Positions 1 to 56,274 of a stretch of 56,274 nucleotides of DNA are shown here, in pieces. Under the pieces are notes generated by a model. It was given only the letters and a program-made list of their open reading frames with translations. It made no database searches and was not told the DNA's origin. The position numbers were made by a program, and so were the translations under genes. The stretch spans positions 1 through 56,274 of the forward strand of contig JAGLOO010000016.1 of assembly GCA_023138875.1 (NCBI GenBank). The letters run 5' to 3'. The first letter of the stretch is position 1. Every line of letters begins with the position of its first letter. This stretch comes from Bacteroidales bacterium. GTDB lineage: Bacteria > Bacteroidota > Bacteroidia > Bacteroidales > GCA-2748055.

Positions 1-1
1 T

Positions 2-1123
2 TTGGAAATATTACAAATTAAGTTTCCCACAAATTGGGATTGCACCCAACTAATGGCATTAAACCCCGGGGGAAAGGAGAATTGTTTTCTCGTGCTGGGA
101 GAAAGCGAAAGTGGAGAAATTGCACTTGTTGAACAGAAGAAAGGTGATGGAAGAATAGTTGCGGTGGATTTAATCTCTTTGCAAGAACCGGAATATGGTT
201 TAAACACAGAAAACAAATACTTTTTTATGGTGAATGCCATTGGCAACAGGGTAAAGTATGGGGAGTATTACCCTGAAAAGCATAAATATGCCGAATTTGT
301 CGATCTATTGAAAGATTTGGGAGAAAAATACCCGTCAATTAAAATTGAAGAGGAAGGTGAAGCCACAGGGGAATTTAAAATTTATAGCATGAGCATGGGG
401 AATCCCTCTAATCCGGGCATACTAATTTATTCGAATGTCCATGGAAACGAGTGGGAAAATAGTTACGGAACATATGTTTTCATTAAATACCTTGCAGAGC
501 ATAAAGATCAAAATATAATTGACCTGGATAAGTATTTTTTGAAAGTTGTCCCGATTGTCAACCCCTTTGGACATGAACACATGACACGGCAGAATAAAAA
601 CCTGGTTGACCTCAATAGGAACGGGGATTATTTTTGGGATAAATATATCGGTGCAGACCCCGGTAATTATAAACCCGGAGCCTACGACTGGAAAGGAACC
701 TACCCTTTTTCCGAACCTGAATCAAAGATTTATAAAAATATATCAGAATCGGGTAACTTCCTTGCTTTGCTTGATCTTCATGGCAATCCTTCAGGGACAG
801 GTTTTAACAAATGGATGGGTGTTGCAGCCAATACCAAACCCGATGCATTTGAAAAAGGAGTATTATTCAAAGAAGCATTTAACAACAGTATCAGAGGAAG
901 GTATATTCTTATGCAGAAGAAAGAAAAAAAACCTGAACTCATGACAATTGAGAAAATACGAAAAAGCAAACTTTCACCAAATTTATACAATACAATTTCT
1001 AATGACAGGTATGGTTATATTGTTGAATTGTTATGTGGTTATGGTTCAACAGGATTCATCGTTATGCAGGATGATATTGTATGCGAACTTTGCGAAGCAT
1101 TTTGCAAAGTATTTGCCCCGTAA
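2..1123 (+). CDS. M14-family zinc carboxypeptidase-like protein (5' partial)
   Basis: The frame is open to the left edge and the first codon in the window is only a TTG, so the true start is probably upstream. The visible 373 residues carry the M14 metallopeptidase signature: the zinc ligands HxxE at H147 and E150, an Asn-Arg substrate-binding pair at N205-R206, a third ligand H260 in LLDLHGN, and a likely catalytic Glu at E342 in YIVELLCGYG. The family removes C-terminal residues from peptides or hydrolyses related amide bonds. The substrate cannot be read from the sequence. The roughly 120 residues before the catalytic domain are not recognised. The neighbouring genes give no functional link, so it probably belongs to the unit to the left of the window. 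Confidence 0.8.
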   Translation: MEILQIKFPTNWDCTQLMALNPGGKENCFLVLGESESGEIALVEQKKGDGRIVAVDLISLQEPEYGLNTENKYFFMVNAIGNRVKYGEYYPEKHKYAEFVDLLKDLGEKYPSIKIEEEGEATGEFKIYSMSMGNPSNPGILIYSNVHGNEWENSYGTYVFIKYLAEHKDQNIIDLDKYFLKVVPIVNPFGHEHMTRQNKNLVDLNRNGDYFWDKYIGADPGNYKPGAYDWKGTYPFSEPESKIYKNISESGNFLALLDLHGNPSGTGFNKWMGVAANTKPDAFEKGVLFKEAFNNSIRGRYILMQKKEKKPELMTIEKIRKSKLSPNLYNTISNDRYGYIVELLCGYGSTGFIVMQDDIVCELCEAFCKVFAP

Positions 1124-1397
1124 AACAAGTGAACTGACTCCAAATCCTTTAAGAATCAGATGAGCCGAGCGGCTATCGGGATAGAAATCAGATGCGCGCA
1201 CCAATCGATGGGACTATGATTCCCACCAAAAGCCCCGTTTCCTGAAGCCCCCCTACGATCCAAAGTGGCACTGCCGAGTGTCCAGAGCCCCCCTTTGAAC
1301 ACATAGTCTTTGCAGATTGTCGCCAGTCCCTGCTGGGAAATGGCCCTCAGACTGTCCCCACCAAGGTGTTTCAGTGTCCGCCAGGCAGCCAGGCCTT
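1124..1397. other. GC-rich intergenic fossil between carboxypeptidase and GntR genes
   Basis: Bases about 1160-1397 are clearly richer in G+C than the flanking AT-rich genes. On the minus strand a frame of about 80 codons stays open from about 1397 down to a TGA near 1160. It includes the peptides LKHLGGDSLRAISQQG and ATICKDYVFKGG. It has no plausible start because it abuts the 3' end of the GntR gene. It looks like a residue of a deleted or mobile gene; I do not recognise the family. Confidence 0.35.
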
Positions 1398-2147
1398 CTA
1401 TATTTCAGGATTTGAAATAACAGAAAACTTATATTTGTCTCCTCTATAAAATGACTTTTCAATTTCTACAACTGCTCCATCTTTACAAAAAACAGCACTA
1501 TCTAAAATAAAAACAGGCAGTGGTATTGCAGACTCGAAATAATTACCAGTTGTATCCGGATTAAATATTGTAGTGCTTAGCGTTTGTTTGATCCCTTCTA
1601 ATTCCAAACTATAAACCTGTTCATAAATTGCAAAGAAAGACTTTGTTGACTCCAGCATATTAATTTTCGGACACTTGGTTAGCGAGATATACCTGGTTTC
1701 GTCTTTCATTAATATATCATCGGCATACCGCAGCCTGTGAATTCTAACAACTTTGCCTTCAATTATATAATGATGCCCGCTTATTTCAGCAGAAATGCCG
1801 GCATTTATGACTTCCTTTTCAAGTATTACATTCCTGGGCTTAAACCCTTCCATAATAAGTTTCTCATCAAACCCCTCACGGGTAGTGTATATCGAGCCTA
1901 ATGTCCTCGTCAAATGTACGTCCTCTGATCGATTCAAGACAAATGTGCCTTTCCCTTTAATTCTAATAGCCCATCCTTTCAATTCAATCTCTAATAAACT
2001 TTTACGAGCTGTTGTATTGCTTACTTTATAAGTACTGATTATTTCAGTCTCCGAAGGAACTTTTTCTCCTGGCTGATACTCGCCAGACTCAATACTATTG
2101 ATAATTTCTTCGCTAATAGAAATATATTTTGCGATTTTATTACTCAT
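1398..2147 (-). CDS. GntR-family transcriptional regulator (HutC/UTRA type)
   Basis: A 249-residue cytoplasmic repressor or activator. Residues about 5-72 form the GntR winged helix: ISEEIINSIESGEYQPGEKV, then PSETEIISTYKVSNTTARKS, ending in the KGKGTFV wing. The remaining 170 residues fit a UTRA ligand-binding domain (VVRIHRLRYAD, DETRYIS), which in this subfamily binds a small sugar or sugar-phosphate effector. The gene is divergent from the MFS carrier at 2349. A perfect palindrome sits about 20 bp upstream of its start and could be an autoregulatory site. It is the only local DNA-binding regulator, so it is the best candidate to control the transporter, isomerase and first SusC genes. That link is inference. 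Confidence 0.88.
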   Translation of the reverse strand: MSNKIAKYISISEEIINSIESGEYQPGEKVPSETEIISTYKVSNTTARKSLLEIELKGWAIRIKGKGTFVLNRSEDVHLTRTLGSIYTTREGFDEKLIMEGFKPRNVILEKEVINAGISAEISGHHYIIEGKVVRIHRLRYADDILMKDETRYISLTKCPKINMLESTKSFFAIYEQVYSLELEGIKQTLSTTIFNPDTTGNYFESAIPLPVFILDSAVFCKDGAVVEIEKSFYRGDKYKFSVISNPEI

Positions 2148-2165
2148 AAATTTTGATTCTAGTTA

Positions 2166-2181
2166 TTTGCAGTACTGCAAA
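2166..2181. promoter_or_regulatory. Perfect 16-bp palindrome upstream of the GntR gene
   Basis: The sequence TTTGCAGTACTGCAAA is its own reverse complement. It lies 18 bp upstream of the start codon of the GntR-family regulator, where an autoregulatory operator would be expected. The central GTAC-like core suits a dimeric winged-helix protein. No second exact copy was noticed in the window. Confidence 0.5.
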
Positions 2182-2285
2182 AAAAAAATACAAGTCTTTG
2201 TCAAATAGCCTAAATAGTGTCGACTAGAGACAAATTTACAATTTTATTATTACAAAAGTAAGAATAGCTAATTTTGAAAAGATAT

Positions 2286-2340
2286 TTTGAAATATTATTT
2301 TCTTTGTTATATTTGCAATAAAACTTCCTAGTGCGTTAAG
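2286..2340 (+). promoter_or_regulatory. Bacteroidota promoter plus half-conserved operator for the MFS-isomerase unit
   Basis: TTTG (2286-2289), an 18-bp spacer and TATATTTG (2308-2315) match the Bacteroidota -33/-7 consensus. Twelve bases further on, 2327-2340 (CCTAGTGCGTTAAG) matches 11 of 14 positions of the perfect palindrome in front of the first SusC gene, with the right half identical. The site lies just after the predicted transcription start and 8 bp before the MFS ATG, a position suited to repression. Confidence 0.6.
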
Positions 2341-2348
2341 TTATATTT

Positions 2349-3578
2349 ATGGACTTTAAAAATGTAAAAATACTTCCCTGGCTTATTGTTGGATTAGCAT
2401 TTGGCGCCACAGCATTAAGCTTCCTGGACCGTCAGGTATTATCTGTTTCAATAATCAGAATAAAAGAAGATTTTCCAATCTCGGATATTGAATATGGCTT
2501 TATAAATACAGGTTTTTTAGTAAGCTATGCCATCATGTTTACAGTTGGGGGAATATTGCTGGACAAATATGGGAGTAGACTCGGACTCGCAATTTCCGTT
2601 GGCATATGGTCTTTTGCTACCGCACTACACAGCATAGCAAATAGCGCCTTCCATTTGGGGATTTACCGTTTTATGCTTGGACTTGGAGAAGGAGGCGCTT
2701 TTCCTGGCGCTATCAAAGCTGTTGTAGAATGGGTTCCTAAAAGGAAGCAAGCACTGGCTAACGGGATAGCCATTGGAGGCTCAGCATTGGGAGCAGTTGT
2801 GGCGCCTCCGCTTTGTGTTTACCTAATTAATATAATCGGGTGGAGAGGGATTTTTGTGGTTACCAGTATTTTTGGATTTATATGGGTTCTCGCATGGCTG
2901 TATATTACCAAGAAAAGTAAAAAGATAGCGACTACAGAAACTGCTGCAAAAGAAAAAGTAAAAATTGACTATAAAGAAATTTTTCTTCATAAAGAAGTTT
3001 GGGTATTCATATGTATCCGATTTTTACTCGATCCCATATTCTATTTTTTCATGTTTTGGATACCAAAATACCTAAATGAAATAAGGGGTGTTGAACTTGA
3101 GAGAGTAGGGAATCTTTTTTGGATTCCATTCCTGGCACTTGGTTTATCGAATATATTAGGAGGCTGGATTTCTGATGCCGTATATATAAAAACATCAAAT
3201 CTGGATTTTGCCAGGAAAGTGGTTATGGGTGCTGCTGCATTATTAACACTGCCGGCCGCATTTATGAAAATAGCTCCTTCTCCCGAAATCGTAATAATGA
3301 TAATGTCAATTGTATTTTTTGCTCATGGATTATGGATTACAAACTACATAACCTCGATAAGTGATATGTTCGGGCGCAAAGTGACTTCGTCTATTATCGG
3401 ATTTTCAGGGACTGCCGGAGCAATCGCTGCATTTATTATCAACCCTGTTATTGGTCTGATTATCACAAAATTTTCGTACGACCCTATGTGGCTATATGCA
3501 GGAACAATGTATTCAGTAGCCTTTATTGGTTTTATTATTTTCATCCCCAGAATAAAAATGTTAAAAGCATATGCGTAA
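2349..3578 (+). CDS. MFS transporter, ACS/hexuronate-like family
   Basis: A 409-residue inner-membrane carrier with about 12 hydrophobic segments. The N-terminal LDRQVLSVSIIRIKEDF resembles the conserved start of anion:cation symporter family members (hexuronate, galactonate and related sugar-acid carriers). The loop 2-3 motif appears as GGILLDKYGSRLG and the family-typical RFMLGLGEGGAFPGA segment follows. It probably imports a monosaccharide or sugar acid released by the outer enzymes of this locus; the exact substrate is not determinable. It is followed after 36 bp by an isomerase on the same strand, so the two are probably co-transcribed from the promoter at 2286. Confidence 0.88.
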   Translation: MDFKNVKILPWLIVGLAFGATALSFLDRQVLSVSIIRIKEDFPISDIEYGFINTGFLVSYAIMFTVGGILLDKYGSRLGLAISVGIWSFATALHSIANSAFHLGIYRFMLGLGEGGAFPGAIKAVVEWVPKRKQALANGIAIGGSALGAVVAPPLCVYLINIIGWRGIFVVTSIFGFIWVLAWLYITKKSKKIATTETAAKEKVKIDYKEIFLHKEVWVFICIRFLLDPIFYFFMFWIPKYLNEIRGVELERVGNLFWIPFLALGLSNILGGWISDAVYIKTSNLDFARKVVMGAAALLTLPAAFMKIAPSPEIVIMIMSIVFFAHGLWITNYITSISDMFGRKVTSSIIGFSGTAGAIAAFIINPVIGLIITKFSYDPMWLYAGTMYSVAFIGFIIFIPRIKMLKAYA

Positions 3579-3614
3579 TTATAGTCTTATAGAAAAACTC
3601 ATGAAAGCATTAAA

Positions 3615-5090
3615 ATGGATAAAATTGAAAAGGTAGATATACCTCAGAAGGACAGATCTTTTACACAAAGGATTGGAGTATTCGGGGTTGGTTACGAACG
3701 TTACTGGGACCAATTCCCTGGTTTATATGATGAATTATTAGAGAAACAAGCAGCCCTGATTAAGAAAATACCGATTGAAGAAGCAAAGGTTTTTGATTTT
3801 GGAATGGTAGATAATGCAACTAAAGCTTATGAGTTGGTGAAGGTTATGGAAGCCGCAAATCTTGATTTGGTTTTTTGCAACATGTTAACATATGCAACAT
3901 CAGGAGTATTTGGGATTATTATCAAAACAATAAAAATCCCATTAGTTATGGTTGCCCTCCAGCCCCGTAAGGCATTAGATTACTCTCAAGCGTCAACATA
4001 CATGCAGCTAATGAACGATGATATCTGTGCGTTGCCGGAGTTTGCTGCTGTAGCAGTAAGAATGGGGAAACCTGTACCTGATATGATAATCGGCACATTG
4101 TACGACGACCGCGAAGCTGACCGCCAAATTGAAGAGTATTGCAGAATTGCAAAGACACTGCATGCTTTGAAAAATGCCCAATTAGGGCATATTGGACATC
4201 CGCTAAATTCAATGATGGATATGCAAACCGACCCAACCATGCTAACTGCATTTTTTGGATGTCATATCATTGAATTCGAAGCTAACCAGATAATGGATTG
4301 TTACAATGCAGTTACTGAAGAAGAAATTGAAAAAAGTGAAAAAAAAATCCTGGATTTCTTTGACACTCCCGAACCTGTTTCAGACCCCATCTCCATGAAA
4401 CTCAGAGAAGAGGATCTACGGATGGCTGCACAGGCAAGTGTTGCACTTAAGAAGTTCATGGAGGAAAATAACCTTGACGGTCTATCATACTATTATGATG
4501 GGCCAAAAGACAGCGAACTCAGGAAAGTAATGTCAAATTTAATTGTAGGAAATTCGCTGCTATCTGCCGAGGGTATTCCAATATGTGGCGAATCAGATCA
4601 AAAAACACTGATTGCCCTCCTGATAATGCAGACTCTTAATATCGGTGGCAGTTTTGCGGAATTCCACCCAATTGATTTTAATGATGGCTTTGTTCTGGTG
4701 GGTCATGATGGCCCGCATAATATCGCTATTGCCAATGGTAAACCGGTATTAAGAAGCCTGAAAAAATACCATGGCAAGCCAGGATTTGGAGCTGGAGTAG
4801 AGTTCAAAATAAAAGAAGGCCCTATCACAATGCTTTCAATCAATTCAACCTATGAAGGAAAATTCAAATTTATCATTGCTGAAGGAAATTCAGTAAGTGG
4901 AACAATCCCGCCAACAGGAAATACAAATACCCGTGGATTTTTCAAGCCTGACATTATAACATTCTTGTCACGATGGATAAAAGAAGGTCCGACACACCAT
5001 TTTGCATTAGGTATTGGGCATCATGCAAAAACAATTAAGAAAATTACAGATTATCTAAATATTGAATCAACAATAATCTCGCAAGATTAA
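3615..5090 (+). CDS. L-arabinose isomerase-like / fucose isomerase-superfamily protein
   Basis: A cytoplasmic protein of 491 residues, close to the length of AraA. Candidate metal ligands fall in the AraA order: Glu in AEGIPICGESD (E319 or E326), E349 in GGSFAEFHP, a His in GHDGPHN (H364 or H368), and C-terminal His residues near 461-470 (THHFALGIGHH). These suggest a Mn-dependent aldose-ketose isomerase. Identity to true AraA looks low, so the substrate may be another sugar. It sits behind the MFS carrier and ahead of two SusCD pairs, which suggests the first cytoplasmic step on the imported sugar. No kinase or epimerase partner is present in the window. Confidence 0.75.
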   Translation: MDKIEKVDIPQKDRSFTQRIGVFGVGYERYWDQFPGLYDELLEKQAALIKKIPIEEAKVFDFGMVDNATKAYELVKVMEAANLDLVFCNMLTYATSGVFGIIIKTIKIPLVMVALQPRKALDYSQASTYMQLMNDDICALPEFAAVAVRMGKPVPDMIIGTLYDDREADRQIEEYCRIAKTLHALKNAQLGHIGHPLNSMMDMQTDPTMLTAFFGCHIIEFEANQIMDCYNAVTEEEIEKSEKKILDFFDTPEPVSDPISMKLREEDLRMAAQASVALKKFMEENNLDGLSYYYDGPKDSELRKVMSNLIVGNSLLSAEGIPICGESDQKTLIALLIMQTLNIGGSFAEFHPIDFNDGFVLVGHDGPHNIAIANGKPVLRSLKKYHGKPGFGAGVEFKIKEGPITMLSINSTYEGKFKFIIAEGNSVSGTIPPTGNTNTRGFFKPDIITFLSRWIKEGPTHHFALGIGHHAKTIKKITDYLNIESTIISQD

Positions 5091-5111
5091 TTGTTAAAAA
5101 TAAAAAAATAT

Positions 5112-5167
5112 TTTGAATTTACATTTTCTTTCTTATATTTGTTTTCAATATTTCTTAACGCGTTAAG
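5112..5167 (+). promoter_or_regulatory. Promoter and perfect operator palindrome for the SusCD operon
   Basis: TTTG (5112-5115), an 18-bp spacer and TATATTTG (5134-5141) form a canonical Bacteroidota promoter. It is followed 12 bases later by CTTAACGCGTTAAG (5154-5167), a perfect 14-bp palindrome. Element, spacing and operator are repeated almost exactly in front of the MFS gene at 2286-2340, which implies shared control. The central CG resembles LacI-type operators, but the only local regulator is of GntR type. Confidence 0.65.
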
Positions 5168-5208
5168 TAACACATGGACCAGAATATGATTATTCAAAAA
5201 ATTCAAAT

Positions 5209-8200
5209 ATGAAAAAATCGTTTATAGGTTTGAGCCTGGGGAAAAGCATAGCCGGATTATTCAGGATTATGAGAATTGAGCTGTTTTTATTGTGCTTTAC
5301 TGGAATTTCTCTTTTTACCAATGCATATTCACAAAACCAACCTGACAAGATCATAACCGGAACGATAGTTGATGCCTCCGGGCAAACTTTGCCCGGAGTA
5401 ACTATTCTGGTAAAAGGAACAAATATTGGTGCAATGACCAATCTGGATGGGTTTTTCACCCTTCCCATACCTGTAAATGCTCAAACACTAGTAATCTCAT
5501 TTATCGGAATGGGCACAAAAGAAATTGATATAGGAACTCAAACACAATTCGATGTCACTCTTGAAGAAGAAAGAATTGGCTTGGATGAAGTTGTAGTAAT
5601 TGGTTACGGACAACAGAAAAAAGAGAGTGTCGTTGGTGCTATCAGTCAGGTTTCCAGTGACATTCTGGAACGTACAGGAGGTGTGGCGAACCTTGCTCAG
5701 GCCCTGACAGGTCAATTGCCGGGAGTAACTACAATTCAATCATCAGGTGAGCCCGGGAACGATGATCCCAAGATCCTGATTCGTGGTATGTCGACATGGA
5801 ATAATGCTGAACCACTGGTTTTGGTTGATGGTGTTGAACGAAAAATGAACGACATCGATATTAGTGAAGTTGAGAGTATATCAATCCTTAAAGATGCATC
5901 TGCCACAGCTGTATTTGGAGTGAAAGGCGCTGAAGGGGTAATTCTTATTCGTACAAAGCGCGGTAAACTTGGAAAAACACATCTAACATTTGAAGTAAAT
6001 TCAGGAATTAAGGTCCTGTCGCGAACACCAGATAAATTCGACTCTTACAGAGGACTGCAATACCGTAATAATGCAATCGAATATGAACTCCCTGTAAAAG
6101 AACAAGGCTGGGGGGCATACACGCCTATTGAAATGCTGAACCGTTATCGCAAGCCACAAGCTCCAGGCGACGAATATATTTTCCCAAATGTAGACTGGAA
6201 AAACGAAATGTTAAAAGATTTTGCCTTTTCGCATCGCGTAAACCTTAACATTACTGGCGGTACTGCTTTTACAAAATATTTTGGATCAATAAGCTACATA
6301 AATGATAGTGATATCCTAAAATCAGGGCTTGACAATGGCAAAGGATACAAATCAAAATGGGCTTACCAACGTTTTAACTTTCGCAGTAATATTGACTTAA
6401 ACCTAACATCAACGACTACACTTTCAGTTAATCTATCCGGATACCTTGGAGTAAAAAATGAAAGCTTTTTTGCGGAGAGTAATGACCATTTATTCGCAGC
6501 ATTCTACCAGAAATCGCCCAATGTTTTTCCGGTTCGTTTTCCAGACGGAACGTGGGGCTACACTCCAAACTCAAATGATTCAAACCCGGTTTCGTATATA
6601 AATAACTGGGGACTTGAAAAGATTATTCGCAGCCAGGTGAATACTGATTTCAGATTGAAGCAACAACTTGATTTTATTACAGAAGGATTGAGTGCTCAGG
6701 CTTCATTGTCGTATGATAACAGATTTTACTCCAGTGGTGGAATTTTCGATCAGGCCAATATGCTTACCAAATATATATACCCCGATATAATAAATAAAGA
6801 ACCCGGAGAGAGTGACAATGACTATATTTCTTATAGCCCTACTGTAGGAATAAATGACTTCGACTTTTACATGCAACCTCCTACTTATTTAGCTGAAAGT
6901 ATGTTAGCGCAAGATCAATTTAACAAACGGCATGATTTAAACAATGCCTACCGCCGTATATTTTACCAATTCCAGATAAATTACACACGCACATTCAACA
7001 AACACGATGTAGGAGTAACCGCTTTAATGAACCGCGAAGAATATGCGAAAGGAAGTCGTTTCCCCACTTATCGTGAAGATTGGGTAGGCCGTGTCACATA
7101 CAATTATGACCGGCGTTATCTTTTCGAATCGAATGCTGCATATAACGGCTCAGAAAAATTTGCAAAAGATTATCGTTTTGGTTTTTTCCCGTCTGTTGCA
7201 GTGGGTTGGTTAGCCTCAAATGAGAAATTTATGCAAAAAAGCTGGCTCAACACACTTAAATTCCGCTATTCAATTGGAAAAGTCGGGAATGATAGTTTCT
7301 CTTCTCCTCGCTGGGCTTATGAAACCATTTGGGCAATAGATTCCGACGCAACAAGGTTTGGCACACCTACATCTGCCAGAAGTCCATATACACAGTATAT
7401 TGAAGCTGTTATTGGCAACCCATTTCTTCAATGGGAAGTATCAATCAAACAAAACTTAGGATTGGAACTTGCAGTTTTGAAAAACATGTTCAATCTGAAT
7501 ATTGACCTGTTCCGCGATGACCGCAGCAATATTTTCATGGATGCTTCACAAAGGAATATACCAAATTACTTCGGAGCTCAGCCTGTTGCTGCAAACATAG
7601 GTGAAACTGAAACCAAAGGATACGAAATTGAACTAAGATTTCACAATACAACAAGCAAAGGTTTCAATTACTGGTTTAATTGTAGTTATACACATGCAAT
7701 AGACAAAATCATATATAGCGAAGACCCTGAGTTAATGCCTGATTATCAAAAGAAAGAAGGATTCCAAATCGGACAAAACAAAACACAGCTACATGACGGA
7801 TACCTAAACAATTGGGACGAAGTATATGCTTCGGTATACTTGCAGTCAGACAACCAATACAAACTACCCGGAGACTTACGTATAATTGATTTTAATGGTG
7901 ATGGTACAATTGACACCTATGACGATGCTCCAAATGGCTATCCCTTGCGTCCTCAAAGCACTTACAATTTCTCTTTGGGGTTTGAATACAAAGGGTTTAG
8001 CGCCAACTTACAATTCTATGGTGTCTATAATGTCAGCCGCCCAATATACTATCTGACACCATTTAGCGACAGGAATGAATCCATCGTGTTCAATATCCAA
8101 CAAGATGTTTGGAGCCAGGATAATAACAATTCCGACTGGAAGGCAGAAAGATTTCAAAGTGCCAGTCCCAATGGCCAACTCTATATTTTCGACGGCTCAT

Positions 8201-8406
8201 ACCTTAGATTTAAAACAGCCGAAATTTCATATACCATCAATAGCAATCTGATCAAACAAGTTGGAATCAGTTCTGCCAGAGTTTTTCTCAACGGAAATAA
8301 TCTTTTCTTCTGGTCTGATATGCCGGATGACCGTGAAGACAACTCTTCAATCAACAAGTACCCAACCATTAAGCGTTTTAACCTCGGGGTAAACATTAAT
8401 TTTTAA
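5209..8406 (+). CDS. SusC/RagA-family TonB-dependent receptor (first pair)
   Basis: An outer-membrane, TonB-energised importer of 1065 residues that works with the SusD lipoprotein behind it. A signal peptide ends near residue 41 (FTNAYSQ). A carboxypeptidase-regulatory-like domain follows at about 48-135 (GTIVDASGQTLPGVTILVKG), then the TonB-box-like LDEVVVIGYGQQKKESVVG, a plug domain to about 255 (LVDGVER, ILKDASATAVFGVKGAEGVI), and a long beta-barrel ending in a terminal Phe (GVNINF). There is no N-terminal STN signalling domain, so this receptor is not expected to drive an ECF sigma factor. It is controlled by the promoter and palindrome just upstream. The SusD gene follows after 17 bp. 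Confidence 0.96.
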   Translation: MKKSFIGLSLGKSIAGLFRIMRIELFLLCFTGISLFTNAYSQNQPDKIITGTIVDASGQTLPGVTILVKGTNIGAMTNLDGFFTLPIPVNAQTLVISFIGMGTKEIDIGTQTQFDVTLEEERIGLDEVVVIGYGQQKKESVVGAISQVSSDILERTGGVANLAQALTGQLPGVTTIQSSGEPGNDDPKILIRGMSTWNNAEPLVLVDGVERKMNDIDISEVESISILKDASATAVFGVKGAEGVILIRTKRGKLGKTHLTFEVNSGIKVLSRTPDKFDSYRGLQYRNNAIEYELPVKEQGWGAYTPIEMLNRYRKPQAPGDEYIFPNVDWKNEMLKDFAFSHRVNLNITGGTAFTKYFGSISYINDSDILKSGLDNGKGYKSKWAYQRFNFRSNIDLNLTSTTTLSVNLSGYLGVKNESFFAESNDHLFAAFYQKSPNVFPVRFPDGTWGYTPNSNDSNPVSYINNWGLEKIIRSQVNTDFRLKQQLDFITEGLSAQASLSYDNRFYSSGGIFDQANMLTKYIYPDIINKEPGESDNDYISYSPTVGINDFDFYMQPPTYLAESMLAQDQFNKRHDLNNAYRRIFYQFQINYTRTFNKHDVGVTALMNREEYAKGSRFPTYREDWVGRVTYNYDRRYLFESNAAYNGSEKFAKDYRFGFFPSVAVGWLASNEKFMQKSWLNTLKFRYSIGKVGNDSFSSPRWAYETIWAIDSDATRFGTPTSARSPYTQYIEAVIGNPFLQWEVSIKQNLGLELAVLKNMFNLNIDLFRDDRSNIFMDASQRNIPNYFGAQPVAANIGETETKGYEIELRFHNTTSKGFNYWFNCSYTHAIDKIIYSEDPELMPDYQKKEGFQIGQNKTQLHDGYLNNWDEVYASVYLQSDNQYKLPGDLRIIDFNGDGTIDTYDDAPNGYPLRPQSTYNFSLGFEYKGFSANLQFYGVYNVSRPIYYLTPFSDRNESIVFNIQQDVWSQDNNNSDWKAERFQSASPNGQLYIFDGSYLRFKTAEISYTINSNLIKQVGISSARVFLNGNNLFFWSDMPDDREDNSSINKYPTIKRFNLGVNINF

Positions 8407-8423
8407 TCTAAAACCAATAGTCT

Positions 8424-10202
8424 ATGAGAACTACATATAAAACCATTTCTAAACACCTTGGTATCGTATTGACAGCTCTTATTCTGATCACGTCGTGCGA
8501 AGAGTATCTGGATAAATCGCCGGATGCAGATATCAAGGAAGAAGATGTGTTTAAAAAATTCATCACATTCCAGGGGTTTGTGGAAGATATGTACCAATGT
8601 ATAGTAGAAGAAACATTAGGCAGGTGGGCCGAAATGAATTGGAATTTTTCTGATGATGTGCTTTGTACTGATAAGAATATGCTTAGCCGCCATTTCGACC
8701 AGGGGAATTATTGGAGATGGGAAAACTCCTCCTACAGTGTATTTTGGGGAGATATATCTCAGGTAACCAATTATGCAAAAGGTTCGAAAGGTTATTGGCA
8801 AAACGGGTGGTATGGTATCAGGAAAGCCAATCTGGCCCTGTCTCACCTCAATGAGCTGGTTTCTTCTCAGGAAGAACACGACCTTATCGAAGGACAATCC
8901 TATTTTTTCCGTGGCTATTTTCATTTTGAGATTTTAAGATCATGGGGAGGGATTCCATATATAGACTCTGTATTCACACCCTCCGACATTTTAAGATTCC
9001 CTCGCCTCTCCTATGAAGAAACAGCAACAAAGGTATCAAATGACCTGCGCAAAGCGGCACAATTATTACCTGCAAGCTGGGATGAAACAGCCGTAGGAGA
9101 AGCTACCTCAGGCTTTAATGAAGGACGTGTAACCAAAGCTGCTGCTTACGGTTATCTGGGTAAAAATTTATTGTATGAAGCCAGTCCTCTAATGAATGGG
9201 ATTTCAACCGGAACCTACACATACAATGAAGAGCTATGCAAAGAAGCGGCAGAATCATTTTTAGAAGTTTTTAAACTAGAAGAACAAGGCTATTGCGGGT
9301 TACAAGACTGGGAACACTATTCAGATAATTTTTACACTCTTAAGTCTGAATTTCCTATTGGGAAAGAGATTCTTTTTAATAATCCAGTATATAAAACAAG
9401 TAAGCGCTGGAGGTATGGTGATTTTAGCATGACCTACCTTGGTGCATGGGGCACCTATTCTTCTCCAACCGAGAACTATGTTGAAAACTTCGGCATGGCT
9501 AACGGATTACCAATAGACGAATCTGATTCGGGATACGACCCACAAAATCCGTGGGAAAACCGCGATCCAAGATTCTATTATAACATTTTGAAAGATGGGG
9601 ACAGGATAATAATGACCGTAGAGAATGCAGATACCTATGCCAAATTATTCGTAGGAGGCCGCCACCGTGACTCAAAAAACAGCATTTCTGGTTACGGCTA
9701 TTCTAAATTCCGGTCGGTTGGCTGTAACAAATACGATAATTGGTGGGATCAGGGCTACAATTGGGAGTGTCCTCAAATGCGCTTGGCTGATGTTTACTTA
9801 ATGTATGCCGAGGCTGTAAACGAAGCTTATGGCCCAACAGGAAGTATTCCTGGCGGAATGTCAGCTGCCGAAGCGTTAAATATCATTCGCAACCGGGCAG
9901 GAGTACCTGATGTTGATGCAAGGTTTTTGTCCGGTAAAGAGGTATTTCGCGAAATAATTCGCAAAGAACGCGCGGTAGAACTAGCTTTCGAAAGCCACCG
10001 CTGGTATGATAACCGTCGCCAGTATATCTCACACCTTCCGGAATACCGTGAAAAATACACATTGGATTTCGATGAAGACCATACTTATTTCAATAAAACT
10101 CTTCATACAACTATAGTTTTTGACATGAAACACTATTGGCTTCCATTTCCAACCAATCAGGTTACTCTTTACCCTAAATTCAAACAAAACCCAGGATGGT
10201 AA
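8424..10202 (+). CDS. SusD/RagB-family outer-membrane lipoprotein (first pair)
   Basis: A surface glycan-binding lipoprotein of 592 residues that forms the lid of the SusC importer. The signal peptide ends in the lipobox LITSC with acylated C25. The helical TPR-like SusD core includes ANLALSHLNEL, the QSYFFRGYFHFEILRSWGG segment typical of the family, RVTKAAAYGYLGKNLLYEA, and the C-terminal conserved EAVNEAYGP, AAEALNIIRNRAGVP, and IRKERAVELAFESHRWYDNRR. It ends KQNPGW, the usual SusD tail. It is translated directly after its SusC partner, and its stop overlaps the next SusC start. Confidence 0.96.
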   Translation: MRTTYKTISKHLGIVLTALILITSCEEYLDKSPDADIKEEDVFKKFITFQGFVEDMYQCIVEETLGRWAEMNWNFSDDVLCTDKNMLSRHFDQGNYWRWENSSYSVFWGDISQVTNYAKGSKGYWQNGWYGIRKANLALSHLNELVSSQEEHDLIEGQSYFFRGYFHFEILRSWGGIPYIDSVFTPSDILRFPRLSYEETATKVSNDLRKAAQLLPASWDETAVGEATSGFNEGRVTKAAAYGYLGKNLLYEASPLMNGISTGTYTYNEELCKEAAESFLEVFKLEEQGYCGLQDWEHYSDNFYTLKSEFPIGKEILFNNPVYKTSKRWRYGDFSMTYLGAWGTYSSPTENYVENFGMANGLPIDESDSGYDPQNPWENRDPRFYYNILKDGDRIIMTVENADTYAKLFVGGRHRDSKNSISGYGYSKFRSVGCNKYDNWWDQGYNWECPQMRLADVYLMYAEAVNEAYGPTGSIPGGMSAAEALNIIRNRAGVPDVDARFLSGKEVFREIIRKERAVELAFESHRWYDNRRQYISHLPEYREKYTLDFDEDHTYFNKTLHTTIVFDMKHYWLPFPTNQVTLYPKFKQNPGW

Positions 10203-13200
10203 AGAAAGGATTTTGTATAACCAAATTGCAGACAAAAATGTACACCAGATATATTCCACTACTCATCGCAGTGCTTTTCTTTGGACATACAGAGAGTGCA
10301 CATGGGCAGAAAAAGCAAAACGAAAAACTCATAACAAGAAAATCAGTTGTTGTGGATAATGATGGCAATTCTATTCCCAATACAATTATCTCGGGAAAAG
10401 AAGGAGCCATAGAAGTACAAACCGATTCTGCCGGTATTTTCTCCATTTCAGTTCCGGAAAACAGTATTATTTTAATCGAAGCAAAAGGATATTACCAAAA
10501 GATGTTTTCTGCGTTGAAAATGCCTGAAATAGTCATATTATCAAAAGCTCCATTCCTGATGGAAGAGCATAATACCATCAATGTAGCCTTTGGACAGATT
10601 AAAGAAAAAGAGACTGTAGGCGCCATCAGTACGATCAATCCGAAAGATATATTGGTAACTGACAATACTCAATCGGTGGAAAAAGCAATTTCAGGTCGTT
10701 TAACTGGATTGCTAAACAGCTCAAATATTCGTGGACTTGGAAAATCCCTGGTAATTATTGATGGTGTTCCACGTGATCTTTCAAGTATAAACATGGAAGA
10801 AGTTGAACAGATTACAGTTCTGAAAGATGCCAATGCTTCAGTACTGTACGGGACTCAGGCAAAAAATGGAGTTATTCTTATAACCACAAAACGGGGAGAA
10901 GCCTACAAGCGTAAAATTAATTTCACAATGGAGAGAGGGTTATCAGATCCTGTTGTTCTTCCCAAATACCTCGGATCTGCTGATTATATGACACTGTATA
11001 ACGAGGCATGTGCCAACGATGGACTTCCTGCTGTGTACTCGGACGAACTTATCTCCAATTATGCAAGTGGCGATAATCCGTACCGCTACCCGGATGTTGA
11101 TTATTACTCCAATGAGTTTTTACGTAGTTCAAAATCATTTACAAAATTTCTGTCAGAATTTTCGGGAGGGAATGAATCAGCCCAATACTATGCCAACCTT
11201 GGATGGATCAATTCCGGGAGCCTGTTCAACCTGGGCGAAGGAAAACACGCCAGTGCAAACAGGATAAACCTTCGTGCCAATGTAGATTTGAGAATTAACG
11301 ACTACATCAAAACTCATATGGATGCAATAGCTATTTTCGATTTTAACAAAGGTCCAAATGGTGATTTCTGGGGGAACAGCGCCGAATTGCACCCATACTA
11401 TTTTGCACCTCTCATACCAATTTCAATGGTTGAAGATGAAGCCATAAAAGAGACAGCAAAACTTGTTAACGGCAAATATATTTTAGGGGGCACTTCGCAA
11501 TACCAGGATAATGTCTATGGAAACATGATGTTCTCCGGATACAATCAGGCCATCAGGCGTACAGTTCAATTCAATAACGGGATTGATTTTGACCTAAGGA
11601 ATATTACCGAAGGGTTGACTTTCAAAACCTATATTAGTTTTGATATTTATAACAAGTTTAACCAATCGGTAAATAATTCATATGCTATTTATCAGCCTGT
11701 CTGGGAAACCATTGATGGAGCTGATGTATTGACTGCTTTAACTAAAATTGGTAAAGATGAAAACTCAGGTGTTCAAAGCTTAAGTGAACCTGACTACTTC
11801 CGTAAAACAGGAGCTTATGCCATGTTCAACTACGAACGCACTTTTAAAGAGGTTCATTCGGTAACCGGTACTCTTCTGGGCTATTACAACAGCTTACGTA
11901 TGAATGAGGTTATTGTGGATGACAAGAGTGCCCATATTGGATTAAGGATTACATATGACAATGCAAAAAAATATCTTGTGGATTTCAGCGCTGCATATGT
12001 AAACTCAATAAAGCTGGCAGAGGGAAATCGTGCTGCTCTTTCACCTACTCTTGGACTGGCATGGATTGTGAGCGAAGAAGATTTTCTGACCAACAATAAA
12101 TCAATTGATTATCTGAAGGTCAGATTGTCAGCTGGTATTATAAATTCTGACATAGACCTGGAGAACGAGGGTGGCTCCAATTACAAGATGTATGAAAGCA
12201 CTTTTTTAACAGGTTACACGTACCGTTGGGCTGACAGCTACCGGTCAAACAGATCGGTATACATTAACCGTTATGCTAATCCCAATTTAACCTACGAAAA
12301 AGTGAAAAACATAAACCTTGGTATTGAAGGGTATTTTTTTAACCGCTCAATATATATCGAAGCGGACGTTTTTCACACCATTAATTCCGGAAAAGTTATC
12401 CAAAGAGTTACATATCCTGGATATCTATCGAGGTATATCCCTTACGAAAACTATGATGCAAACACCTATTCCGGTGCAGAGTTAGGGGCTGTCTGGTTTA
12501 AGGAAATTGGGGATTTCTCATTCAACCTGGGAGGTAATTTACTATATGCTACCTCAAGTGTTATCACTAAAGACGAAATATGGCAAAATGAATACCAGCA
12601 CCGGGAAGGCCGTCCTGCTGATGCGTTATTCGGGCTTGAATCCCTGGGATTCTTCCAGGATGAAGCAGATATTGCCGGCAGTCCGCGACAGGTATTTGGA
12701 GAGGTCCGTCCCGGAGACATTAAGTATAAAGACCAAAACAATGATGGTATAGTTGACCAAAACGATGCCATAGAAATAGGAAACTGGCAAGCCAGGATTT
12801 CTTATGCTTTGCACCTCACTCTAAAATACAAAAGCTTTAGTCTGTTTGCACTTGGCAACGGGCAAAATGGTGGAAATTCATATTATAGCGGAAACTATTT
12901 TTGGGTAGATGGAAACAGCAAATATTCTGAAGAAGTCTTAAACAGGTGGACTTCTGAAACCTCTGAAACAGCAACTTATCCCAGATTGACAACTCATAGC
13001 AGTTCGAATAATTACCGTAATTCAACCTTTTGGATATATGATGCCAACTATTTCACATTAAGCCGTGTACAGTTGACCTATGAGTTACCACACAGCCTTA
13101 TAAGCAATTGGGCTGTGAAAGAATTAAGTGTATACCTGCGTGGGGCTAATCTGGTTACATTTGAAACAGAGACAGAAAAAAGGCAATTAAGGATTGGTTC

Positions 13201-13249
13201 TGAGCCTCGTTACCGGAACTATTCACTGGGATTAAGGATCTTGTTTTAA
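10196..13249 (+). CDS. SusC/RagA-family TonB-dependent receptor (second pair)
   Basis: The second outer-membrane importer of the operon, 1017 residues. The frame overlaps the SusD stop by 7 bp, but the signal peptide reads best from the ATG at 10238 (MYTRYIPLLIAVLFFG, then HTESAHGQ). The start is therefore ambiguous between 10196 and 10238. The carboxypeptidase-like domain is divergent (VVDNDGNSIPNTIISGK). The plug is recognisable (EKETVGAISTINPKDILV, LVIIDGVPRDL, TVLKDANASVLYGTQAKNGV), and the barrel ends SLGLRILF. It is quite unlike the SusC at 5209, so it is not a recent copy and may handle a different oligosaccharide. Its SusD partner follows after 14 bp. Confidence 0.94.
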   Translation: MVKKGFCITKLQTKMYTRYIPLLIAVLFFGHTESAHGQKKQNEKLITRKSVVVDNDGNSIPNTIISGKEGAIEVQTDSAGIFSISVPENSIILIEAKGYYQKMFSALKMPEIVILSKAPFLMEEHNTINVAFGQIKEKETVGAISTINPKDILVTDNTQSVEKAISGRLTGLLNSSNIRGLGKSLVIIDGVPRDLSSINMEEVEQITVLKDANASVLYGTQAKNGVILITTKRGEAYKRKINFTMERGLSDPVVLPKYLGSADYMTLYNEACANDGLPAVYSDELISNYASGDNPYRYPDVDYYSNEFLRSSKSFTKFLSEFSGGNESAQYYANLGWINSGSLFNLGEGKHASANRINLRANVDLRINDYIKTHMDAIAIFDFNKGPNGDFWGNSAELHPYYFAPLIPISMVEDEAIKETAKLVNGKYILGGTSQYQDNVYGNMMFSGYNQAIRRTVQFNNGIDFDLRNITEGLTFKTYISFDIYNKFNQSVNNSYAIYQPVWETIDGADVLTALTKIGKDENSGVQSLSEPDYFRKTGAYAMFNYERTFKEVHSVTGTLLGYYNSLRMNEVIVDDKSAHIGLRITYDNAKKYLVDFSAAYVNSIKLAEGNRAALSPTLGLAWIVSEEDFLTNNKSIDYLKVRLSAGIINSDIDLENEGGSNYKMYESTFLTGYTYRWADSYRSNRSVYINRYANPNLTYEKVKNINLGIEGYFFNRSIYIEADVFHTINSGKVIQRVTYPGYLSRYIPYENYDANTYSGAELGAVWFKEIGDFSFNLGGNLLYATSSVITKDEIWQNEYQHREGRPADALFGLESLGFFQDEADIAGSPRQVFGEVRPGDIKYKDQNNDGIVDQNDAIEIGNWQARISYALHLTLKYKSFSLFALGNGQNGGNSYYSGNYFWVDGNSKYSEEVLNRWTSETSETATYPRLTTHSSSNNYRNSTFWIYDANYFTLSRVQLTYELPHSLISNWAVKELSVYLRGANLVTFETETEKRQLRIGSEPRYRNYSLGLRILF

Positions 13250-13263
13250 TAAAAAAAAGAAAA

Positions 13264-14961
13264 ATGAATTCCATAAAGACATTCATACCAATACTGCTGC
13301 TGGGGGTTACCTTGGGAGCATGCGAAGATCTGCTCGAACCTGATAAGGATAATCAATATAGCATTGACCGGGTTATGAACGACCCTGCATTTGCGGAAGG
13401 CATCCTGCTATCTGCTTACCTGAAACTGCCAACTGAGTATTCTCAGGAGGATGTTGCAACAGACAATGCTGTGTCAAATAACAAAAACAGCGAATACTTA
13501 CGCATGGCAACCGGTGAATGGTCTGCACTATTCAACCCACTCAATGTATGGACAAACAGTTACGATGCAATCTTTAATATTAACTATTTCCTCTCTGTGG
13601 TTAACGATGTTAACTGGAGTTGGCAAAGTGATGACCGCAAACAGATGTTTGCAGACCGTTTCAAAGGCGAAGCTTTGGCACTTAGAGGTTATTTCCATTT
13701 CACTCTTTTGCTCAACCATGGAGGAGTAGCATCAGATGGTAACTTGCTTGGCATTCCGCTTGTTACAGAAGTAATTAATTCTGACGGCAATTGGAAGCTA
13801 CCCAGAAATACTTATCAACAGTGTATTGACCGGATTAACGCTGATTTTGATACAGCATTAGCACTACTCCCTTATAAATGGGAAGATTCTGCTGAAGATC
13901 TGGACTATAACAGAGTCTTTGGATCTCAGAACCAGAATCGCATTCAGGGGCAAATCATCAAAGCACTGAAAGCAAAAGTGGCAATGCATACAGCAAGTCC
14001 TGCTTTTAACAATGATGCTTATGATAATGACAAATGTCGTATTGCTATAGAAAATGCAGGAGAACTGCTGACAGAAATAGGTGGTGTGAGCGGGCTAGAC
14101 CCTCAAGGGAACATCTTTTATGACAATGATAATGATGAATCAAGACCTGAAATTTTATGGAGAAATGACTATGACAACAGCAATAGCAGGGAGAAACTCA
14201 ATTTCCCTCCTTCATTGTTTGGTGAGGGACATATCAATCCTACCCAAAACCTGGTAGATGCATTCCCAATGGAAAATGGTTATCCTATAAATGCAGGCGA
14301 AAGTGGCTACGACCCTGCTGCTCCCTACGACAACAGAGATTCCAGACTAAAAGCCTATATCATATATAACGGAAACAATTTGGGAGGAAGTGTAATAAAC
14401 ACAGATATAAACAATCCGGTTGACGGACTCAACAATACTACAGCTTCAACACGAACAGGTTACTACTTGTTGAAATTACTGCGTACAGATGTAAATATAG
14501 ATCCAAATGTCGATAGCAAAACACGGCATTTCTATACCTACATTCGCTATACCGAAGTATTCCTGATTTATGCAGAGGCTGCGAATGAAATCTGGGGACC
14601 AGATGCTGATCCAAATCTATATGGTTTTACCGCACGCGATATAATTGCAGCAATCCGCCAACGAGCAGATATTTCAGCCGGTGATCCTTTCCTGGCTTCT
14701 ATTTCTTCAAAAGAAGAGATGCGTGAACTTATCCGCAATGAACGCCGGCTGGAACTTTGTTTCGAAGGATTCCGTTTCTGGGATATGAGGAGATGGAAAC
14801 AAACCCTTACAGAAACAGCTAAAGGGGTGGCTATTAACGAAAGCACCATTACTCCTATAGATGTTGAAAACAGGAATTACCAGTCATATATGTACTTCGG
14901 ACCAATTCCTAACCGGGAAATTACTAAATACGACGGTTTATTTCAAAACCAGGGATGGTAG
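13264..14961 (+). CDS. SusD/RagB-family outer-membrane lipoprotein (second pair)
   Basis: A 565-residue surface glycan-binding lipoprotein paired with the SusC at 10196. The lipobox LLGVTLGAC places the acylated cysteine at residue 20. Family segments include GEALALRGYFHFTLLLNHGG, RIQGQIIKALKAKVAMHTAS, FLIYAEAANEIWGP, DIIAAIRQRADI, ELIRNERRLELCFEGFRFWD and the terminal FQNQGW. The stop codon overlaps the start of the next lipoprotein gene, which indicates one transcription unit with coupled translation. Confidence 0.95.
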   Translation: MNSIKTFIPILLLGVTLGACEDLLEPDKDNQYSIDRVMNDPAFAEGILLSAYLKLPTEYSQEDVATDNAVSNNKNSEYLRMATGEWSALFNPLNVWTNSYDAIFNINYFLSVVNDVNWSWQSDDRKQMFADRFKGEALALRGYFHFTLLLNHGGVASDGNLLGIPLVTEVINSDGNWKLPRNTYQQCIDRINADFDTALALLPYKWEDSAEDLDYNRVFGSQNQNRIQGQIIKALKAKVAMHTASPAFNNDAYDNDKCRIAIENAGELLTEIGGVSGLDPQGNIFYDNDNDESRPEILWRNDYDNSNSREKLNFPPSLFGEGHINPTQNLVDAFPMENGYPINAGESGYDPAAPYDNRDSRLKAYIIYNGNNLGGSVINTDINNPVDGLNNTTASTRTGYYLLKLLRTDVNIDPNVDSKTRHFYTYIRYTEVFLIYAEAANEIWGPDADPNLYGFTARDIIAAIRQRADISAGDPFLASISSKEEMRELIRNERRLELCFEGFRFWDMRRWKQTLTETAKGVAINESTITPIDVENRNYQSYMYFGPIPNREITKYDGLFQNQGW

Positions 14962-16025
14962 TGATTACAAATAATTCAAATAAGATTAGCGATATGAGAC
15001 GAATAATAGCACTTTCATGTACGATAATACTGACTCTATGTTTTTTTTCCTGTGAAAACGAAAAGTGGAGTTTCTCTGATTTTGATTACACAACAGCCTA
15101 TTTCCCCTACCAATTTCCTGTAAGGACACTAGTGCTGGGAGAATATATATTTGATAACAGCAGAGACAATGAACACAAATTCCTGATAAGCGCTAACATG
15201 GGAGGTGTCTATCAAAACAAAGAAACGGTTCTTGTAGAATTTGTTATTGACAACAGCCTGACGAGTCACTTGACCAATTTCAATGGTGGGACCTCAATTC
15301 TACCTTTGCCAACAAAGTATTATACTTTGAGTAACAATGAAACAATAACAATTCCTGCCGGAAAATTCTTTGGAAGCGTTGAGGTACAGCTTACCGAGGA
15401 TTTCCTGAATGACTCACTTGCAATTGGAATAAATTATGTAATTCCAATGCGTATAGTAAGTGCAAGTACTGATTCTGTTTTGCAAGGGAAATCAAACTCA
15501 AGCGACCCTGATCCGAGGATTGCAGGAGAATGGTCTGTACCTCCCAAAAATTTCACTCTGTTTGGAATAAAATTCGTAAATGAATACCATGGTAAATATC
15601 TACTCAGAGGCGAATCTATAGTAAAAAATGCCGATGGAGATGCTGTTGATACGATTACATACCACCAAAACTATGTAGTTCACGATGAAGTAGTACTGGT
15701 TAATACAGCATCTTCAAATGCAGTGACATATAACAATTCCATCCGATTAACCGATGGAAGTCCTGGTGAATTTGAAATGATAATGACCTTTGATAATGAT
15801 GGAAACTGCACCATTATCAATACTGACACATATTCCTTTGAAGTTACCGGCAGTGGGAAATTTGTTAAAAACGGGGATGAGTGGGGTGATAAAAAACGGC
15901 ATGTAATCCAGATTAATTACCAAATTAATGATGGAACCTATATCCATCATGTTTCTGACACACTTGTTTTCCGTGATAAAAATGTACAATTCGAAGAATT
16001 TGAGCCACTTGTTACAGATGGCTAG
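14955..16025 (+). CDS. DUF1735/BT_3987-type surface lipoprotein
   Basis: Probably a SusE/F-like surface lipoprotein that helps hold glycan at the cell surface. A start at the internal ATG 14994 gives a compact lipoprotein signal (MRRIIALSCTIILTLCFFSC) with the acylated Cys at residue 33 of the longer frame. Residues about 60-180 resemble the DUF1735 (BT_3987 N-terminal) beta-domain seen in SusCD-linked lipoproteins: VLVEFVIDNSL, LPTKYYTLSNNETITIPAG, INYVIPMRIVSAS. The C-terminal half is a lipocalin-like or DUF4361-like beta region (YHGKYLLRGESIVKN and ITYHQNYVVHDEVVLVNTAS). It overlaps the SusD gene by 7 bp and is followed by a terminator-like hairpin. Confidence 0.75.
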   Translation: MVVITNNSNKISDMRRIIALSCTIILTLCFFSCENEKWSFSDFDYTTAYFPYQFPVRTLVLGEYIFDNSRDNEHKFLISANMGGVYQNKETVLVEFVIDNSLTSHLTNFNGGTSILPLPTKYYTLSNNETITIPAGKFFGSVEVQLTEDFLNDSLAIGINYVIPMRIVSASTDSVLQGKSNSSDPDPRIAGEWSVPPKNFTLFGIKFVNEYHGKYLLRGESIVKNADGDAVDTITYHQNYVVHDEVVLVNTASSNAVTYNNSIRLTDGSPGEFEMIMTFDNDGNCTIINTDTYSFEVTGSGKFVKNGDEWGDKKRHVIQINYQINDGTYIHHVSDTLVFRDKNVQFEEFEPLVTDG

Positions 16026-16048
16026 AAGTTAGATTTAGTTAGATTAGC

Positions 16049-16085
16049 AAAAAAGGGGATGGCAGTAAAAAGTCGCCTCTTTTTT
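16049..16085 (+). terminator. Rho-independent terminator after the SusCD-lipoprotein operon
   Basis: The arm AAAAAAGGGG (16049-16058) pairs with CCTCTTTTTT (16076-16085) with one G-T wobble, leaving a 17-base loop and a run of six T. It lies 23 bp after the DUF1735-type gene and just before the GH2 gene. It may separate or attenuate expression between the importer genes and the enzymes. Confidence 0.6.
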
Positions 16086-16093
16086 ATAAAATA

Positions 16094-18697
16094 ATGAGTT
16101 ACATGAAAATAATTCATCTAAGCATTATTTTGATATTTACTATTTTCTTGAATAATAGTTGTATTAATCAAACTTTAACGGGTGAAATTATTGTTTTAAA
16201 AGATAATTGGTCTATCCGATCTTCCAAAGATATTAATGAAGAAGGGGAAATAATTTCTACACCGATGTACAATGCTGAAGAATGGCATCAAACTACTTTC
16301 CCCACAACTGTCCTCGGAGCATTGGTTGAGAATGAAGTATACCCTGATCCCTATTATGGGACAAATATTAAGTCAATACCCGGTTATACACAGGGCAAAT
16401 TTTTAGAAATACCCGAAGAAAGCCCGTTTAATGTTCCTTGGTGGTATCGTACCGTATTCAAACTACCTGCTGACTATAAAAACAGACACACATGGATAAA
16501 ATTTCATAGTATTAATTACCGGGCAAATATTTGGCTAAACGGGCAGTTAATTGCAGACACAACAGAGATTGAAGGAGCGTATAGACTGTATGAGCTTGAT
16601 ATTACCCGATTTTCTAAGCCTGGAGGTGACAATTGCCTCGCATTGGAAATATTTCCTCCAAGAAAAATGGATCTTACCATAAGCTGGGTTGACTGGAACC
16701 CGATACCCCCTGATGCAGGGATGGGAATATGGTATGATGTAACAATCCACTCTACAGGTTCTGTAGCAATTAAAAACCACCATGTTGTTAACGACCTCGA
16801 TTTACCTTCGTTAAGCACTGCAAAACTTACCATTTCTGCTAATATAAAAAACACCGGGAAAAAACAGGTGGCAGGTATCCTAAAAGGTAAAATTGAAAAT
16901 ATTGAATTCTCACAAAGGGTATTTCTTGAGCCCAAAGAAAATAAATTGGTAACCTTTTCCCCTAGTCAATTCAAACAACTTGAGATTTCTAACCCCAGGT
17001 TATGGTGGCCACATACCATGGGGCCTCAGAATTTATATGGACTGAACCTTACCTTTGAAACCAAAGGGGTAATTACTGATTCTAAAAAAACCCGTTTTGG
17101 AATTCGTGAGGTTTCTTCATGGATGAATAAGTTCGATGGAAAACGTACCAGGGTATTTCAGGTAAACGGGAGAAATGTTGTGATACGAGGTGGAGGATAT
17201 GTAGAGGATATGATGTTACGACCATCAAAAGAAAGGATAGACAACGATTTGGCGTATGCAAAACACATGAACCTAAATACACTGAGGATGGAAGCCCCTC
17301 GTGGTGGAAATTATATTTTCGACAGGTGTGATGAAGAGGGAATTTTGCTCATTGTTGGATGGTGTTGTTGCAGCCCATGGGAACGTTGGAAAAACTGGAC
17401 TCCACACACAGCTGATATTGCTGAAAAAAGCTGGAAGGATCAAATTGTCCATTTAAGAAATCACCCGTCTGTATTCAACTGGGTATATGGAAGCGATTAC
17501 TTTCCTCCCAAAGATGTTGAGAAAATGTATATCAATATCATTGAAGAATACGACAATACCCGTCCGTATCAATCATCCGCGACGAGGGACTCAAGTGCAA
17601 TTGCAGGATTCACCGGGTTGGAGATGGGGCCTTACCGAAGAGGATACGCCTATATGACTCCTACCTATTGGTATGGTAAAAAGGAATTCAACACAGAAGC
17701 AGGCCCTGGCGGAGAACAAATCCCCCCGATTGAAACCCTGCGCAAAATGATGCCTGAAGAAGACCTATGGCCCATCAGCGATTCCTGGGATATCCGTCTA
17801 CATAAGGCGTTCTACCCCGATGCGAGGGAAGCTCTTTATTCACGTTACGGCGAACCTAACAGCGTGGAAGAGTATTGTCTGAAATCACAGGTTCTTCAAC
17901 TGGAAGCCATAAAAGGAATGTTTGAAGCTTATGCAGGTAATAAATACCGTTCAAGCGGTATTATATACTGGATGTACAACTCTGCCTGGCCTTCCATGTT
18001 TTGGCAGTTATATGATTACTATCACAATCCTAATGGCGCTTTCTATGGCGCAAAAAGTGCCTGTGAACCTCTCCACATTCAATATGCTTACGATGATCAT
18101 TCAATTTACATAGTGAATGGATTCTATAAAGACTTCAACAATTTAAAAGCATCTGTAAAAGTGTACAATTTTGATATGGAAGAAAAATTTGCAAAAGAGA
18201 TTAAAACAAATATTGCTTCAGATGAGAGTAAGAGTATTTTAACTCTTGATTGGCCACAAGGTTTAAGCAACGTATTCTTCCTGAAACTTGATTTGAATGA
18301 TTCTTCGGGTAAAGAACTTACCTCAAATTTCTATTGGTTATCAACAAAAGGCGATGAAAACGCTGATTTTACAGACTTAAATAAGCTTCCTGATGTAAAA
18401 CTCGAATATTCTGTTTCCATTTTAGAAAAAAACGACAATAAACATATTTTTATGTTAGAAATAGAAAATCCATCTTCTTCTCTTGCATTCTCAATCAATC
18501 CTAAAATCCTTGGCAAGGATTCAGGAGACCCAATACTACCAATTTACTGGGAAGACAATTATTTCTCGTTACTCCCAAAAGAAAAACGAAAAGTTAAAGT
18601 TGAGTTCAACCCAAATAACCTGAATGGAGAAATACCTATCTTAAAGATAGATGGATGGAATATTATTTCAGTAGAAAAGGAGATAAATCATGAGTAA
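16094..18697 (+). CDS. GH2 exo-beta-D-glucosaminidase-like lipoprotein
   Basis: A secreted or lipid-anchored glycoside hydrolase of 867 residues with lipobox FLNNSC (C23). The order is a sugar-binding jelly roll (about 30-220), an Ig-like domain (about 225-330) and a TIM barrel (about 340-640). The barrel matches the CsxA-type GH2 subgroup: VIRGGGYVEDMMLRPSKER, LNTLRMEAPRGGNYIFDRCD, VGWCCCSPWERW and LRNHPSVFNWVYGSD. In this subgroup the usual Asn-Glu is replaced by Ser-Asp, so the acid/base is D468. The nucleophile is E535 in FNTEAGPGG. The expected activity is removal of terminal beta-linked glucosamine, or a related exo-hydrolysis. It starts right after a terminator hairpin and overlaps the next gene by 8 bp. 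Confidence 0.85.
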   Translation: MSYMKIIHLSIILIFTIFLNNSCINQTLTGEIIVLKDNWSIRSSKDINEEGEIISTPMYNAEEWHQTTFPTTVLGALVENEVYPDPYYGTNIKSIPGYTQGKFLEIPEESPFNVPWWYRTVFKLPADYKNRHTWIKFHSINYRANIWLNGQLIADTTEIEGAYRLYELDITRFSKPGGDNCLALEIFPPRKMDLTISWVDWNPIPPDAGMGIWYDVTIHSTGSVAIKNHHVVNDLDLPSLSTAKLTISANIKNTGKKQVAGILKGKIENIEFSQRVFLEPKENKLVTFSPSQFKQLEISNPRLWWPHTMGPQNLYGLNLTFETKGVITDSKKTRFGIREVSSWMNKFDGKRTRVFQVNGRNVVIRGGGYVEDMMLRPSKERIDNDLAYAKHMNLNTLRMEAPRGGNYIFDRCDEEGILLIVGWCCCSPWERWKNWTPHTADIAEKSWKDQIVHLRNHPSVFNWVYGSDYFPPKDVEKMYINIIEEYDNTRPYQSSATRDSSAIAGFTGLEMGPYRRGYAYMTPTYWYGKKEFNTEAGPGGEQIPPIETLRKMMPEEDLWPISDSWDIRLHKAFYPDAREALYSRYGEPNSVEEYCLKSQVLQLEAIKGMFEAYAGNKYRSSGIIYWMYNSAWPSMFWQLYDYYHNPNGAFYGAKSACEPLHIQYAYDDHSIYIVNGFYKDFNNLKASVKVYNFDMEEKFAKEIKTNIASDESKSILTLDWPQGLSNVFFLKLDLNDSSGKELTSNFYWLSTKGDENADFTDLNKLPDVKLEYSVSILEKNDNKHIFMLEIENPSSSLAFSINPKILGKDSGDPILPIYWEDNYFSLLPKEKRKVKVEFNPNNLNGEIPILKIDGWNIISVEKEINHE

Positions 18698-20504
18698 TGT
18701 TACACGCCGTGATATGTTATTCTCAGGCTTCAAAGGAAAACTAAAAATGAAAACTATATCAAAATATTTATTCATCCCAATTTTATTCTTATTTATTAGT
18801 TTATCATCTTGTGCCGTGGCAACAAACCTGCCGGAACTGAAGCCATATTTAAGAAAATCAATATTGTGGAAATGCACAACTTTAAACAAAGAAGTACCTC
18901 TCAACATATATTTCCTTAACGACTCTACCGGGAATGATGGAGCTGAGGTTATAGTATATGTCAAGAACCAGGCATGGGAAAGAATCGGGAAAGAATCAGA
19001 CCTGTCTATATTGAGTGATTATATTCATAAAAAATTTATCGTTATAACTGTTGATTTCGGGAACGACCCACGAGCTGTATCCACTCATTTTGACAAGGAC
19101 ATACATGATATCTTTAAAGCTGTTTATGGGTACAAAACAGAATCACTATTAATTGAGATTAACCTGGTCCCGGCAAATTACAGGTGTTTTTTCTTGCCCG
19201 AAGGATACCGTGTAGCAACAGACCTTGTTTACTGGGAGATTGACAAACATGCTGTCTTTGGTACAATGGAATTTATAATGGAGTCCTATAACGAAGACAT
19301 CGTTCCCCAAGTACCGGGATTAAAACCTGTTTCGTCGCCTATGGAAATGGTCGATAGTAAAGGAAAGCCATTTGACTACACTGTAAAAATGGACATTGTA
19401 TATCCTTCCCGGGCAAAAAAAACACTTCCTGCTTTTTTTTATTCTGCAACCCTCTCAAAAAGAAATCCGAATGGCAAACCAAGTGCATACCGCCCTCACA
19501 TGGCTGGCATTACTATGCGGGGATATGTTTACATTCTTATGGGGCACTGCTTCAATCCTTGCGTAAACCATTTTTTCCACTTCAATAAATTTGAACTTGA
19601 CCATTGGAATGGGCTTGCTTGTTACACGGCAGCAATGAGATACATTCATGCCAATGCAAGCAAATACAGCATTAATACAGAATATATTGGCGGCTTAGGG
19701 CATTCTAAAGGGCAATATGCAATTACCCGCCTTTCAGTCCCAAACCATGCCGGCGGGGATGAAAGCATGAAATACAAAGGATTTCCTGAAGGGACTCCCG
19801 AACCTCAGCCCTGGCAAGGTTATCCTTCAAACATAAAAGTTGGTTACCAATCTATGGGAATGGGGACTTTTGAACCTGAATATATTACGCCTGATTATGT
19901 ACCAACAATTATTGCCTGCGGAGAGAAAGAACGCGATGTGATAAGCAAAGAAGGGCATCCCAAATTCGTGAAAAGACTGGAAGAACTTGATGTTAATTTT
20001 GTCGAACTCTTTATGCAGGGACTGGGACACGAACTCCCTTATGGTTACGATGAAAAAATGGGGGTTGACAGGTATGAGCTGGTACACGACTTTTTTGACA
20101 GGTACCTTAAAGTAGAAGAAAAACTTCCGCCGGTTGCCCTCCTTATTTCTCCTCGTGACAATAAAGAAGGCGTCTCCCCTACCGAAAAAATATCTGTTCA
20201 GTTCGCTCCCGTAATCGATGAAGAAAGCATTCTTAAAGATAATGGTATCAGGGTTATCCAAACAAAGGTTAGCAAAGAAATAGAAGGAAGCTGGATGATA
20301 TCAAGAGGTGGTACAAAATTTACATTTACTCCTAAAAAGGCATTAGTTATTGATGAGCAATATAAAATATTTGTCACATCAAAAGTTAAAAATAAAGCAG
20401 GGACTTTCCTCAAAAATGAGAAAATAACACATTTTAAAGTTGCAGCGAAAACAGAATTGCTTCTGGGTGTCAGGTTATGGACAAACCAACACAAAAGAAA
20501 GTAA
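18690..20504 (+). CDS. Alpha/beta-hydrolase-fold lipoprotein with C-terminal Ig-like domain
   Basis: A predicted envelope hydrolase of 604 residues. The nucleophile elbow is GHSKG with S339; a likely acid is D416 (ACGEKERD) and the His is H447 (GLGHELPYGY). Residues about 490-590 form an SbsA/Big_5-like Ig domain (PRDNKEGVSPTEKISVQFAP ... KFTFTPKKAL ... YKIFV). The first 19 residues contain NVTRRDMLFSGF, which looks like a Tat-type leader, but a standard lipoprotein signal begins at M20 (18747) and ends at C41 (ISLSSC). The true start is thus probably 18747. Residues after about 580 (AAKTELLLGVRLWTNQHKRK) do not fit the Ig domain and may be captured remnant sequence. An esterase or peptidase role is possible; no substrate is evident. 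Confidence 0.65.
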   Translation: MSNVTRRDMLFSGFKGKLKMKTISKYLFIPILFLFISLSSCAVATNLPELKPYLRKSILWKCTTLNKEVPLNIYFLNDSTGNDGAEVIVYVKNQAWERIGKESDLSILSDYIHKKFIVITVDFGNDPRAVSTHFDKDIHDIFKAVYGYKTESLLIEINLVPANYRCFFLPEGYRVATDLVYWEIDKHAVFGTMEFIMESYNEDIVPQVPGLKPVSSPMEMVDSKGKPFDYTVKMDIVYPSRAKKTLPAFFYSATLSKRNPNGKPSAYRPHMAGITMRGYVYILMGHCFNPCVNHFFHFNKFELDHWNGLACYTAAMRYIHANASKYSINTEYIGGLGHSKGQYAITRLSVPNHAGGDESMKYKGFPEGTPEPQPWQGYPSNIKVGYQSMGMGTFEPEYITPDYVPTIIACGEKERDVISKEGHPKFVKRLEELDVNFVELFMQGLGHELPYGYDEKMGVDRYELVHDFFDRYLKVEEKLPPVALLISPRDNKEGVSPTEKISVQFAPVIDEESILKDNGIRVIQTKVSKEIEGSWMISRGGTKFTFTPKKALVIDEQYKIFVTSKVKNKAGTFLKNEKITHFKVAAKTELLLGVRLWTNQHKRK

Positions 20505-20526
20505 TTGCTTATGCAAGGTTTAAATC

Positions 20527-20901
20527 ATGGCCAGTGTAGTAGTTAACTGCAAAAATGAAGCCAAATGGAAACCACAAATGTTCCTTAATGCAGTAAAGGG
20601 ACTTAGCGGCCGCATAGGCGCCTGTGCCGATGTTGGGCATTGGAAACGGATGGGTATAGACCCTGTAGAGGCTCTTAAAAAATACGAAGGCAGGTTGAAA
20701 TCGTTTCATTCTAAGGATGTAAAAGCAAAGGAAGAGGGTGAGGCCGAACAACACGATGTCATTTGGGAAACCGGTGTTTGTAATATCGATGTAATTCTGA
20801 AAGAGTTAAACCAACAGGGCTTTAAAGGTTTGTTATCAATCGAATATGAGTACAACTGGGAAAATTCTGTTCCGGATATTAAGGAGTGTAGTAACAAATA
20901 A
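20527..20901 (+). pseudogene. C-terminal remnant of a sugar phosphate isomerase/epimerase (TIM-barrel)
   Basis: The 124 codons match only the C-terminal part of a xylose-isomerase-like TIM barrel: FLNAVKGLSGRIGACADVGH, then WKRMGIDPVEALKKYEGRLK, SFHSKDVK, DVIWETGVCNIDVILKELN and GLLSIEYEYNWENSVPDIKE. Intact family members are about 280-300 residues, so more than half is missing. A stop lies immediately upstream in frame, and the end (ECSNK) breaks off where the final helix should be. The preceding hydrolase ends in a peptide (LLLGVRLW) that resembles the strand missing here. I infer a deletion that joined the two genes. Confidence 0.7.
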
Positions 20902-22273
20902 TATAACCTTAAATAATCAAACAATGAATGAAACAGTCAGACCTGACCCAAACAGCCTTAGAAAAATACTATCAAAAGATCAAAAACGAGGTAGTTGGGA
21001 ATGCATAAATTTGTACCATATGCCAAAATTAGCATTGGTAGTAATGATAATGTTAATTGGCACAATGTCAATGACACAGCTGGTTAGTTGTAAGAACAAT
21101 GAATCAGAAGAAGCATTATCTGAAAAAACTGAACCGGAAATTGTGCAGGAACGTGTTGAACCAATACAAACTGTTGCGACAGGTAATAACCGTGAATTTA
21201 TTATCAACGGTAAACCCTTTTTTCCAATTATGTCCTGGTTGCAATCTCCTGAAAACTACGACTTGCTCCGGAGCATAGGGATGAATACACATGCCGGAAG
21301 TTCGCATCCTGTGGCAGCTAAGGAGGCTGGATGCTACGCTGTTATGAATTTCGAAACCGGACTTACCGGGAATGATCACATTTTGGCATGGGTTTATGAT
21401 GATGAGCCGGATATGCCCAATGGAAAAGGCGCTGATGCCAAACCCAGACAAACCCCTGAAGAGGTTGCAGAAAAGTGTTCAACATTTAGAGAGGAAACCC
21501 CCAACAGGCTACTTTTTATGACACTAACAGGGCATTTCACCAAAGAACAAAGCACCTATCCTGAAGAGGTAAGGCAGACAATTTACCCCGAATATGTAAA
21601 GAGCCCCGATGTTGTTGGTTTTGATATCTATCCCATCTACGGGTCAGGTTATGCGTCGCACCTCGACTGGGTTGGCAAAGGTGTTTCACAGTTGTGCGAT
21701 TTAGCAGGACAAAAACCCGTTTATGCGTGGATTGAAACCAGCAAAGGCAGCAAATGGATGACCTACGAATTGCAGCCTGACGTATTGCCAATACATACCC
21801 GCAACGAAGTATGGCAGGCAATTACCCATGGCGCTACAGCCATTGGCTACTTCACACATGCATGGAGGCCAGAGTTCAAAGAATTTGCACCAACAAAGGA
21901 GATGCAAACAGAGCTTAAACGGCTGAACACCCAGATTTCACGCCTGTCTCCTGCTATTTTGGCTGCACCTGCCAATAAAAATATTTCCATGACACTTGGC
22001 AACGGATTGAACTGCAATTTTAAAGCGACTAACTACAATAGCGGATTATACATTTTTGCATTAAACATGGATTTAGGAGAAGGTGCGAAAGATGCAAAAC
22101 AATTCGACCCGATTTACCCACGCGGAGGAAAGGCTACTTTTAACGTAACAGGGCTTAAAGCAGGGACTAAAATTGAAGTAGTTGATGAACAACGGGAGAT
22201 TATAGCAGAGGAAGGTAAATATACTGATGATTTCGCACCTTTAGCAGAACATATTTATCGGATGATACTTTAG
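20846..22273 (+). CDS. Putative TIM-barrel glycosidase lipoprotein
   Basis: The frame is open from 20846, but the lipoprotein signal begins at residue 59 (ATG 21020; MPKLALVVMIMLIGTMSMTQ, then LVSC, C82). The real protein is therefore about 417 residues, and the upstream codons overlap the pseudogene. After NNREFIINGKPFFPIMSWLQ, which is typical of clan GH-A-like envelope proteins, a barrel can be followed to about residue 380, with a beta-domain at the end (TFNVTGLKAGTKIEVVDEQR). Two Glu at strand ends are candidate catalytic residues: AWVYDDEPD and PVYAWIETSKG. The family is not firmly identified; glycosidase is inference from fold and context. Confidence 0.6.
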   Translation: MSTTGKILFRILRSVVTNNITLNNQTMNETVRPDPNSLRKILSKDQKRGSWECINLYHMPKLALVVMIMLIGTMSMTQLVSCKNNESEEALSEKTEPEIVQERVEPIQTVATGNNREFIINGKPFFPIMSWLQSPENYDLLRSIGMNTHAGSSHPVAAKEAGCYAVMNFETGLTGNDHILAWVYDDEPDMPNGKGADAKPRQTPEEVAEKCSTFREETPNRLLFMTLTGHFTKEQSTYPEEVRQTIYPEYVKSPDVVGFDIYPIYGSGYASHLDWVGKGVSQLCDLAGQKPVYAWIETSKGSKWMTYELQPDVLPIHTRNEVWQAITHGATAIGYFTHAWRPEFKEFAPTKEMQTELKRLNTQISRLSPAILAAPANKNISMTLGNGLNCNFKATNYNSGLYIFALNMDLGEGAKDAKQFDPIYPRGGKATFNVTGLKAGTKIEVVDEQREIIAEEGKYTDDFAPLAEHIYRMIL

Positions 22274-22277
22274 AACT

Positions 22278-22440
22278 TTAGGAGCGCAATACTGCTTTTT
22301 CATGGAAGACTTGATCTTTACCCACATAAACGGTAGTAGAAACCTCTTTTTTTGTATTTTTAAATTGGAAATAGGGATATTCTTTTGCAAGTGTCATGTC
22401 AAGCATACTGTATCGGGTAAGTCGCTGAAGTACTAAACAC
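22278..22440 (-). pseudogene. Possible gene remnant on the minus strand
   Basis: Between two plus-strand genes, the minus strand has an open frame of about 53 codons ending in TAA at 22278. It includes MLDMTLAKEYPYFQF and VSTTVYVGKDQVF and has coding-like composition. It has no convincing start and I do not recognise a family. It may be the C-terminus of a lost gene. The call is tentative. Confidence 0.25.
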
Positions 22441-22450
22441 CATAACAATA

Positions 22451-24169
22451 ATGAATTACTATAACTATTTACTGAAAAGAAAACACTTTACTTACCTGTT
22501 TCTGGGGACACTATTCTCCATTTTTCTTTTGCAAAGTTCTTGTACGGGCACTGGTAAACCAGACAAGGATGAGGTAAGAATGAAAGTTGGCCAGCTATTT
22601 CTTTTGGCATTTTCGGGAGAAGAAGCTGACATTGTTCTTCCCTTTATTACCGAAAGGGGGATCGGAGGACTTTACCTGAGCAATGAAAACCTAAGGGAAC
22701 CCACGCAATCTGCTCATTTGTTGAATGAGTTGCAGGCTGCCGCCATAAGCGGGATTTCCAGGCAACCGCTTCTCACGGCTTGTGACCAGGAAGGTGCATG
22801 GGGTATCATGGTTCCTTACTCCACTACAGGTCCGGGCAACATGGCCCTTGGTGCTTCTCCTGTGATCCATACGAAGGAGATGTATTCCATTTTTGCCAGA
22901 GAGTTAACGGCCATTGGTGTTGTTTGCAATCTCTGTCCGGTAGCAGATGTCAATTCAAATGCACAGAATCCCATCATTGGAACGCGATCCTTTGGAGAAG
23001 ATCCACAGGAAGTTGCCGACAGGGTTAAAGCAGCCATTGAAGGGCTTCATAAAAATGGCATCATCGCCACTGCCAAGCACTTTCCGGGACACGGAAACAC
23101 CAGCACAGACTCCCACCGGGGAATTCCCAGGGTTAGTCGCTCTCTGAGGGAGATTGAATCGATCGATTTGCTACCTTTCAAAACGGCCATTGACGCTGGA
23201 GTGGACCTTGTGATGACGTCACACATCATTTTTGACGCACTGGATTCTGAACATCCTGCTACCCTTTCTTCGAAAATCCTCATCGATTACCTGAGGAATA
23301 AGCTGGGATTTAAAGGGGTGGTGATAACAGATTCGTTCAACATGGGTTCGATTCAAAATAGTTACGATCCTTCTGAAGCTGCCATCGCTGCGATCCTGGC
23401 TGGAGCTGATATGATCATGCTTGCCGAAGAGCGCTATGGCGAAGACGTGGGTGATTATATTAAATCCCAGCTTGAGATGCTCGACAGGGTTGAGCAGGCT
23501 GTACTGGAGGGAAGGATACCTATGGAGCGTATCAATGAAGCCTATAATCGCATTGTTGCACTGAAAGAGAGATACAAACTTGCTGATAAAGTAGCTGTAG
23601 ATGCCGATCTGGCTTTTACTGTAGTTGGTAATCCAGAACACAAGAAGGTTGCACTGAGAATAGCAGAATCATCAATATACATGGCATATGACAAGCAGTC
23701 ATCGATTCCCCTTAAGCCGGGGAGTTCTGTGTCAGTCATTAGACTTACAAAGGAGAATGTGGAGGAGATTATCAGGATCGCAGCCGGAATCGGTCCTAAT
23801 TATTACACCGCTTATGCAGATTTTGTGACCGAAATGACAGCGGCCGGATTTGATGTGACAGAATTCAGCTATGAAGAGGTGATTCCGGGTGAGGATGTCA
23901 TTATTTGCGTCAGTGAAAACTATCCGTTTCCCGGCACCTCACTTGATCTGGAAGAGCAACGAAAAAGACTGGCAATCGTAAAAGAGAAGAATCAGGCACC
24001 CATTATCAATGTGGCCCTGAAGGATCCTTATGATGCCAGGATTGTACAGCCTGATACTTATATAAGCGCCATTGGATCAAATATTTCCAATGTGAAAGCG
24101 ACGGTGAACCTGTTGTCGGGTAAGGTTGAAGCCATGGGAAAACTTCCAGTCACTCCGATCACTCCCTGA
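22451..24169 (+). CDS. GH3 beta-N-acetylhexosaminidase-like lipoprotein (NagZ type)
   Basis: A 572-residue lipid-anchored enzyme (lipobox LLQSSC, C31) expected to remove terminal beta-N-acetylglucosamine or a related residue. The GH3 barrel spans about 42-370. The NagZ-type signature KHFPGHG is at 209-215, the mobile-loop Asp-His dyad follows at D220 and H222 (TDSH), and the nucleophile is D294 in VVITDSFNMGS. Residues 370-572 form a reduced C-terminal alpha/beta domain. The DNA is richer in G+C than the upstream genes, as is the convergent NagX-like gene. The pair may have been acquired together. Confidence 0.9.
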   Translation: MNYYNYLLKRKHFTYLFLGTLFSIFLLQSSCTGTGKPDKDEVRMKVGQLFLLAFSGEEADIVLPFITERGIGGLYLSNENLREPTQSAHLLNELQAAAISGISRQPLLTACDQEGAWGIMVPYSTTGPGNMALGASPVIHTKEMYSIFARELTAIGVVCNLCPVADVNSNAQNPIIGTRSFGEDPQEVADRVKAAIEGLHKNGIIATAKHFPGHGNTSTDSHRGIPRVSRSLREIESIDLLPFKTAIDAGVDLVMTSHIIFDALDSEHPATLSSKILIDYLRNKLGFKGVVITDSFNMGSIQNSYDPSEAAIAAILAGADMIMLAEERYGEDVGDYIKSQLEMLDRVEQAVLEGRIPMERINEAYNRIVALKERYKLADKVAVDADLAFTVVGNPEHKKVALRIAESSIYMAYDKQSSIPLKPGSSVSVIRLTKENVEEIIRIAAGIGPNYYTAYADFVTEMTAAGFDVTEFSYEEVIPGEDVIICVSENYPFPGTSLDLEEQRKRLAIVKEKNQAPIINVALKDPYDARIVQPDTYISAIGSNISNVKATVNLLSGKVEAMGKLPVTPITP

Positions 24170-24193
24170 GAATACCTGATCTGACGCTTTGCA

Positions 24194-25378
24194 TCAGAGC
24201 CGGAGGATGATTTTCCTCCGTGTACACAGCGCGGCAATTCCCAGGATAAACAGGGAGAACAGAACCGAACGAAGGATGCCCGGGAGACCATTATTGAGTA
24301 CGCCACCAAGGTAGGTTATACCAAATACGGCATAGAACATATATGGCAGAATATATGTGAGCAGGGGATTGGTCCCTGCCGGCTTCAAAAAGTTTGCCCA
24401 GCGGGAATAGCTCTTCACATCGACCAACCAATATATAATGGGGAACAGGAAGCAACAGATGGCTACACTATAGAGTGCCCAGGATGGGGTGGCATAAATC
24501 TTGGAAATGCCGCCCACCGGTGCCAGAAAAAAGCCAGCTGCCAGGAAGAACAACCCGGTGATTAGCATACCACCCATTCTTTGTTTATGGGTCCTGGTGA
24601 AGCTCTTCTGAAGGAACAACATGGTGAAAACAATGCCAGCAAGGGTAATTGAGGCATGGGTCAGGTGAAATACCTGGGAATCGAACCAGGCGAGGAAAGG
24701 AGGCAGATGAAAGGCTTTGCTCTGCAAACCCGTTACCATAATGACAAACAGAGCAAGCATACCGATTAGGGCTCCGACATTGTCTTTGAAAAGAAGAAAG
24801 GCCACCACGGAAAGAAGATAGGCCCAGCCAATAAGCCCCAGAATGCCCCAGTAACTTATCTTCATTCCGATAATTATATCTCCCTCGCCTTTGGGATAAA
24901 GCAGTGCCAGTGCCGCCAGGAAAACCATTCCAACAACCTGCAATCCAACAAAGAGCCGGAGCCTGGCACCTTCAGCCCTGGGATACCTGTTCCATACCAA
25001 TATGGCACTAAAGTACAACAACAGATCCCACCATGACCTTGAAATGAGCATCGGATCACCCTCCATCTCCCAGGAATTGACCATAAACAGGCCCAGGATA
25101 ATCAGCCCCGCAGTTCGGAAAAAAATATGTTTCCCAATTTTCAAAGAGCGCTCACCTCTGGCCAGGCGAACGACCATGGACAGGGGTATGGATATACCTA
25201 CAATGAACAGGAAGGCAGGAAACACCACATCCACAAAAGTCATGGTATTGGCATCGGCACTTGCGTGTTTCAACCATGTGGGAATTCCTGTCACCGGCAT
25301 CAGGTCATTCACAAATACCATGAGGAAGATGGTAAGTCCGCGGAAAACATCAATCGATAGGATTCTTTTAGCATCCAT
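24194..25378 (-). CDS. NagX/DUF5009-family multi-pass membrane protein
   Basis: An inner-membrane protein of 394 residues with about ten hydrophobic helices. The N-terminus RILSIDVFRGLTIFLMVFVN and the following FPAFLFIVGISIPLSMV are characteristic of the DUF5009/HGSNAT group, which includes heparan-alpha-glucosaminide N-acetyltransferase and the NagX proteins of N-acetylglucosamine regulons. The conserved Asp-Val-Phe-Arg-Gly near residue 10 is present. It is convergent with the NagZ-like GH3 gene, with only 24 bp between the stop codons. It may acetylate or move an amino sugar across the inner membrane; that function is inferred from the family and neighbour. Confidence 0.8.
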   Translation of the reverse strand: MDAKRILSIDVFRGLTIFLMVFVNDLMPVTGIPTWLKHASADANTMTFVDVVFPAFLFIVGISIPLSMVVRLARGERSLKIGKHIFFRTAGLIILGLFMVNSWEMEGDPMLISRSWWDLLLYFSAILVWNRYPRAEGARLRLFVGLQVVGMVFLAALALLYPKGEGDIIIGMKISYWGILGLIGWAYLLSVVAFLLFKDNVGALIGMLALFVIMVTGLQSKAFHLPPFLAWFDSQVFHLTHASITLAGIVFTMLFLQKSFTRTHKQRMGGMLITGLFFLAAGFFLAPVGGISKIYATPSWALYSVAICCFLFPIIYWLVDVKSYSRWANFLKPAGTNPLLTYILPYMFYAVFGITYLGGVLNNGLPGILRSVLFSLFILGIAALCTRRKIILRL

Positions 25379-25510
25379 GAATCATGAAAGATTTGCTAGC
25401 AATTATTTTAGTTATTACACATCAATGTAGCGCAAATAATTATCTTTTTACTATATGTGGGCCTGGAAATCATGGGATTGCCTGACTAAAGTATGATTGA
25501 TATAACGCTG

Positions 25511-25540
25511 GTAGGGTAAAGCCCTTTACTACTGTTTTTT
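25511..25540 (+). terminator. Terminator-like hairpin in the leader of the CehA-type gene
   Basis: GTAAA pairs with TTTAC around a GCCC loop, extended by three more pairs past a GG bulge (25511-25532), and is followed by TGTTTTTT (25533-25540). It lies in the divergent gap between the NagX-like gene and the 25563 gene, so no complete plus-strand gene ends just before it. It could be a leader attenuator or the end of a lost gene. The stem is weak. Confidence 0.35.
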
Positions 25541-25562
25541 AGTTAGTAAGAGTATAAACGAA

Positions 25563-27587
25563 ATGAAACTAACCATGAGACCTTTCCTCTATACTGTAGC
25601 TCTTTCACTCATAGTATTTACATGTCATCAGAATAGAAAATGTATCGAAAAAGATAACCGTTATGAAACTTCAATCAATCCTGTCTGCTTTTCAGGAATA
25701 AAAGGCAATGTTGCTGATGCAGAAACAGGAGAACCACTATCTGCCAGAATTGTAATCTATGATGAATCGGGAGAAATAGCAAACTCATATTACAAACATC
25801 TTTCCGGTTTCTTTACAAATGAAGATGGCTCTTTTGAGCACATATTAGAACCTGGAAAATACAGCATCTCAATTTATCACGGGATAGATTTCGAATCGCA
25901 GGAGATCCAAATAGAGGTCAGTCCTGAGCAGGGATTTAAAACAGATATATTTCTTAAACCATGGTATCCGCTTAGAAACGAAGGTTGGGTAACTGGCGGA
26001 GGACATTGTCATCTATATACGGAACATGATCAAGATAATGAGATGTTAGAAAAAGTGCGCAAAATATGCCTGGCTCAGGGTGTTGATTTTGTATGTGCAG
26101 CACAAGGTTGGGCAGGCTATAAGGACAGTACCTGGCAGGAAGGATATGCCTGCTATAACGATGATCGTTTCATCATTCATTACGGATCGGAGATGCCAAA
26201 ATATCGTACAGGTCATACATGGTGGATAGGACAAACCAGTACAAGGGACTATTTCTGGAATACCATGGACGAAACCTACGAACAAAAATATTTCCACTCT
26301 GAAACAGGAACAGAATGGAGTTATGATGATATTGATTTTCCATATATTCCAAATATTGAAGTAGTACAGCGATTCAAAAAAGCAGATAATGCTGTAGCCA
26401 TTATGGCACATCCAACCTCGTGGTGGTGGCAAAAAAGAGGAGATATTAGGAAGTATACAACAAACGTATCTTCCTATTTAACTTTCGGCCTTTTGGCTGG
26501 TAAGATATGGGATGGATTTGTTGTTATGGGGTACAATCATGATCATTATCAATATCAGAATATATGGTTTCATATTCTGAACTTGGGATACAGAATGCCG
26601 GCAATTTCAGAACTGGACGGTGGATTTGAAAAAAACGACCGGTTCTATTACGGTTCTATGCGTACATATTTTCATGTTAATGGTGAATTTTCTATACCAA
26701 ACATTGCAGATGCCGTACGTCGAGGAGAAACCTTTGTTACTTCCGGACCCATTATAAAGGTAAACATTGATGAAAAGTATAGAATCGGAGATATCATTAG
26801 AATTGATAAGAATAAGCACAGCTTGAATATCGAAGTCTTTGCCTCTGGTGATAAAGAAGACTATCTGTCCTATATTATTGTTTACAGAAAAGGCGAAATA
26901 TATAAACTTTGGGATATCCGGGAAGAAAAATTAAGAACGTTTAAAGGATCTCTTGAGTTTACAGAAAAAGAACAGGCTTGGTACGTTGTTAAAGCCTATG
27001 GCAGGAAGGCCTGGGAAAATCCTGAACATCTTGATGTCTTAAAGGTTTGTGACAAATCGTTGAAAATAGAACCACCGCCATATAATGGTAATATTCATGA
27101 TGTATGTATTACCAGCCCCTTCTATTTTTGGCCAAAAGGCCAAAATGATCCTGAAGCCATGAGTTCAGAAGTGAATCTGACACTTCTCTCGCCTGGAGGT
27201 GAAAACATTAAGAATGCATCCATTGACATTCTCGTTAATGGCTCATTGTATAACAAGATTAGTCTTATTGACGGAACCGCCAGATTTATAATGCCAGTAC
27301 ATGGTTTACTGAAAATTAGTATTGCGGATAACAATTCAATTTTCAGAGGATTGTTCCTGGACTATAAACCTCATTTAAAGCTTTTGGAAAAGCTAGTCTC
27401 CGGAAAATGGATGGATGACCATGCCGCAGATATTTCATATACTGCAGGTGAAGTGCCATGGGAAGCATTTCAATTCAAAGAAACAAAAGAAATACTTACT
27501 AAAGTAAATTGGGAAATTGAGTTTATCCAAAATGAAAGAGATACACTTTGGCAAGAATTTGAAGACAGGTTCAAAAAGACCAATTAA
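25563..27587 (+). CDS. CehA/McbA-family PHP-like metallohydrolase lipoprotein
   Basis: A 674-residue envelope protein with a probable lipobox VFTC (C21). Residues about 44-132 form a carboxypeptidase-regulatory-like beta domain (GIKGNVADAETGEPLSARIV). The PHP-like metallohydrolase domain follows, with its first metal-binding motif GGGHCHLYTEHD (H148, H150) and a later VAIMAHPTSWW. CehA/McbA proteins hydrolyse carbamate esters in known cases, but the many PUL-associated homologues have unknown substrates. The remaining C-terminal 250 residues are beta-rich and unassigned. No operon partner is on the same strand; the next downstream sequences are gene fragments on the other strand. Confidence 0.75.
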   Translation: MKLTMRPFLYTVALSLIVFTCHQNRKCIEKDNRYETSINPVCFSGIKGNVADAETGEPLSARIVIYDESGEIANSYYKHLSGFFTNEDGSFEHILEPGKYSISIYHGIDFESQEIQIEVSPEQGFKTDIFLKPWYPLRNEGWVTGGGHCHLYTEHDQDNEMLEKVRKICLAQGVDFVCAAQGWAGYKDSTWQEGYACYNDDRFIIHYGSEMPKYRTGHTWWIGQTSTRDYFWNTMDETYEQKYFHSETGTEWSYDDIDFPYIPNIEVVQRFKKADNAVAIMAHPTSWWWQKRGDIRKYTTNVSSYLTFGLLAGKIWDGFVVMGYNHDHYQYQNIWFHILNLGYRMPAISELDGGFEKNDRFYYGSMRTYFHVNGEFSIPNIADAVRRGETFVTSGPIIKVNIDEKYRIGDIIRIDKNKHSLNIEVFASGDKEDYLSYIIVYRKGEIYKLWDIREEKLRTFKGSLEFTEKEQAWYVVKAYGRKAWENPEHLDVLKVCDKSLKIEPPPYNGNIHDVCITSPFYFWPKGQNDPEAMSSEVNLTLLSPGGENIKNASIDILVNGSLYNKISLIDGTARFIMPVHGLLKISIADNNSIFRGLFLDYKPHLKLLEKLVSGKWMDDHAADISYTAGEVPWEAFQFKETKEILTKVNWEIEFIQNERDTLWQEFEDRFKKTN

Positions 27588-27604
27588 TTCTACAAGTAGC
27601 TTTC

Positions 27605-27805
27605 CTATCGTACCACTTCAACTTTGTCAGTTTTTATTGCTGATCCGGAATGTATAGAGATTAAATAGATCCCTGCAGGAACCGGCTCGCCGTCTGAATC
27701 ATTCAGATCCCAAGCAACACTGAGCTCTCCTGCCGGTACGTAGCTGTTATAAATCGTCTCTACCCTTTTACCAGTCCGATCTTTACTACGTTGTTCGATG
27801 AGATA
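27605..27805 (-). pseudogene. C-terminal fragment of a T9SS-sorted protein
   Basis: On the minus strand a frame ends with a typical type A T9SS sorting domain: VETIYNSYVPAGELSVAWDL, then NDSDGEPVPAGIYLISIHSG, and KTDKVEVVR before a TAG. Going upstream it runs directly into the IS3 transposase fragment near 27800, so only the last 65 or so residues survive. The parent was a secreted, cell-surface-attached protein, probably an enzyme. Confidence 0.7.
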
Positions 27806-28093
27806 AAAACGAAGCTGAGCATGGATGGAAAAGGAAGGTGGATTGACAATGTTTTTATCGAGCGATTCTGGCGGAGTATCAAGTACGAAAAGATCTATTT
27901 GGAGCCATCAGAGGATGGGAACGAGCTATACGGGAAAATCAAGTGGTATATGGAATTTTACAATGCCCGCAGACCGCATCAATCCTTGGAGTATAACATA
28001 CCTGAACAGGTGTATGGCAGGGCCGCATGCATGGATATCCTGCCCGTTGGGGTTTGGGGATTACCCGGATCAGGAACCATGCCGTTGAAATAA
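27791..28093 (+). pseudogene. Truncated IS3-family transposase (orfB C-terminus)
   Basis: Only the last 75 or so residues of an IS3-type DDE integrase-like transposase are present: SMDGKGRWIDNVFIERFWRS, IKYEKIYLEP, WYMEFYNARRPHQSLEYNIP and EQVYG. The Glu in VFIERFWRSIK is the third catalytic residue. Family members are about 280 residues, so the first two Asp are lost. After about 28018 the plus frame reads antisense to the adjoining membrane-protein fragment, so the real transposase end is near there. No inverted repeats or complete element remain. Confidence 0.8.
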
Positions 28094-28187
28094 TGCCCAT
28101 CACGATGAAGATCAATTTTGCCGGAACAGATACCTTCTGCAACCTGCGATAAACAGTACGCACTCTTTTATGATACCGGATCTTCAT
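28023..28187 (-). pseudogene. N-terminal fragment, probably of a DUF362-type membrane protein
   Basis: From an ATG at 28187, 55 residues read as a basic N-terminus, one hydrophobic helix (KLIFIVMGIISTAWFLI) and then RVIPKPQRAGYPCMR. This is the N-terminal pattern I associate with large membrane-anchored DUF362 proteins of Bacteroidota. The frame then enters the reversed IS3 remnant and loses meaning. It starts 19 bp after the GH9 gene in the same direction and may once have been the next gene of that operon. Confidence 0.5.
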
Positions 28188-28206
28188 GTTTTTTGTTTTT
28201 GTTCTG

Positions 28207-31200
28207 CTAATGAATAGTTGATTTTACAAACTTCCTGATAAATGTCTGATCTGCTACTTCTATCTCCATCAGGTATATTCCGGATCCAATACCCTCCAGG
28301 GCTATTTGCTGCGTAAAATGAATCTGGTATTTTTCAAAAGCCTCCATATATAGTACCTGGCTGTTCATTGAGAGTATCCTGACCACTACCCGGTTTCCCG
28401 GCAGATCACTGCGGAACGAGATACGAACAGCTTGATTAATCACCGGATTTGGAAATAGAATAAAGTGCGGTTGAACATCATTCTCTACAATAATACCATT
28501 GGGCTTTTCAGCTACTTTAAAATCAATCCAGTTTATATTAAAGGGATTACCTGAATTCTTTATAATGATGCTTTGTTGTCCCTCTTCCAGGTAAACATCC
28601 GCACTCACATTGATCCACTCTATCCACCCTCCCGTGTTAGGTACACTGATGGTATCAAGTACACTTGTTCCGCTGATTAATTCAAATTCGCCGGCATTCA
28701 TTCCCCTTGCGACCCTGAATGTAGCCAGGTAATCGTCTGAATGATCAACATCAACCGCATACTCAAGTGATTCACCTTCGTCGAACCATCCCACATAATC
28801 AGTACCATCGGTATCCTGTGCATCATCAATCTGAACTTCCCCCACAACATTATCATAATCTTCGGCCTCTATTCTTCCCGGGATTGTTTTTCCCGAAAGC
28901 GTAAGCGTATCAACAACATTGCTGGCGCCGGAAGCATAACCTGCATAATCAATGGCTTTTACATAAATTGCATATCTGCTATTGGCCTCAAGATGTTCGA
29001 CAGTACAATAGTTTAGAATCGATGTTAACCATAAGGAATCGTTGACATAGACTTCATATTCTTTTACTTCAGCATCATCGGTTGATGGATCCCAGGCTAT
29101 ACCAATAGTTAGTTGCTTAGTTTTCGTGACATGAAGATCTAATGGGTTCGTTGGGTTTTCATCATCTACAATAAGCAGAATTGGTTTTGATTTTTTACGC
29201 TCACCATCAGAATATGCAATTGCTCTTATGTTGTAAATTCCGGCCGATAAACTCTCCAGTGAATATTCATATGGAGATGCAAACTCTTCTCCTGATTTTA
29301 CAGTTCCTGAGTAGAGTTCAACTTTTGAGACAGCACCCTCAGAAACAGATGCTGAAACTTTTACGATTACATCAGATCCGGGAATCAATACAGTATCTTT
29401 TCCAGGTGAATCAATTTGAACAACCATCTGTTTACCAGATGATAATGCTTTCAGATAGGAGAATAGCGAAGCCATTGGAGAGATAGTTTCATATACAGTG
29501 TATTCCCCAGCTTCAATATAATAACGTATATCATTGCATTGTTCCATCAATGGCCAATCCAACGGATTTGCAGGTTCTATAAAATAACCAGGATGATAAA
29601 CTGAGGTTGCGTGTTTAAAAGGGGGAATTCCAGGTATCCAACCGGAAACACCATCGTAAGGGGAGTCAAGATTAAGCAGATCCCTGCATGTTCTCTCGGC
29701 ATTAACAGATTCGGCTCCACTTACAGAAACTTGTTGGTCATTGTTAACGCCAAGATAGAGATCGGCGGTTGTAAACAGATAATCCAACACTTCATCGTTG
29801 TCAGAAATATGATGAAACACCATTTGTAGCATCACATGTGGGTAATACCCCCCCCAACTAATTCCAGGATTCGATCTGTTAATATAACGCAATGCCCGTT
29901 CACTGGCTTGGTTTAATCCATTTAAACAGGCCGCACTCTCTATAGACGATTTTAGACTGTTTTGAAGGTTTTTGTCTTCTATGGTAAAATTGTCCCACCT
30001 GTCATATGGCGTAAGACAATAAACAAAAGAACCGCCATTTGTTTGTAAATCATTATACCATGATATACACTCGTTAAAATCATCAATATATGTATGGTCA
30101 CCGGTTATCCTGTATAAACAGGCTGCAGCATAGTACTTCTGCTCAATGTACTCTTTTCCTTGATTTCCCGGACTTTCAGTCCCAGCCCAGGAATAGGCCT
30201 CTTCTGCCTCCTGAATCCAATCATTTATTACAGCTTGTTCAGCTCCGGAAACCTCAAGACAATAGGCAAGGTGAGCTGCCAATCCGGAATACTTCCATGA
30301 TGTGATTGCTTCCTCTCCATAGGCGTACCACATATGATTATCTTCCCATGACGGATGATAATACCCCGTAGTTTCTAATCCTCCACAAATTCCACCAGTA
30401 GGACCTTTCAGTCTGCGGTAAAAATCAATACCCCATTTTGCTTCATCCAGGATATCGGGATAGCCATTGCCACTTTCAGGGATATTTAACTCCTCATCCT
30501 TAAATTTTGTTGGATTCATTTCGTATACCAACAACAAATCTCTGCTCACACGCAGATGCTTTCGTCTTTTATCACAGTCCGCAGCATCAAAATATCCTCC
30601 CCACCCCCATCCATCCGGTTCATCATTCATATGTGGATGTGGATTATCGGGCCAAACCCATTCGGTAGCAGTTGCCGGCAATTGTTCAAAATTGGTTGCA
30701 TCATCTCCTACATAAAGGTGAGTGGAATAGGTTACCTTAAAATTATTTACACCTGGGGTATGGTCTATTGGTTTCACAAAAGGAGTATGCTCTATTTTTC
30801 TTGCCGGACCACTTCTCTGATGGAAAAGTCCCCTTGTCAGAAGATATGCCAGATCGGTATAAACTTCTTTATCTATTCTGAAAGGGAATGAACAACCAAT
30901 TCCTTCAACAGCAATCCTGTATTCACCGGGAGCTACGTATACCGTATTACCAATATCTGAAAAGTCACATTCCCAAACATCACATCCGTGCCAGCCGATT
31001 CTTGACGAATTTGTGTTTTCAAGTTGTATTTTGCTTCTTAGTTGCACACTCTCTCCATAGTCAGCACTGGAATACACCACGCTACTGTCAGAATTTCGAA
31101 GCAGATAAAAGCTATTTCCTTCACAGGAAGAGAAATCAACTCCGCCACCCGTACCCATCCACTGATAGATATATGCATGCTTCATTCCTGAGTTGGGGGC

Positions 31201-31683
31201 ATAACCTACCTGATTAATATGAATAGATTCTGACCGAATATTCTTTGTATTGAAAGTGAAAGTCTCAGAAGTCCTGTTTGCGGCAAGCCCTCCCCAGTAA
31301 ACAGTATATGTTTTGTTCTCTGTTAACTCATCAGGTAATTCCAGATATATCCAGTATGACATCAGGGAGCCTTCAATTTTGGCTTTATAACCAATACTAA
31401 CCGGATTTCTTACTGTTGAATAACCGGGATCATCTGTACTTGTTATGGTATAAGTTGCTATGCTTTTTGCCAGCACCTCATTGATCGGGCCTGTATTCCA
31501 AATATCCGGGCAATTTGAAGAATTGAATTCGTGACATTCAGCAAAGCTTTTCTCTCCCTCCCGAAAATGCAACAACAAATAATCTCCCTTCACAGGCGAC
31601 ACAAATATTATATCAGCTGCATATAAGCCATTAAATACGGAAGCAATAATGCAAAGCAATATGGTAGTATATTTAGTTTTCAT
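28207..31683 (-). CDS. GH9 endoglucanase-like enzyme with Ig, FN3, CBM6 and T9SS domains
   Basis: A secreted multidomain enzyme of 1158 residues. A signal peptide ends near residue 22. After an unassigned 130-residue beta domain come a cellulase N-terminal Ig-like domain (about 152-270, HINQVGYAPNSG), the GH9 (alpha/alpha)6 barrel (about 275-770; GYFDAAD at 363-369 replaces the usual DAGD, followed by YPDILDEAKWGIDFYRRL), an Ig-like domain (about 772-842), FN3 (about 845-930), CBM6 (about 935-1060, GRIEAEDYD ... INWIDFKV) and a T9SS type A sorting tail (ILFPNPV ... SGIYLMEIE). A candidate acid Glu is in VYETISPMASLFSYL. It probably cleaves beta-glucan backbones and is attached to the cell surface. 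It ends the sigma-FecR-SusCD operon. Confidence 0.88.
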   Translation of the reverse strand: MKTKYTTILLCIIASVFNGLYAADIIFVSPVKGDYLLLHFREGEKSFAECHEFNSSNCPDIWNTGPINEVLAKSIATYTITSTDDPGYSTVRNPVSIGYKAKIEGSLMSYWIYLELPDELTENKTYTVYWGGLAANRTSETFTFNTKNIRSESIHINQVGYAPNSGMKHAYIYQWMGTGGGVDFSSCEGNSFYLLRNSDSSVVYSSADYGESVQLRSKIQLENTNSSRIGWHGCDVWECDFSDIGNTVYVAPGEYRIAVEGIGCSFPFRIDKEVYTDLAYLLTRGLFHQRSGPARKIEHTPFVKPIDHTPGVNNFKVTYSTHLYVGDDATNFEQLPATATEWVWPDNPHPHMNDEPDGWGWGGYFDAADCDKRRKHLRVSRDLLLVYEMNPTKFKDEELNIPESGNGYPDILDEAKWGIDFYRRLKGPTGGICGGLETTGYYHPSWEDNHMWYAYGEEAITSWKYSGLAAHLAYCLEVSGAEQAVINDWIQEAEEAYSWAGTESPGNQGKEYIEQKYYAAACLYRITGDHTYIDDFNECISWYNDLQTNGGSFVYCLTPYDRWDNFTIEDKNLQNSLKSSIESAACLNGLNQASERALRYINRSNPGISWGGYYPHVMLQMVFHHISDNDEVLDYLFTTADLYLGVNNDQQVSVSGAESVNAERTCRDLLNLDSPYDGVSGWIPGIPPFKHATSVYHPGYFIEPANPLDWPLMEQCNDIRYYIEAGEYTVYETISPMASLFSYLKALSSGKQMVVQIDSPGKDTVLIPGSDVIVKVSASVSEGAVSKVELYSGTVKSGEEFASPYEYSLESLSAGIYNIRAIAYSDGERKKSKPILLIVDDENPTNPLDLHVTKTKQLTIGIAWDPSTDDAEVKEYEVYVNDSLWLTSILNYCTVEHLEANSRYAIYVKAIDYAGYASGASNVVDTLTLSGKTIPGRIEAEDYDNVVGEVQIDDAQDTDGTDYVGWFDEGESLEYAVDVDHSDDYLATFRVARGMNAGEFELISGTSVLDTISVPNTGGWIEWINVSADVYLEEGQQSIIIKNSGNPFNINWIDFKVAEKPNGIIVENDVQPHFILFPNPVINQAVRISFRSDLPGNRVVVRILSMNSQVLYMEAFEKYQIHFTQQIALEGIGSGIYLMEIEVADQTFIRKFVKSTIH

Positions 31684-31781
31684 CCCTATTTCATTTCAGA
31701 TTTGGAGAAGTCTTACATCTTAAAAGCAGGTTCTTTTGATTTTGCCCTACCTCCTCCTTATGAAAACTAAGTCCGCCTTTA

Positions 31782-33341
31782 CTAATTTGCAATATTTGGG
31801 TTCAGATTCGGATTGGTATCCAAATCGCCTTGATAGAAAGGCAGTATTTCGCTTACTCCAACACGAAAACCCGGAGCTGTGATTATTTCAGAGGCAATTC
31901 CCCACCGTACAAGATCGTCCCATCGATGAGATTCGCCGGCAAGTTCAACAAATCGCTCATGACGTATAGCGGTTGTCAGGTCAAAAATTCGAATGCCATT
32001 TATAACCGGAGCCTGAGCTATAAGCTCCTGAACTGTCGGTATTGAGCCACCTTCAGGAAATTCATCTGTAGGCAGGTTTGACCTTGCTCTTACCATATTT
32101 ATATATTGTGCGGGATCGCCTGTATTTAATACAATAAGTGCCTCTGCATACATAAGAAGAACATCAGCATAGCGCATCACTCTTATATTAATGTCAGAAT
32201 CGGTGGTTTCACCAAATACATCATCACTGTATTTTCTCCAGCCATATTGTCCGGAATCATATAATTCCTCATACGTTTTCCAAATCCCTGCTTCATTTTT
32301 ATACAAAGCTCCGTTCGGAACATAACATGAATAATATTTTCTTAAATCACCTTCTTCAAATTCATCTATAGTCTTTTGTGTTGGCATAGCATTCCACCAA
32401 TGTAGTATACTGGTCATTCCTCTCTCACGATTATGAGATTCTCCACCCCATGAAATATCAGTTCCATATCCCCAGACATTACCATAACCCAGGGAAAACT
32501 GTATCTCAAAGATTGATTCTATATTGTTTTCATTGAATGAAGTGTGATTGTCGCGATAATTGCTACAAAGGGAATAGTTACCATACTCCTTATCAATGAT
32601 CCGTTTTAACACCGTGGCTGCTTCTTCCCACTCTTTCTGAAACAGATACACTTTTCCGAGATATGCGGCAGCGGCGCCTTTGGTTGCTCTCCCTAAGTCT
32701 TTGGTATCAAGTTCCTGCTTATTTAGCAACAGCCTTTCTGCTTCCTGAAAATCCTCAATTATTTGATTGTATATCTCTCCTTCATTTGCGTTTGAAGGAA
32801 AAAAATCATCTGAATTAGCAGGGGGTTCAAGAATTAAAGGTATTTCATCTCCAAATAATAAAACTAGATGAAAATAGTAAAATGCCCGCAAGAATTTAGC
32901 TTCACCTAAAAGTCTGTCTTTTAGCAGTTGATCCTCAAATTCAATATTTGGGATGGCATATATAGCCAGATTAGATTTCCAGACTCCATTCCACATATCT
33001 CTCCAATGCACTGCAACAGTTTCATTGTCTCCGGTTGCTGTAAAAGAGTTTATTGGAATTAGTTCACTTGCACCAACAGTTTTACTTGTCAACTGGGCTT
33101 CATCAGAACGAATGGTTTGTGTAAAGGCGAAATAATATCCATGAAAACCTTCTCTTTGTATAGCCGAATAGGCTGCATTTGCAGCATGGACTGCATCCTC
33201 CTCGGTTTGGTAAAAGGAAGTTGTTATTAAAGAGTTCGGATTACTCATTTCGAGCAAGTCTTTTTCGCAAGATGCAATAAACAAAAGCAGCAGAAGGATT
33301 GTACTTGTGAACGAAGCCGGATATACTATGCTATTTGTCAT
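31782..33341 (-). CDS. SusD/RagB-family lipoprotein (GH9 locus)
   Basis: A 519-residue surface glycan-binding lipoprotein with lipobox LLFIASC (C25). Family segments are FYQTEEDAVHAANAAYSAIQ, GEAKFLRAFYYFHLVLLFGD, RATKGAAAAYLGKVYLFQKE, VMRYADVLLMYAEALIVLNT and IRHERFVELAGESHRWDDLV. It lies 21 bp after the STN-SusC gene, its expected import partner, and precedes the GH9 gene by 98 bp. Confidence 0.95.
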   Translation of the reverse strand: MTNSIVYPASFTSTILLLLLFIASCEKDLLEMSNPNSLITTSFYQTEEDAVHAANAAYSAIQREGFHGYYFAFTQTIRSDEAQLTSKTVGASELIPINSFTATGDNETVAVHWRDMWNGVWKSNLAIYAIPNIEFEDQLLKDRLLGEAKFLRAFYYFHLVLLFGDEIPLILEPPANSDDFFPSNANEGEIYNQIIEDFQEAERLLLNKQELDTKDLGRATKGAAAAYLGKVYLFQKEWEEAATVLKRIIDKEYGNYSLCSNYRDNHTSFNENNIESIFEIQFSLGYGNVWGYGTDISWGGESHNRERGMTSILHWWNAMPTQKTIDEFEEGDLRKYYSCYVPNGALYKNEAGIWKTYEELYDSGQYGWRKYSDDVFGETTDSDINIRVMRYADVLLMYAEALIVLNTGDPAQYINMVRARSNLPTDEFPEGGSIPTVQELIAQAPVINGIRIFDLTTAIRHERFVELAGESHRWDDLVRWGIASEIITAPGFRVGVSEILPFYQGDLDTNPNLNPNIAN

Positions 33342-33362
33342 TTTTGTCTACCATTATACTGG

Positions 33363-36300
33363 TTAGAATCGTATTTGTATCCCTGTCAGAATGGTTCTGC
33401 TTTGAGGGTAATATCCATTATCAATACCTTTTGAAAGATTTGCCCTGTCCAATCCTCTCTCTCCCTGTCCAAAACCATAAGATCCTATTTCCGGATCCCA
33501 TCCGGGATATTTAGTAAAAGTGAGCAAGTTTTGTCCCTGAATATAGAACCTTAGGTTTGAAATATTCAGTCTATTTAAAAACTTGGAATTCAATGAATAT
33601 CCAATTACAATATTTTTTAACCGGGCATATGAACCATCTTTGATGTATCTGTCCGAAATAGCCAAATTATTATTCGGATCGCCTGCAATAGGCCTTGGGA
33701 TATTTGTATTGGTATTTGTGGGAGTCCAGTAATCTAGCGCTGAAACTCCGGCATTTGAATTACTATGGATTCCTTCAAGCCATTTTGTGGTCGCCATAAA
33801 TATTTCATTCCCATAAACACCATAAATATGAAGATAAAAATCAAAACCTTTGTATTTGACATAAAGATTCAGGCCGGATGTGAAATCCGGAAACGGAGTA
33901 CCTAAATAGTCTCTGTCTTCCTCTGTCAATAAACCATCCCCATTAAGATCCTTAAATCGTATATCACCAGGTTCGGCATTGGGTGCAAACTGGTTAAAAA
34001 CCCGGTTTCCGTTTTCATCATCAATGTATTTATTCATGGCATTTATTTCTTCTTCCGAATTATATATTCCATCGGTAATATAGCCATAAAATTGTGCGAC
34101 AGGATATCCTTCCGCAGTGCGTGTAATAAAAGAACCATCAAAGTTACCTCCCCAAACCGGTGCACCAATAGTCCCCAATTTGGTAATTTCATTCTTTGAA
34201 GTAGCAAGATGGAAACCAATGGAATAATTGAAATTTTTATTCCTGCGGTTATAAATGCCGGAAACTTCAATTCCTTGACTCTTTAAGCTGCCTGCATTGG
34301 TAAAAGGAGGAGGATTAGCATTTCCGGTTGTAAAAGGAATTGGCTCCTGAATCAGCATATCTTCGGTATTCTTCACATAGTAATCTGCCGTTACTTGTAA
34401 ACGATAGTTAAACATATGCAAATCAAATCCTATATCCATCTGTTTTGTTGTTTCCCATTTTATCTCTTCATTGCCAAAATAAGAAGGAATAGTTCCCGGA
34501 ACCTTAGCCTGATCCGGACCGAATATGTATCCTGCATAATAGTTTAACCCCGTTTCATATTGATAGTCTCCTATTGCCTGATTTCCTATTATACCATAGC
34601 TGCCTCTGATTTTAAGGATATTGATTACCGGACCGGCATGAAAGAAATTTTCTTTGGTAACTATCCATGCTGCTGATATGGAAGGAAATGTACTCCATCT
34701 ATGCTTTTTACTAAATTTAGATGATCCGTCTTTTCTGATATTTGCAGTTAATAAGTATTTTCCTGCAAAACTATAATTCATTCTGCCCAGGAAAGATCTT
34801 ATTGCAAATTCACTCCAGTTTCCCAGGGTCTCTTTATCTTGAGATCCTGCATCCAGACTTCGGATTTCATCGTTTGGAAATCCTGAATTTGCCGCAGAAA
34901 AAAAATCTCTTCTGGAGTATTGTTCAGTATAACCTAATAATACTACAAGATTGTTTTTACCCAATGTTTTAATGTAACTTAAGTTATTTTCAATGAGTGA
35001 AGTAATTCTTTCATGCTGATAAATAGCCAGGTCAGCATCAAGATTGATGTTATAATCTCCCATTGCATATTTATAGGCATATCTGGTATTTTTCACGCCG
35101 ATGTAATCAATTCCCAAATTCAGTTTATAGCTTAATCCTTTAATGATTTCAAATTGACCATAAAAATTCGCCAGTAAAGAGTTGGCATTCTGGTCATCTT
35201 CCAGAAGGTTTGCAGCTCCAACAGGATTCCCATAGTCCTGGGCATGGAGTTCAACTGTTGTGCCAGCATAGCCTCCAATTGCATTTTCATCGTAAATAGC
35301 TAATCCCGGAGTTTGACGTATTGCATCAATGAGCAGAGAATTTCCGTGAAACTTCTTCTCGTTGGCTTTATATGACCGGGTAAACCCTACAGATTCTCCA
35401 AACTTAAACCGCTTTGTTTTTATCTCCGAATTAAGTCTGATATTGTATTTTTTGTAACCTGTGGCAAGAATTATTCCCTGCTGGTTATAATAATTACCTG
35501 AAAAATAAAATAAATGATTCCCCTTTCCTCCTGAAACTGAGATTGAATGATTTTGAATTGGGGCAGTTCTGAAGATCTCATCTTGCCAATCAGTATCATA
35601 GGGCATGTTGTCGGGATCTGCAGATATTGGGATTAGCCTGGCTCCTTCAATCCCCGATGTAATTGCATTTTGATTTATTTCATTGTTTAAAATTGCATAT
35701 TGCCTCGCATTTAATAAATCAATTTCTTTTTGAACGGTCTGCAATCCATAATATCCATCATACCTGACAGTCGTTTTACCGGCTTCCCCTTTTTTTGTTG
35801 TGACCATTATGACTCCATTTGCACCTCTGGTTCCATATATGGCACATGCTGCTGCATCTTTTAAGATCTCAACAGATTCAATATCAAGAGGGTTCACAGT
35901 ATTAATACTACTAACGTAAGGCTTTTCAAAATCAAAACTGGTTTCAACAATTGGAACACCATCCAGTACAAAAAGTGGATTGGTGTTATTTATTGAACCA
36001 ATCCCCCGGACCGATATAATTGCTCCTTCTCCGGGCCCTCCCCGGTTTGAAACAACCTCAATCCCGGGTGATAACCCTTGCATTGATTGTTGAAGTGTAG
36101 CTACAGGCGATTTGTTTATTTCTCTTGAAGATATACTTGCAATTGACGAGGTAAGATCAACTTTTTTTCGTTTTCCATAACCAATAACTACAACTTGTTC
36201 AAGTGCTTCATAGTGCTCTTCCAGTTCAACATGTAAAACGGATTGTGCGTTTACTGTGATCGTTCTTGTAACGAATCCAATAGCTGAGAATTGTATTGTT

Positions 36301-36791
36301 GATTTACCGGATATAGCAGTCAGAGTGAAATAACCTTTATCATCTGAGATTGTACCGTTTTGTGTTCCTTCTTCAATAATAGTGACTCCCGGAATTGGCA
36401 TTTTATCATTACTTGAGAGTACCAGTCCTGTAACAGGAAAAACTGCAGGCTTAGAATCATCTTCGTTATGTTTCGAAATGACGGCTAAAAGAATGTGGTT
36501 ACCTGACACTTTATAGAATACATCCGTGTTTTTAAAAAGCAGCTCAAGTATCTTCTCAACAGTACTGTTTTCTACTTTTACTGACACTGTCCGGGACAAA
36601 TCAATTTCAGTATTGTCAAATGCAAAAGTATAGTGGGTTTTTCTTTCAATTTCTGAAAATGCGTATCCAACTGTTACATCATGCAGGCTGAAAGAAATAT
36701 TCACTTGTTGTGAGTAGCTGTTACATGTAGCGGAAACGAAAAGGAGAAACAGGATATGAATCGAAAATTGCTGTAAAAGATGAGGCCTCAT
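33363..36791 (-). CDS. SusC-family TonB-dependent transducer with STN domain
   Basis: A 1142-residue outer-membrane importer and signal transducer. A signal peptide ends near residue 28 (CNSYSQQ). The STN domain follows at about 30-100: ISFSLHDVTVGYAFSEIERK, then FDNTEIDLSRTVSVKVENST and SGNHILLAV. It contacts the FecR anti-sigma factor in the periplasm. Next are a carboxypeptidase-like domain (VTGLVLSSNDKMPIPGVTII), the VVVIGYGKRKKVDLTSS TonB-box region, the plug (FVLDGVPI, ILKDAACAIYGTRGANGVIM) and the barrel, ending ILTGIQIRF. It sits 8 bp after the FecR gene. The arrangement implies that binding of the imported glycan activates the sigma factor at 37930. Confidence 0.96.
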   Translation of the reverse strand: MRPHLLQQFSIHILFLLFVSATCNSYSQQVNISFSLHDVTVGYAFSEIERKTHYTFAFDNTEIDLSRTVSVKVENSTVEKILELLFKNTDVFYKVSGNHILLAVISKHNEDDSKPAVFPVTGLVLSSNDKMPIPGVTIIEEGTQNGTISDDKGYFTLTAISGKSTIQFSAIGFVTRTITVNAQSVLHVELEEHYEALEQVVVIGYGKRKKVDLTSSIASISSREINKSPVATLQQSMQGLSPGIEVVSNRGGPGEGAIISVRGIGSINNTNPLFVLDGVPIVETSFDFEKPYVSSINTVNPLDIESVEILKDAAACAIYGTRGANGVIMVTTKKGEAGKTTVRYDGYYGLQTVQKEIDLLNARQYAILNNEINQNAITSGIEGARLIPISADPDNMPYDTDWQDEIFRTAPIQNHSISVSGGKGNHLFYFSGNYYNQQGIILATGYKKYNIRLNSEIKTKRFKFGESVGFTRSYKANEKKFHGNSLLIDAIRQTPGLAIYDENAIGGYAGTTVELHAQDYGNPVGAANLLEDDQNANSLLANFYGQFEIIKGLSYKLNLGIDYIGVKNTRYAYKYAMGDYNINLDADLAIYQHERITSLIENNLSYIKTLGKNNLVVLLGYTEQYSRRDFFSAANSGFPNDEIRSLDAGSQDKETLGNWSEFAIRSFLGRMNYSFAGKYLLTANIRKDGSSKFSKKHRWSTFPSISAAWIVTKENFFHAGPVINILKIRGSYGIIGNQAIGDYQYETGLNYYAGYIFGPDQAKVPGTIPSYFGNEEIKWETTKQMDIGFDLHMFNYRLQVTADYYVKNTEDMLIQEPIPFTTGNANPPPFTNAGSLKSQGIEVSGIYNRRNKNFNYSIGFHLATSKNEITKLGTIGAPVWGGNFDGSFITRTAEGYPVAQFYGYITDGIYNSEEEINAMNKYIDDENGNRVFNQFAPNAEPGDIRFKDLNGDGLLTEEDRDYLGTPFPDFTSGLNLYVKYKGFDFYLHIYGVYGNEIFMATTKWLEGIHSNSNAGVSALDYWTPTNTNTNIPRPIAGDPNNNLAISDRYIKDGSYARLKNIVIGYSLNSKFLNRLNISNLRFYIQGQNLLTFTKYPGWDPEIGSYGFGQGERGLDRANLSKGIDNGYYPQSRTILTGIQIRF

Positions 36792-36799
36792 TCATCTAA

Positions 36800-37804
36800 T
36801 TATTTACTTATGCTAATCGTCTTTTCATGAACTGAATAATTAAATTTCCCAGGAGTTTTCAAAACATCCAGAACGTCAACTAGCGACTCATTATTTAAGA
36901 ATTTTGCGGTGATTCTGGTCTCACTGAACAAACTATCATTATATTCTATTGTCACATTGAACCAACGTTCAAGCCTCTTGACAACTTCTGAGAATTCCAG
37001 ATTATTTAAGACAATTTTATTGCTTGTCCAGGATGTATATAAGTTCACATCAACATATGACAATTTCATCTCTCTGCTTTCTTTAGAAAACGCTATTCTT
37101 TGATCTGGTTTTAAAAAACGCGAAATATCGTTTTCTGATTTCAAATCGCTTATTTGCAATTCACCCGATACCAGCGTTGTTGCAATATACATATCATCGG
37201 CATAAGAACTAATATTAAAACTTGTTCCCAGTACCTGAATTAAGAGATCGGATGTTTCAATTTTAAAAGGTCTTCTTTTGTTTACCGTGACATTAAAAAA
37301 TGCTTCTCCGGACAGGAATACTTTTCTTTCATCTCCTGGAAATCTTTCCGGATATGAAAGTCTTGATTCCGAATTAAGCCAAACTTTTGTTCCATCTGAT
37401 AATTCAATAATCTCTTTTGCGCCGGATGGTGTAACCACTTCAGAAAGAGCATTATTCCTGTTGCCAGTTCTGTTTTTTTGAAGAAACAGGACAGATAATC
37501 CAAATCCGAATAATAATAAGATTACTGCAGCCACTTTAATAACCTGCAAAACATAATATCTTGAATCTTTCTCTTGTAATTTAAAACCTCTTTCTTCTTC
37601 TTCCCAATGAATACTTTTCTCAAAATCTTCCCAGGCAATATTGGTTTTATTCAATTTAGTTTCAGATATATTGCTGGCATACCACAACTCTTTTTGGCTT
37701 ATGAAAGTTTTTTTATTCTCCTCACTCCTCTTAATCCACTTAGTTAATTCCCGGGACTCATCAGGACTTAGATCACCATTTAAGTATTTAATGATTAACT
37801 TCAT
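36800..37804 (-). CDS. FecR-family anti-sigma factor
   Basis: An inner-membrane anti-sigma regulator of 334 residues. Residues 1-80 are cytoplasmic and bind the ECF sigma factor. One membrane helix lies at about 85-108 (VLQVIKVAAVILLLFGFGLS). The periplasmic FecR domain spans about 122-225 (VTPSGAKEIIELSDGTKVWL, FLSGEAFFNV), and the DUF4974 domain about 262-331 (VLNNLEFSEVVKRLERWFNV) contacts the receptor STN domain. It lies between the sigma gene and its receptor gene in a classic cell-surface signalling order. It is of normal length for the family. Confidence 0.95.
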   Translation of the reverse strand: MKLIIKYLNGDLSPDESRELTKWIKRSEENKKTFISQKELWYASNISETKLNKTNIAWEDFEKSIHWEEEERGFKLQEKDSRYYVLQVIKVAAVILLLFGFGLSVLFLQKNRTGNRNNALSEVVTPSGAKEIIELSDGTKVWLNSESRLSYPERFPGDERKVFLSGEAFFNVTVNKRRPFKIETSDLLIQVLGTSFNISSYADDMYIATTLVSGELQISDLKSENDISRFLKPDQRIAFSKESREMKLSYVDVNLYTSWTSNKIVLNNLEFSEVVKRLERWFNVTIEYNDSLFSETRITAKFLNNESLVDVLDVLKTPGKFNYSVHEKTISISK

Positions 37805-37929
37805 TCTGTCTTCTTCTATTAATTACTTCATGCTCATATAAATAACAGGTTAAGAGCGTTTAACCCTACAAAAACTATCTCTTTTATCAGTGCACCTAAT
37901 TAAGATACCCATTAATCACACACTGAAAA

Positions 37930-38532
37930 TCAGTATAGGATACCATGCAAAATTAAAAATATTAGTACTGGTAAATACTCTTTTAATGCAATTCTCAATT
38001 TGGTTAGGGCTACTGATATATGCTTTTCAACAGCTTTTATTGAAATATTCCGTTTTTCAGCAATTTCACGATTTTTCAACCCTTCTGCTCTGCTTAGTTT
38101 AAATACTTCTCTGCATTTTTCCGGTAAAGCGTTTATGGTCATTTCAATTTTTCCTGATAATTCATTATTAAAAATAGTACCTGATTCACCGCCCAGGGAA
38201 TGAAGAAAATACATGTCCTCAGAGTACTGATTCTTTGATGTGTGTCTTATGTGCTTCTCCTTAACTTTTTGATGTTCAATATAATTAAGACTCTTATTCC
38301 GAACCGAGCGAAACAAATAAATATTTACAAAATCAAGCATCTCAATTTCACTTCGTCGTTCCCACAAATTAGTATACACATCCTGTACGATATCTTCAGC
38401 AACATCCTCATTTCTGACAAAACTCAGGGCATATGCATGAAGACTATGATAATATCTCTTAAAAACAACTTCAAAGGCTTCTTTTTTTCCTTCTTTTAAG
38501 CTCTGAAGTGTCTTATTGTCAATCTTATACAT
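37930..38532 (-). CDS. RNA polymerase ECF-type sigma-70 factor
   Basis: A 200-residue sigma factor. Region 2 is at about 22-90: EAFEVVFKRYYHSLHAYALS, FVRNEDVAEDIVQDVYTNLW, and LFRSVRNKSLNYI. Region 4 is at about 128-185: INALPEKCREVFKLSRAEGL, KNREIAEKRNISIKAVEKHI and SVALTKLR. A hydrophobic tail (LPVLIFLILHGILY) ends the protein. It heads the FecR-SusC-SusD-GH9 operon and is presumably held inactive by FecR. It is divergent from the MGH1-type glycosidase with 56 bp between starts, so both may respond to the same signal. Confidence 0.95.
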   Translation of the reverse strand: MYKIDNKTLQSLKEGKKEAFEVVFKRYYHSLHAYALSFVRNEDVAEDIVQDVYTNLWERRSEIEMLDFVNIYLFRSVRNKSLNYIEHQKVKEKHIRHTSKNQYSEDMYFLHSLGGESGTIFNNELSGKIEMTINALPEKCREVFKLSRAEGLKNREIAEKRNISIKAVEKHISVALTKLRIALKEYLPVLIFLILHGILY

Positions 38533-38588
38533 TCAAATACCTATAAAAATGTAAACAAAAGTATGTATTTTTTTTAACTTTATATGAT

Positions 38589-40181
38589 ATGTATTTTTCA
38601 ATTCAATCTTATATAGAAATAATGATCTTAAAACCTATTATTGCGCTATTCTTTGGACTATCGGTTGGCCCTCTATTTGGGCAGCCATATTTTGATACCT
38701 ATGTGCCAAACAAGCATGTTCAGAAAAACTCTTTTTTGCATAGCAAGAGAGATACATCCTCACCTCCTCTGTTTGCAGAGGTAAAGGAAAAACTACCATC
38801 ACCATATTGGCCGAATCGTCCCGATGTCATTAAATTTTACTGGAGGACATGGGAACTTGCCTTTGGCAATATACACAAAGTTAATGACGGCAATGGTTTT
38901 ATTGCTCCTTACATTGATCCAGCCTTTAATGGTAATATTTTCACCGAAGATTGTGGTTTTATGGTGCTGTTTTGTCGTTATGGTTACAGAGCCTTCGACT
39001 TCCAGCAGACTTTAAACAATTTCTACAACAAACAACATAAAGATGGTTTCATTTGCCGCGAGATACGTGGAGATAATGGCAATGATGCGTTTCACCGCTT
39101 TGATCCGTCCAGTGCTGGAATAAACATTTTCCCCTGGGCTGAGATGAGGTATTTCAATAACATAAATGATATTGAGAGATTGAAGAGAGTCTTTCCGGTA
39201 CTATTAGCCAACTATCAGTGGTATAATGTTAACAGGAGTTGGCCTGATGGAAGCTATTATTCCAGTGGTTGGGGGTGTGGAATGGATAATCAGCCCAGGT
39301 TGCCGAAAGGATTCAATCCTGCTTTCAGTCATGGTCATATGTCGTGGATCGATGCAACTCTGCAGCAGATTTTCGCTGGTAAGATCTTAATCCGGATGGC
39401 GAAAGTTCTGGGCAGGTTGGAGGATGTAATTGATATTCAAAAAGAGGTTGCAACTTTATCGGATTACGTAAATAGAAAAATGTGGAATCCCACACATAGA
39501 ATCTATGTCGACCGGTATAAAGATGGAAGTTTGTCCGATTTAAAAACCATAGGAACCTACTGGGCCCTCCTTGCAGAGGTGGTTCCTCCACATGAATTGC
39601 CCGGTTTTTTGGCTCATCTTTCAGATACAACTGAATTTAGCAGACCCCACCGTATTCCTACACTATCTGCCGATCATCCGGATTTCGATCCTAAAGGGGG
39701 ATATTGGAGAGGTGCTGTTTGGGCGATGACCAACTACATGGTTCTTCAGGGTTTGACTCAAGTGGGTGCTGATTCTCTCGCTCATGAGATAGCTAAAAAT
39801 CATGTTGATAACGCTGTTAAAGTCTTTAAAAACTCAGGAATTATATGGGAGAACTACTCCTCTGAATATTTATATGGTAGTGGCAGAGAAAATTTTGTGG
39901 GAGAGGGCGGCTTAACTGGTACGGCAATTCTGTTTGAGAACATTTTGGGAATACGGCCTGATGTATTTAATAAAGTCTTGGTCTGGGATATTCGACTGCT
40001 TGGGGAACATGGAGTAAATAATTATCCTTTCGGTAAGGATGGTATCGTTAATCTTCTCTGTAACAAAAGAATGAATAAAACTGATGAACCCTTCATTAAG
40101 GTAAACTCCAGTGTTCCATTTCAATTGAAGTTAATCTGGAGCGGTGGCCATAAAACACTTGAAGTAAAAGCTGATAAATAA
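38589..40181 (+). CDS. MGH1-type (GH63/GH37-like) glycoside hydrolase
   Basis: A secreted (alpha/alpha)6-barrel glycosidase. The likely start is the internal ATG at 38622, which gives a clean signal peptide (MILKPIIALFFGLSVG ending at LFGQ). The catalytic region begins at PYWPNRPDVIKFYWRTWELA and carries the family motifs FTEDCGFMVLFCRYG, DGFICREIRGDNGN, SHGHMSWIDATLQQ, YWALLAEVVPPHEL and GYWRGAVWAMTNYMVLQGL. It resembles the mannosylglycerate-hydrolase/trehalase-like group; substrate unknown. It is divergent from the ECF sigma operon and followed by a clear terminator, so it is probably a single-gene unit of the GH9 locus. Confidence 0.78.
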   Translation: MYFSIQSYIEIMILKPIIALFFGLSVGPLFGQPYFDTYVPNKHVQKNSFLHSKRDTSSPPLFAEVKEKLPSPYWPNRPDVIKFYWRTWELAFGNIHKVNDGNGFIAPYIDPAFNGNIFTEDCGFMVLFCRYGYRAFDFQQTLNNFYNKQHKDGFICREIRGDNGNDAFHRFDPSSAGINIFPWAEMRYFNNINDIERLKRVFPVLLANYQWYNVNRSWPDGSYYSSGWGCGMDNQPRLPKGFNPAFSHGHMSWIDATLQQIFAGKILIRMAKVLGRLEDVIDIQKEVATLSDYVNRKMWNPTHRIYVDRYKDGSLSDLKTIGTYWALLAEVVPPHELPGFLAHLSDTTEFSRPHRIPTLSADHPDFDPKGGYWRGAVWAMTNYMVLQGLTQVGADSLAHEIAKNHVDNAVKVFKNSGIIWENYSSEYLYGSGRENFVGEGGLTGTAILFENILGIRPDVFNKVLVWDIRLLGEHGVNNYPFGKDGIVNLLCNKRMNKTDEPFIKVNSSVPFQLKLIWSGGHKTLEVKADK

Positions 40182-40207
40182 AAGGGAAGCTCAAGGCCTC
40201 CCTTTTT
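40180..40207 (+). terminator. Rho-independent terminator between convergent genes
   Basis: AAAAGGGA (40180-40187) pairs with TCCCTTTT (40199-40206) around a short GC-containing loop and is followed by T residues. It begins at the stop codon of the MGH1-type gene. The matching A-run on the left means it can also act on the convergent T9SS gene that ends at 40261. Confidence 0.7.
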
Positions 40208-40260
40208 CTACTCTCGTATTAATTAGTGCTTGTAAGCTCAGATCTGTCAGGGTACTTATA

Positions 40261-42375
40261 CTACCTGGATTTAACAACTTTAATTCCTGAAGGAACTCCC
40301 TCAAGCTTGACAACGTATATACCGTCGATCACATCACTCATGTCAAGCTGTCCATGTACATTCCGGACAGACTTAACCAGTGTTCCGGTGATGCTGTAGA
40401 CCTTCACATCAGCAGACTCAACACCTCTGATATTCAGCATATCATTATGAATATATACCCTTTGATTACTGAATAAGCGTTTTTCAATGCCGACAGGCCC
40501 AATTGTCTTATCTGAAAGGGCTATGTATCCGCTGTAATAATTGGAAGCATAACCGTTGTTACGGTCAGCAGACCAGAAATACTCAACCTTGTTGTCATTG
40601 TCAGTTCCGCCAAACAATGCATTGGACTTTATGTCAAATGCAATGGTGTCTCCCACCTCAACGGTCAGGTAATCTCCATCCAGATTGTATGGATCAGCAG
40701 GATAGCCCAGAGCCCCGTCGAAGGACATTACCAGTATGGCCCTGATCACACCGTCAGTCTCATCCCAGAAGTGCGTAGCAGAAGCCAGGGCAGTCAACCC
40801 ATGTTCATTACTACCCCAATTCGCATCCCAGTAATCCCATCCACCATTGTATTTCTTTCCTTTACCAGCATCATATGAACCTACCTGTCCATCGCTGAAT
40901 AAAGCCTTTCCACCACCAAGCTCAACGACCCTGGCATAAGACATGTTCTGATAAGCGACAACATTCGAAGTAGCACTGTCAGAGGCAGCTGTGAAACTCA
41001 ATTCGTGGCGTGCATGTGCAGTAGGCTGAGCCATCACTTCGAAGCTCAGACTGCCAGCGTCTGCCTGGCTGTTTACATCCCAGTATTTCAGCATGACGTA
41101 CAGATTGGAACCATCGTGCACACCTTTCCAGGCTGCTCCGAAAGTTGGTGTTCCGCTCCCTAGGTCAAATTTGTCACCTGCTACCCCATTGGAAGTAAGG
41201 TTGGCTACTGCCATGGAGTCACCCAGCAACGACCAGGTATTGTCAAAGGATGTTGCATTATCGATTGATTCCGGAGAAATCCCATCCGCTGCCTTTTTAA
41301 CGGTAACTTCAGGATTATCGTACGGGTTCTCAGCATATCCCGTAACGCCATCATAATCAGGCTCACTGAGCCACTGGACCCACGGCCCACCAGTTACTGT
41401 ATAATCTCCTGGTTCTACAGGGGCAGCTTTAAGAATAAGGTGTCCGCTATAGTAATTGGAGGCATAACCATTATTCTGGTCTGCAGACCAGAAATACTCA
41501 ACCTTGTTGTCATTGCCGGTTCCGCCAAACAATGCATTGGACTTTATGTCAAACGCAATGGTGTCTCCCACCTCAACGGCCAGGTAATCTCCATCCAGGT
41601 CGGTAAGATCAGCGGGATAGCCCAGAGCCCCGTCAAAGGACATTACCAGTATGGCCCTGATCACACCGTCAGCCTCATCCCAGAAGTGCGTAGCAGAAGC
41701 CAGGGCAGCCAGTCCGTGATCATTGTTACCCCAATTCGCATCCCAGTAACCCCATCCACCATTGTATTTTTTTCCTTTACCAGCATCATATGAACCTACC
41801 TGTCCATCGCTGAAAAAAGCCTTTCCACCACCAAGCTCAACGACCCTGGCATAAGACATGTTCTGATAAGCGACAACATTAGCAGCAGCACTGTCAGAGG
41901 CTGCTGTGAAACTTAATTCGTGGCGTGCATGAGCAGTAGGCTGAGCCATCACTTCGAAGCTCAGGCTGCCAGCGTCTGCCTGGCTGTTTACATCCCAGTA
42001 TTTCAGCATGACGTACAGATTGGAACCATCGTGCACACCTTTCCAGGCTGCTCCGAAAGTTGGTGTTCCGCTCCCCAGGTCAAATTTGTCACCTGCTACC
42101 CCATTGGAAGTAAGGTTGGCTACTGCCATAGAGTCACCCAGCAACGACCAGGCCACGTCAAAGGATGAAGCATTGTCAATTGAACCCGGGGAAACCTCAT
42201 CCGGCGCCTGTTCTATGATCACTTCAGGATTATCGTACGGGTTCTCGGCATATCCCGTAACACCATCGTAAGCAGGTTCACTGAGCCACTGGACCCAAGG
42301 ACCACCTGTTACCGTTTGCGCATAAGCACTAAAAGTGAATAGTGCAAGCGTTAATAAAATGGAAATCTTTTTCAT
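40261..42375 (-). CDS. Secreted T9SS protein with two near-identical carbohydrate-binding-like repeats
   Basis: A 704-residue secreted protein. The signal peptide MKKISILLTLALFTFSAYAQ is followed by two copies (about 21-325 and 326-630) of a beta-rich module starting TVTGGPWVQWLSEP. Each contains VAGDKFDLGSGTPTFGAAWK, GVHDGSNLYVMLKYWDVNSQ, LSFEVMAQPTAHARHELSF and VEYFWSAD. The module recalls CBM9/DOMON-like carbohydrate-binding domains. No catalytic motif is evident. The last 70 residues are a T9SS type A sorting tail (ADVKVYSITGTLVKSV ... DGIYVVKLEGVPSG). It is the last gene of the third SusCD operon, probably a cell-surface glycan-binding protein. The repeats are almost identical in DNA. 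Confidence 0.8.
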   Translation of the reverse strand: MKKISILLTLALFTFSAYAQTVTGGPWVQWLSEPAYDGVTGYAENPYDNPEVIIEQAPDEVSPGSIDNASSFDVAWSLLGDSMAVANLTSNGVAGDKFDLGSGTPTFGAAWKGVHDGSNLYVMLKYWDVNSQADAGSLSFEVMAQPTAHARHELSFTAASDSAAANVVAYQNMSYARVVELGGGKAFFSDGQVGSYDAGKGKKYNGGWGYWDANWGNNDHGLAALASATHFWDEADGVIRAILVMSFDGALGYPADLTDLDGDYLAVEVGDTIAFDIKSNALFGGTGNDNKVEYFWSADQNNGYASNYYSGHLILKAAPVEPGDYTVTGGPWVQWLSEPDYDGVTGYAENPYDNPEVTVKKAADGISPESIDNATSFDNTWSLLGDSMAVANLTSNGVAGDKFDLGSGTPTFGAAWKGVHDGSNLYVMLKYWDVNSQADAGSLSFEVMAQPTAHARHELSFTAASDSATSNVVAYQNMSYARVVELGGGKALFSDGQVGSYDAGKGKKYNGGWDYWDANWGSNEHGLTALASATHFWDETDGVIRAILVMSFDGALGYPADPYNLDGDYLTVEVGDTIAFDIKSNALFGGTDNDNKVEYFWSADRNNGYASNYYSGYIALSDKTIGPVGIEKRLFSNQRVYIHNDMLNIRGVESADVKVYSITGTLVKSVRNVHGQLDMSDVIDGIYVVKLEGVPSGIKVVKSR
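40486..42315 (-). repeat. Tandem direct repeat, 2 x 915 bp, inside the T9SS gene
   Basis: Unit one (42315-41401) and unit two (41400-40486) each begin at the codon for the first residue of TVTGGPWVQW and are exactly 915 bp, or 305 codons, apart. Long stretches are identical, including at synonymous positions; short differences are scattered (for example GYWDANWGNNDHG versus DYWDANWGSNEHG). The end of unit two diverges into the linker before the sorting tail. This indicates a recent duplication or ongoing gene conversion. Confidence 0.9.
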
Positions 42376-42437
42376 AAGTTAAGATTTAGTTTAAATTAAA
42401 AATTGATTTGTAATAAATAATTAACTGTGAAACCCAT

Positions 42438-42821
42438 TCAGGGCTCCACAACAGTTATATTTTCTGTACAAACATCAACCGGAAACTCTTCCCCCCAATT
42501 GCCCGAACTTGATGCCACCAGTGTAAGGGGATATTTACCTGGATTAGCATATTTTATTGATACTGAATCCAGACTTTTATCAACAGGAGTTCCTGAAGTA
42601 GCTGTATCGGGATTCCAGGTGGTTTTTGGAGTCAATCCCTGGTAAAGAGTTAAAAAATCTCCTGTGCAATTGTTCAGGAGGATATTGAAAGCCTCTCCTG
42701 CAATGGCCGTACTACCGTCCAGGTCAGTACTAAACTGAGCATTTGGTTCTATTGCAGGCTCCTTAGTACAGGAAAGCAGGGAAAAAACAGTTATCAGCAA
42801 TAGGATTGAGTTCTTTTTCAT
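42438..42821 (-). CDS. Small PKD/Ig-like lipoprotein
   Basis: A 127-residue lipoprotein with lipobox FSLLSC (C18). The mature part is one beta-sandwich resembling a PKD domain: PNAQFSTDLDGSTAIAGEAF, then GLTPKTTWNPDTATSGTP, and YANPGKYPLTLVASSSGNWG. It lies between the SusD and T9SS genes of the third operon, with short gaps on both sides. It is likely a surface accessory of the SusCD complex, perhaps a glycan binder. No enzymatic motif is seen. Confidence 0.7.
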   Translation of the reverse strand: MKKNSILLLITVFSLLSCTKEPAIEPNAQFSTDLDGSTAIAGEAFNILLNNCTGDFLTLYQGLTPKTTWNPDTATSGTPVDKSLDSVSIKYANPGKYPLTLVASSSGNWGEEFPVDVCTENITVVEP

Positions 42822-42846
42822 TGTTCTTGAATAATTTATACAAGGA

Positions 42847-44469
42847 TTACCAACCAGGGTTTTGCTTTAGTTCTCCCTGGCATCTGGAAATTTCTATCTG
42901 AGGTATTGGAAGAAATTCGGTTTTACCTTCAACAAAATACTCTATATGATCTACAGGCTTCGGCCATTCGCCGCCAATCCTTCCCCACCGGACCAGGTCA
43001 AAGTACCTTTGCCCTTCCAATCCGAATTCCCATGTCCGTTCATTTACAATTGCGGTTGGCGTTACTTCGGTTAGTGGATTTAAGCCAGCTCTTGCCCTTA
43101 CCTGGTTCAACAGGTCCAGTGCAAGAACAGTGCTGCCGTCTACATGAAATTCAGCTTCAGCATGCATCAATAGTACATCGGCATATCTGAATAATCTCCA
43201 GTTATGCGGAGCGTTAAACGGAGCGGGCCCGCCTTCGTGCAACGGGTAAAGATATTTGCGTATACCATAGCCGGTCCTTACCACCGTATGCACAAGAGGA
43301 TTAAATGGTTTATAATAACTGCTTTCTGGATCAAACGAGATAGTATCTCCTTCTGAATAGACTGTTGCATATCTGCGGGGATCAAATTGAATCCCTGCTA
43401 CATGGTCCGGAGTTTCCTCAAAGCATTCGGCAAAATCTGCCTCAGGTGAAACATTCCTCCAACCATTTACCGCATTGTAAGTTGAATATAATGAACCATC
43501 ACACATCCAGCCAGGGAGATAATAAGTGAAGACAAAATCAGTATTGGCAAACGGAATTTCAAAAACTGATTCCTTATTGTATTCCGCCTTATATACTGTT
43601 CCCTTATGTGACAAATCAACAGAGGAGAAATTGCATAAATAGGCATTTACATAATCAGCAGAATCGCTACCCTGAGGTTGAGAGAGTTCATAAACTCCCA
43701 GATCCCTGATTTCTTGCAGATATTGTTTTGCGAGTTCCCATTTCTCATGATACATATAGGCCTTTGCCAGCAAGAATAGGGCAGCTCCTTTGGTTGCCCG
43801 GCCAACATTCTCACTATCATACGTTTCCGGAAGTATTTCAATTGCTCCGGGGATAAATTGTCCGCTCTCATTTTCATAGCCCAACAAATCTCTCTCTATC
43901 TGCTCTAAAAATTCAGGCCATGTGGAATTCCCTGCAACTTCATTTATATCAACAAGTACTTCAGTAATTAAAGGGGGTTCATAAAAGCTAATATGAAGAA
44001 TGAAATTGTACAAAGCGCGTAAGAACCTGGCTTCACCCAAAAGCCTTTCTCGCAATACCTCATCAAATGAGGGATCTTCGATCTTAGGTATTTTTTCTAA
44101 TGCCAGGTTAGATTTTGCAACTCCGCGAAAGAGATATCCATAAATAAATTGTACATAATTGTAATCATCAGCACCAAAAATGAACTCATTATAAACTGAC
44201 CCTTCCATCACTGCCAGATCACCAAAGACAATAGATATAAAGGGATATTTTAATCCATACAGGCCATTCCCTTTAATAGCATCATAACTGGCCACTATCG
44301 CTTGCATTGCATGATCCTTTGTGGTATAATAACTATCAACGGTAAATGCATTCTTGTTTTCAATGTCCAAATAATCCTCTGAACATCCGGATACAAGAAG
44401 TGTCATTATGAATCCGAACGTATATTGTAAATTCCTCTTCATTACCTTGATCTTTGGTTGCTTATGCAT
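42847..44469 (-). CDS. SusD/RagB-family lipoprotein (third locus)
   Basis: A 540-residue frame; the internal ATG at 44442 gives a better lipoprotein signal (MKRNLQYTFGFIMTLLVSGC, Cys at residue 29 of the longer frame). Family segments are YYTTKDHAMQAIVASYDAIK, GEARFLRALYNFILHISFYE, RATKGAALFLLAKAYMYHEK, FRYADVLLMHAEAEFHVDG, LDLLNQVRARAGLNP and NERTWEFGLEGQRYFDLVRW, ending KQNPGW. It follows its SusC partner by 2 bp. Confidence 0.95.
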   Translation of the reverse strand: MHKQPKIKVMKRNLQYTFGFIMTLLVSGCSEDYLDIENKNAFTVDSYYTTKDHAMQAIVASYDAIKGNGLYGLKYPFISIVFGDLAVMEGSVYNEFIFGADDYNYVQFIYGYLFRGVAKSNLALEKIPKIEDPSFDEVLRERLLGEARFLRALYNFILHISFYEPPLITEVLVDINEVAGNSTWPEFLEQIERDLLGYENESGQFIPGAIEILPETYDSENVGRATKGAALFLLAKAYMYHEKWELAKQYLQEIRDLGVYELSQPQGSDSADYVNAYLCNFSSVDLSHKGTVYKAEYNKESVFEIPFANTDFVFTYYLPGWMCDGSLYSTYNAVNGWRNVSPEADFAECFEETPDHVAGIQFDPRRYATVYSEGDTISFDPESSYYKPFNPLVHTVVRTGYGIRKYLYPLHEGGPAPFNAPHNWRLFRYADVLLMHAEAEFHVDGSTVLALDLLNQVRARAGLNPLTEVTPTAIVNERTWEFGLEGQRYFDLVRWGRIGGEWPKPVDHIEYFVEGKTEFLPIPQIEISRCQGELKQNPGW

Positions 44470-44471
44470 TT

Positions 44472-47400
44472 TTATAATCCTAGTTGTATACCGAAACTAA
44501 TGGTTCGCGGTATCGGGTAATTACCTTCATCAACACCCATCTGTAAAACATCGGTACTTCCGACTTCCGGATCATATCCACTGTACTTTGAGAACACATA
44601 CAGGTTAGAAGCATTTACATATATTCGCAACTTTGATATCATTGCTTTTTCTAAAAACAGCACCGGGAAAGAATAACCGACCTGTAAAGACTGCACACGC
44701 AAAAAGGAAGCATTTTCAACAAACCAGCTTGACATACGTGTATTCCTGTTCGGATCCTTTGTACTGATTCTTGTCATGGTTGTTGAATGGTTTTCCGGTG
44801 TCCAATAGTTCTGGACTTCCCTGAGTTTATTAAAGTCTTTTGAATACTTATCAGTCGCCGTCCCGATAAAGGTGCGATGTTGATTGTACACATCTAAATT
44901 ATGCATCCCATAAAGGAACAGGCCGATATCCAGTCCTTTAAAAGCCAGATCAATATTGAACCCATATGTAAAATCAGGAAGGGGTTTCCCAATGATGGTT
45001 CTGTCAAGATCGTTTATTGTACCATCGTTATTCAGGTCTCTGAATTTTATATCGCCCGGGCTGGCAGATTGTGATGCATGCAGTTCTATTTCCTCTTCAC
45101 TCTGAAAGATGCCTTCGGCAATATAACCGTAAAAGCTTCCTATGGAGTGACCTTCTGTTGTAATCGTATAAGCATCATAAATTGGTACACCTTCAGGCAA
45201 TTCCAGCACACTGTTTTTTATTGTTGTGAAATTTCCAGACAGATCGTAGGACAGATTGCCTGTTTTGTTCCGGAAAGTAAGATTCAACTCAACCCCTCTG
45301 TTTTGTACTTTACCGAGATTAACCCATACATTGGAATTTGGATCATCAAAATTTTTTCCATAATACAATGGAATTTCTATTTGCACCAGCATATCCTCCT
45401 GATTCTTAATATAATATTCAGCCGTAAAGGCAACTTTATTCCGGAAGGCATGCAAATCGAACCCAAAATTTGTCATGATAGCATGTTCCCATTTTATCAC
45501 CGGGTTTCCGGTACTATTCAGGTCTGTTACGCCTAAATGAAGTGTCTCATCCACTCCAAAAAGATACCTTGAGGCATCCGGGCGCAATAGGGTGCTTTCA
45601 TAGGCGTAGTTTCCAATATTCATATTGCCGGTATGTCCCCATCCAAAACGCAGTTTCAGCAAACCAATCTCATCAACGGATCTCAAGAGGTCTTCGTTCA
45701 GTTTCCAGCCTACTGAAAATGAAGGAAAGTTACCATATCTCTCCCCTTCCTTGCCAAATCTGGATGACCCATCACGCCTGATACTTGCAGTTAGAAGATA
45801 CTTTCCCCTGTAGTCATAGATTAATCTCGCCAGGTAAGATTCAATTTTATGTTCATTAACAGAACCGCTCATGTTTGCACGAATTTCAGCCTGGGATAGA
45901 ACATTATGTTCTGTATCTCTGAAATTCTGACCAGTAGCCGAAAACTGATCATAGGTGTCATGTTGAGTAGTATGCCCGGCCACAACAGAAATAAAGTGAT
46001 TCCGGATCCTGGCATTATAATTAAATAGATTCTCGATCAGTATCCTGTTAAATGAACTGCTTCTTTCAGTCAGATCCGAGAATGGTTTGGAACGATTCCC
46101 AATATTTCCTAATTCATATTCGGGTACCCAGATGGATTGCCTGCCATTACTGACCTCATGCCCGATATTTAGTTTATATGTAAATCCTTTAAAGGGCCTG
46201 ACTTCAGCAAAATAATTACCAAGTATACGTGAACTCCTTACATTTCTGTTTCTAAGCGCTTGTTCCGCCACTGGATTGGTATACTCATTATGCCCATTGA
46301 TTGAGTCTGTCGGGCCTGCATACCCTCCAATATTCCCAGGTTCATATAAAGGCATCAACGGACTTGCAAGTGTAGCAACTGCCCATCTGTTTCCCTGCAC
46401 ACCTGATGATTCGTGTTCCTTCTGGTCACTGGATATTTCATTTGTATTTCCAACCAGTAATGATTCTCCTATTTTCACAATTCCATTAAAGAGCTTAAAG
46501 TCAGAATTTACCCTTAAATTAAATCGCTCATAATCTGTATTGATCATTACACCCTCCTCATTGTAATAATTACCCGAAACACTCACATTATATTTATCAT
46601 TCCCGTTTGAAACACGGAGGAAATGATTTTGTCCAAACGCTCTTCTGAGTAATTCATCCTGCCAGTCAGTATTTGTATTACCATATGCATTGCGCAATGA
46701 ATCACTTTCAATAATGAATGGCTTATTGTCCGGATTGGTGGAATCGTGGGCTGCACTGGTAAATGCTGCGTATTCATTTGCATCCATCACATCATACCAC
46801 CTCGATTCAGGAAATTGTGATACTATCAAATAGGAGGAGAAATCAACAGTCATTTTATCATTCCCTTCTCCTCTTTTTGTTTTGATCAATACTACTCCGT
46901 TTGCTCCTCTTGCACCATAAATCGCAGTGGCTGAAGCATCCTTTAATACCTGGACAGATTCGATATCTTCAGGGCTAATCCCACTCATGTCCCCTACCGG
47001 CACCCCATCTAAAATATATAAAGGCTCCGAAGACCTGTTGATTGAGCCAATTCCCCTGACTTTTACAGAAACACCAGATCCCGGGTGACCAGAGGTTCGT
47101 GTAACCAGGACTCCGGCAGCCTTTCCCTGAAGAGCCCGCTCAATTGTCGGGCTATTGGTTCTGTTTAGATCTTCTCCTGATACTACTGCAATCGAACCCG
47201 TTAAATCATCCTTTTTTTGAGTTCCATACCCAATCACAACGATCTCATCAAGCTGAGTAGCATCCAGTGCCATTGAGACATCAATGCGGCTTCTTTCACC
47301 TGCAATCTCCTCCTTGGTATCATACCCGATATAGGAATAGATGAGCACATCCTCCCGGTTATTTATCTGAATTGTATAATTACCATCTACATCTGTAATA

Positions 47401-47633
47401 GTACCCTGTGCTGTCCCTTTCAACTGAATGGTTGCACCAATAAGTGCCTCACCCGTTCCTGCATCGGTCACATTCCCAGATACGGAGCGTTGACCATATA
47501 TACTTACTGTGAGCAAAAATCCAAAGAAAACAAGTAAAAGAAATTTAAATTTCATCAATGTTCTATACATGTTGGGTTCGTTTTCGATTGTGCAACAAAC
47601 GCGCTGCGTGATTAAACAGCCAACGCATATCAA
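44472..47633 (-). CDS. SusC/RagA-family TonB-dependent receptor (third locus)
   Basis: An outer-membrane importer of up to 1053 residues. The first 21 residues (MICVGCLITQRVCCTIENEP...) are atypical, and a good signal peptide begins at MYRTLMKFKFLLLVFFGFLL (ATG 47570) or at MKFKF (47555). I therefore favour a start near 47570. A carboxypeptidase-like domain (SGNVTDAGTGEALIGATIQL), the DEIVVIGYGTQKKDDLTGS TonB-box region, the plug (YILDGVPVGDMSG, VLKDASATAIYGARGANGVV) and the barrel ending SFGIQLGL follow. There is no STN domain. It heads the third SusCD operon, which has no local dedicated regulator in the window. Confidence 0.95.
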   Translation of the reverse strand: MICVGCLITQRVCCTIENEPNMYRTLMKFKFLLLVFFGFLLTVSIYGQRSVSGNVTDAGTGEALIGATIQLKGTAQGTITDVDGNYTIQINNREDVLIYSYIGYDTKEEIAGERSRIDVSMALDATQLDEIVVIGYGTQKKDDLTGSIAVVSGEDLNRTNSPTIERALQGKAAGVLVTRTSGHPGSGVSVKVRGIGSINRSSEPLYILDGVPVGDMSGISPEDIESVQVLKDASATAIYGARGANGVVLIKTKRGEGNDKMTVDFSSYLIVSQFPESRWYDVMDANEYAAFTSAAHDSTNPDNKPFIIESDSLRNAYGNTNTDWQDELLRRAFGQNHFLRVSNGNDKYNVSVSGNYYNEEGVMINTDYERFNLRVNSDFKLFNGIVKIGESLLVGNTNEISSDQKEHESSGVQGNRWAVATLASPLMPLYEPGNIGGYAGPTDSINGHNEYTNPVAEQALRNRNVRSSRILGNYFAEVRPFKGFTYKLNIGHEVSNGRQSIWVPEYELGNIGNRSKPFSDLTERSSSFNRILIENLFNYNARIRNHFISVVAGHTTQHDTYDQFSATGQNFRDTEHNVLSQAEIRANMSGSVNEHKIESYLARLIYDYRGKYLLTASIRRDGSSRFGKEGERYGNFPSFSVGWKLNEDLLRSVDEIGLLKLRFGWGHTGNMNIGNYAYESTLLRPDASRYLFGVDETLHLGVTDLNSTGNPVIKWEHAIMTNFGFDLHAFRNKVAFTAEYYIKNQEDMLVQIEIPLYYGKNFDDPNSNVWVNLGKVQNRGVELNLTFRNKTGNLSYDLSGNFTTIKNSVLELPEGVPIYDAYTITTEGHSIGSFYGYIAEGIFQSEEEIELHASQSASPGDIKFRDLNNDGTINDLDRTIIGKPLPDFTYGFNIDLAFKGLDIGLFLYGMHNLDVYNQHRTFIGTATDKYSKDFNKLREVQNYWTPENHSTTMTRISTKDPNRNTRMSSWFVENASFLRVQSLQVGYSFPVLFLEKAMISKLRIYVNASNLYVFSKYSGYDPEVGSTDVLQMGVDEGNYPIPRTISFGIQLGL

Positions 47634-47935
47634 ATACCTATTATATTCATAAGCAATTGTCTATATATCTAATAGATCTCATGGAACTTAACAGGAATAA
47701 TATTTACTTTCAGTGGGTTCGCAAGCTCGGTTCATCTCCTTGTGATTATTATGAAAATGTTAAGATGGATGTTTCATTACACATAATAGAAACAGCAAAA
47801 TCACTTGACACCCTACCTATCCTCCATATTTTTTTAGTGACCCACACAAGTATCTGGATAAGAATTATTAGCGTGAGTTTATCACGGGATGAGGTCTAAA
47901 ACGCTATAACTTTCAGGTACACATAAAGATAGGCC
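47634..47935. other. Intergenic region upstream of the third SusC gene
   Basis: No gene is convincing here. The weak 80-codon plus-strand frame at 47657-47899 has no recognisable features and faces into nothing. The region must hold the leftward promoter of the SusC operon. I could not find a good TTTG/TAnnTTTG pair; a GGTATTTG sequence near 47625-47632 is the closest -7-like element. Confidence 0.4.
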
Positions 47936-48469
47936 TCATTTATTTGTCAGGTTGATCACCCTTCTGATTGCACTTTCCACACTCCCGCTGCTCTGAGGCA
48001 ATCCTTCACTTTTGAAGAATGCATACTGCATGCGTTTACTATTGGCATGGAAATAATTGCTCCACTTGTTCATTGCTTTCTCCCTTCGCTTCCCTGTGAA
48101 GTTAACCCTGATGAGTTTTTCCATGGTGTCAATCTCGCCCTGCCATAAAGCCTCTTTAAAGATCTTCCGGACCTTATCTGTCTCTTTCATCCTTTTCGGA
48201 AGCAGTTCAAGAATCTCTTCGAGTGCCCGTTTCGCATGGGTGTAATCAAGTACCTGCCAGGTTGCTTTGTCCGGAAAACGCCTGGCAAACAGCTCATCTG
48301 CACGTGACCATATCCAGGGTGCCCCGTCGCCGCAAAATACCACCCGTGAAACGGAGGAGGTATCTATTGCATCCAGATACGTTTCGATTAAACCGAAAGC
48401 ATAATCCTTTCCCTGCATCGTGGCATCGTATACCGGTTTGAACCCTTTGTCAATATTCCCATGAATAGT
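47936..48469 (-). pseudogene. Transposase fragment, ISLre2/ISKra4 (UPF0236)-like
   Basis: Residues visible include VVFCGDGAPWIWSRADELFA, WQVLDYTHAKRALEEILELL and the C-terminal SGSVESAIRRVINL. These are the pattern of the ISLre2/ISKra4 transposase group (GDGA-W-I and the S/G-VES motif). The annotated-length frame from 48418 is 160 residues. The same frame continues upstream to about 48469 (NPWTIHGNIDKGFKPVYDAT), so the ATG is not a true start. The C-terminus breaks off at LTNK, short of the usual end, so both ends are lost. The upstream end meets the integrase start. Confidence 0.75.
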
Positions 48470-49384
48470 CCAAGGGTTAAAGGTCTGATTGAATATTTTA
48501 ATGAGTACATCAAGTTTCGAAAAGACAGAAAAACTGTCCGTGGTACATTAAAGGAATTCATTACCATGAAGAACAGATTGATGAAATTTGATGAACACCG
48601 AAAGAAACCCACACTCTTGCATGATATTAATATTACATGGTCGGATCAGTTCGAAACATTTCTTCTCAATGAGATCAAGAATGGAGAGAAAAAGGGATAT
48701 GGTCTTGGTACAATTGAGAAAACATACACAGTTCTAATAACGGTGCTTTACCACTTTTATGAGCGAATAAGCCAATCAAAGATCATCATGACTGATGATT
48801 TCCAGAAAAAGGGTTTCAAACGTGGGAAGAAATCAAAGAATGAAGCAAATCCTTTGAATAAGGAGCAGTTCCAGACGCTATATTGTCATAAGTTTGAAGA
48901 AGAGCATCTGGAGTTAACCAAGAAACGATTCTGCCTACAGTGTACTACCGGACTGAGATTTGGCGATATTGACAGGATACTACCTAAAATGATAAAGAAT
49001 GATGTTCTTATCATTATTCCACATAAAACCATGCATTTAGAAGATCCCAAACCTGCCATAATCCCCCTAAATAAATATTCGAAAGAAATCTTGGATGAAT
49101 TCAACAATAACACTTCTTCTTTGCATATTAGGAATCAACCCTACAATCGGAATTTAATAGATGTATTCAATGTAATGAGAGAAAAATATCCTGATCTGGA
49201 TTTTGGAGGTTACAGTTCACATGATGGTAGAGATACATTTATCAGTATGGCAGTAGAACGTGGTGTTGATTTCAAGACAATTCTTGAGTGGACAGCACAG
49301 AGTTCATATTCAATAATGGATCGCTATATAAAGACCACTGAAGAACATAAAATACGAAAAATGGAAGAAACGTGGAATTTCTAA
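48461..49384 (+). CDS. Tyrosine-type integrase, probably 5'-truncated
   Basis: A 307-residue site-specific recombinase. A SAM-like core-binding domain lies at about 3-105 and the catalytic domain at about 130-300. Candidate catalytic residues are R166 (TTGLRFGDI), K189, H254 and R257 (SHDGRDTF), W277 in place of the second His, and the nucleophile Y289 (IMDRYI). The frame begins straight at the core-binding domain; Bacteroidota integrases of this type usually carry about 100 more N-terminal residues. The missing part coincides with the end of the transposase fragment on the other strand. It may be an inactive relic of an integrative element. Confidence 0.8.
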   Translation: MNSPRVKGLIEYFNEYIKFRKDRKTVRGTLKEFITMKNRLMKFDEHRKKPTLLHDINITWSDQFETFLLNEIKNGEKKGYGLGTIEKTYTVLITVLYHFYERISQSKIIMTDDFQKKGFKRGKKSKNEANPLNKEQFQTLYCHKFEEEHLELTKKRFCLQCTTGLRFGDIDRILPKMIKNDVLIIIPHKTMHLEDPKPAIIPLNKYSKEILDEFNNNTSSLHIRNQPYNRNLIDVFNVMREKYPDLDFGGYSSHDGRDTFISMAVERGVDFKTILEWTAQSSYSIMDRYIKTTEEHKIRKMEETWNF

Positions 49385-49898
49385 TTATTTTTCCGGATGT
49401 TCAGTTTTTTTCAAAATTTTTTTGACTTCGACTTTCTGTAGATCGAAATAATATATCAGGATTTTTTTCTCATGCATCAACCCGTACTCCACTGGTGGAA
49501 AGGAATAAGTGAGTGAATTAGCAATAGATACGTACGCAAACTCTTTTTACTAACCCCTCCCATCCTTTAGGGGGTGGGGATGTGGTGGGTTGCCATATCC
49601 CCCTACACTATCAAAAGATGCCCAAATTTTGCCTTTCTATTGCTGAGTAGAATACTGATCAACTACTCAAAAGGTTGTGTTAAAATCGATCTATGCATCA
49701 TCCTGACTGTTGACAATATTCTCTGTCCTGAGTGCTATTTATAATGGTTGAGGGTAGCCAATTTGATGCTACTCATTTCTGAATCTTTGGAATGAATTTT
49801 GATCTCATATTGATCAGAAATGAATAGATTCTGTCACAATTGATCCTTTGATTAGTCATACTTATAGATATCGATGAGTTTTGCACTATTGTAGATAA
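49385..49898. other. 514-bp gap with hairpins between integrase and sigma-like gene
   Basis: No gene is seen. It holds a GC hairpin of the kind common between Bacteroidota genes (CCCCTCCC near 49554, pairing with GGGTGGGG near 49572). It also holds an inverted repeat, CATTTCTGA at 49774-49782 with TCAGAAATG at 49814-49822, 77 bp before the next start. The latter could be a regulator site. Confidence 0.4.
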
Positions 49899-50198
49899 AT
49901 GTCATTCAACGAAACATACTACAAGTACCATCCCGAACTTATTAAATATGGGCGTCAATTGTGTGCTGTTAAAATCGATATCGATGATTTGGTGCAAGAA
50001 ACATTCTTGAAGTATCATATTGAACTCAGCAAAAATGTTGTAATAGAGAACACACGAGCATGGTTGTATAAGGTAATGCTGAATTTAGCAATAACTCAAA
50101 ACAATAAAAAGAACCTGCATGATACCAAGATCAAACAATATAAACGACCGGATATCGAGATAGGTATTGACGAAAAGTTTGCTAAAAAGGAAAGATGA
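49899..50198 (+). CDS. Small sigma-70 region-2-like protein
   Basis: A 99-residue protein that resembles only region 2 of an ECF sigma factor: YYKYHPELIKYGRQLCA, then VKIDIDDLVQETFLKYHIEL and NTRAWLYKVMLNLAITQNNK. It ends in a basic tail with no region 4. It has its own stop, and the next gene's ATG overlaps that stop (ATGA), so the short form appears to be organised and not an accidental break. It could bind core polymerase, or nucleic acid, or be a relic. The coupling to a recombinase is the notable point. Function unknown. Confidence 0.65.
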   Translation: MSFNETYYKYHPELIKYGRQLCAVKIDIDDLVQETFLKYHIELSKNVVIENTRAWLYKVMLNLAITQNNKKNLHDTKIKQYKRPDIEIGIDEKFAKKER

Positions 50199-50770
50199 AC
50201 AGATTTGCTGATTATATCGAGTACGATCATGCCCTCAACAAGGGGAAGGCACTATTAAATGATCCGAAAAGGTGCATTCTTGGTTTCTACATCATTTACA
50301 GCATTAACGTTGGATTGCGTATTTCAGATGTCTTAAAACTAAAGCATGTTGAGATAGGTGATTTGAATGTGGGTGGTGAAATTCAATTGAATGAACAAAA
50401 AACCGGGAAGTCAAGGACAATCACAATTAATAATGAAGTTTACAATGCCTATCGAAAACTTTTAGGGGTATTGAAGAAGAATGTCAAATACGATCAACAC
50501 GGTTATGTATTCGTATCACAAAAAGGCACGGTATTCTCTTACAAAAGCATTGACCGCTTATTGAAAGAGATATTCCGGACTAAAAAACTCCAAATCAGCA
50601 GCCATAGTTTACGCAAATCTTTCGCCAGAAGATTTTATGAGCAAAATAATAGGTCTGAGCATTCATTGATGCTTATAGGTGAAGCATTCAATCACTCATC
50701 ATTGAGTATAACCAAGCGATATTTAGGACTGCGGAAGGAGGAAGTAAAAAACATCTACCTATCACTGTAG
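50195..50770 (+). CDS. Minimal tyrosine recombinase (catalytic domain only)
   Basis: A 191-residue site-specific recombinase with the full active-site set: R42 (GLRISDVL), K69 (EQKTGKSR), H137 and R140 (SHSLRKSFARR), H167 (FNHSSLSIT) and nucleophile Y176 (TKRYLGL). There is no N-terminal core-binding SAM-like domain, so DNA grip would need a partner or another mode. The ATG overlaps the stop of the sigma-region-2-like gene by 4 bp, which suggests coupled translation. A perfect 20-bp palindrome lies 22 bp after the stop. It may be an active invertase or integrase of an undescribed small element. Confidence 0.85.
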   Translation: MNRFADYIEYDHALNKGKALLNDPKRCILGFYIIYSINVGLRISDVLKLKHVEIGDLNVGGEIQLNEQKTGKSRTITINNEVYNAYRKLLGVLKKNVKYDQHGYVFVSQKGTVFSYKSIDRLLKEIFRTKKLQISSHSLRKSFARRFYEQNNRSEHSLMLIGEAFNHSSLSITKRYLGLRKEEVKNIYLSL

Positions 50771-50792
50771 AAGTATTTCTTCAAACAAGCAG

Positions 50793-50812
50793 GATTATAG
50801 AATTCTATAATC
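50793..50812. promoter_or_regulatory. Perfect 20-bp palindrome behind the minimal recombinase
   Basis: GATTATAGAATTCTATAATC equals its own reverse complement with no spacer. As RNA it would lack a loop, so a simple terminator is less likely than a protein-binding or recombination site. It starts 23 bp after the recombinase stop codon. No second copy was noticed in the window. Confidence 0.45.
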
Positions 50813-51015
50813 TCCCACTAATTTCCTTTTTCAACGGCTGATCTTCTTTGTGTGGGGACAATATCTCCAGTATTTTCTCGCTTTTCTACAAATCAGACCA
50901 CACATTTATATCAAATAAAGCACCAAATAGATGCCTTATTTCCCCTATAAGGGATGAAGAACCTTAGTTCCGGTACGGTCGATTTCATAAATAATTATGA
51001 GGTATTTATGACAGG

Positions 51016-51282
51016 ATGAAATCTAAAAGGAAATACCGTAAACGACCATTGGAAGAGCACAATTCTGAAAGAATGAAGCACCTTTCTGGACTATTCTTGG
51101 AGTGCAGAAGATGGACAGGAATGAGCAGGAAGGATATCGAAGATGAATACGGGATATCACGTGCTGTTATCGAGAGAGTAGAATCGTCAACTGTGCCAAT
51201 GAATATTACACTAAGAACAATTCTGGAGATGGCTGATATCTACATGATCTCACCATCGGAACTGTTTGAAGACTTGGAATAA
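51016..51282 (+). CDS. Small XRE-type helix-turn-helix protein
   Basis: An 88-residue basic DNA-binding protein. The helix-turn-helix lies at about 36-57 (MSRKDIEDEYGISRAVIERV), followed by the family's third and fourth helices (TLRTILEMADIYMISPSELF). The first 20 residues are strongly basic (KSKRKYRKRPLEEH). Size and form suit a phage-like or mobile-element repressor, or an antitoxin-like regulator. No toxin gene is adjacent. It stands alone in a gene-poor stretch between the minimal recombinase and the DUF488 gene. Confidence 0.75.
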   Translation: MKSKRKYRKRPLEEHNSERMKHLSGLFLECRRWTGMSRKDIEDEYGISRAVIERVESSTVPMNITLRTILEMADIYMISPSELFEDLE

Positions 51283-51330
51283 CAAAAAACTTTCCCAAAA
51301 TCCGGAATTACATCACACTTCGTGTATTTA

Positions 51331-51495
51331 TTAGAAACGAACCAGTGACTCTTCGAATTTTTGGGTCACTTCACTCTCTTCAACCTGAATCCAAATGGGT
51401 TGACATTCTTCGAACGATGACAAATCCTCACCACCCTTTTTCGGAATTCCTGTCAAAGTCAAGGATGAAACATAGTGGTTAATAGCCAATCGCAT
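51331..51495 (-). CDS. Possible small protein of 54 residues
   Basis: In a gap without longer genes, the minus strand has a coding-like frame beginning MRLAINHYVSSLTLTGIPKK and continuing through EDLSSFEECQPIWIQVEESE to LVRF and a stop at 51331. The acidic, ordered composition differs from random AT-rich frames. I know no family for it. It could be a relic of a longer gene. Confidence 0.3.
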   Translation of the reverse strand: MRLAINHYVSSLTLTGIPKKGGEDLSSFEECQPIWIQVEESEVTQKFEESLVRF

Positions 51496-52048
51496 GCAGC
51501 AGTTTTCAACTCCACTACTGCATTAACAAAACGGAGAGGAAGGCATGTTTGATTTGGCTTTTAGTAGGCAAAGGACAATTATTATTGGCGTTTACAGCGC
51601 AGAGGGTGCTCTGGTTTAAGAAGACCAACACCTGACCACATCAGTTGATAATAATTGCTGTAAAAACAATCAGTTGACGTAGTATACTGGTTTACCTGAT
51701 AAAGGTGGGGGATACAAATGCCGATGCTTACTGCTTATAGTTTTTGATAGTAACAGTACTTATCCGGAATTGTAATGAATATCTTTTCGTTTATCAGTTT
51801 GTTTAACACTTATAATGCGTATAGTGAGTTTTATATCAGTCTTTTAAACATGTCTATCAACAATTACGCAACAGCGAGTAGATGGGGGATATAAGGACTT
51901 GGTGTATCCATTAACCAGAGAAATCGCTCAAAATTCAGGATTTTCAATCTTATAAAACATTACAGGATTTTGTGCATACGTAGCAAAACATAGTAGAATT
52001 GTACCTACCTATTAGCAACGCACCAGTTTAACGTTTCAGAAATTTTGG
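51496..52048. other. Gene-poor stretch upstream of the DUF488 gene
   Basis: No gene is supported. One minus-strand stretch (about 51590-51740) stays open for about 48 codons and reads CFYSNYYQLMWSGVGLLKPE just before a stop, so it may be a fossil coding piece. The rest is AT-rich and has no repeat or hairpin that I could make out. Confidence 0.3.
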
Positions 52049-52092
52049 TTGACAACCTACTTGACAACACCCATGAATTATTACTACATTTG
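52049..52092 (+). promoter_or_regulatory. Promoter region of the DUF488 module with TTGACAAC repeat
   Basis: TTGACAAC occurs twice in direct repeat with a 12-base period (52049-52056 and 52061-52068). TACATTTG (52085-52092) matches the Bacteroidota -7 element TAnnTTTG. The ATG at 52097 is only 4 bases further on, so the transcript may be leaderless. The spacing from the second TTG to the -7 element (21) is longer than usual. Confidence 0.45.
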
Positions 52093-52096
52093 AATC

Positions 52097-52981
52097 ATGT
52101 ACTATCGCAGAAAGATACTGCTTACACTTCTGCAAGTGTTTGATAATAAACTGGAAAAAATGAGTTTGCAGAAGTTATTGATGTTACTTGCGAATAAACA
52201 ATCCATACCGGGTTTTTATTTCGTTCCTTACAAGTTTGGTTGCTATTCTTTTCAAGCAAATGCTGATCTTAAAACAATGATTAAATACGGTCAGGTAGGC
52301 GAGGAAGGAAACTCTTGGATTAAAACTGATCCAACCAACTATCTTCCAGAACTGAAAGAAAATGACCGTATGGCGTTAAGAGCAATAAAATGTTTGTATG
52401 GTGATAAATCCAAAGCAGAACTCATCCAACTAACTTATAGAAGATTTCCTTATTATGCCCTCAACAGCAATATTGCCCATGAAGTCCTCAACAATAAGGA
52501 ACTTCAAGCGATTGAAGAAATCAGACCTAAATATAGTAGTACAGTTCTGTTTACAATTGGTTACGAAGGGATAACGCTTGAACAGTATCTGAATAAATTA
52601 ATAAAACATGGTGTAGATGTTCTTTGTGACGTTCGAAAGAATTCCCTAAGCATGAAATACGGATTTAGTAAGTCCCAACTTCAACATTCTTGTAACGGTA
52701 TCGGCATTAAATATGTGCACTTACCTGAGTTGGGTATAGCATCCAACAAACGGCAAGAACTAAATACACAATCCGATTACGATAAATTATTTCTTCAATA
52801 CCAACAAGATGTTCTAACAAGTACCCGCACCCAACAGAATGAAATTCTTGAATTATTGAAATCTCACAAAAGGATTGCCCTAACCTGTTTTGAAGCCAAC
52901 ATTTGTCAATGCCATAGAAAACACTTGGCTGAAGAAATTTCCGTTTCGCCTAATTTCGAATTCGAATTGCAGCATATATAA
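52097..52981 (+). CDS. DUF488 protein with N-terminal SocA/Panacea-like domain
   Basis: A 294-residue cytoplasmic protein. Residues 1-140 resemble the DUF4065/SocA-like (Panacea antitoxin) helical domain: MSLQKLLMLLANKQ, then FYFVPYKFGCYSFQANADLK. Residues 150-294 are DUF488: LFTIGYEGITLEQYLNKLIK, the DVR motif at 178-180, KYGFSKSQLQ and the cysteine-rich ending LTCFEANICQCHRKHLAEEI (C264, C270, C272). DUF488 has no established biochemical activity. The stop is followed after one base by the start of an interrupted partner gene, so the two form a module. Such pairs tend to lie among mobile and defence genes; a defence role is inference. Confidence 0.75.
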   Translation: MYYRRKILLTLLQVFDNKLEKMSLQKLLMLLANKQSIPGFYFVPYKFGCYSFQANADLKTMIKYGQVGEEGNSWIKTDPTNYLPELKENDRMALRAIKCLYGDKSKAELIQLTYRRFPYYALNSNIAHEVLNNKELQAIEEIRPKYSSTVLFTIGYEGITLEQYLNKLIKHGVDVLCDVRKNSLSMKYGFSKSQLQHSCNGIGIKYVHLPELGIASNKRQELNTQSDYDKLFLQYQQDVLTSTRTQQNEILELLKSHKRIALTCFEANICQCHRKHLAEEISVSPNFEFELQHI

Positions 52982-52982
52982 A

Positions 52983-53021
52983 ATGGCATTGACCAAGATT
53001 CTAATCACAGTAAAGACTTAT
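52983..53021 (+). pseudogene. 5' piece (13 codons) of the DUF488 partner gene
   Basis: The codons read MALTKILITVKTY, and the frame is then interrupted by the insertion sequence. The 11-bp target duplication TAAAGACTTAT (53011-53021) is the end of this piece. Joining codon TAT (53019-53021) to 54649 restores one uninterrupted frame. The start lies one base after the DUF488 stop. Confidence 0.75.
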
Positions 53022-54637
53022 ATGGTTTCACAAAACTAATAACTGATTTATATTCAATAAGTTACAGGGCTATAAAATTACCCATTTCCTAACTTTCCGT
53101 AACGTGCAGATTTTCAAGATCATACAGCTGCTATTTCTATCAAATTTAACCATTTTTTATTCGTTTTCAGCCCTAAAATTGACTGGGTTAGGAAATATTA
53201 GTTTTATGAAAGCCTGCGACTTTATCGTTGTAATATTTTGTGTACTTGATATTTAATTTCCTAACTCTATATTTATTGGTATCCATCTCATGAAAAATTT
53301 CATAGACTTTCACAAAACTGGAGGATACCAATTATGCCGCATTCAAATTTGCTCTTTAACCTGGCAGACTTACCACCCGCCGTTAAATATGAAAAACTCT
53401 TTGAAAATCTTCCAATGCTTAAAGAAAACATCCCTAAAACAGGAAGACGACCAATAAGCAGAAACTGCATGTTTAAAAGTTTAATATACAAGTCATTAAG
53501 GCGGTTTCCATATCTGACAGATTTAAGTTTTGAACTCAACAATAATCCAAGTGTATCAAAAGCTTTAGGTTTTAACCCATTGAAACCAGCTCCTTCCACC
53601 GAACGTTTCTCATCATTTCTGCATGACACTGAACATCATGAAATCATCTCCATCCGGCAACAATTGGTGCAAGAATTAATCAACGTCGGGGCTGTATCCG
53701 GTAACTCTATTGCCATAGATTCTTGTCCCATTGTCGCGTTACTAAAAGAAAACAACTTAAAAACCTCCATAGCAGACAGATTTGATAAAACCAAAAAACC
53801 TGCCGGTGATCCAGATGCCCGATTAGGTGTCTTGATACATTTTCCAAGTCCATTTAAAAAAGAAGTCCGGTACTTCTGGGGGTATCGTAATCATGTGATT
53901 AATGATATCGATACTGAACTCCCAATCTGGGAAGTTACCAAACCGGCAAATGTCTCTGATATCAACGTTGCAAAGAATCTCATACAAGAGGCATGTTCCG
54001 TTTTCAATTTAAACATCCAATGGGTAATGGGCGATGCCGCCTATGATTCCGAGGACTTACTGAAATTCATCATCAATGATCTGAACGCATTGGCTATTAT
54101 TCCTCACAATCCAAGAAGAGAATCTAAAGGTCATCAGATCAAAGATGGCAAAGTGATTTGCGAAGCAAATCTCCAGATGTATCGCAAAGGCAAAATGTGT
54201 CCTAAAAAAACCGGGATCCTTTATTGCCAGTACACCTGTCCAATCGTTTATGATAAACAAACCCGATATCAACACATCACGTGTCCTATTATGCATCCGA
54301 AGTTTTTCAAGGGCAAGGGTTGTAATGTCCTTGTTCGGATGGAACCAAGTATCCGATCAGAAATTGGCTATGATACTCAGGAATTCAAAGAACTCTATAA
54401 AAAACGAACCTCCGTTGAGAGGGTATTCTCACGCCTGCTGGCCATTGCAATGCAACATCCAACAGTGAGAGGTTATAATGCTAATCGCAATCATGCAACT
54501 ATTGCTCATATCTCAGTTTTACTCGTTGCTCTAACAGCATTCCAGACAGGGCAACAGGATAAAATGAGATTTGTGAAATCATTTGTACCAAATTTTTTAA
54601 CTTGAAATCTCATCTGAATTAGTTTTGTGAAGCCCTA
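53022..54637 (+). mobile_element. Complete insertion sequence, about 1.6 kb, with 11-bp target duplication
   Basis: The element is bounded by TAAAGACTTAT at 53011-53021 and 54638-54648. The terminal inverted repeats are GGTTTCACAAAACTAAT (53024-53040) and, on the other strand, GGCTTCACAAAACTAAT (54634-54618), with 16 of 17 positions matching. It carries one intact transposase gene. The clean duplication and intact gene indicate a recent insertion. It splits the partner gene of the DUF488 protein. Confidence 0.85.
53334..54605 (+). CDS. DDE transposase (IS1182/IS4-like)
   Basis: A full-length 423-residue transposase. N-terminal residues resemble the IS1182-type start (YEKLFENLPMLKENIPKTGR). 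Catalytic residues are D129 (SIAIDSCPI), D234 (WVMGDAAYDSEDL) and E362 (RTSVERVFSRLL). A Cys-rich insert (CPKKTGILYCQYTCPI, HITCPIMH) lies between the second Asp and the Glu, as in IS1182-type enzymes. The gene is intact and sits between good inverted repeats, so the element is probably still mobile. Family assignment below DDE level is my reading only. Confidence 0.88.
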   Translation: MPHSNLLFNLADLPPAVKYEKLFENLPMLKENIPKTGRRPISRNCMFKSLIYKSLRRFPYLTDLSFELNNNPSVSKALGFNPLKPAPSTERFSSFLHDTEHHEIISIRQQLVQELINVGAVSGNSIAIDSCPIVALLKENNLKTSIADRFDKTKKPAGDPDARLGVLIHFPSPFKKEVRYFWGYRNHVINDIDTELPIWEVTKPANVSDINVAKNLIQEACSVFNLNIQWVMGDAAYDSEDLLKFIINDLNALAIIPHNPRRESKGHQIKDGKVICEANLQMYRKGKMCPKKTGILYCQYTCPIVYDKQTRYQHITCPIMHPKFFKGKGCNVLVRMEPSIRSEIGYDTQEFKELYKKRTSVERVFSRLLAIAMQHPTVRGYNANRNHATIAHISVLLVALTAFQTGQQDKMRFVKSFVPNFLT

Positions 54638-54648
54638 TAAAGACTTAT

Positions 54649-55428
54649 CCTGCCATATCTACAAAATACGATGAACTTGTTTGCACTGCAGGTTTTCTCG
54701 AAGATGGTTCATGGATAAGAATTTACCCAATTCAATTCCGTAATAAACCGTACACTGAACAATACAAGAAATATCAATGGATTGAATTGGATATTGTAAA
54801 AAATGATAGTGATTTTCGTCCTGAGAGTTATCGACAAGTATCAATCGATACGCCTGTTGAACCGAAAGATATAATCAAACCAGACGGTAGTATTTGGGAA
54901 GCACGTAGGGAATATGTAATGAACAAAGTGTACACCAATTTAGACACATTAATAAAAGAAGCAAAGAATAAGGATGTTTGTACTTCTTTGGCAGTATTCA
55001 AACCCGCTGAAGTCTTGAATTTTGTTTTTGAAGAAGTGAAGGAGAGAGAATGGTCGCAAAAAAAAATGGTGCAATTCAGTCAATTGAATTTATTCGAAAG
55101 TAACACCGAGAAAAAACTAAAAGTAGTACGGAAGTTACCATACAAATTTTCATTCGTATTTATTGATGATGAAGGTCGCAAGAGTAAATTGATGATTGAG
55201 GATTGGGAAACGGGTGAGTTGTTCTGGAATTGCCTTCGAAGACATGATGGTGACGAACAGAAAGCATGTTCCGATGTTAGAAAGAAATATTTTGATGATT
55301 TTGCAAAAACCAAAGACTTACACTTTTTCTTAGGTACAACAAAGGTTCATCACTTCGTTGCTCCAAACCCATTTATCATAATTGGCACTTTCCACCCCAA
55401 GAAGAAAGAACAGTTAAAACTCTTTTGA
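54649..55428 (+). pseudogene. 3' part of the unknown DUF488 partner gene, cut by the insertion sequence
   Basis: Reading from 54649 in the restored frame gives PAISTKYDELVCTAGFLEDG, SWIRIYPIQFR, then FRPESYRQVSID and a C-terminal part with QLNLFESNTEKKLKVVRKLP, FSFVFIDDEGRKSKLMIEDW and FHPKKKEQLKLF. With the 13 upstream codons the intact protein would be 272 residues. An internal ATG at 54787 leaves a 213-residue frame that might still be translated. I do not recognise the family. The VCTAGFLEDGSWIRIYP segment suggests a compact beta fold. The gene starts one base after the DUF488 stop, so the products probably act together. Confidence 0.7.
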
Positions 55429-55463
55429 TTTTTTCTACCACATTTTCTACTACTAACTAAAAT

Positions 55464-55491
55464 CCCCCTCAACATCAATGTGTTAAGGGGG
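55464..55491. terminator. GC-rich hairpin between converging remnants
   Basis: CCCCCTCAACA (55464-55474) pairs with TGTTAAGGGGG (55481-55491) with one mismatch around a 6-base loop. On the minus strand it is followed by ATTTTAG, on the plus strand by no T run. It may end leftward transcription, or be one of the GC hairpin repeats scattered between genes in this phylum. Confidence 0.4.
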
Positions 55492-55554
55492 CTAAAAGTC
55501 GGGGTAGCGGGATTAGTCGTCACTACGTTCCTCCTGATCCCGGGAAGGGGTGGC

Positions 55555-55740
55555 CTAAAAGAGAAAAAACATAAGTACCAAGACAGTAGCATATAAGCTT
55601 AATCCTATATAAAAGGTCGTGGTAATCCCCAGAAGCATTGATACAATTGCTACAATAACAGAGCCTAAAACAGACATAGCCCCGTTAATACCATACATCC
55701 AGGGAATATAATTATTCAATTCACTAATTCTACAGATGCG
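55555..55740 (-). pseudogene. C-terminal remnant of a polytopic membrane protein
   Basis: The minus strand reads RISELNNYIPWMYGINGAMS, VLGSVIVAIVSMLLGITTTF and YIGLSLYATVLVLMFFLF before a TAG. PWMYGINGAMSVLGS is the pattern I know from the end of membrane proteins that resemble MFS/spermidine-synthase fusions. Upstream the frame soon meets a stop near 55770, inside the histidine-kinase end, so only about 60 residues remain. Confidence 0.5.
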
Positions 55741-55764
55741 ACAGAACCAATAGTTTTTATTAAT

Positions 55765-56274
55765 CTAAAATTTCAAGATAAATTCGGTTTTGGTTCCTTT
55801 TTTTGAATCAAATGTAATTGAACCATTATGCAATTGCATTATTTGCCGCGATAGGCTTAAACCTATTCCTGATCCTTCTTCTTTACTTGTATAAAATGGA
55901 ATGAAAACTTTATCTGATTCTTCAAGGCTTATCCCTATTCCTGTATCTATAACTTTAATAATAATTTTGTTATTTTCTTTGAAGGCCTCAAGACTTATCT
56001 CTCTTTTTATCTGAGTATTAATTGCTTCTATCGAGTTTTTAATCAAATTAATAATAACCTGTTCAATAAGATTCTTATCAGCTTTTAAGATCAAATCTTC
56101 GGGTTCCACTTTAGATTTCCAATTTATACTAGCATCCTTAAAATCTTTCGCAAACAGAAAATTAACAGATTTAAAAATTTCAATAATATAAAAATCTGTG
56201 TAGTACGGTTCAATGTTTTTTGTTAGCTCACGATATGATTCTACAAAACTATTTAACCCGTCACTTCGTTCTTC
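55765..56274 (-). CDS. Sensor histidine kinase, C-terminal part (cut by the window edge)
   Basis: The frame is open to the right edge, so the ATG-less region up to 56274 belongs to it and the apparent start at 56109 (GTG) is internal. Visible are a dimerisation-region segment (SDGLNSFVESYRELTK) and a complete HATPase_c domain: N box LIEQVIINLIKNSIEAINTQ, G1 VIDTGIGIS, and G2 SKEEGSGIGLSLSRQIMQLH. These bind ATP and phosphorylate a conserved His, presumably upstream in DGLNSF-containing helices beyond the edge. The partner regulator and sensor domain lie outside the window. Confidence 0.88.
   Translation of the reverse strand, partial: EERSDGLNSFVESYRELTKNIEPYYTDFYIIEIFKSVNFLFAKDFKDASINWKSKVEPEDLILKADKNLIEQVIINLIKNSIEAINTQIKREISLEAFKENNKIIIKVIDTGIGISLEESDKVFIPFYTSKEEGSGIGLSLSRQIMQLHNGSITFDSKKGTKTEFILKF

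Follow-up and report, generated by a model that had tools for sequence, protein, structure and literature searches.

What is the two-gene unit that lies towards the end of the window (the whole stretch analysed, 56,274 nucleotides of contig JAGLOO010000016.1 from a Bacteroidales bacterium), and what could be the function of a pair whose second gene is broken? The first gene encodes a DUF488 protein; the original prediction had considered the pair as unknown and the second gene as one that cannot be placed.

A catalogued gene pair split by an insertion sequence

Both genes correspond to a candidate defence system already catalogued in PADLOC-DB 2.0.0, PDC-M19, in which the same genes are adjacent, so that neither of these two statements stands. 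The DUF488 protein matches the PDC-M19A profile over its full length (positions 1-294/294, E = 9.4e-123) and the 3′ piece of the second gene matches PDC-M19B over positions 11-269/269 (E = 3.5e-117), the difference from the catalogued system being that M19B of the window is split by an insertion sequence (IS; Table 1). The name PDC-M19 was absent from the literature searched, in which no mechanism for this system was found either. According to the accessible part of an archaeal survey, most PDCs are without experimental validation (PMC12988326).

Table 1. Features of the PDC-M19 locus (positions in the window).
Feature	Position	Strand	Description
PDC-M19A gene	52097-52981	+	294 aa, open frame; DarG-CTD/SocA-like N-terminal domain (about residues 1-148), DUF488 domain (residues 161-279)
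PDC-M19B 5′ piece	52983-53021	+	13 codons ahead of the insertion (sequence, translation)
Target-site duplication, left copy	53011-53021		Exact 11-bp repeat TAAAGACTTAT
Insertion sequence	53022-54637		1616 bp, IS1182-like DDE, inverted ends
Transposase ORF	53334-54605	+	423 aa, open
Target-site duplication, right copy	54638-54648		Exact 11-bp repeat TAAAGACTTAT
PDC-M19B 3′ piece (P0001)	54640-55428	+	262 aa; perhaps dual-OB-like fold, weak assignment
Internal clamp-binding-like motif QLNLF	55081-55095	+	Residues 148-152 of P0001
C-terminal clamp-binding-like motif QLKLF	55411-55425	+	Final five residues of P0001

As originally described, the ATG of M19B (52983) lies one base past the DUF488 stop and the gene is interrupted after 13 codons by an element framed by exact repeats. 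These codons resemble the start of intact relatives in the alignment and the 3′ piece fits almost the entire M19B profile, hence the two pieces represent a single gene, and PDC-M19 is not intact here. The inverted ends of the IS (23 nt, 91% complementary, 53018-53040 versus 54618-54640) overlap the target repeats by a few bases. Its transposase matches Pfam DDE_Tnp_1 (E = 2.6e-15) and the NCBIfam IS1182 profile with an E-value of 1.9e-24, yet with a score of 86 bits that is below the cut-off of 270. The exact repeats and the open transposase frame agree with the claim that the insertion is fresh, whereas the presence of the element as a single copy in its own 87-contig assembly does not speak for it. 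Recombinase fragments are present among the neighbours. The locus is best read as an IS-disabled copy of a mobile two-gene module.

Pairing, gene layouts and one-sided decay

A DUF488 gene is located alongside M19B in 150 of 155 loci, the five unpaired ones corresponding to a Sulfolobus plasmid (L011) and to four contig ends. This rules out adjacency by chance and makes M19A and M19B near-obligatory neighbours. The proposal that the two genes form a real pair is thus confirmed: homologues are usually adjacent and the unbroken second gene is common among relatives. In Bacteroidota the order is mostly DUF488 then M19B, and in plasmids and phages of other phyla the genes are often tail-to-tail; M19B proteins share only 31% identity between these two main layouts. 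In 22 of the 155 loci, the DUF488 partner is tail-to-tail and devoid of the antitoxin-like domain. DUF488 is the constant partner across layouts and the N-terminal domain varies, being SocA/DarG-like, HTH_3 (a Streptomyces plasmid), HTH_59 (two viral contigs), ParB-HTH (two archaeal plasmids) or missing. On these archaeal plasmids, M19B is adjoined by ParB-HTH-DUF488 fusions, a type of protein in which DUF488 is joined to a DNA-binding regulator and which differs from M19A by its ParB part; the text available of PMC12704722 describes an archaeal ParB-fold DUF488-HTH fusion that binds CTP and that need not be one of those on these two plasmids.

The M19 genes are patchily distributed (22/395 genomes in the phylum, a count that also takes in weak and remnant matches). 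Restriction-modification genes occur near some copies: the neighbour scan, which covered 145/399 neighbour genes from 25/73 loci, detected among the best 25 of 349 PADLOC families two to three genes of type I systems, two of type IIG and seven of mads_2, these being raw counts for which no enrichment is claimed. In addition, Pfam analysis of the neighbour genes indicated mixed metabolism.

M19B decays while M19A stays open. M19B is broken or missing in 12 of the 41 genomes with intact M19A (4/41 having M19A without M19B), both genes being open in the other 29, whereas all 30 genomes with intact M19B have an intact DUF488 partner (12/41 versus 0/30; a hand-calculated sign test gives a two-sided p of about 0.0005, or of 0.001 if the independent events number 11). 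In all 12 genomes with impaired M19B, four sequence patterns of M19A remain intact. Excluded before the count were a 283-aa frame that resembles M19A but is divergent, received its score in two parts and has no M19B match (G242), the remaining M19A matches spanning one domain only, a weak M19B match in a 353-aa frame (G084) and a contig-end fragment (G015). The original suggestion of a costly or defence-type module gains from the catalogue entry as a defence candidate and from the second gene being the half prone to loss; defence and toxicity themselves stay at the level of inference.

Domains of M19A and M19B and the QxxLF motifs

In Bacteroidota, M19A consists of an antitoxin-like domain joined to DUF488, which Pfam still classes as a domain of unknown function. 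The DUF488 assignment of the window protein is clear (PF04343, 90.2 bits for a gathering cut-off of 22.2, E = 2e-25) and its AF2 model has a pLDDT of 95.1. Foldseek relates the N-terminal domain to the C-terminal part of DarG (7yk3, probability 1.00, E = 2.9e-3, TM to target 0.52), and the NCBIfam DarG and SocA profiles match 15/19 (best E = 5.9e-5) and 4/19 (best E = 1.3e-3) M19A members, respectively, at E up to 0.1. With E-values of up to 1 allowed, Pfam SocA_Panacea (PF13274) matches 34/71 relatives, the best value being 4.5e-4. The originally proposed SocA/Panacea-like N-terminus is thus supported at the family level; the window protein itself has no Pfam match to SocA_Panacea and only a weak one to the DarG profile (E = 0.025, or 0.011 with the N-domain alone; 15.1 bits for a cut-off of 250). 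Against PDB sequence profiles, the N-domain gave a weak DarG match (E = 0.033) behind a designed protein (0.019). At the conserved glycine G48 the window protein has GCY where SocA/Panacea antitoxins carry their conserved GPV motif, as given in the accessible text of PMC8832971; GPV was found at this position in none of the 23 aligned M19A sequences inspected. C264, E266 and C272-H-R are invariant in 71/71 M19A proteins, and Foldseek also yielded weak matches to Rossmann-like and PTP-fold entries. Related proteins are reportedly treated by Burroughs and Aravind in 2023, in a study that may already describe part of these findings.

The fold of M19B is less clear. The 3′ piece is modelled with a pLDDT of 91.4, and its best Foldseek E-value is 0.046, proteasome subunits occupying ranks 2-7, so that the OB-fold assignment is weak. 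Pfam DuOB (PF22557) matches 3/11 M19B proteins (best E = 0.0019) and 2/84 in a second, wider set, with no match in the window protein; comparison of the M19B sequence with solved structures gave nothing convincing. M19B has invariant D/E/R residues, a sequence feature that could point to enzymatic activity instead of action as a docking poison.

In M19B there are two conserved QxxLF motifs similar to those of bacterial sliding-clamp binders, whose consensus is QL(S/D)LF and through one of which SocB reaches DnaN, according to the text available of PMC9690074. At least one motif is present in 69/70 M19B representatives (70% identity) with a lax pattern and both copies in 51/70, despite the low identity of 31% between the two main layouts. 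The internal site (Q 65/70, L/I/F 70/70, F 65/70) is flanked by gapped, unconserved sequence. In the model, Q148 is at a helix end and the rest of this motif in coil (block pLDDT 62), and the final residues are coil as well (pLDDT 64), which places one motif in a predicted flexible linker and the other at the tail. The tail motif occurs in pentapeptide and hexapeptide forms. A strict C-terminal QxxLF is found in 92/139 M19B proteins versus 2/399 neighbouring proteins (lax pattern, 108/139 versus 11/399), and the total of 207 QxxLF in M19B compares with a shuffled mean of 6.4 and a maximum of 13. QxxLF is also present in 78/152 DUF488-side proteins, where it corresponds in aligned relatives to QKLLF inside a helix of the N-terminal domain that is modelled with confidence. 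Because of this position we discarded it as evidence for clamp binding; it indicates that such a pattern may also have another origin.

Archaea use PCNA as clamp. PCNA-like tails are present in three of the four archaeal M19B copies (QPGLDSF in Natronococcus; NVKLDDFI and NVSFDKFI in two Sulfolobales sequences that are 79% identical), and the full Qxx[I/L]xxFF consensus is matched by none of them. The Haloquadratum copy has an internal QAKLF and no PCNA-like tail. A sharp bacterial-versus-archaeal change in docking motif is therefore not upheld. The search of viral contigs for further archaeal copies recovered none beyond one contig already in the set.

Possible functions of the pair

The organization of PDC-M19 resembles that of SocAB, the type VI toxin-antitoxin system of Caulobacter, with a SocA-like domain in one protein and a clamp-type motif in the partner. 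In SocAB itself, neutralisation depends on ClpXP, and the partner of SocA binds DnaN and inhibits elongation. PDC-M19 differs by the size of M19B (some 270 aa, with possible OB folds), by the DUF488 domain added in M19A and by the tail-to-tail variants; the likeness between M19B and SocB concerns the clamp-type motif alone, not a direct protein comparison. DarTG shares the DarG-like domain, whereas profile searches detected neither a macrodomain in M19A nor a relation of M19B to DarT. With RipA, a clamp-targeting toxin of S. pneumoniae, M19B would have the proposed target in common (PMC12795458); toxins with the clamp as known target are few, SocB (PMC9690074) and RipA being those described in the sources consulted, and PMC12795458 reports no homology between the two.

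We tentatively favour, as a reading that we hold at somewhat below even chances, that PDC-M19 is a toxin-antitoxin-like module with SocAB-like logic, disabled here by the IS. M19B would be an effector docking on the bacterial sliding clamp through its QxxLF motifs, its OB-like folds possibly engaging DNA at the replication fork, and its release, for instance upon phage infection, would block or damage replication. M19A would be the restraining partner, whose DarG/SocA-like domain may bind M19B directly or pass it to a protease, the DUF488 domain acting as an enzyme or having a regulatory role within the complex. It is from the pairing, the motif statistics with their controls, the antitoxin-like domain and the one-sided decay that we infer toxicity, clamp binding and phage defence. 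In the window the effector would have been knocked out and the partner retained, a loss that would be predicted where a costly effector is accompanied by its antidote. Several observations go against this effector reading: the 22 tail-to-tail loci without antitoxin-like domain are unusual for a toxin-antitoxin operon, genomes with M19A alone could mean a separate job for this protein, the Haloquadratum motif is of the QxxLF type despite the archaeal use of PCNA, and the invariant D/E/R residues, the weak OB-fold assignment and the DUF488-side QxxLF also weigh on this side.

The constancy of DUF488, with an N-terminal domain that is variable or absent, its invariant residues and the weak Rossmann-like and PTP-fold matches would also suit a pair without toxin role, in which M19B is a DNA-binding, clamp-docking adaptor that brings a DUF488 enzyme to forks or invading DNA for modification removal or editing, or for repair. 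We consider this rather unlikely, since it predicts neither the one-sided decay nor the antitoxin-like domain, and the patchy distribution is unlike that of housekeeping repair. The QxxLF motif is short, exists on the DUF488 side within a helix and is internal in Haloquadratum, so it could be a peptide that docks on M19A or on some other host protein, within a defence or toxin-antitoxin module with a target other than DnaN; two copies in most representatives, the penta- and hexapeptide tails and the agreement with the published clamp consensus (in the text available of PMC9690074) make this quite unlikely. Ordinary decay of a mobile-island pair without present function in this genome would account for a split M19B that cannot yield a full-length protein and for the recombinase fragments nearby. 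It applies to this copy only and appears improbable, M19A being open with its family residues and both genes being open in 29/41 genomes.

Within the effector reading, a broader version, which we regard as unlikely, would have PDC-M19B found a new family of sliding-clamp-docking effectors in bacteria and archaea as well as in phages and plasmids, with DUF488 proteins as dedicated partner and antidote and a docking peptide that follows the host clamp (QxxLF or QxxLx[LF] for bacterial hosts, PCNA-like tails for some archaeal ones). The motif evidence gives PDC-M19 a concrete candidate target, the replication clamp, and makes the effector reading simply testable. If it is true, unrelated proteins would have arrived repeatedly at the strategy of attacking the replication clamp, and DUF488 would gain a role.

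Identity of the interrupted gene pair

In PADLOC-DB, the PDC-M19A profile matches the DUF488 protein of the window over all 294 positions (E 9.4e-123). The second gene, which the original prediction could not place, matches PDC-M19B through its 3′ piece (positions 11-269, E 3.5e-117). These matches identify the pair, at the level of sequence, as a broken copy of the catalogued two-gene phage-defence candidate PDC-M19 (genes M19A and M19B hereafter). PADLOC candidates come from a guilt-by-embedding screen and are reported for the most part as lacking experimental validation (PMC12988326); the name PDC-M19 was absent from the literature searched.

As originally proposed, M19B is split after 13 codons by an insertion element with an exact 11-bp target duplication (TAAAGACTTAT on both sides). 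The element has inverted ends of 23 nt (91%) and an open transposase ORF of 423 aa from the DDE_Tnp_1/IS1182-like group. Since it is single-copy in its own assembly (4.79 Mb, 87 contigs), the case for the proposed freshness of the insertion depends on the repeats being exact and the transposase open, and not on other copies. Recombinase remnants are present upstream of the pair (window 48461-51282).

Features of the window pair and of related loci
Feature	Position	Strand	Remark
Tyrosine recombinase, remnant	48461-49384		window, upstream
Sigma-factor-like short ORF	49899-50198		window, upstream
Integrase C-terminal half	50195-50770		window, upstream
HTH protein	51016-51282		window, upstream
DUF488 gene (M19A)	52097-52981	+	ORF
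M19B start ATG	52983	+	next ATG past the DUF488 gene
M19B 5′ piece	to 53021	+	13 codons, from sequence
Insertion element	53022-54637		1616 bp, interrupts M19B
M19B remainder	to 55428	+	continues past the element
M19 pair, Gordonia phage Eviarto	L013:3997-8065		
HTH_3-DUF488 partner, Streptomyces plasmid	L007:7762-8604	-	
HTH_59-DUF488 partners, two viral contigs	L040:7292-7939; L041:7309-7938		
ParB_N-HTH-DUF488 fusions, Haloquadratum and Saccharolobus plasmids	L272:5082-6164; L213:2939-3988		adjoin M19B
Small ORFs at the M19B end, Sulfolobales	L011:5828-6334; L213:4864-5355		touch or overlap M19B
Divergent M19A-like frame	G242:C146:14854-15681		283 aa, scored in two parts

Pairing, partners and distribution

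M19B loci were gathered from plasmids, one phage, viral contigs and genomes; M19B was present in 155 of the 157 loci scanned, the other two having been fetched for M19A alone, and the set includes four duplicate pairs among intact proteins. The proposed adjacency of the two genes holds widely: a DUF488 gene lies within 2 kb of M19B in 150/155 loci, the remainder being a Sulfolobus plasmid and four contig ends, and the stop-to-stop frames overlap or are at most 41 nt apart (70% representatives, 68 neighbours). The DUF488 gene is upstream on the same strand with the N-terminal domain in 113 loci, upstream without this domain in 13, tail-to-tail with M19B in 22, downstream on the same strand in two and missing in five. 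No DUF488 was found within the stretch fetched for the archaeal loci L011 (the Sulfolobus plasmid) and L273. Some M19A-profile match occurs in 65/395 genomes of the phylum (taken, from the named relatives, to be Bacteroidota), the full-length form in only 22, and M19B or a remnant of it in 20 of these 22.

M19B itself was detected in two of the family's 28 genomes (in one of them as a contig-end fragment), 22/395 of the phylum (weak and remnant matches counted), 22/72,556 plasmid records and 7/50,697 phage records, all seven from Gordonia phages; the control genomes of Synechococcus elongatus and Methanosarcina acetivorans match too. In Eviarto, the one phage inspected, the pair occupies the interval from the immunity repressor to the integrase, in phages a frequent site of superinfection defence genes. 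On three plasmids (L006, L010, L012) it lies near copper, other heavy-metal or chromate genes, in mobile cargo regions.

The N-terminal part of the DUF488 partner is SocA/DarG-like in most Bacteroidota copies and is replaced by HTH_3 in a Streptomyces plasmid and by HTH_59 in two viral contigs, and has therefore been swapped between lineages. On two archaeal plasmids, ParB_N-HTH-DUF488 fusions adjoin M19B, and CTP binding is reported for a DUF488-HTH fusion with a ParB fold from archaea (PMC12704722); no N-terminal part was seen in the seven other convergent DUF488 partners aligned. The small ORF adjoining the end of M19B in Sulfolobales looks nuclease-like by eye (FEMK/FEAK), with sub-threshold Pfam matches only. 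The M19A-like frame of genome G242, in which the profile search gave no M19B match, possibly represents another partner system.

One-sided decay within the pair

Both profiles were run on two partly overlapping samples of 395 genomes each (phylum and class). Open full-length M19A occurs in 41 distinct genomes, where the adjoining M19B is intact in 29, broken in eight and absent in four (G327, G387, G615, G728). The broken copies comprise the window gene (insertion element), three genes with stops (G164, G038 and G043, the last two loci being 99.5% identical with one shared lesion event), two split genes (G419, G535) and two remnants (G189, G305). In the reverse direction, an open DUF488 partner is present in 30/30 genomes with intact M19B (the 29 and G077); both genes are broken in one genome, G456. 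By a sign test calculated by hand, p is ~0.0005 (~0.001 with 11 independent events), for counts in which single lesions of draft genomes could be sequencing errors. Left out of these counts were the divergent G242 frame, other M19A matches spanning a single domain, a weak M19B match in a 353-aa frame (G084) and a fragment at a contig end (G015). The M19A patterns CxE...CHR, F.P...G stretch, GYxG and DVR.N are kept in all 12 genomes whose M19B is impaired; among the 29 with intact M19B they occur in 29, 27, 29 and 28, respectively. In G728 (locus L263, just after 1300), the M19B slot past the open M19A holds an unrelated short ORF of ~115 aa, presumably DUF3024-like.

Clamp-like motifs, predicted folds and possible mode of action

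Two QxxLF motifs recur in M19B, one starting with a near-invariant Q (residue 148 of the 262-aa window piece) and the other at the end of the protein. The window copies read QLNLF, which we take to be identical to a known polymerase motif, and QLKLF. Across 139 distinct intact M19B, the internal columns are Q in 127, L/I/F in 139 and F/L in 137, between gapped, unconserved flanks. With a lax pattern, at least one motif is present in 69 of 70 representatives (70% identity clustering) and both in 51, the sole motif-free one being the Sulfolobus M19B. A strict QxxLF no more than three residues from the C-terminus is found in 92/139 M19B versus 2/399 neighbouring proteins, the lax penta-/hexapeptide form in 108/139 versus 11/399, and two or more QxxLF in 76/139 versus 0/399. 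Some tails failing the strict form are longer (QLKLNF, QYFLDL, QFSLDL), presumably a recognised class of clamp motif; others are motif-free.

The AlphaFold2 model of M19B (pLDDT 91.4, pTM 0.88) has low blocks at residues 1-10 (68), 141-150 (77), 151-160 (62) and 261-262 (64), with a mean of 87 at 251-260; a helix ends at Q148, and the rest of the internal motif and the tail are coil. Flexibility is thus predicted for the stretch that holds the internal motif and, in part, for the tail motif. Foldseek returned weak matches only, the first being Teb1 with its paired OB folds (E 0.046), with proteasome subunits at ranks 2-7 (lower probability) and Pot1 at rank 16; the Pfam Dual-OB domain matched 3/11 diverse members (best E 0.0019) and 2/84 in another scan. 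For M19A (pLDDT 95.1), the DarTG complex 7yk3 ranked second by E-value and best by probability (1.00, E 2.9e-3), behind a methyltransferase (probability 0.47); chain B of 7yk3 is DarG, being named DNA ADP-ribosyl glycohydrolase. The NCBIfam DarG profile matches the M19A N-domain in 15/19 relatives (best E 5.9e-5; window, profile positions 180-250 of 338), NCBIfam SocA in 4/19 and Pfam SocA_Panacea 34/71 M19A.

The best-supported account, which we put forward tentatively, is a toxin-antitoxin-like, replication-directed module. Its weakest steps are the putative toxicity of M19B and its putative clamp binding, and against the latter counts the presence of QxxLF in 78/152 DUF488-side proteins (QKLLF inside a helix in aligned relatives). 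The main rival, a clamp-tethered DNA-processing pair, dispenses with toxicity and retains the clamp; we consider it unlikely. Less likely still is a new family of clamp-docking effectors with DUF488 proteins as antidote and a docking peptide tracking the host clamp, a reading made less probable by the finding that no archaeal M19B tail fits the full PCNA consensus.

The bacterial clamp consensus is reported as QL(S/D)LF, and SocB, the toxin of SocAB, uses a clamp motif (PMC9690074). The M19 pair is not filed as SocAB, since it has a DUF488 domain, lacks the GPV motif and has a partner of different size and fold; the two are alike in outline of working. In the toxin-antitoxin-like account, M19B would dock on the sliding clamp and act at replication forks, and M19A would restrain it. 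The C-terminal domain of DarG is reported to block DarT via ssDNA mimicry (PMC11481870); if the OB-like folds of M19B bind ssDNA, M19A could, speculatively and by analogy, restrain M19B in the same way.
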